From: a virus
Virus record (IMG/VR): IMGVR_UViG_3300030104_006033
Coordinates: 1 to 23,045 of that record
Length of the DNA stretch: 23,045 nucleotides
Reading direction: 5' to 3' (one strand)
The notes under the pieces are model-generated. The model ran no database searches and was not told the origin of the DNA. It worked only from the letters and a program-made list of their open reading frames with translations. The first letter of the stretch is position 1. The number at the start of each line of letters is the position of its first letter. Shown here piece by piece: positions 1 to 23,045 of this stretch. Position numbers and translations under genes: made by a program.

Positions 1-71
1 CCCATTAGGGTATTTACCTCATCTTGAGAAAGTTTTACACCAGAATAACTGGTTAAGACTTCATCTGACAT
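1..71 (-). CDS. Unknown late protein, N-terminal fragment cut by window edge
   Basis: Only the first 23 codons are visible (begins MSDEVLTSYSGVKLSQDEV). The ATG at 71-69 follows a good ribosome binding site (CAGGAG, about 6 bases upstream), which supports a true start. It lies downstream of the portal and the two lysine-rich genes on the same strand, so it probably belongs to the head module. Phages of this layout often have a scaffold, protease or head protein next, but the fragment is too short to tell. Confidence 0.6.
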   Translation of the reverse strand, partial: MSDEVLTSYSGVKLSQDEVNTLM

Positions 72-141
72 TTGTAGTCTCCTGTGTTTGTTTTTTCAAT
101 TCTTATGCCCTTCTTATAAGCCTACGTTTTTTTTTTCTTAC

Positions 142-504
142 CTATTTATTTGCCCTATAAGGACCTATCATAGTCCTACCACGTTTTTTAGAATGTTTAG
201 TTATAACGAACTTTTTGCGATATTTCTTTTTACCTGTTTTATCTTTTTTTCTTTCCTCTTCAACTTTCTTATTTTTTCTTGTAGTTAGTTTATCTTCTAC
301 TTTAAAACGTAAACGGTTCAAATAAGTATCTTTATATGTTTTTGTTTTTTTCTTGTCGTGAGTAACAGTATTATATGCCCGAACTCCTACCTTTGTACCT
401 TTTTTATCTTTGATATCTCTATCTGGGTTAATTGTGGCCTTACCAGTTGTTCGGGTAATGGTATTTTTTTTAAGTTTTTTCTTTTTTGTATAGCGTCCTG
501 ACAT
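142..504 (-). CDS. Lysine-rich basic protein, unknown function
   Basis: 120 residues, very rich in Lys and Arg along the whole length (for example KKKKLKK near residue 8, KKKYRKK near residue 92), with few hydrophobic residues and no membrane segment. No family is recognised. The start ATG overlaps the stop of the preceding 57-residue gene as TAATG, which supports translational coupling and the chosen start. The charge suggests a nucleic-acid-binding or virion-internal protein; that is inference only. The A-rich codons make chance openness somewhat easier, but direction, spacing and start overlap all fit a real late gene. Confidence 0.7.
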   Translation of the reverse strand: MSGRYTKKKKLKKNTITRTTGKATINPDRDIKDKKGTKVGVRAYNTVTHDKKKTKTYKDTYLNRLRFKVEDKLTTRKNKKVEEERKKDKTGKKKYRKKFVITKHSKKRGRTMIGPYRANK

Positions 505-677
505 TACTCAATCTCCATTTTCTTGCCTGATATTTTATATATGGGTCCAGCCCCTTTTCTTTTTGTATGTTTTTTTCTTTTTTTCTTGACCTTTAAACCT
601 TGCGTATCAAACTTTTTCTTTTTCCTTTTTTTTAATGCTTTTGCATACGCTGGGTCAACATCTAAATAAACTGGCAT
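504..677 (-). CDS. Small lysine-rich protein, 57 aa
   Basis: Begins MPVYLDVDPAYAKALKKRKK and ends GAGPIYKISGKKMEIE. Its ATG (677-675) overlaps the portal stop codon as TAATG, and its own stop overlaps the next start in the same way, so it sits in a tightly coupled chain. The middle is a run of Lys and Arg; the two ends look folded rather than low complexity. No family recognised. Its similarity in composition to the following 120-residue protein suggests related jobs, perhaps contact with packaged DNA, but this is inference. Confidence 0.7.
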   Translation of the reverse strand: MPVYLDVDPAYAKALKKRKKKKFDTQGLKVKKKRKKHTKRKGAGPIYKISGKKMEIE

Positions 678-2440
678 TATTCTTCTCCTTGCATCTGGTT
701 CATCATTTGAGGATTTGCTTGTAATTGTTGGAATATTTCATCCTCTGACATTCCTTCAAATTGTTCCGCACTTACTTGTTGTTGTGCCTGTGCTTCTCTC
801 ATTTTTGATATTAATCTTTCCACTCCAGGCAATTGCATATTTTCAAGTATATACTCTGGGTCTTGTATCAACCCAGCTTGGACTAAGGCAAGTATTTTTT
901 CTTCGATATACGCCCTATTATCAGGCAACATAGACCCAACCCTAGCACGAACCATTGTATCTACTTCATTAAATTCCATACCCACATACCGAATTTCAGC
1001 AGTATTGCCTTCTGCATCTTTGGTTTCCAAGGTATGCATTTTTTCACCCATATTTTTAATCATAGCAATCCACATCTGACCTAATACTTGCATTGCAGCA
1101 TCTAGTTGTCGAGCCTTGAAATCAATTTTATTTGAAGCTGCTTTCATATAGGTTTGTGCCTGTATACCACTTGTTACATTGGGTTCCTGTTTTCCCATAG
1201 TAGACCTAGTAACTCCAGAGACTGTTTCAAACATATCTACCATTAATTGGTAAAAATTGAATACATATCCGGGCATACTTGATGGTTGTTGCATTGTTAC
1301 CGATCCTGGACCTCGTTTTCGTATTATAGCTCCGGGTTTATTATTGATTTGGTCTTGCACATCTGCTGTTTCATCTACTAACCACATCGGATTAGCCATC
1401 AAGTGGATGTTATCCATTACTTGAGATGCAATCCTATCTAATGCTAGATTAATACTTTTTAATCTTTTCGGTTCTGGTTTCCCCCAGAATGAATGTGCCG
1501 ATCCGCCATTTTTCATCACCACAAACGGGAAAGGATATGGACATCGATTCATTTGGTCCAAGAACTGATATCTACTAGGCCCATCGTATAATATGACATC
1601 GTTTGCCATACAGACCTTTCGTATCCCCCCTGGATATTTGGGTTTGCCAACCTTATCATCTTCATTTGTGTATTCAACACTACCATCTCTCATCCATACT
1701 TCTATCAGGAGCGCACGGTCTTCCAAGTTTTGCATGGCCTCAGATTCGCCTTCAAAATAATTAGTCTCTTGCCCTTGCGTATCAGTAACTTGAACCAAAG
1801 CTTTGTCACCTTGTTGCACATCTGTAATTTTCAATGCTTCGTATTCGTTTAACTTTCCCATTGGTTTTACGAACTTTCCTTTCTCAGGAAATAATTTTTG
1901 TATTTCATATAGTGGCCTAGGAGCCATATGAACAATGTATTGGGCATTCTCAAGTTTTGTTGCACTTGGATTTACATAAAAGGAGAAGGGGTCCACAATA
2001 TCACAATCTGGTAAATCGTCATGCATATTCCAATTTAACTTGACAATGCCCGTACCATAGACCAAGTAATCTGTCAACCATTCTGGAACCAAGGTTGCCA
2101 TATCACGCATATACCATAAATCATCTAATTGTGCTTGTAATGTGTTCGCTATAAATCTTGTTTCATCCTCTGACCCAACAGGAATTACATCTATTTTTGG
2201 TGGCTTAGAAGACATAATAGGAATTTGGGTGTCAATGACATTAGCAATCATGTCCAATGTCAATTGATTCTTAAATTCGGGCATATTCATTCCTGCCCAA
2301 TGTTCACCCATATATAATTTTTCTGATTCTCGCCAAACCTCAGAGGTTTTTCTTCTGGATTTCTTTGCCATCTCTACCATAGCCTTAATTCTTTTGACTA
2401 ATTCAGCTTCTTTCCCTACTGCTTGATAATCTTTTGCCAT
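677..2440 (-). CDS. Phage portal protein (P22-type)
   Basis: 587 residues, a normal length for P22-like portals. The portal forms the dodecameric ring at one capsid vertex through which the terminase pumps DNA. Support: position directly downstream of the large terminase with one small gene between, length, and the familiar pattern of an N-terminal helical region (VWRESEKLYMGEHWAG, about residues 40-55), a central DPFSFYVNPSAT segment (about 150) and a Gln/Met/Glu-rich C-terminal tail (QMMNQMQGEE). The ATG overlaps the previous stop as TAATG. The tail could be the flexible crown or barrel region seen in this family. The exact portal subfamily is inferred from overall resemblance. Confidence 0.88.
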   Translation of the reverse strand: MAKDYQAVGKEAELVKRIKAMVEMAKKSRRKTSEVWRESEKLYMGEHWAGMNMPEFKNQLTLDMIANVIDTQIPIMSSKPPKIDVIPVGSEDETRFIANTLQAQLDDLWYMRDMATLVPEWLTDYLVYGTGIVKLNWNMHDDLPDCDIVDPFSFYVNPSATKLENAQYIVHMAPRPLYEIQKLFPEKGKFVKPMGKLNEYEALKITDVQQGDKALVQVTDTQGQETNYFEGESEAMQNLEDRALLIEVWMRDGSVEYTNEDDKVGKPKYPGGIRKVCMANDVILYDGPSRYQFLDQMNRCPYPFPFVVMKNGGSAHSFWGKPEPKRLKSINLALDRIASQVMDNIHLMANPMWLVDETADVQDQINNKPGAIIRKRGPGSVTMQQPSSMPGYVFNFYQLMVDMFETVSGVTRSTMGKQEPNVTSGIQAQTYMKAASNKIDFKARQLDAAMQVLGQMWIAMIKNMGEKMHTLETKDAEGNTAEIRYVGMEFNEVDTMVRARVGSMLPDNRAYIEEKILALVQAGLIQDPEYILENMQLPGVERLISKMREAQAQQQVSAEQFEGMSEDEIFQQLQANPQMMNQMQGEE

Positions 2441-2682
2441 TAATTCAATGCCCTTGGGTTATATCCAGAATGCATGATTTCATTAATCGTTATCATAATT
2501 TGTAAATATGCAAACTTCATTTGTCCATTTATCTCTTTCCATCCATCATGTTTTAAATCAGCCTCTTCGACTTCTACCATTTCCCAACAACCCTCTTCAA
2601 GATTAAATTTTTCAACTATCCTCGTAACCCCGGAACGTCTGTTTTGTTTGACTCGAACTTTTGCATCAATTTCATTATCCAT
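2440..2682 (-). CDS. Small hypothetical protein between terminase and portal
   Basis: 80 residues (MDNEIDAKVRVKQNRRSGV...). The first 67 bases lie inside the 3' end of the terminase gene in another frame, and the stop overlaps the portal ATG. No membrane segment; the N-terminal half has alternating charged residues and the C-terminal half looks helical. No family recognised. A small gene here in phages can be a head-tail or portal accessory protein, but nothing in the sequence settles this. Confidence 0.65.
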   Translation of the reverse strand: MDNEIDAKVRVKQNRRSGVTRIVEKFNLEEGCWEMVEVEEADLKHDGWKEINGQMKFAYLQIMITINEIMHSGYNPRALN

Positions 2683-3977
2683 GGCCTTGCTTCTTCCTTT
2701 TTTGGGTTACCGATGTGCATAAGCGCGTATCTGGCGGAATCAGCAAGATGGTCTGGGCCTTTTGTGTCGAGGTCCTCAGGTCTGCGTAAGTCATGTACCA
2801 ACATCGGAATAGTTTCGATAAATTTGTAACAGGTTTTGAATATATGTAACCGTGGTGGCGTGTCATCAGCCCAGTATAAATATTCTCGCAAAAGATTCCA
2901 ACCAGATAACCTATCGTTATTTGCTTTTATTACATTTATACCACCTTTTCGTAAAATATCAGCAATTGCCATGTGACTTCCTGCTTGAATATCTGACCTA
3001 TTTGTACTTTGAGGATTTCGTATCCACATAGAAGGGTCACCCATTGTTGCACGATAATCTTCACCCTTAGATAAAGCGTTTATTGCATCAATGTGGCCTG
3101 ATAACTCCATTTCAGCAACATTATAATCCCGGTAGAGGTATACATTTTTATTTGGGTCTACTGCAAACCATGTTACAGCAAATGGTGCTTTGTATCCATA
3201 ATCAATCCCCCTGTAACGATACCAGTTGCTTGGAATATGAAATGGTTCGCATACATGAATATCATATCTCCATTGACTAAAATATTGACCATAATACACA
3301 TCCCAGTCACCATCTAACCATGCCCTTCTTAGTTCATCTGGTAAACCCTTTAACATTTCAAAATACCCTGGGTCTTCTTGCATTAATTTTGGGTTATCAT
3401 GTATTTTACTAGGTATAAATATTCTGGTTCTGTTCGTTACTGGATCGTAATGAGTTTTTTCCCTTTCATTATCTACAAACCTTTTTTTAAACCAACTATG
3501 TCCGGGACCTCCTGGGTTACAAGTCAAAAATACTTGTGGAGCTAAACCTACAGTACTTCTGCAACTAGATATTAACTTTAAGTAATCTTCTTCATCTCCT
3601 ATTAGAGTAGCTTCCTCAATACCCATTTTTTGGTATTCATGTCCCTGATACTTCTGGTATGCCTGTTTGTCCATTAAGTGACCCGTTCTAATAATTGCAC
3701 CTGTGGGAAAGCGAAATTCTGCTGGGTTACCAACAACTTCCACATCTAAATGCTTATACATTTGTGTAGCTCTATCGATGTAATCCCTTAAATCATCATA
3801 GTTACGGCGAATAATAAGTCCCCTAAATGAAGGGTTATTTAAATATTCTGGGTCTACCATCCATGCCATTAGGCAACTACTTTTACCCCCACCCCTTGCA
3901 CCACCAAATGCTATTTCAAATTCTCTTCTAGCAAGAGCAAATGCTTGTCGTGGATGTGGTTCCCAATGGATTTGCAT
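2616..3977 (-). CDS. terL: Terminase large subunit (packaging ATPase and nuclease)
   Basis: 453 residues. The N-terminal ATPase has a Walker A motif GGARGGGKSS at residues 25-34, a Walker B with catalytic acids MGIEEAT near 118-124, and a coupling motif TCNPGGPGHSW near 152-162. The C-terminal RNase H-like nuclease shows RGIDYGYKAPF (Asp259), GDPSMW (Asp314) and GPDHLADSARY (Asp409), the expected three acidic positions. It cuts concatemeric phage DNA and drives it into the prohead through the portal encoded just downstream. The ATG overlaps the upstream stop as TAATG. The domain set is complete and of normal length, so it should be functional. Confidence 0.96.
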   Translation of the reverse strand: MQIHWEPHPRQAFALARREFEIAFGGARGGGKSSCLMAWMVDPEYLNNPSFRGLIIRRNYDDLRDYIDRATQMYKHLDVEVVGNPAEFRFPTGAIIRTGHLMDKQAYQKYQGHEYQKMGIEEATLIGDEEDYLKLISSCRSTVGLAPQVFLTCNPGGPGHSWFKKRFVDNEREKTHYDPVTNRTRIFIPSKIHDNPKLMQEDPGYFEMLKGLPDELRRAWLDGDWDVYYGQYFSQWRYDIHVCEPFHIPSNWYRYRGIDYGYKAPFAVTWFAVDPNKNVYLYRDYNVAEMELSGHIDAINALSKGEDYRATMGDPSMWIRNPQSTNRSDIQAGSHMAIADILRKGGINVIKANNDRLSGWNLLREYLYWADDTPPRLHIFKTCYKFIETIPMLVHDLRRPEDLDTKGPDHLADSARYALMHIGNPKKEEARPWIMKLMQKFESNKTDVPGLRG

Positions 3978-4219
3978 TATCTATTCTTAATATAGTTTTT
4001 TAATTGGGATGCCTCTTTGACCTTTTTACTCCAGGTAAAGTGCATAGGTGAATAATCTTCTATTTTTGCTATATGTGCGACCTTATCCATCGCCCTAGCT
4101 AAACACTCAGCTTCTTTGTTATCACCTATAGCAACTAAATTCGTTATATAGTTATTATTATGATTCATTGTAGTATATAATTCATAAATAGCTTTAGCTT
4201 GTTTTTCTGTTAATCTCAT
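3977..4219 (-). CDS. Hypothetical protein, 80 aa
   Basis: Helical, charged, soluble-looking protein (MRLTEKQAKAIYELYTTMNH...) with no membrane segment and no recognised motif. Start and stop both overlap neighbours (ATGA upstream, TAATG downstream into the large terminase), so it is part of the packaging operon. A GGGGGT tract lies just before the ATG. Its place directly before terL is where some phages carry a small terminase subunit, but the better small-terminase candidate here is the GNPKGRPK protein at 4822-5172. Confidence 0.65.
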   Translation of the reverse strand: MRLTEKQAKAIYELYTTMNHNNNYITNLVAIGDNKEAECLARAMDKVAHIAKIEDYSPMHFTWSKKVKEASQLKNYIKNR

Positions 4220-4437
4220 TTATACCCCCAGTAAGTTTCTTTATTGAACTTGGATTGTTCATATTTAGTCATCTTTTTCCAGCACTTTGGCAGCGCTTGG
4301 ACTCTGGTATCCCGACCACTTGCAATACCACAAAAAAGGTAGCTTTTATCAGATTTTTTAGAGGTGATTGGGTCCCATTTGGAATATGCAGCAAAACCAC
4401 AATTTCGGTAATTAATTTTAGGGCAGGGTCTGAACAT
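4216..4437 (-). CDS. Hypothetical Cys-containing small protein, 73 aa
   Basis: Begins MFRPCPKINYRNCGFAAYSK and is rich in aromatic and basic residues, with four cysteines (5, 13, 36, 52). The spacing does not make a standard zinc finger, but CP...NCG and CGIA segments could bind metal. Its stop overlaps the next start as ATGA. The ribosome binding site is weak, so translation may depend on the preceding gene. No family recognised. Confidence 0.6.
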   Translation of the reverse strand: MFRPCPKINYRNCGFAAYSKWDPITSKKSDKSYLFCGIASGRDTRVQALPKCWKKMTKYEQSKFNKETYWGYK

Positions 4438-4442
4438 TAATT

Positions 4443-4589
4443 TTATTTACCCACCTGCTTCATTGCAGTCTTATGTGCTTCATCAAAGGTCATCCCCTTG
4501 TCCATAAGTGCCTTCATTAGGTTGATATGTTTAGCTGAATGATGTTTAGCGTGTTTTTTGAACATCAATGCTTTTTGATATCTATTCAT
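4443..4589 (-). CDS. Small hypothetical protein, 48 aa
   Basis: Encodes a short basic, His-rich helical protein (MNRYQKALMFKKHAKHHSAK...). A clear ribosome binding site (GAGGT, five bases before the ATG) supports it, and it fills a gap before the gene at 4437. No family recognised. The pattern DKGMTFDEAHKTAMKQ near the C-terminus looks like a short helix-turn-helix or helical hairpin. Confidence 0.65.
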   Translation of the reverse strand: MNRYQKALMFKKHAKHHSAKHINLMKALMDKGMTFDEAHKTAMKQVGK

Positions 4590-4627
4590 GTTTTACCTCA
4601 AATTATTTTATTGCAATCTATCTAGGA

Positions 4628-4683
4628 GTCACAATGGCACAGGTGACGGATGGGACCCGACGAGCGGGATGCCCCCGGACGCC
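4628..4683. other. GC-rich structured island in the gap upstream of the packaging genes
   Basis: The 232-base gap 4590-4821 holds a sharply GC-rich patch in otherwise AT-rich DNA. Visible inverted repeats are GTCAC/GTGAC (4628-4632, 4643-4647) and CCCG/CGGG (4656-4659, 4665-4668, loop ACGAG), with flanking G and C runs that could extend the second. Two overlapping short open frames cross it: plus strand 4634-4750 (38 aa, GGAG five bases before the ATG) and minus strand 4618-4728 (36 aa, no ribosome binding site). Candidates are a terminase recognition site (cos or pac, by position), a structured leader RNA, or a small gene. None can be proved here. Confidence 0.4.
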
Positions 4684-4791
4684 AAAAATAAATAAATGTC
4701 TCTCGATTGTTTTGGATACGACTACCATTATATTTTTGGATGGATTTTGACCTCGTTCACTATGTTATCGAGTACCTCTCCTCTATAAATT

Positions 4792-4809
4792 ATTACTAGT
4801 GGCAAAATC
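4792..4809 (-). repeat. Third, diverged copy of the TTTGCCACTGGTAAA element
   Basis: On the minus strand this reads ATTTTGCCACTAGTAAT, matching at 16 of 18 positions the near-palindrome that occurs twice around the tRNA (17028-17049 and 17276-17297). It lies just past the stop of the gene at 4822-5172. A shared operator or integrase arm site is possible; with one diverged copy, chance cannot be excluded. Confidence 0.4.
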
Positions 4810-4821
4810 AAGTGCAATGTC

Positions 4822-5172
4822 TTAATCTACCTTACTATCTTGGTCGGTCGGCAAAAAAGTTGGACTCTCACTCTCCTTGATTGTACTTACTTTTTTAGGG
4901 TCGAGGGATACTTTTTCTGGCAAAACTATCACCCCTTGAATTACCTTTTGTTCTACTTCCATTTGCATTGCCTTTAAATCTGGAACCATCTTAGGTAATA
5001 GAATTCTCCATGCAGAAACTTGCCTTTTATCATTATCATTCATTGCAACATCAAATAACTTCTGAACTAATTCGTTCCTCTGAGGATGTAATCTCACCAA
5101 GTCCTTTACACTTGTTTTTGGTCGTCCTTTCGGATTACCACTAACACCTTTCACCCAATTACCTTTGTGCAT
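4822..5172 (-). CDS. GNPKGRPK-motif protein, candidate small terminase subunit
   Basis: 116 residues. The N-terminus holds GNWVKGVSGNPKGRPK (residues 4-19), the signature of the DUF5681 group, whose basic GRPK core resembles an AT-hook. The middle (VAMNDNDKRQVSAWRILLPKMVPDLKAMQMEVEQ) is helical and the C-terminus acidic and Ser-rich. Members are often found just before large terminase genes and may act as the DNA-recognition subunit; that role is inference. It is the first leftward gene from the divergent promoter region at 5173-5330 and therefore heads the packaging operon. Confidence 0.65.
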   Translation of the reverse strand: MHKGNWVKGVSGNPKGRPKTSVKDLVRLHPQRNELVQKLFDVAMNDNDKRQVSAWRILLPKMVPDLKAMQMEVEQKVIQGVIVLPEKVSLDPKKVSTIKESESPTFLPTDQDSKVD

Positions 5173-5256
5173 CTGTTTTTTCTCTGTTTATTTTTTGAAT
5201 GTATATATATATCGGAATGTTATACAACCACATAATTACCATAAAAATAATATTCC

Positions 5257-5284
5257 TTGACTTATTGTAGTGTTACACTATAAC
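5257..5284 (+). promoter_or_regulatory. Sigma-70-like promoter with palindromic operator for the plus-strand operon
   Basis: TTGACT at 5257-5262 and TATAAC at 5279-5284 are separated by 16 bases, a good -35/-10 pair. A perfect 13-base palindrome, TAGTGTTACACTA (5268-5280), lies between them and touches the -10, where a bound regulator would block RNA polymerase. It drives the gene starting at 5331 and the integrase operon behind it. The rest of the 158-base divergent region (5173-5330) is AT-rich and should also hold the leftward promoter, which I could not pick out with certainty. Confidence 0.65.
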
Positions 5285-5315
5285 ATTACTATATCATTTA
5301 ATTAAATAACCTATT

Positions 5316-5330
5316 AAAAGGACGGCAAAA
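5316..5330 (+). promoter_or_regulatory. Extended ribosome binding motif AAAAGGACGGCAAAA
   Basis: The same extended sequence precedes four plus-strand genes: AAAAGGACGGCAAAA before 5331, AAAGGAACGGCAATAAA before 6074, AAAAGGATGGCAAAA before 6873 and AAAGGACGGCATCAAAA before 9066. AAGGA is an ordinary Shine-Dalgarno core, but the following YGGCA is also kept. This motif fixes two starts: it moves the 6035 frame to 6074 and the 6864 frame to 6873. A fifth copy (17416-17425) sits in the loop of a terminator, with no gene after it. Confidence 0.75.
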
Positions 5331-6044
5331 ATGAAACAAATACAAATCACTAAAAAAATACTTGAGGAGTTTTTACCAATATCTTCATGGAGAAACTTTG
5401 AAGTATTACCAGAAATAGTTATAGAGTTTATCAAATACCACAACATTACACCAATTGAACATAATTGGTATCAAAGTGGTGGTGGTTGTTGTCATTATTT
5501 TCTCAGAGATAGTGATAAACATATTTGGAGTTTCCATTGTGCAGATGAAATAATAGAGTATTCATATAATAAATGGGATTCAATTGATGACTATTTAGAA
5601 ACAGATGATGAACAACTAGAAGATAAATTGTATGGTTTTGGGTGGGAATGTGAAAGTCCAAATTATAATGAGAGACATAAACACAACCAATGGAAATTTG
5701 ATTTTTATGTTCGACCACAATTAGAAGACAACCAATGTCACATCCATGAACAAAATGATGATGATTGTATTTTGTGTAATACAGATGAATTTAAAGTAGG
5801 TGATTTAGTCAAAATAAAAAAAGAACATGGTGTAGTGGGTAGTAATAATACACTTTTTTTCGAGTCTGTTTGGACAATAAAAAGAATAGATAAAGATTCT
5901 GTTGATTTACATGAAAAACGTAGAGGTGGTGTTAAAGAGGAATGTTTTTTTCTAAATGAACGTCCTTATTATGTAGAAAATGAAGTGGTAATAAATAACA
6001 AATTGGAAGGGTTTCCAATATCATTAATTGAACATTGTATTTAA
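5331..6044 (+). CDS. Unknown protein with possible zinc site and SH3/KOW-like C-terminal domain
   Basis: 237 residues, acidic, no membrane segment. Residues about 45-120 are rich in Trp, His, Tyr and Asp (YQSGGGCCHYFLRD; GFGWECESP). Near residues 138-152 there is CHIHEQNDDDCILC, a plausible metal-binding C-x-H...C-x-x-C cluster. After it, DEFKVGDLVKIKKEHGVVG and VWTIKRIDKDSVDL look like the barrel of an SH3 or KOW domain. No family is recognised. First gene of the plus operon, with the extended ribosome motif directly upstream. Its 3' end is close to the next gene's ribosome site, so they should be co-transcribed. Confidence 0.8.
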   Translation: MKQIQITKKILEEFLPISSWRNFEVLPEIVIEFIKYHNITPIEHNWYQSGGGCCHYFLRDSDKHIWSFHCADEIIEYSYNKWDSIDDYLETDDEQLEDKLYGFGWECESPNYNERHKHNQWKFDFYVRPQLEDNQCHIHEQNDDDCILCNTDEFKVGDLVKIKKEHGVVGSNNTLFFESVWTIKRIDKDSVDLHEKRRGGVKEECFFLNERPYYVENEVVINNKLEGFPISLIEHCI

Positions 6045-6073
6045 TAACAAACAAAAAAAGGAACGGCAATAAA

Positions 6074-6796
6074 ATGAGTACACGAACAAACATAGTAGTA
6101 AAAGGTAATGACTCTGTTATCTATAAACATAGTGATGGATATCCAGAATATATTCTTCCGATAATAGTCCCATTCTTAAGGGTTTTTAAGAATAATCGAG
6201 GTAATGACCCAGAATATTGCATTGCATCGATTATAAGGGAATTTACAAGGCAAGAAATAATAACTAGTTCAGATTGGTACAAACAGATTGACAGAAATAG
6301 TGACGAGATACCAAGAGAATTTTGTTTTGGTTATGGAGTATCTGAACATATTCATGGAGACATCGATTATTTATATATAGTTGATTTAAAAAATGATGGT
6401 TGGGTAGATGTTTATGAAGTTGGTGCAAATGATAGGTTAATCCATGTTAAAGGAATCTGTTTAAAAAAGAAACTTGATGGTTCATCATTAGATATTGGGA
6501 GTTACAATGACTTAACACCAGAACAGAAAGAACATCACAAATCAAGGTTGGTTGGATCGATTCATAGTGGTTTAACGAGGGATTTCTTATATAATAATGG
6601 TTTGATAGAATACAGAAAAAATATAAGTGAATGGAGTACGGATGCAATTAATGAAGAAAGATGGATTATTCAAAATGAAATCATACCAGATATATTGGAT
6701 ACTTTAGAATTCAAAAAAGAACACTTTGATAAATTGAAATTATGTAATGATAAAATTAACATATGTTTTGAAATTCGAGATGAGAGGGGTGAATAA
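6074..6796 (+). CDS. Unknown phage protein with N-terminal STRTNIxVK...HSDGYPEY motif
   Basis: 240 residues. An upstream in-frame ATG at 6035 is open, but the start at 6074 is chosen because the extended ribosome motif lies just before it and the protein then begins MSTRTNIVVKGNDSVIYKHS. The pattern of STR-N-I, then Y-H-x-DGYPEY, is one I associate with uncharacterised phage and bacterial proteins; function unknown. The middle contains GYGVSEHIHGDIDYLYIVDL and DGWVDVYEVG, which look like beta strands. The stop codon is directly followed by the hammerhead ribozyme, with no spare base between. Confidence 0.8.
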   Translation: MSTRTNIVVKGNDSVIYKHSDGYPEYILPIIVPFLRVFKNNRGNDPEYCIASIIREFTRQEIITSSDWYKQIDRNSDEIPREFCFGYGVSEHIHGDIDYLYIVDLKNDGWVDVYEVGANDRLIHVKGICLKKKLDGSSLDIGSYNDLTPEQKEHHKSRLVGSIHSGLTRDFLYNNGLIEYRKNISEWSTDAINEERWIIQNEIIPDILDTLEFKKEHFDKLKLCNDKINICFEIRDERGE

Positions 6797-6853
6797 GGTT
6801 ATCTGATGAGTCCTATCTGGACGAAATAGGGGATTTATTCCCCTATCATAACC
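6797..6853 (+). ncRNA. Type I hammerhead self-cleaving ribozyme
   Basis: All parts are present in order. Stem I is GGTTAT (6797-6802) pairing with ATAACC (6848-6853), 6 of 6. The core CTGATGA is at 6803-6809. Stem II is GTCC/GGAC (6810-6813, 6819-6822) with loop TATCT. The core GAA is at 6823-6825. Stem III is ATAGGGGA/TCCCCTAT (6826-6833, 6839-6846), 8 of 8, with loop TTTAT. The unpaired C at 6847 is the cleavage-site base, so cutting should fall between 6847 and 6848. Both RNA ends leave through stem I, making it type I. It lies exactly between a stop codon and the next gene's ribosome site, so the operon mRNA should be split here. Confidence 0.93.
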
Positions 6854-6872
6854 AAATAAAAGGATGGCAAAA

Positions 6873-7505
6873 ATGAAAAACAGAGTAACATTAAAACCAA
6901 TTGAACTAAATGCAATTCAAATTGCATTACAAGGTGGAAAGGATTATTACGACTATCTAAAAGGGCAATTTCAAGATGATAGTTATGATTATTTAAACCA
7001 ATGTTCAATTAAACAATTAGAAGACATTAAAGAGTGTTTAGGGTATGATTTAGATGGGTTGCATGATGAACTTAAATCTATGGAAGAAAACATGGTTAAA
7101 GGTTGGAAAGAAGAAGAGTACGAAGATTTTAGAGATAAATACGAATGGACAAAGTCTGCAAAAAAGAAAGTAGAAGAAACAATAAAAAACAAAGGGATAA
7201 ATAAATCTTCAATTGAACATACTATACAATGTTTAAGAGATATTATAAATGGGGATGCATCTGTTCATAACATGGGTGGATTATCTGATTTTTTACTTGA
7301 AAATGCATTTAAAATTGATGATGGTAACAAAAACTACCTTTCAAGAAAAACAATGATTATTGAATCTTGTTTATGGTTAATAGATGTATTGGAAGACATT
7401 ATTCACAGAGAAGATTACTCATTAGAGAAATATAATCTTGATTATAGGGTTGTTGATTGGTTAATAGGTTGTACAAAAGTGCAAGAGGAGTTATCTAATG
7501 AATAA
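6873..7505 (+). CDS. Unknown helical, acidic protein, 210 aa
   Basis: Start placed at 6873 (MKNRVTLKPIELNAIQIALQ) because AAAAGGATGGCAAAA precedes it; the in-frame ATG at 6864 is part of that ribosome site. The protein is mostly helical and acidic, with coiled-coil-like stretches (KSMEENMVKGWKEEEYEDF near 70-90; KSAKKKVEETIKNK near 98-110) and no cysteine pairs or membrane segments. No family recognised. If the ribozyme cuts, the mRNA for this gene starts 25 bases upstream with a 5'-hydroxyl. Its 3' end overlaps the next gene by eight bases, so the two should be coupled. Confidence 0.8.
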   Translation: MKNRVTLKPIELNAIQIALQGGKDYYDYLKGQFQDDSYDYLNQCSIKQLEDIKECLGYDLDGLHDELKSMEENMVKGWKEEEYEDFRDKYEWTKSAKKKVEETIKNKGINKSSIEHTIQCLRDIINGDASVHNMGGLSDFLLENAFKIDDGNKNYLSRKTMIIESCLWLIDVLEDIIHREDYSLEKYNLDYRVVDWLIGCTKVQEELSNE

Positions 7506-7932
7506 ACACATTGAATTAACAAAAAAAGACAAGTATTTATTTACTTGTGATGGTGGGAAAAATCAATTTTATGGTTATATCATTAATGATGATAAATGGA
7601 ATGGTTTTGAAGTGCCATATTTCACTAGAGATGAGTTAATTAAGATTGAAAAAAGTTGGCATGATGATAACAATGCACCAAAAATAAAATTTGGCAAAAG
7701 GGTTATTAAATTTGCATATGAGAAATATAAAATTGCATCACATATGGAGTTTAACACAATCAAGGGAATTGATACTAAAAAATCAAATGGGGTGTATTTT
7801 GTGTATGAGAAAATATATCCACTAAATGGTTTGTGTTGGAAGAAGATTGAAATGGATGAAGTAGTAATTAGACTTAAAAGTAAGTCTGGTAGGGGTAAGA
7901 TAAGTCATTTTGGTTTAGAGGCAAATAAATGA
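7498..7932 (+). CDS. Unknown basic protein, 144 aa
   Basis: Begins MNKHIELTKKDKYLFTCDGG, lysine-rich, alternating beta-like segments (QFYGYIINDDKWNGFEVPYF; VYFVYEKIYPLNGLCWKKIE). No membrane segment or recognised motif. The start overlaps the upstream stop region by eight bases and the stop overlaps the integrase ATG as ATGA, so it is translated together with both. It lacks its own extended ribosome motif, in contrast with the genes that do not overlap. Function unknown; a small DNA-binding partner of the integrase is possible but not shown. Confidence 0.75.
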   Translation: MNKHIELTKKDKYLFTCDGGKNQFYGYIINDDKWNGFEVPYFTRDELIKIEKSWHDDNNAPKIKFGKRVIKFAYEKYKIASHMEFNTIKGIDTKKSNGVYFVYEKIYPLNGLCWKKIEMDEVVIRLKSKSGRGKISHFGLEANK

Positions 7933-9050
7933 AATATATCCATCTTAAGAATCTTGAAAATGTGGTATTGGTTGGTACAAATGGCAAAAAGTACATCAAG
8001 TACAATTTTAGATATATGCACCAAGGTAGGACTAAACGTATTTCACTTGGAACCGAACTAAATAGTACCACTTCGGACGTAAAAATCCGATATAAGATTG
8101 CACAAACGAAGGCACTAAATCTTCAATTAGGGTTTGAGGTCTCTGTGCCGGGATCCAGGGACCAATCTCCCCGGAAGGAACCAGTCCTTCTGGCAAAAGT
8201 CTTTGATAAATGGGTAAACATAAATAAAAATAGTTCAAAATCATTTTTGAACCATATTCATAACATGAAACATTTTGTTTACTTTTTTGGAAAGGAATCT
8301 GATTGGAAAAATAACAGAGTCACCAAAGGTTGTAAGATTGATTTGGCACAATTAAATGCCAATGATATTGATGAATTCTATAATGACCAGATTGAAAAAG
8401 GATTTACCAAAAGTACAATTCAAAAAAGGCACAATTATTTAAATCCTTTTTATGCATGGTTAAAGAGAAACAAATATCTGGAAGAGAACTACTATCTGGA
8501 AAAAAGTAAATTAAAAGTCAAAAATGATGAAAAGATAGAATTTCAGGCATTAGATAGAAAAGACATAATGAAGATAATCAACCAAGTAAAAAACCATAAT
8601 TATAAGGTATTATGGACTATTATGGCATACTCTGGACTATCTCCAATAGATGCATCAACATTGGACAAAAGAAAAGACATTGTTCATAATGGTAAATTCA
8701 CTTGCATAGTAACAAAACGAACAAAAACAAAAGTGATTGCACAGATACCCATATTAGGTGACTTAGATAAACTAGGTGATTTGATTTTTAATCTGGACAT
8801 GACAAAAAAACAACGAGACAATGCCAACAAGGAATTTAAAAGATTGGCAAAGGCAAATGGGATTATTGCAAAGGAAGGATATAAAATATCCCAATATTGC
8901 CTAAGGCATAGTTTAACTACGTTTTTACGACCATATCTAACAGACAATGAAATTCAGTTATTTATGGGTCATACAAACACAAACCAACAAACCACATACA
9001 CCCAAGTATCTCAAGAAATGTACGAGAAATTGGAAAGTGTACTAAAATAA
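7929..9050 (+). CDS. int: Tyrosine recombinase, phage integrase
   Basis: 373 residues. An N-terminal beta-rich arm-binding region (about 1-60) is followed by a SAM-like core-binding domain (about 87-195) and the catalytic domain (205-373). Visible catalytic parts are: beta-hairpin Lys in IVTKRTK (Lys263), YCLRHS (Arg326, His327), MGHTN (His348) and the nucleophile in TTYTQVS (Tyr357). The usual first Arg (TGLRxxE) is replaced: the site reads YSGLSPIDASTL with Ser238, and the HxxR His is Tyr323. A Ser at the Arg I place is known in Bacteroides-type integrases such as IntDOT, so it need not be dead. It should join phage and host att sites. Confidence 0.92.
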   Translation: MKYIHLKNLENVVLVGTNGKKYIKYNFRYMHQGRTKRISLGTELNSTTSDVKIRYKIAQTKALNLQLGFEVSVPGSRDQSPRKEPVLLAKVFDKWVNINKNSSKSFLNHIHNMKHFVYFFGKESDWKNNRVTKGCKIDLAQLNANDIDEFYNDQIEKGFTKSTIQKRHNYLNPFYAWLKRNKYLEENYYLEKSKLKVKNDEKIEFQALDRKDIMKIINQVKNHNYKVLWTIMAYSGLSPIDASTLDKRKDIVHNGKFTCIVTKRTKTKVIAQIPILGDLDKLGDLIFNLDMTKKQRDNANKEFKRLAKANGIIAKEGYKISQYCLRHSLTTFLRPYLTDNEIQLFMGHTNTNQQTTYTQVSQEMYEKLESVLK

Positions 9051-9065
9051 AGGACGGCATCAAAA

Positions 9066-9281
9066 ATGGTAGCAAATAGTAAAATAAAGGACGTAAAACT
9101 CGTTAGAATACAAACCGAAGGGATCGAGTTAAAATGGAATGTATTTTGTGTATATGCAAAATCAATAGGAACTACACCCAGAAAACTATTAGGAAAGATT
9201 CTAAAGGAATATTGGGTAAGGAACTTGACAGAGATTACTCATGCATGGCAAAATGCAATGGGAATTGATGAAGAGGAATAG
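9066..9281 (+). CDS. Small hypothetical protein after the integrase, 71 aa
   Basis: MVANSKIKDVKLVRIQTEGI..., with the extended ribosome motif directly upstream and a terminator 24 bases past its stop, so it ends the plus operon. The segment VFCVYAKSIGTTPRKLLGKILKEYWVRNL could be a helix-turn-helix or ribbon-helix-helix-type DNA-binding fold; a directionality or regulatory role would fit next to an integrase but is inference. Confidence 0.75.
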   Translation: MVANSKIKDVKLVRIQTEGIELKWNVFCVYAKSIGTTPRKLLGKILKEYWVRNLTEITHAWQNAMGIDEEE

Positions 9282-9304
9282 AACAAACTACAAAACAAAA
9301 AAAG

Positions 9305-9329
9305 GGGTGAGAAATCACCCTTTTTTTTT
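9305..9329 (+). terminator. Bidirectional rho-independent terminator
   Basis: GGGTGA (9305-9310), loop GAAA, TCACCC (9315-9320), then nine T. The left side carries a run of A, so the minus strand also reads a hairpin followed by T. It ends the plus operon (last stop 9281) and the leftward early operon (last stop 9328-9330). Confidence 0.92.
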
Positions 9330-9483
9330 ATCTACTACCTTTTAGGTCCCAAATTATTTGATAAACAAAAAACAAAATCAGAATGCCAAGTGCAAAACAT
9401 AAAACACCTACACCAGACAAAAATATGCCACCAGAGATTGCACAAAACCCCGTCATCCAATCTGGTAATTCAAACATCATCAT
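9328..9483 (-). CDS. Tiny membrane protein, 51 aa
   Basis: Begins MMMFELPDWMTGFCAISGGI, then one long hydrophobic stretch (about residues 13-45, including FLSGVGVLCFALGILILFF) and a short charged tail WDLKGSR. Three consecutive ATG codons follow a GGAG site (spacing 9-15), so the exact start is uncertain by two residues. Its start overlaps the stop of the preceding membrane gene (ATGA). The stop lies inside the T-run of the terminator. No family recognised; it may alter the host envelope or exclude other phages. Confidence 0.65.
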   Translation of the reverse strand: MMMFELPDWMTGFCAISGGIFLSGVGVLCFALGILILFFVYQIIWDLKGSR

Positions 9484-9617
9484 AATATTTTTCTCCTGGT
9501 GTCATTCCTTTTTTGGACTCTTTTATATCGCTCATAATCTTCGTAATAAACGAGTCCTACTAATACACAAAACAATGCAATCATAATTCCAATTAACATA
9601 TAGGATAAAATCACCAT
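9480..9617 (-). CDS. Tiny membrane protein, 45 aa
   Basis: MVILSYMLIGIMIALFCVLV forms one transmembrane helix, followed by a strongly basic tail (YYEDYERYKRVQKRNDTRRK) that should stay in the cytoplasm. The ATG lies next to the stop of the gene at 9619, and the stop overlaps the following gene. Three such small membrane genes (this one, 9328-9483 and 10075-10209) cluster at the end of the early operon. No family recognised. Confidence 0.65.
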   Translation of the reverse strand: MVILSYMLIGIMIALFCVLVGLVYYEDYERYKRVQKRNDTRRKIL

Positions 9618-9618
9618 A

Positions 9619-10074
9619 TCAACACTCCATATCATTTTGGATACCTTGACGAATACTATCCTTATTAATTACTTCTGGTTGTAATAATCTATCTTCAGGT
9701 AAGTCACTAGTAGGTGTTGAGTCAATTAATCGATCCTCGATAGTAAACGAATCATCATTTTGACGTTCTTCGGTTACACAAGCATAGGTTAACTCCAAAT
9801 ATTGGATTAAATCCATTATCCGGGAAGAAATACTTTCATCACTAAATGTTTTTCCAGATTTGATATAATTAAGAATACTAGAAAAATGTTTTTGCATAAA
9901 AATCCCTAGAACATCTAAGGTTTTTAGGTCCAAAGACTTGGCCGTGGATTTAAAGTTTGCCAGAACATCCTCATCTCCCCTGGACTCTGTATATTCAATT
10001 CGTTTTTGTTTGGCTTGGTGGTCCCCATCGGTTCTAAATGCCGTGATAAGGGATTCATATGTTTTAATATCCAT
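9619..10074 (-). CDS. Unknown acidic protein, 151 aa
   Basis: MDIKTYESLITAFRTDGDHQ..., soluble, helical N-terminal two thirds and an acidic, probably flexible C-terminal third (TPTSDLPEDRLLQPEV). No catalytic motif is visible. A good AGGAG site lies before the ATG. It is embedded among the small membrane genes at the end of the early operon. Function unknown. Confidence 0.7.
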   Translation of the reverse strand: MDIKTYESLITAFRTDGDHQAKQKRIEYTESRGDEDVLANFKSTAKSLDLKTLDVLGIFMQKHFSSILNYIKSGKTFSDESISSRIMDLIQYLELTYACVTEERQNDDSFTIEDRLIDSTPTSDLPEDRLLQPEVINKDSIRQGIQNDMEC

Positions 10075-10209
10075 TTACTTACTCCTATTTCCCAATTCAA
10101 TTTTTATTCTATTTACCAGTAAGAAATAAAGCACCACATCTACTGCACAATGGAACAGAACATCAAATGCCTGTGTCTGGATAACTTCTAAAAAATAATA
10201 ATATGCCAT
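10075..10209 (-). CDS. Tiny membrane-type protein, 44 aa
   Basis: MAYYYFLEVIQTQAFDVLFH... with a hydrophobic segment (residues about 14-33, ending VVLYFLLV) and a polar tail NRIKIELGNRSK. An AAAGGA site lies upstream of the ATG. The stop is followed immediately by the next ATG (TAA-ATG). The tail also provides the AGGAG ribosome site for the next gene. No family recognised. Confidence 0.62.
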   Translation of the reverse strand: MAYYYFLEVIQTQAFDVLFHCAVDVVLYFLLVNRIKIELGNRSK

Positions 10210-10226
10210 ATGGTTGTCCTTTTTTG

Positions 10227-10619
10227 TTAAATAAACTCTGAATATTCATAAAACCACTTTCTGCTGCCTTGATTATTCTTGGCTCTTTTTAGTGCAAGGT
10301 TAATCGAGATTTCCCCATTATATGGATAGTAGGCAATCATTTTATCATGCCATAGATAGATAGCAACATAGTCAATGTGGTCTTGGTTATCTTTTTTTCT
10401 CATTCTCACTTCAACAGAGGTCTTGGATTTATAAACTCCAATAGTCTTAATTTGGATTCGTTTAAAACTTCCATTACTAAATGCAATTAAATCGGTATTG
10501 TTAACATCACAGGTAGGTCTAAATGTTTCTACTTGTTGCCGGGTTAAATCAGCAATAATGTAATGCTCACCCATAGAACCAATTTCCTGAGTAGTTAATT
10601 CTTTTTTTTGTTTAGGCAT
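10227..10619 (-). CDS. PD-(D/E)XK-fold endonuclease
   Basis: 130 residues. The order GEHYIIADLTRQQVETFRP (Glu18), CDVNNTDLIAF (Asp38, Asp43) and KRIQIKT (Gln56, Lys58) matches the small PD-(D/E)XK group that includes Holliday-junction resolvases and intron-associated nucleases, in which Gln often replaces the Glu of E-x-K. The C-terminal part (IDYVAIYLWHDKMIAYYPY) supplies the remaining beta strands. It probably cuts or resolves branched DNA during phage replication. It overlaps the preceding zinc-protein gene by 25 bases. Which substrate it uses cannot be told. Confidence 0.75.
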   Translation of the reverse strand: MPKQKKELTTQEIGSMGEHYIIADLTRQQVETFRPTCDVNNTDLIAFSNGSFKRIQIKTIGVYKSKTSVEVRMRKKDNQDHIDYVAIYLWHDKMIAYYPYNGEISINLALKRAKNNQGSRKWFYEYSEFI

Positions 10620-10843
10620 CGTATACAGGTTTTTCTGGGTAGTCCGATCGTTGGAAAATCAAAATAAATTTCTATTTTGTCTGATTTTTTTATGGGTTCC
10701 CATACACATTTACATTTATCACAACAACGTAGTTGGGCATCATGGGGTGAGAAGGTCCTCATCTTATATCTCTTAATCCTTCTTTCTTCCCTTGTTAGTC
10801 TTTTGAGTACCCAGTCTATGTTGTTCGAAAATTTCTTTGACAT
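10595..10843 (-). CDS. Small zinc-binding protein
   Basis: 82 residues from the ATG at 10843, chosen because AAAGGGA lies just upstream; the longer frame would need a GTG. Cysteines at 40, 41, 44, 46 and CIRC at 73-76 make a credible zinc site of the C-x2-C...C-x2-C type. The N-terminal half is basic (LTREERRIKRYK), as expected for nucleic acid contact. It overlaps the resolvase-like gene upstream by 71 bases. Possibly a transcription or replication accessory factor; no specific family recognised. Confidence 0.7.
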   Translation of the reverse strand: MSKKFSNNIDWVLKRLTREERRIKRYKMRTFSPHDAQLRCCDKCKCVWEPIKKSDKIEIYFDFPTIGLPRKTCIRCLNKKKN

Positions 10844-11210
10844 CGATTCCCTTTGAAACGGCTTCACTAATTAATCTCGCAATCGGTTTAAGTGGTAACG
10901 ATAATAGAGCTTCCATTCGGTCACCACGGCTGACCACCCCAACTTCAGTTTTTTCAGGCAACATCCACCGTGGAATTCGACTACGTCTTTTACAACCAAG
11001 CCACATACCCAAAACTTCAACATCACCTTTTTCATGGTTTGCTCCCCCCCGATCCCTGTTGAAACAAGGAACTGAGTAATCCCGAAATGTGTTGACCACT
11101 TCCCTCTGAAGTTCGGCTCCCCGTTGTCGATTCCTTCGACCCTTGCGTACGTTCTTGGAATTCTTGGAATGAGATGAGTTCTTCATTTCCTTCTTTCTTT
11201 TCTTCATCAT
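10773..11210 (-). CDS. Resolvase-like PD-(D/E)XK protein
   Basis: About 145 residues from the ATG at 11210 (GGGAAGAG lies upstream). Conserved parts are NRQRGAELQREVVNTFRD (residues about 27-44), RDRGGANHEKGDVEVLG (Asp63) and GCKRRSRIPRWMLPE (Lys74 region), an arrangement seen in phage Holliday-junction resolvase-like proteins in which the third motif lacks the usual Glu. The C-terminal half is predicted helical. Its first 179 bases run inside the 3' end of the upstream replication gene in another frame. A longer frame to 11282 (GTG) is open, and a shorter start at 11186 is possible, so the start is uncertain. Confidence 0.7.
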   Translation of the reverse strand: MMKKRKKEMKNSSHSKNSKNVRKGRRNRQRGAELQREVVNTFRDYSVPCFNRDRGGANHEKGDVEVLGMWLGCKRRSRIPRWMLPEKTEVGVVSRGDRMEALLSLPLKPIARLISEAVSKGIDVKEIFEQHRLGTQKTNKGRKKD

Positions 11211-12153
11211 CTCTTCCCGGATGTGTTTTGGTATTTGCATGGCTATCCTTTTGTGGTTTAATGTGAGTAAGGTCATGTCCACATATATCGCATCCTTGGT
11301 TAATTTTCCATTTATGACTTAAAAATAAAGTGTTCCCATAATGTGAACTATTCTTGTTTGTGCAATACACTAAATACTCCCCTCTATCATTTTTTCTATA
11401 CATTGTCTCTGTTTTAACAGGACGTAAAACCTCATCTTCTTTTGCCTTTTTCATCCAAGTAGAAACAGCCATCTTCCATTTCTTCATGGGTGTTTTTCCT
11501 CGTTTCCAACCAACAGATTCAAACCATTCCCAGAATAGTTCTGCTTGAGCTTCCGGGTGACCTTTCTCCTGGAAGTAATCTTTTACCATCTGTAGGTTTT
11601 TGGGGCGGGCAAGATAGGTATCTTTTTTAGGTACTGATTTTGTACTTTTTTTACTTTTTGCTAATAAAGTATTATTATTAGTTGTATTAGTATTATTATT
11701 ATATATATTATTATTATTATTAATACTATTAGTACTATTAATACTATTAGTACTCCCACCAAAAGACAATTCAAACAAATCATTAGGTTTATGCACTTCT
11801 TGATTCAATATTGATTCAGACTTCGGTGCAACTAACGTAATATGTAAAGATACGCGAGTCATTTTTGATTCATTATTGATTCGCAATTGATTCATGGTAA
11901 CCAACTTTTTTAAATATCTATTGACGGCAGATTGGGTCCAATTCATTGATTCAGCCATTTTTCTTTGTGACATGATGAATTCTCCCTGTTTTAAAGTGAC
12001 CATAGAGCCATTAATAAAGTGAGTATCGTCCCCCATTGATTCAGCCCAGACCATAAATTGTAGGTATGCCTGAGACTCACTAAATGGTTTGCCATTGTTC
12101 CAGATGTTTCCATCTAAAAATGATTTAGGTACTCTAATATATTCAGCCACCAC
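11032..12153 (-). CDS. Replication initiator-like protein with winged-helix N-terminus
   Basis: 373 residues. Residues 1-95 (IRVPKSFLDGNIWNNGKPFS; TLKQGEFIMSQRKMAESMNW; VNRYLKKL) form a winged-helix domain like those of phage replication initiators. Residues 134-162 are Asn/Ser/Thr-rich and coded by ATT-type repeats. Residues 186-238 (FWEWFESVGWKRGKTPMKKW) match the C-terminal module often seen in DnaD/DnaT-like phage proteins. Cys264, Cys288 and Cys291 (CDICGHD) suggest metal binding. The last 60 residues, low in structure, overlap the resolvase-like gene. It should recruit the host helicase at the origin; this role is inferred from domain type and place. Confidence 0.75.
   Translation of the reverse strand: MVAEYIRVPKSFLDGNIWNNGKPFSESQAYLQFMVWAESMGDDTHFINGSMVTLKQGEFIMSQRKMAESMNWTQSAVNRYLKKLVTMNQLRINNESKMTRVSLHITLVAPKSESILNQEVHKPNDLFELSFGGSTNSINSTNSINNNNNIYNNNTNTTNNNTLLAKSKKSTKSVPKKDTYLARPKNLQMVKDYFQEKGHPEAQAELFWEWFESVGWKRGKTPMKKWKMAVSTWMKKAKEDEVLRPVKTETMYRKNDRGEYLVYCTNKNSSHYGNTLFLSHKWKINQGCDICGHDLTHIKPQKDSHANTKTHPGRDDEEKKEGNEELISFQEFQERTQGSKESTTGSRTSEGSGQHISGLLSSLFQQGSGGSKP
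11721..11754. repeat. Tandem repeat inside the replication gene, candidate origin iterons
   Basis: The 16-base unit TAATACTATTAGTACT occurs twice exactly, 18 bases apart (11721-11736 and 11739-11754), next to about 80 bases of ATT-rich simple sequence (11665-11720). In protein it codes STNSIN twice. Lambda-type phages keep their origin as iterons plus an AT-rich stretch inside the initiator gene, and this has the same shape. It could instead be a simple linker repeat. Confidence 0.5.
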
Positions 12154-12577
12154 AAATCACCTGTTCAATTGGAACTAAAACACATTTAGATGCATTCCTA
12201 TCACCTGCCATAACAAAATGACCCATGTGTAAATGCATTTGTGCTAGTTTGGTAAGTCTAGATGCCGAAATAATCAGCATCATAGACTCACCTTTGGGTA
12301 TGCGGATGTTAAATAACCACCAATCGGCTTCAGTTGTGGATATTCCACTAGGTTTACCATTGCACTCTACTTCTATAGCAATATTCCCTGTCTTATACGC
12401 CTTAAAATCGGTCTTAACCTCTAGTTTACCAGTTAAGGTTTGTAAGGCTTCCACTTCACCGTTTAAACCTCGTAAAAGGTCTATATCAAAATTCTCAGCC
12501 GTGTACTTACCATATCGTAATTGGGTAAGAATATTTTCTATTTGGTCTACACTTAGATTTAACTTGATTTGTGGCAT
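12143..12577 (-). CDS. Putative PD-(D/E)XK-type nuclease
   Basis: 144 residues. The segment GEVEALQTLTGKLEVKTDFK (residues 40-59) gives Glu41/Glu43 and an E-x-K at 53-55, followed by GNIAIEVECNGKPSGISTTE and ADWW, a block I associate with uncharacterised phage nuclease-like proteins. The order of acids fits the PD-(D/E)XK fold, but no reaction is proved. It overlaps the methyltransferase by 19 bases and the replication gene by 11, so all three are co-expressed. It could be a resolvase or, less likely, a restriction partner of the methyltransferase. Confidence 0.6.
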   Translation of the reverse strand: MPQIKLNLSVDQIENILTQLRYGKYTAENFDIDLLRGLNGEVEALQTLTGKLEVKTDFKAYKTGNIAIEVECNGKPSGISTTEADWWLFNIRIPKGESMMLIISASRLTKLAQMHLHMGHFVMAGDRNASKCVLVPIEQVICGG

Positions 12578-14004
12578 GGCAATTTCTTGATGTTTGTTGC
12601 AACGGCTTTGACTACATCAACAGTAACGGCGTTTCCAGCCTGTTTATATCTTTGTGAGTCACTAATTTTTACCACTTTACCATCTAGATTACCATATTCA
12701 TTCCATAAATCCGGGAAACCCTGGAGTCTCATACATTCAATCGGCGTGAGTCTCCGAATCTTCGTCTTATCATAGAGTTTTATATTGTTATGCTTGGGGT
12801 CTGTTAAGGTTGGTATGTGGTCTTTGGATGTTCGATTGTAGGTATCTAAGGCTTTTAATTCATCTGGTCCCAATTTTTCTTTTTCCAGAGTTTCATTTAA
12901 TGCCTTATCACTATAAGTAAATTTTACGCCATGTTGGTCTTGGGCGGTCAAGGTAAACATATCTTCTCCTGGATCCTTAAATCTTCGACCATTTTGGCGT
13001 TTTTCTTCCCTTCCCGGAGTTAATACAGGTTGTGGTTCTAATGCTAAAGGTGGCATCCAAGAAGGTTCAGTTTCACTATTTTTTACGGCATTTAAACAAG
13101 GACTTATTTTATCTTCACGAATTCGTAATCCCTCATCTTGCCTCACATCGGCAATCTGTAATAAATCCATATCACTATGATTACCACCACTATGTGCTCC
13201 ACCTGTTAAGGCGGCTGCATATGTTTGGTTGTTCTTTCCCTTACCTTCTTTGTCAATTACCCTTACAATTTTTGGGTCTTTATAATCTCTACTTAATAAA
13301 CTAGGGCATACATCCTTAAATCCGCGTTCTCTAGGACTTGCATTGCTCACTTGTTTAATTAATTGCATCCCGGAATGATTCTCTGGATTACCTGCCACAG
13401 TTAAACATTTACTATGTTGTCTAGTGGATTTTCCCGGCTCGACCACTTCTCTATTTTTTCCACCTGTTCTTGTGATAGGAAATACCGATCGGGAACCTGG
13501 GTCTCCAGAATATCCGACAAGGTAGATGCGTTCTCTGTTTTGGGGAGTTCTCGGAAACCAGCGTGTATTAAGCAATTGCCATTCAAGTCTATAGCCCCCA
13601 AGGTTGGTAAAGGCTTTGATAATTGCCCAAAAGTCTTCACCATTGTTGCTGGAGAATGTCCCTTTAACGTTTTCCCAGATAAAAAAACTTGGTCTACACT
13701 CATCGATGAGTCTAATTGATTCACTAATAAGGGAGCTTCTATCTCCCTGCATTCCAGAACGGAGTCCAGCAAGGCTAAAGTCTTGGCAAGGGCTTCCAAA
13801 AGTGATGATGTCGATTTTTGGTAAATCTTGGTGTCGAATAGTTCTAACATCACCTAACTCAACTGCTTCCGGGAAACGATATTTGTATACGGCACTTGCA
13901 AACTTGTCAACCTCGCTAAATCCAACCCAATCCAATTCAAAACCTGCTTGTTCAATTCCAAGGTGAAATCCACCAATGCCAGAAAATAAATCAAGTAGAC
14001 GCAT
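12559..14004 (-). CDS. C5 cytosine-specific DNA methyltransferase
   Basis: 481 residues. It transfers a methyl group from S-adenosylmethionine to carbon 5 of cytosine. Motif I LLDLFSGIGGFHLGIEQAGF (3-22), catalytic GSPCQDFS (Cys73), ENV (111-113), QNRERIYLVG (155-164), RRLTPIECMRLQGFPD near 430 and QAGNAVTVDVV near 460 are all in order, so it should be active. The long segment between motifs VIII and IX (about 165-425) is the target-recognition part and explains the extra length. No classical restriction enzyme is next to it, so it probably protects phage DNA from host restriction or regulates. Confidence 0.96.
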   Translation of the reverse strand: MRLLDLFSGIGGFHLGIEQAGFELDWVGFSEVDKFASAVYKYRFPEAVELGDVRTIRHQDLPKIDIITFGSPCQDFSLAGLRSGMQGDRSSLISESIRLIDECRPSFFIWENVKGTFSSNNGEDFWAIIKAFTNLGGYRLEWQLLNTRWFPRTPQNRERIYLVGYSGDPGSRSVFPITRTGGKNREVVEPGKSTRQHSKCLTVAGNPENHSGMQLIKQVSNASPRERGFKDVCPSLLSRDYKDPKIVRVIDKEGKGKNNQTYAAALTGGAHSGGNHSDMDLLQIADVRQDEGLRIREDKISPCLNAVKNSETEPSWMPPLALEPQPVLTPGREEKRQNGRRFKDPGEDMFTLTAQDQHGVKFTYSDKALNETLEKEKLGPDELKALDTYNRTSKDHIPTLTDPKHNNIKLYDKTKIRRLTPIECMRLQGFPDLWNEYGNLDGKVVKISDSQRYKQAGNAVTVDVVKAVATNIKKLPCHKSS

Positions 14005-14005
14005 T

Positions 14006-14185
14006 TCATTTATGTTCCAAAATCAATAGAATGAAAATGGAATAGGGGGTAAATAGCCAATGGAGTTGAATATCATTAATAACAAAGAATAACCAAGGAC
14101 TAGATACCCCCTTAATACAGATGCCAATTCTGGTTTGTAGTTGTGGATTAGGAGTCGGCATCTGCTTTAGCTTGAGGGCGGTCAC
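14006..14185 (-). CDS. Possible small hydrophobic protein before the methyltransferase
   Basis: An open frame of 59 codons fills the gap between the gene at 14182 and the methyltransferase. A GTG start would overlap the upstream stop as GTGA (14182-14185); an ATG lies at 14161. The protein would end in a hydrophobic stretch (FTPYSIFILLILEHK), and its stop is one base before the methyltransferase ATG. No convincing ribosome binding site is seen. The same DNA holds two long inverted repeats, so it may instead be a structured leader. Confidence 0.35.
   Translation of the reverse strand: MTALKLKQMPTPNPQLQTRIGICIKGVSSPWLFFVINDIQLHWLFTPYSIFILLILEHK
14044..14164 (-). other. Two inverted repeats upstream of the methyltransferase
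   Basis: CAGATGCC (14118-14125) pairs perfectly with GGCATCTG (14157-14164), and AGGGGGTA (14044-14051) pairs perfectly with TACCCCCT (14105-14112); loops are 31 and 53 bases. No T-run follows, so they are not simple terminators. As leader RNA they could govern the methyltransferase start at 14004, 40 bases beyond on the minus strand. Confidence 0.4.
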
Positions 14186-14439
14186 GATTGCATTGCTCTC
14201 TGCCGCCCATTGCTGCGGAGCAAAGTATTAATTATTTGATTGTTTTCCAGATATGTATCCCAGATACGATTTGCCATATCGGTATCATAACCTTCAACAT
14301 CTGTTAAAAATTCTACTATTTCGTGAATATCGACATTGCCGTCTTCCATTATCAAATTATTCGTCTGAATATGAATATCCAGTTTGGGGAAGACATCCTC
14401 AAGAATTGAGTCAAAGACAATGTCGAATTCACTCATCAT
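14182..14439 (-). CDS. Hypothetical acidic protein, 85 aa
   Basis: MMSEFDIVFDSILEDVFPKL..., strongly acidic in the first 60 residues (EDGNVDIHEIVEFLTDVEGYDTD), helical, with a short basic tail LLRSNGRQRAMQS. The two adjacent ATG codons overlap the SSB-like gene's stop (TAATGATG), so it is coupled to that gene. No family recognised; an acidic partner of a DNA-binding protein or DNA mimic is possible but unproved. Confidence 0.7.
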   Translation of the reverse strand: MMSEFDIVFDSILEDVFPKLDIHIQTNNLIMEDGNVDIHEIVEFLTDVEGYDTDMANRIWDTYLENNQIINTLLRSNGRQRAMQS

Positions 14440-14762
14440 TAGAACGGGAAGTCATTATCATCATTATTATTTGATGATGTATGAGTTTCTCCCCCCTCTC
14501 TTGTTGATTCAGTAGTCTTTAAGACATGATTGCCATTACTATCTGTATTCTTCCAAAGACTAACAAAGTTTTTTGCACTATCTGGAATGGCTTCATAATC
14601 AACCATCTTCCTACCATCAACTACTTTGGTGTATTTTTGGAGTGTATCAACAGAATACGATACCCCTTGAAAATCAGGGTCTTTCTGACTACTTTTTTCT
14701 TTATTTGCCCAATATGTAGCCTTTCTAACGGCTTTATATGTGACTTTCGCTTTATCAACCAT
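14439..14762 (-). CDS. Single-stranded DNA-binding-like protein
   Basis: 107 residues with a basic, aromatic N-terminal two thirds (KVTYKAVRKATYWANKEKSS) and a polar linker ending in DDNDFPF. An acidic tail finishing in Phe-Pro-Phe or Ile-Pro-Phe is the partner-binding tip of bacterial SSB proteins, so it probably coats single-stranded DNA and recruits other replication proteins. The body is short and not clearly an OB fold to the eye, so the call rests on the tail and on its position directly after the exonuclease gene. Confidence 0.6.
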   Translation of the reverse strand: MVDKAKVTYKAVRKATYWANKEKSSQKDPDFQGVSYSVDTLQKYTKVVDGRKMVDYEAIPDSAKNFVSLWKNTDSNGNHVLKTTESTREGGETHTSSNNNDDNDFPF

Positions 14763-14763
14763 A

Positions 14764-15627
14764 TTATTTGGTATCCTTTTTGATGTTTAAAGAAAATTCA
14801 GTTGGTATTTTGCGTTTCATATCTGGTTGTGCCTTTTTTTGAAGACCTAACCAATGTTCATATATTGTAGTAACTCGATTCATTAAGTAATGTGCATCAT
14901 TTGTGAATTCACCCGCCTTATTTCTTATCATTTTCACTTTCATCTTTCCGGGTTTTTCTTCTCCTCTCCATTTTCCTGTGGTATATAAAGAACCGATCGC
15001 ACCTACCTTTACATTATATATTTTTTCAAATAAAATAGAGTATGCCATGCATTGAACAGAATGGGCTTCATTTTCTTGCCCAGTTTTGATATCAATCAGC
15101 ATAATAATATCTTGATTTTGCTTTTTGGAAAAAAACTTACAAACCATATCAGCTGTCCCGGCATAAGGTACATCTTTATGCCACATCATTATTTCAGAAG
15201 CCAAAATAACTGGTTGATGTTCATCATACCATAATTTGTAACTCCATATCATTTTCATAATGTCATCTACCATTGGATAAATACTTGAGTAAATAAGTTT
15301 CCAACGTATATCAGGATAGTTTGCTACTTTCTCTTCAACTTGTTCCCTTGTAACCGTTTGCCCAAAATTCATTTTATCATCCGCCCAGTGGGCTATTGTT
15401 CCTTTTATGGCTGCAGTAGGACCATCAATTTCAGCCCACCTTCCATTTCTCATTTTCCATTCTGATAGTCCTGGAGAATTTTCTATACTAGCAATATTTG
15501 TCCATGAAGGTTTTAAAGGGTTTGGTGTAGTGTTATAAATGTCTCTGGCTTTTGGACCATAATAACGTCCATTTTTAGTAGGATATCTTTTTGCTTGAAC
15601 AGCCTGTGATAAATCTAACTTTTTCAT
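14764..15627 (-). CDS. RecB/Cas4-like PD-(D/E)XK exonuclease
   Basis: 287 residues from the ATG at 15627, which overlaps the upstream stop as ATGA; a longer frame would need TTG at 15654. Catalytic order: GTIAHWADD (His80), SEIMMW (Glu145), YAGTADMVC (Asp160), IMLIDIKTG (Asp179, Lys181) and the QCMAYSILFE helix (Gln192, Tyr196). This is the full RecB-family motif set. In phages such enzymes resect DNA ends for recombination or repair. The SSB-like gene follows, giving an exonuclease plus SSB pair; no annealing protein is seen in the window. Confidence 0.85.
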   Translation of the reverse strand: MKKLDLSQAVQAKRYPTKNGRYYGPKARDIYNTTPNPLKPSWTNIASIENSPGLSEWKMRNGRWAEIDGPTAAIKGTIAHWADDKMNFGQTVTREQVEEKVANYPDIRWKLIYSSIYPMVDDIMKMIWSYKLWYDEHQPVILASEIMMWHKDVPYAGTADMVCKFFSKKQNQDIIMLIDIKTGQENEAHSVQCMAYSILFEKIYNVKVGAIGSLYTTGKWRGEEKPGKMKVKMIRNKAGEFTNDAHYLMNRVTTIYEHWLGLQKKAQPDMKRKIPTEFSLNIKKDTK

Positions 15628-15815
15628 ACTGATGCTTTTTTCTGACCAATCCAAGCATCAAAATCAGTTTTACGGACTCTTATTTTTCGTTCCCCTAAAC
15701 GGTAGTGAGGTAACTCACCAGAGGATATTATATTACGAATAGACCTATAAGATATCCCTAATAACTCTGTTAACTCTTTTATAGAGTAGTATTTCTCTGT
15801 TACATTTTGTTTCAT
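15624..15815 (-). CDS. Excisionase-like helix-turn-helix protein
   Basis: 63 residues in the order typical of the MerR/excisionase HTH family: YYSIKELTELLGISYRSIRN (9-28), the wing ISSGELPHYRLGERKIRVRK (30-49), then DFDAWIGQKK. Such proteins bend DNA at att sites and turn the integrase towards excision, or act as early regulators. First gene of the leftward early operon, next to the switch region and facing the repressor. Which of the two roles it plays cannot be told from sequence. Confidence 0.85.
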   Translation of the reverse strand: MKQNVTEKYYSIKELTELLGISYRSIRNIISSGELPHYRLGERKIRVRKTDFDAWIGQKKASV

Positions 15816-16163
15816 GTGGTTTAGTTTGTGATATGTGGTTGTATGTGTTCATAATTATCTATAATGTATTATAATTACATAGAAATAGTAACTAATTATA
15901 TTATAATAGTGCAAGTTTTTATTATTGTTATATTATTTTATTACATTTACATAGCATTATTTACCACTATGGTACTATTTTATTTTTACTAGTGAATATT
16001 GATAATTAATCTTTTTTGAATTATAATTAATTATTGGTTTAATTTATTAAACTATAGCATTCTTACTTTTTGAAAAATAATTTTGATTTATATAGCATTA
16101 TAGTATTATGCTATTATATATTAATATCATATTAATACACAAAATTGGATTAGGAGTAGAAAT
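15816..16163. promoter_or_regulatory. AT-rich lysis-lysogeny switch region
   Basis: These 348 bases without a gene separate the divergent early operon and repressor gene. They are extremely AT-rich. Visible parts are: ATAGCATT at 15951-15958, 16054-16061 and 16092-16099; its reverse ATGCTAT at 16108-16114; and a second palindrome TACCACTATGGTA at 15962-15974. These look like operator half-sites. The AT content gives many possible -10 boxes, so I name no exact promoter, but both directions must start here. Confidence 0.65.
16092..16114. promoter_or_regulatory. Long palindromic operator candidate
   Basis: Two 11-base arms around a central G differ at only one pair; the arms begin ATAGCAT and end ATGCTAT. 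It lies 50 bases upstream of the repressor start, where an autoregulated repressor would bind. Two further ATAGCATT half-sites lie to its left. Confidence 0.55.
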
Positions 16164-16952
16164 ATGACAAAATTAACGGAGTACAGCCGTCTTTTTAAGT
16201 TGGCAAGGTTAGAATTAAAACTAACACAAAAAGAATTAGCTGCAAAACTTGGTATTGCCCCCGGTAGTGTTTTTAAGTACGAAAATAACTTAATGGAACC
16301 TGGGCGTAAGGCAATTGCAAAAATTGAGGATTTTATGAAACAACATAATATTCCTTCACAAATAAACACTAGTAATAAAACAGATAATGACAATCAAGAT
16401 AGAGGAGGTACCATGGACAGTCAATCCATCATTGAACTACAAGACTACAAAATAAAACAGCAAGAAAAAGAATTAGTAATGCTTAAACGCATAATTGAAC
16501 AGCAACCTCTTCAAAAAATGAAATTTGATGACGTTCAGGCCGACATGGAAACAACGGTAGAAATGAAAAATATATTTTCTTTGAAACCTTTAGAAAGAAA
16601 GATTTACAATATAGAAGGGGCCGATGTTTTAGCTAGTAAATTAGATATACCAAAAGAGGTGTTAATCAATCAGTATTTTTCTGAAAACAACTGGCACATA
16701 ACCGATGAACACCCCGTTGATAAAATAATTTGCAAACACACTTTAAAGGAATTAAAACAGATGACTAAAAGTTTACCTACGATCCTAGACTCGCTTAAAT
16801 GGGTTGCTGGTCTGCATTATATGGTTACGCCTGTTAAGTATATTAAAGGCGAACATTATTGCAATACATTGTGTTATATTTTACTAGATTGGAAATCATC
16901 CCCTGTTAAGGTCCTATCAAAATCTGTATTCATTAATGGTGATGTAAATTAA
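16164..16952 (+). CDS. XRE-family repressor-like regulator
   Basis: 262 residues. Residues 8-62 are a Cro/CI-type helix-turn-helix (KLTQKELAAKLGIAPGSVFK; YENN). Residues 88-115 look like a coiled coil (YKIKQQEKELVMLKRIIEQQ), suitable for dimerisation. The C-terminal 140 residues match no S24 peptidase and lack an obvious Ala-Gly or Cys-Gly cleavage site, so it may not be RecA-cleaved. The start has AGGAG seven bases upstream. A second, stronger site (AGAGGAGG) precedes an in-frame ATG at 16413. It is the likely lysogeny repressor, based on the HTH and its divergence from the early operon. Confidence 0.8.
   Translation: MTKLTEYSRLFKLARLELKLTQKELAAKLGIAPGSVFKYENNLMEPGRKAIAKIEDFMKQHNIPSQINTSNKTDNDNQDRGGTMDSQSIIELQDYKIKQQEKELVMLKRIIEQQPLQKMKFDDVQADMETTVEMKNIFSLKPLERKIYNIEGADVLASKLDIPKEVLINQYFSENNWHITDEHPVDKIICKHTLKELKQMTKSLPTILDSLKWVAGLHYMVTPVKYIKGEHYCNTLCYILLDWKSSPVKVLSKSVFINGDVN
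16401..16415 (+). promoter_or_regulatory. Strong internal ribosome binding site and second start in the repressor gene
   Basis: AGAGGAGG is followed four bases later by ATG (16413-16415), in frame at residue 84. It is the best Shine-Dalgarno match noticed in the window. Starting there gives a 179-residue form (MDSQSIIELQDYKIK...) with the coiled coil and C-terminal domain but no DNA-binding domain. It falls exactly at the linker between domains. Confidence 0.6.
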
Positions 16953-16958
16953 GTAACC

Positions 16959-16986
16959 ATCGTACTCAAGTATACTCAAGTACGAT
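16959..16986. repeat. Inverted and tandem repeat after the repressor gene
   Basis: ATCGTACT and AGTACGAT (8 of 8) enclose the tandem ACTCAAGTATACTCAAGTA. It begins six bases past the repressor stop. No T-run follows, so a simple terminator is unlikely; a protein-binding site is possible. Confidence 0.5.
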
Positions 16987-17027
16987 AGTGATATACTTTA
17001 TTAAAAACCAGAATCATAGTTGCGTAT

Positions 17028-17049
17028 AATTTTGCCACTGGTAAATATT
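17028..17049 (+). repeat. 22-base direct repeat, copy 1 (near-palindrome TTTGCCACTGGTAAA)
   Basis: Identical over 22 bases to 17276-17297, with GTTGCG also shared nine bases before the block. The core is TTTGCCA-C-TGGTAAA, a palindrome with one mismatched pair. It lies left of the tRNA and its terminator. Candidate operator or integrase arm site. Confidence 0.8.
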
Positions 17050-17079
17050 TACCTAGAAAAACGCATCCCTTTTGTAACA

Positions 17080-17107
17080 AAAAGCCCCTAGTAAAATAGG
17101 GGCTTTT
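17080..17107 (-). terminator. Rho-independent terminator of the tRNA transcript
   Basis: AAAAGCCCCTA (17080-17090) and TAGGGGCTTTT (17097-17107), perfect 11-base stem with a six-base loop. On the minus strand a T-run follows, 16 bases past the tRNA 3' end. It can also stop plus-strand transcription from the repressor. Confidence 0.88.
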
Positions 17108-17122
17108 CTCGTCGTGAAGGTG

Positions 17123-17217
17123 CGGAGAGGGAGGGATTCGAACCCTCGAAGAGGCTATAAACCCCTTACTCACTTAGCAGGCGAGTACTTCCTCCTCGGA
17201 AAAGCGAGCACCCCTCT
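17123..17217 (-). tRNA. tRNA-Ser (anticodon GCU)-like, abnormal 5' half
   Basis: Read on the minus strand. T arm is GAGGG-TTCGAAT-CCCTC. The acceptor 3' strand CCTCTCC with discriminator G ends at 17123, and CCA is not encoded. A long variable arm (AAGGGG/CCTCTT) is typical of Ser. The anticodon stem CTCGC/GTGAG has loop CTGCTAA, anticodon GCT at 17176-17178. The 5' acceptor AGAGGGG pairs at 6 of 7 (first pair A-C, one G-U). The D arm has about eight extra bases (CTCGCTTT) before the usual CCGAG, so it does not fold normally. It may be a degenerate tRNA, or an attachment site carrying the 3' part of a host gene. Confidence 0.72.
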
Positions 17218-17232
17218 AAAATTAGTGGGTAA

Positions 17233-17261
17233 TAAGTAGCAATAAGTGTCTTTAATGTCAA
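17233..17261 (-). promoter_or_regulatory. Possible promoter of the tRNA
   Basis: A perfect TTGACA (minus strand, 17261-17256) lies 38 bases before the tRNA start. At 17 bases spacing stands TACTTA, a poor -10. The second direct repeat lies just upstream of the -35. The -35 alone is convincing. Confidence 0.4.
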
Positions 17262-17275
17262 CTGGTGTTGCGGTC

Positions 17276-17297
17276 AATTTTGCCACTGGTAAATATT
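17276..17297 (+). repeat. 22-base direct repeat, copy 2
   Basis: Exact copy of 17028-17049, on the other side of the tRNA, 248 bases away. The stretch between it and the next terminator (17298-17404) holds no supported gene, only a weak GACAAG/CTTGTC inverted repeat (17350-17377). Confidence 0.8.
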
Positions 17298-17404
17298 ATA
17301 GAATACCAAATTTGCACCCCCAAAAAAGAAAATTATGTGCCATTTTATCGACAAGGATTTAATTTATATATCTTGTCCCAAATGATATTTTTTTTTAAAA
17401 ATGG

Positions 17405-17444
17405 AAAACCCTCGGAAGGACGGCAATCCAAAACCGAGGGTTTT
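17405..17444 (-). terminator. Rho-independent terminator of the lysis/fibre transcript
   Basis: AAAACCCTCGG (17405-17415) and CCGAGGGTTTT (17434-17444), perfect 11-base stem, 18-base loop, next to T-rich sequence on the minus strand. It ends three bases from the stop of the lysozyme-like gene. The loop holds AAGGACGGCAA, the ribosome motif of the plus-strand genes. Confidence 0.88.
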
Positions 17445-17446
17445 AA

Positions 17447-17929
17447 TTAGGTAAGCGAACCTACCATATCCTTAAACTTTGATTGGGTCCCAGCACCACC
17501 AGAAGAGTTATAGTATTTCTTCCACATTTTGGCAGCATCATCAATATTATCTGCCATAGGTTTTGGAATTCTCCAATATTTAAGTCTACAATGTACAATC
17601 CCACTAGCAATATTGACTAGCAAAATTTTATCCCATTCTTCCGCTTTTCCTTTTAACCATAGGTATTCATCGGTTCCTGTGACTTCTGCACATTTATAGG
17701 CTAAATCGGGGCGATAATTAAGATAATTTTCAACCTGTGATGCCGCTGTATCTGGTTCTACTTGCCAAAAACTTCGGGCGGGACCTTTTCCTAATTGTTT
17801 AATATATTCATATCTTGATTCAACATAGCCAGTCCAGTACACCATGTTAATAGCATCTTCACTAGCATATTTTGAACCTAACCCGGATAAGGTATTTTTA
17901 ATCAGAGTCTGTATTTGTTGATGGTTCAT
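17447..17929 (-). CDS. Lysozyme-like putative endolysin
   Basis: 160 residues, no signal peptide. The stretch GYVESRYEYIKQLGKGPARS-FWQVEPDTA (residues 34-62) fits the catalytic Glu region of small phage lysozyme or transglycosylase-like proteins, with Glu37 the likely acid followed by a Gly/Pro turn and WQVEP. The later part is helical (AAKMWKKYYNSSGGAGT). It would cut peptidoglycan at lysis. It is the last gene before the terminator and follows small membrane genes, a usual lysis arrangement. No family is certain, so the enzymatic call is moderate. The ATG overlaps the upstream stop as ATGA. Confidence 0.6.
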   Translation of the reverse strand: MNHQQIQTLIKNTLSGLGSKYASEDAINMVYWTGYVESRYEYIKQLGKGPARSFWQVEPDTAASQVENYLNYRPDLAYKCAEVTGTDEYLWLKGKAEEWDKILLVNIASGIVHCRLKYWRIPKPMADNIDDAAKMWKKYYNSSGGAGTQSKFKDMVGSLT

Positions 17930-18189
17930 TTTATTTTAATGCTAGCAACAAATCCTGCTACGATATTTTGGATTAAATCGGCCAATGCACGAAACATTTT
18001 TTCTTCTTTCTGGTCGCTAGTCCAGGGAATATCAACTGCTCGATCCATTTTTTCGGCTAGCAATATTTCAAACTCATCACTTTTAAGCCATTCTACTACA
18101 CCATTTTGCATCACATCAGCTTGATTCTGTGCTAATGTCATAGCGTGTTTAACAGCTTCATCTTTCATTTTTTCAATTAGGGCATTCAT
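17926..18189 (-). CDS. Hypothetical protein in lysis module, 87 aa
   Basis: Start placed at 18189 because GAGGA precedes the ATG and it overlaps the upstream stop (ATGA); a longer frame to 18249 is open but would run deeper into the neighbour. The protein (MNALIEKMKDEAVKHAMTLA...) is helical and charged, with a moderately hydrophobic C-terminus (ALADLIQNIVAGFVASIKIK) that could be amphipathic and touch a membrane. No family recognised. Confidence 0.65.
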   Translation of the reverse strand: MNALIEKMKDEAVKHAMTLAQNQADVMQNGVVEWLKSDEFEILLAEKMDRAVDIPWTSDQKEEKMFRALADLIQNIVAGFVASIKIK

Positions 18190-18452
18190 AATATCCTCAT
18201 TATTAGGTTTACGATTATTGGAAGTGCAATTAACCCCATTGCACCCCATGTTTTGATTTGAATCAAGTTTGATTCATGCTCCGCAACCTTTCCATTTAAC
18301 TGGTCAAGTCTTCCATCAATTCTTTTTAAATGTTTAAATATGGTAATTTGTCTTTCATTCAGTTTGACCAATAATCCAATTACCTGTTCTCTATGACTAC
18401 TATCGGCCATTGATTTTACCAGAGAGATAACTAATTTTGTCACTAAGGTCAT
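18186..18452 (-). CDS. Holin-like protein with C-terminal membrane helix
   Basis: 88 residues. A helical N-terminal part is followed by a coiled-coil segment (IFKHLKRIDGRLDQLNGKVAE) and one C-terminal transmembrane helix (WGAMGLIALPIIVNLIMRIL). This order resembles XhlA-type holin or hemolysin proteins. It overlaps the preceding gene by 53 bases, and its ribosome site is weak, so its start may be later (Met15). The lysis role is inferred from shape and from the lysozyme-like gene two places downstream. Confidence 0.6.
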   Translation of the reverse strand: MTLVTKLVISLVKSMADSSHREQVIGLLVKLNERQITIFKHLKRIDGRLDQLNGKVAEHESNLIQIKTWGAMGLIALPIIVNLIMRIL

Positions 18453-18726
18453 CGACTTCTGACATCAAACTTTCGTGCCTTCTGTTACGTTCTAAACTTT
18501 CTTGTTCACCCGTCCTCTGAATCTTGTCATGCAACTTTAAAATAATGTTTTGCGTATTTGATATCACTTCACTCATACCGCTTAAATTTTCACGAATAGC
18601 TTCCAATTCACCATCCTGATTCTTCTGCGATTTAATAAGGTTAGTAATCATAAAACCTAGAAAAAGGCTTATGGCTCCCATAGCCCCTAATTCGCCCCAA
18701 GATTCTAATAGCGTGATTGTATCCAT
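18400..18726 (-). CDS. Membrane-anchored coiled-coil protein, possible spanin or holin
   Basis: 108 residues from the ATG at 18726; a GTG at 18744 would add six. One N-terminal membrane helix (LGAMGAISLFLGFMITNLI, residues about 12-30) is followed by a long coiled coil (EAIRENLSGMSEVISNTQNI; HESLMSEVDDLSDKISYLSG). An N-terminal anchor with a periplasmic coiled coil is the plan of inner-membrane spanins; XhlA-like holins are the alternative. No lipoprotein partner was noticed. Confidence 0.6.
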   Translation of the reverse strand: MDTITLLESWGELGAMGAISLFLGFMITNLIKSQKNQDGELEAIRENLSGMSEVISNTQNIILKLHDKIQRTGEQESLERNRRHESLMSEVDDLSDKISYLSGKINGR

Positions 18727-18748
18727 TATTTTATTTCCATCCACTATT

Positions 18749-18789
18749 AAACCCCAGGATCGCTGAAAGTAATAACAATCCTAGGGTTT
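18749..18789 (-). other. Long hairpin between the fibre and lysis genes
   Basis: AAACCCCAGGAT (18749-18760) and ATCCTAGGGTTT (18778-18789) form a 12-base stem with one G-U pair and a 17-base loop. It lies between the stop at 18816 and the next start. No T-run follows on the minus strand, so it may slow decay or mark processing rather than terminate. Confidence 0.6.
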
Positions 18790-18815
18790 GTAATATTAGT
18801 AGTTTTAAATGGTGG

Positions 18816-19055
18816 TTATGTTGCCACCACTTCTTCAACGACCTCAGCATTCTCTAACGCCTTCCTTAACTTAGCAGTCCATGCTTCATGGCCTAACTGT
18901 ATCTGTTCAAGGTTAAATTGCATAGATTGTATCTTACGTTCACAATCTGCAACCATATTAACGTACTTAATTTGGTCAGGAGTAAAGGTTTCAATGTTAT
19001 ACTCCTTACCTTCAAAAGTCATCATCTGAGGTTCTTTTTTGTTTTTATCAGACAT
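18816..19055 (-). CDS. Small fibre-associated hypothetical protein, 79 aa
   Basis: Begins MSDKNKKEPQMMTFEGKEYN, followed by a helical, coiled-coil-like body (ADCERKIQSMQFNLEQIQLG) and an acidic C-terminus. It resembles the small family I know as DUF6447, seen after fibre genes in marine phages; that match is from memory and unverified. It may be a fibre assembly helper. A hairpin follows downstream. Confidence 0.7.
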   Translation of the reverse strand: MSDKNKKEPQMMTFEGKEYNIETFTPDQIKYVNMVADCERKIQSMQFNLEQIQLGHEAWTAKLRKALENAEVVEEVVAT

Positions 19056-19070
19056 TCTCTTTCCTTTGTA

Positions 19071-19394
19071 TTATAACGCCTCGATATCAGCTTTTAAGAC
19101 TGTCCATCCATCTTTTTCTGCTGTGATATCTGCAATTCTTTTGTCACAGTTTGCTATGGATGCATCACATTGCTCAACTGACACTTCTTGTGTAGCATCT
19201 GGCAATGCTTTACCTGTTTCTGCATCGTAACGCTTTTTGGTTAATTGAATAGCTTCGTGGCTAACTTCAGCTCTTGCTGAACGAACCACAACGCCTTTAT
19301 CGTCTTTTACTTCCGTGACTGCTGGGCTAGTAACAACTTTGCTTTTAGCCACAGACCACTTCTTGTCTTTTTTTCTCTGTGCGTAGTCTTTCAT
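19071..19394 (-). CDS. Hypothetical protein following the fibre gene, 107 aa
   Basis: Start placed at the ATG 19394 (MKDYAQRKKDKKWSVAKSK) with AAAGGAAAG upstream; a longer TTG frame to 19412 would run into the fibre gene. The N-terminus is basic; the C-terminal half is helical with heptad character (CDASIANCDKRIADITAEKD). Position directly after the fibre gene and the coiled-coil form suggest a fibre assembly or connector protein, as inference. Confidence 0.68.
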   Translation of the reverse strand: MKDYAQRKKDKKWSVAKSKVVTSPAVTEVKDDKGVVVRSARAEVSHEAIQLTKKRYDAETGKALPDATQEVSVEQCDASIANCDKRIADITAEKDGWTVLKADIEAL

Positions 19395-19404
19395 TTTCTT
19401 TCCT

Positions 19405-22400
19405 TTATTCAAATACGAAGGTTACTAAAAATTGGTCAACTGCTGTACTATTTGGATTAATACTAAAGCGTAATGCATTCCCTTTTGCTATCGCTAATCC
19501 ACAAGATATGTTTGCAGATGCACCAGTTGTAAAACTTTTCGTATAAGTAGTAGTTGTAGTAGATGTCCCATTAACAAATACACTATATGTACTAGCAACC
19601 TCTACTTTAAATTGTGCATCAGTTACAGCAGTTTCAGATGTTACATACATTGCTCTTAACGTAGTTGCAAATGGAGCGACCCAAGTCATTTGGGTTTTTA
19701 AATCACTACCTGTACTTGGACTAGCTGTTGTAGTTCCAGATTCTGTAAATGGCATATTTAACTCTGATGAGGTTCCTTTCCAATCTGCCGATGCATTTAT
19801 CATAAATGGATAAGCACCGTCAACTGACAAAGCACCTTCCACCTTTAAATCTTCTTTTATTGTAATATCACAATTTTGGTCAATCACAAATGCTGTAGTA
19901 CCACCTGCATCTCCAAGTTTTAACTTATTAGAATCAGACCCATCATTGTATAATTGCCAAGCCATTGTATCTTCTGCATCCCATTGCAGTATAGCATCAT
20001 AATTATTGTCTGCATTTGATTGAATTTTTAATGTGGTATGGTCTGTTAGCCACCTGCCATTTAGTATAAAATCTGTTGCAATATGTTCAGCTATTCCATT
20101 GCCTTTAATGGTATGAAGAGTAGTTCCTTCCTGGTTGTCAACTAGAAAAGCATTGTAGTTATTGCTATTAGGGGCTCCTTTAATAAAAAATCCGTGTCCA
20201 GTTGTACTGCTGTTATGAACACCACCACCATATTGCCCTGCCAAAGACCCTTCAACATCTAAAATTCTTATAGGAGTTTTGCCTATCCCAATGTGACCAA
20301 TATGATTAATCGTTATTCTTTTTGCACAATCTCCACCATAAGCTTTTGTCCAAAATTGCATTTCTGAACCTTGGTCGCCACCACTTGAGCTATTACCATA
20401 ATTAACTAAAGATATTCTACCTGCACCTTCTCCACTACCACCCCAATAGTTTACACCACTAGTAAAACTATTTTGTTCATTTCTAAAAAGGATATGCCCA
20501 ATACCAGTACCATCTGTATAGGTTTTACCAACTAATTCTAAAACTCCTGCTATGTTTGTGCTACCTGTACCAACTTCTAAAAATGTATTGCTTGTAAATC
20601 CATAAGCAGTACCCAAAGGTGTTCGACCAATACCTAAATTTCCTCCATTTAAATAGTTGTCACCTTCAGCATCTAAATTAATTTTTACAGTACTATCGCT
20701 ATCTGTTATAGCCATATGCCCATCGCCACCAACTGTGTCAAAATCAACACTTGCTGTTCCCATAGTGAATCTGACCTCGCCTGTAACGTGAAGGGTTTTT
20801 GATGGTGACTGATTACCTATTCCAAGCTTCCCTCCATCGAGAAAAGAATCACCTCCTGCGTGGATTCTCACCTTATGTGCAGGGGTGCTATCATTCATAT
20901 CTATAACTGCATTACTCCCACTTGTCGATAAAACTGTCTTACCTGCATCTGAATTAGCTGTAATGTTGTCATCAGTTACTATATCACCTGTGAAAGTAGC
21001 TTTTTGATTCGCATCCAAAGTAAGGGCAGTAGTTGATGCTGTTGTAAATATAAGAGAATTAGGACCAGTACCATCGTTTACATGATGATATTTTATTGAA
21101 CCTACTGAAGTCGCACCTTCTCTTGAAAAAACTAGAGTACCTGACTTGTTTGCAGGAGTCCATATTGATAATCCAGAATCCCCACTTCCTTCAATAATCA
21201 ATTCATCAGCACTAGTATTGGCTGAAGATGTAATACCTGAATCGCCTGTAAAAATGTGACATTTTGCAAGGGGGACAGACTCTCCAATTCCCACATTTTG
21301 ACTAGCATTAATTGTTAAGGCATCTGAACCATTACCACTTCGTAAAGTTAATATACCATCTGAATGTTGAGTACCAAGCTTCATAGTCTTGGTGTTGTAC
21401 TCGTAAAAAACATTTGCACCATTCAAATCACTTGTAGAACCAAATACAATAGTTGATGTATGACCTGACGATTCCCCTGCCAGTATAGATAATCCTGCAT
21501 CTGCATTATTTCTAATCACTAACTCATCGCCATCACTATCAGGAGTTCCACTAACTGTTCCATCGCCACCTACGATGTCTATTTTACCTGCTGGTGACGA
21601 ATTATTTATCCCAATCTGTCCACTAGCATTTATATACATTCTTGTATTATGAGTAGAGCCATCAGCAGTTGTTTGAAATGCTATTGTCCCCTCAGAAGAA
21701 GTACCACCTCTTGAAATCAGATTGGTAGTACCTTGATTCATATTTAATTGTGCATATTGGTCTAGGGCATTTTGAGAATCACCAGCCCTTGAAATCTTAA
21801 TGCCATCTCCAGCATTATTTGCTCCTATTATAAATAGATTTGCACTTGTAGCTGTACCTGATGACTCAACTCCAATCATCATTTTACCATTACGAAATGA
21901 GTAAATACCTGCATCAATGTAAAACTGCATTCCATTGGCATTGTTATAACTATTGAAGTATCCCCATCCATTGTCATCATAGCAACCAGTTAAAACATAA
22001 TTATCACCAGAGCCGTGTATCTTTAATCTTTTATTTACTCCCTCAGCCGTTAATGGAGTACCACCCTGTATTAAGGCTCTTCCTTCGTCATCTATAGTAA
22101 GACCTGTATATAGTTGATAAGCACTACCATTATGACCTTTTGTAATGAGACTTAAGTTTGTGGCATAAGCACCATCATCTCCTGCTGTGCATTTGACATA
22201 TGCAGTAGCACCATCGCTTCGTCTATCAAATGTTAGTGAAACATCATTCCCTTCTGCCCCAGTATCTTTGTGAATAATAATTCCAGTATTGACTCGTAAG
22301 CTAGTACTAGTATCGTTCCCTGCTGTTCCTACCTGAAGACCATTTGTATCTATTTTTGCTTTGTATACGCCCCCAACTTCCCATTCGCAATATTTATTTG

Positions 22401-22836
22401 CAGGAACATTAAGTCTTATATTGTCTGCACTTGTACCTCTTATGTATACACCATCATTTCCTGTGCCTACGTTGTTTAAATATACAAATCCATCATCTTT
22501 TGAGACTGTTATATTTCCATAAAAATTAGCACTTTGGTCACTACTAAGGTTTAATGCTGTATCGCTACTTGACCCTGTATAAAAGTTTATATGTTCGTTG
22601 TCTGAAATCATTAAACGAACACCACCTGAACCTTTTAAGTCTATCTGACCATCTGTAAATGCAAGATAAGTTCCCGTGTCATCATTATGAGTAATTTTAT
22701 TTGGAATACCTAAATTGCCAGTTAGTGTACCACCAGAAGTAGATAATGCACCTGATGTGCTAGTGATAAATCCAGAATCATTAGTTAGTTCCGATATATT
22801 GGAACCTTCTATTATTAGTTTTTTCCAGGTAGCCAT
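19405..22836 (-). CDS. Large tail-fibre or appendage protein with beta-rich repeats
   Basis: 1143 residues. The N-terminus MATWKKLIIEGSNISELTND is a conserved-looking opening. The body is built of many degenerate repeats with recurring phrases such as DNYLNGGNLGIGRTP, ADELIIEGSGDSGLSI, SLIFTTASTTALTLDANQKA and GQIGINNSSPAGKIDIVGGD, the style of beta-helical fibres that lead to endosialidase-type chaperone tails. No S74 chaperone is visible at the C-terminus; it ends instead in a Thr/Ser-rich beta domain (TTLRAMYVTSETAVTDAQFK ... FVFE, about the last 110 residues). It probably binds the host surface. Its ATG overlaps the previous stop. Confidence 0.8.
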   Translation of the reverse strand: MATWKKLIIEGSNISELTNDSGFITSTSGALSTSGGTLTGNLGIPNKITHNDDTGTYLAFTDGQIDLKGSGGVRLMISDNEHINFYTGSSSDTALNLSSDQSANFYGNITVSKDDGFVYLNNVGTGNDGVYIRGTSADNIRLNVPANKYCEWEVGGVYKAKIDTNGLQVGTAGNDTSTSLRVNTGIIIHKDTGAEGNDVSLTFDRRSDGATAYVKCTAGDDGAYATNLSLITKGHNGSAYQLYTGLTIDDEGRALIQGGTPLTAEGVNKRLKIHGSGDNYVLTGCYDDNGWGYFNSYNNANGMQFYIDAGIYSFRNGKMMIGVESSGTATSANLFIIGANNAGDGIKISRAGDSQNALDQYAQLNMNQGTTNLISRGGTSSEGTIAFQTTADGSTHNTRMYINASGQIGINNSSPAGKIDIVGGDGTVSGTPDSDGDELVIRNNADAGLSILAGESSGHTSTIVFGSTSDLNGANVFYEYNTKTMKLGTQHSDGILTLRSGNGSDALTINASQNVGIGESVPLAKCHIFTGDSGITSSANTSADELIIEGSGDSGLSIWTPANKSGTLVFSREGATSVGSIKYHHVNDGTGPNSLIFTTASTTALTLDANQKATFTGDIVTDDNITANSDAGKTVLSTSGSNAVIDMNDSTPAHKVRIHAGGDSFLDGGKLGIGNQSPSKTLHVTGEVRFTMGTASVDFDTVGGDGHMAITDSDSTVKINLDAEGDNYLNGGNLGIGRTPLGTAYGFTSNTFLEVGTGSTNIAGVLELVGKTYTDGTGIGHILFRNEQNSFTSGVNYWGGSGEGAGRISLVNYGNSSSGGDQGSEMQFWTKAYGGDCAKRITINHIGHIGIGKTPIRILDVEGSLAGQYGGGVHNSSTTGHGFFIKGAPNSNNYNAFLVDNQEGTTLHTIKGNGIAEHIATDFILNGRWLTDHTTLKIQSNADNNYDAILQWDAEDTMAWQLYNDGSDSNKLKLGDAGGTTAFVIDQNCDITIKEDLKVEGALSVDGAYPFMINASADWKGTSSELNMPFTESGTTTASPSTGSDLKTQMTWVAPFATTLRAMYVTSETAVTDAQFKVEVASTYSVFVNGTSTTTTTYTKSFTTGASANISCGLAIAKGNALRFSINPNSTAVDQFLVTFVFE

Positions 22837-22985
22837 TAAGTGTCCTTCAAGGATTCTTTTTCAAATGCCTTGGCAATTCTATCAAGTAGCTTACCAACAA
22901 GCATTGCATCCTTTCCTTTTATCGTAATGTTTTCTAAGGCTTGTTTTAAGAGAAATAGTTCTTCTGTTTTTAGTTCAACTTTCAA
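22836..22985 (-). CDS. Small hypothetical protein with TTG start, 49 aa
   Basis: Reads MKVELKTEELFLLKQALENI..., from a TTG at 22985-22983 with GGGAGA four bases upstream. An in-frame stop lies just above, so no ATG start is possible. The stop overlaps the fibre ATG as TAATG. The protein is a helical, charged pair of helices. No family recognised. Confidence 0.6.
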   Translation of the reverse strand: MKVELKTEELFLLKQALENITIKGKDAMLVGKLLDRIAKAFEKESLKDT

Positions 22986-23045
22986 GTTTCTCCCTGTGCA
23001 TTGTGTTTAGTTTTTGCATAACTAGATGGGCCGTTTCTATTTCAG
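22975..23045 (-). CDS. C-terminal end of an unknown gene cut by the window edge
   Basis: The last 23 codons of a leftward gene, ending MQKLNTMHREKLES, are visible up to the TGA at 22975-22977. The end overlaps the next gene by 11 bases and carries its ribosome site. Helical composition; nothing more can be said. Confidence 0.55.
   Translation of the reverse strand, partial: EIETAHLVMQKLNTMHREKLES

Follow-up and report, generated by a model that had tools for sequence, protein, structure and literature searches.

A predicted type I hammerhead ribozyme between exchangeable genes of a phage integrase operon

Introduction

What might a hammerhead ribozyme do between two genes of a phage integrase operon? 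The function of such elements in prokaryotes, in phages and prophages alike, was described as unsettled in a 2017 review (PMC6155905), and it is posed anew by IMG/VR virus record IMGVR_UViG_3300030104_006033, which was analysed over its whole length of 23,045 nt (positions 1 to 23,045, hereafter the window). We consider it reasonably probable that the motif described below truly is a type I hammerhead, one that severs the operon mRNA between exchangeable genes and so acts as a joint. Every sampled integrase operon of the clade keeps a ribozyme despite gene turnover, and the question of function is thereby made testable.

Results

Structure of the ribozyme

Judged from its sequence, the segment at 6797-6853 on the plus strand is a complete type I hammerhead ribozyme, GGUUAU-CUGAUGA-GUCC-UAUCU-GGAC-GAA-AUAGGGGA-UUUAU-UCCCCUAU-C-AUAACC, with all of its elements on that strand. 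The 5' strand of stem I (GGUUAU, 6797-6802) pairs over 6 bp with the 3' strand (AUAACC, 6848-6853), with which the downstream mRNA would begin. It is followed by the core element CUGAUGA (6803-6809), a motif whose only variable position, among the 58 phage hammerheads of the model introduced below, is N7. Stem II (GUCC/GGAC, 6810-6822) contributes 4 bp, 6810-6813 with 6819-6822, around a loop, UAUCU, of the class pattern U-NNN-U, and leads to the core bases G12, A13 and A14 (GAA, 6823-6825). Stem III (6826-6846) has 8 bp, 6826-6833 with 6839-6846, and the loop UUUAU; it opens with the pair A15.1-U16.1 (A6826-U6846) and is expected to form the 3' end of the upstream mRNA. C17 lies at 6847, and cleavage is predicted at 6847/6848 from its position in the hammerhead consensus. 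The type I core is accordingly present throughout (CUGANGA ... GAA, A15.1-U16.1 and C6847 as H17), as are three stems of 6, 4 and 8 bp, open at stem I, and the preliminary description of an intact core with 18 bp and no mismatch is borne out by our reading of the sequence. The isolated 57-mer folds to exactly the hammerhead structure (-20.5 kcal/mol, z -2.9). Examination for a tertiary contact between stems I and II identified the class features A at -1, AA at +1/+2 and the loop II sequence UAUCU.

Statistical support

Perfect-core matches of at least 13 bp occurred in 5 of 1439 dinucleotide-shuffled windows, the highest having 16 bp, and none of the 1439 equalled the 18 bp of the natural sequence. 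Covariance models gave a divided answer to the earlier proposal of a hammerhead. An Rfam search of the window returned nothing at gathering level: RF00163 (Hammerhead_1) aligned at full length with 21.4 bits against a cut-off of 34 (E 1.4e-4 for the genome), a score taken for the window motif alone, and the RAGATH-1 hammerhead model (RF03152) gave 27.5 bits against 56.3. The identification stood, however, under R1, a covariance model built from 58 other phage hammerheads with the window excluded from training, which scored 57 bits (E 7.7e-13) as its sole match in the window; across 443 kb of bacterial and archaeal contigs it reached no more than 23 bits. No second hammerhead was detected in the 23-kb window by R1 or by the models R2 and R3 described below; one candidate with a relaxed core, one mismatch and 13 bp at 21222 was weak and was judged to be due to chance.

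A pattern scan of IMG/VR with CTGATGAGTCC-N3-9-GGACGAAA yielded at least 119 phage stretches; these, together with three loci from a second pattern and with the window included, contained at least 131 distinct type I and at least 42 type III hammerheads by descriptor. Most type I phage hammerheads in the scan have exactly 6 stem I pairs, a preceding A, a following AA and often a U-NNN-U loop II, and the window hammerhead shows every one of these features. When cellular genomes were searched by pattern, 60 loci emerged; none is a hammerhead by descriptor, and R1 scored at most 23 bits there. Covariation within the 58-sequence alignment is partly circular because the sequences were selected for pairing, and support rests instead on the R1 score and on comparison with the syntenic hammerheads of contigs L190 and L192. 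In that comparison four pairs show compensatory change, one in stem I (A-U to U-A) and three in stem II (including the L192 change), with 100% of cells paired.

Position in the operon

The operon comprises six same-strand genes (5331-9281, plus strand), with start/stop overlaps at 7498/7505 and 7929/7932, and ends at a terminator-like hairpin, GGGTGAGAAATCACCC, with a T run (9305-9329). Cargo gene 1 (5331-6044) has no Pfam or PHROG match; over 80 aa it is 41% identical to an ORF on the minus strand of another hammerhead-bearing phage contig (L072:4529-4921), a distant homologue located about 1.4 kb downstream of a hammerhead. Cargo genes 2 (6074-6796) and 3 (6873-7505) lie immediately upstream and downstream of the ribozyme, and neither belongs to a convincing family; a marginal PADLOC match of residues 99-194 of gene 3 to Cas6b (17.5 bits) is probably due to chance. 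Cargo gene 4 (7498-7932) matches phrog_9945. The tyrosine integrase (7929-9050) matches phrog_1 (E 2.4e-27), with PF00589 below cut-off, and is 37-48% identical to the integrases of relatives; the small gene after it (9066-9281) is conserved in relatives at 39-51%. The gene map thus agrees with the earlier placement of the hammerhead between two cistrons of unknown function within an integrase operon, at one of the five gene junctions. Elsewhere in the window, a complete tRNA-Ser (GCT) at 17122-17216 on the minus strand may represent cargo or an attachment site.

The spacing on the two sides of the ribozyme compares unequally with what had first been noted. Stem I begins at 6797, one base past the TAA at 6794-6796, as described; the ribosome site, which had been put some 10 bases past the ribozyme, in fact begins after a gap of 5 bases. 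This Shine-Dalgarno-like element of gene 3 (AAAGGATGGC, 6859-6868; ribosome-binding element AAAGGAUGGC) lies outside the ribozyme, and a similar motif occurs before 5331, 6074 and 9066. Because four operon genes carry a AAAGGANGGCA-like element ahead of AUG (the gene 2 version being AAAGGAACGGCA), gene 3 most likely starts at the ATG at 6873 rather than at 6864.

Hammerheads upstream of the integrase throughout a clade

Neither the two flanking genes nor the integrase, used as single sequences, retrieved relatives of this phage. A terminase search retrieved 34 contigs, nearly all at 82-94% identity, in which the order portal, terminase, homologue of gene 4822, variable genes and integrase is kept. 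Each of the 18 relatives' contigs for which the integrase sequence is available has, upstream of that gene and on its strand, from one to four hammerheads lying between cargo genes. With the near-duplicates L184/L187, L185/L186 and L199/L200 each taken once, these contigs represent 15 distinct operons. Some relatives, like the window, bear one hammerhead only. Hit-free relatives were not counted as negatives because the sequence upstream of their 4822 homologue amounts to some 1 kb at most, and no hammerhead was listed elsewhere in clade phages in whole-contig searches of 26 to 30 records. An alignment search with the integrase beyond the clade returned the same clade only, and the linkage of hammerhead and integrase consequently rests on one clade. 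Among hammerhead-bearing phage contigs in general, 2 of 20 had a Pfam integrase match, which likewise marks the linkage seen here as a property of this clade.

The abutment on a stop codon is equally regular. In all 30 cases from the clade and the window, the upstream ORF (40 or more open codons) has the end of its stop codon between -5 and +6 of stem I, as against 6% of random points, and the next start, where called, lies 14-24 bases past the clade hammerhead match. Unrelated phages show the same tendency. Their peaks lie at 0, +1, +6 and +10; at +6 the stop codon falls within stem I (UAA), and at +10 within the core CUGA. In a separate set of contigs (L259, L263, L265, L266, L267, L274, L276, L278 and L280), the hammerheads have a fixed stem I, CCATA/TATGG, and again abut a stop codon; these contigs have no recognisable relative of the clade integrase.

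The clade ribozymes fall into three structural flavours. Flavour A, the canonical form, is found in the window, in L190 (four copies) and in L192. In flavour B (L189, L193, L194, L196, L197, L199, L200, L202, L203, L210, L214 and L215) an additional U separates A9 from stem II, which has 8 bp, and stem III is short; insertions of a single base next to CUGANGA already fall within the known range (PMC10085705). Flavour C is marked by a stem II with a one-base bulge; it occurs in L184-L187 and L202, with CUGAUGA-core versions in L206, L207 and L216, while L213 also matches the flavour C model. In L184-L187 and one L202 copy the core reads CCGAUGA (U4C), a variant that is syntenic and conserved across several phages and that the text of section 8 of Perreault et al. 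(PMC3088659) does not name among its core variants. Flavours B and C share a pseudoknot between loop II and the 3' flank, with covarying changes on both sides. Weak R1 matches within the clade served to build models R2 and R3, which are supported by the scores of matches not used in building them (L189, 87.6; L197, 86.8; L202, 82.6; L213, 72.3; and L194, 65.6 bits).

Turnover of the flanking genes

The piece conserved in this clade is the ribozyme, and not the genes beside it: those separated by clade ribozymes are mostly unrelated, with similarity kept only in the ribozyme and leader. Cargo genes of the window have no homologue in the operons of relatives at E 1e-4. Ribozymes of the same flavour average 0.80-0.84 identity, compared with 0.45-0.57 in the 100 bases on each side and 43% for random pairs. 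The strongest DNA match of the window cargo region among its relatives is that of the ribozyme to the fourth L190 copy (E 2.8e-8), followed by the first L190 hammerhead and a 31-base leader match with L216 (each E 1.8e-4). Judged by terminase, the closest phages are L214 (94%) and L189 (92%), yet their ribozymes are of flavour B and their integrases only 42-43% identical to that of the window; their closeness by terminase, set against this divergence, argues that the whole module was replaced.

Discussion

Given the predicted cleavage, splitting of the operon mRNA is the best reading of this arrangement, and one that is strengthened by the clade comparison. The hammerhead would cleave the integrase-operon transcript between C6847 and A6848, leaving an upstream message (genes 1-2) closed off by the stem III hairpin and bearing a terminal 2',3'-cyclic phosphate, and a downstream message (genes 3-4, the integrase and the small gene) that starts with a 25-nt 5'-hydroxyl leader carrying the ribosome site. 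Such splitting might conceivably, as was first suggested, influence gene ratios during lysogeny. Throughout the clade, the ribozymes may represent a standard joint placed where a cargo gene ends, by which exchangeable genes upstream of the integrase would be uncoupled at the mRNA level and each interchangeable gene would receive a standard 5' leader. We infer both that cleavage occurs in cells and that this uncoupling is the selected trait. Gene-by-gene separation is not the rule, as evidenced by the single occupied junction among five in the window and by the single ribozyme in some relatives. ViennaRNA folding with natural flanks, which leaves tertiary contacts and co-transcriptional folding out of account, assigns stem I a probability of almost zero and prefers other pairings in some frames; slow or conditional cleavage of the window RNA is possible on these models. 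One such pairing joins the end of gene 2, AGGGGUGAAUAA (about 6785-6797), to stem III in its 3' half (about 6835-6845), and a ribosome finishing gene 2 might therefore influence folding of the ribozyme.

Persistence of the ribozyme amid gene turnover might also arise if the ribozyme-plus-leader DNA were kept mainly as boundary homology for recombinational swapping of cargo, with cleavage a secondary matter; boundary sequences in lambdoid phages have been proposed to act as recombination homology. It is consistent with such a role that hammerheads of different operons are 67-100% identical where both flanking genes are unrelated (69 flavour B pairs), that L197 and L203 share 78 bases at 96%, limited to the ribozyme and its edges, and that the ribozyme supplies the strongest match of the window cargo region to its relatives. 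However, the stems covary instead of staying identical, the catalytic bases and the loop II to 3'-flank pseudoknot are kept where homology alone would need neither, and three poorly aligning flavours do the same job, all of which makes homology an unlikely primary explanation. A dual joint, composed of hammerhead, stop codon and leader, is a possibility to which we give more weight, albeit tentatively: it would act as an RNA insulator and as DNA homology for cargo exchange, with a shared stem I keeping joints compatible. That sharing could alternatively point to ligation after cleavage, giving circular mRNAs or messages joined in trans with the aid of a stem I common to the hammerheads of one phage. 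Stem I differences average 1.1 of 6 within a contig against 3.7 between contigs, and ordered pairs that are fully complementary in trans make up 48% within and 5% between contigs, a result beyond all 2000 label shuffles. Sharing of stem I without sharing of stem II is seen in the multi-hammerhead contigs L098, L099, L108, L111, L007, L088 and others, stem II being partly fixed in this comparison by the search pattern. Yet the sharing could stem from recent common origin or from stop-codon constraints, and Perreault et al., in the portion of PMC3088659 considered here, sought spliced or circular products and found none. Release of a circle would be feasible in multi-ribozyme phages with a common stem I, and is impossible from the window because its hammerhead is single; we hold ligation to be improbable.

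The alternative folds in natural context, and a stem I of only 6 bp in which no internal loop was seen, would also be expected of a relic, or of a ribozyme too slow in cleavage to matter in cells. Against decay of this kind stand a core free of mutation, the compensatory changes in paired bases and the flanking-A and loop II features held in common with phage hammerheads, so that we accord it as small a likelihood as ligation. Least credible, and in our estimation very improbable indeed, is an intrinsic terminator or plain stabilising hairpin: the middle of stem III is G+C-rich, but it is followed by CAUAACCAAAUAAA with no T run, a terminator scan finds none there, and a hammerhead core would be needless for either role.

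Cleavage of the mRNA as a joint between cistrons has a counterpart in synthetic constructs. RiboJ is an engineered hammerhead insulator placed after a promoter, which fixes the 5' leader of the downstream gene; the window ribozyme resembles it in giving the downstream gene a fixed leader, as would follow from the predicted cut, and differs in being a natural joint between cistrons. Among established RNA families, Hammerhead_1 matches the motif at full length, and the window departs from it in its score below cut-off and in a 6-bp open stem I with flanking-A features. RAGATH-1 aligns in its core and three stems, also below cut-off, and the upstream hairpin of that family aligns in the window without clear pairing; the motif is consequently not assigned to RAGATH-1. 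As close natural variants, the U4C core and the extra U before stem II make the clade a convenient source of material for rate measurements.

The nearest precedent lies in the hundreds of bacterial hammerheads, many near integrase genes and grouped with prophages, that were reported by Perreault et al. in 2011 (PMC3088659). As described in the sections of that report drawn on here, tandem hammerheads flank single phage genes, tandem prophage hammerheads cleave in vitro and an Agrobacterium tumefaciens set underwent cleavage in E. coli. The view first taken of this locus, that a hammerhead so placed was undescribed, is contradicted by that work, in which both integrase-adjacent prophage hammerheads and hammerheads between genes appear. 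Integrase-adjacent and between-gene phage hammerheads are hence already known, and what is new is the clade-wide pattern; no description of that pattern or of the stop-codon abutment was found in the open-licence literature. The elements of 2011 share with the present ones their core, their phage or prophage setting, a nearby integrase and an intergenic position, and their flanking genes are said in that account not to be constant. The present comparison follows one operon through a clade in which the ribozyme persists while genes change and abuts a stop codon each time, a regularity that goes unmentioned in the same portions of the 2011 paper and that sets these phage hammerheads apart from those in the earlier survey.
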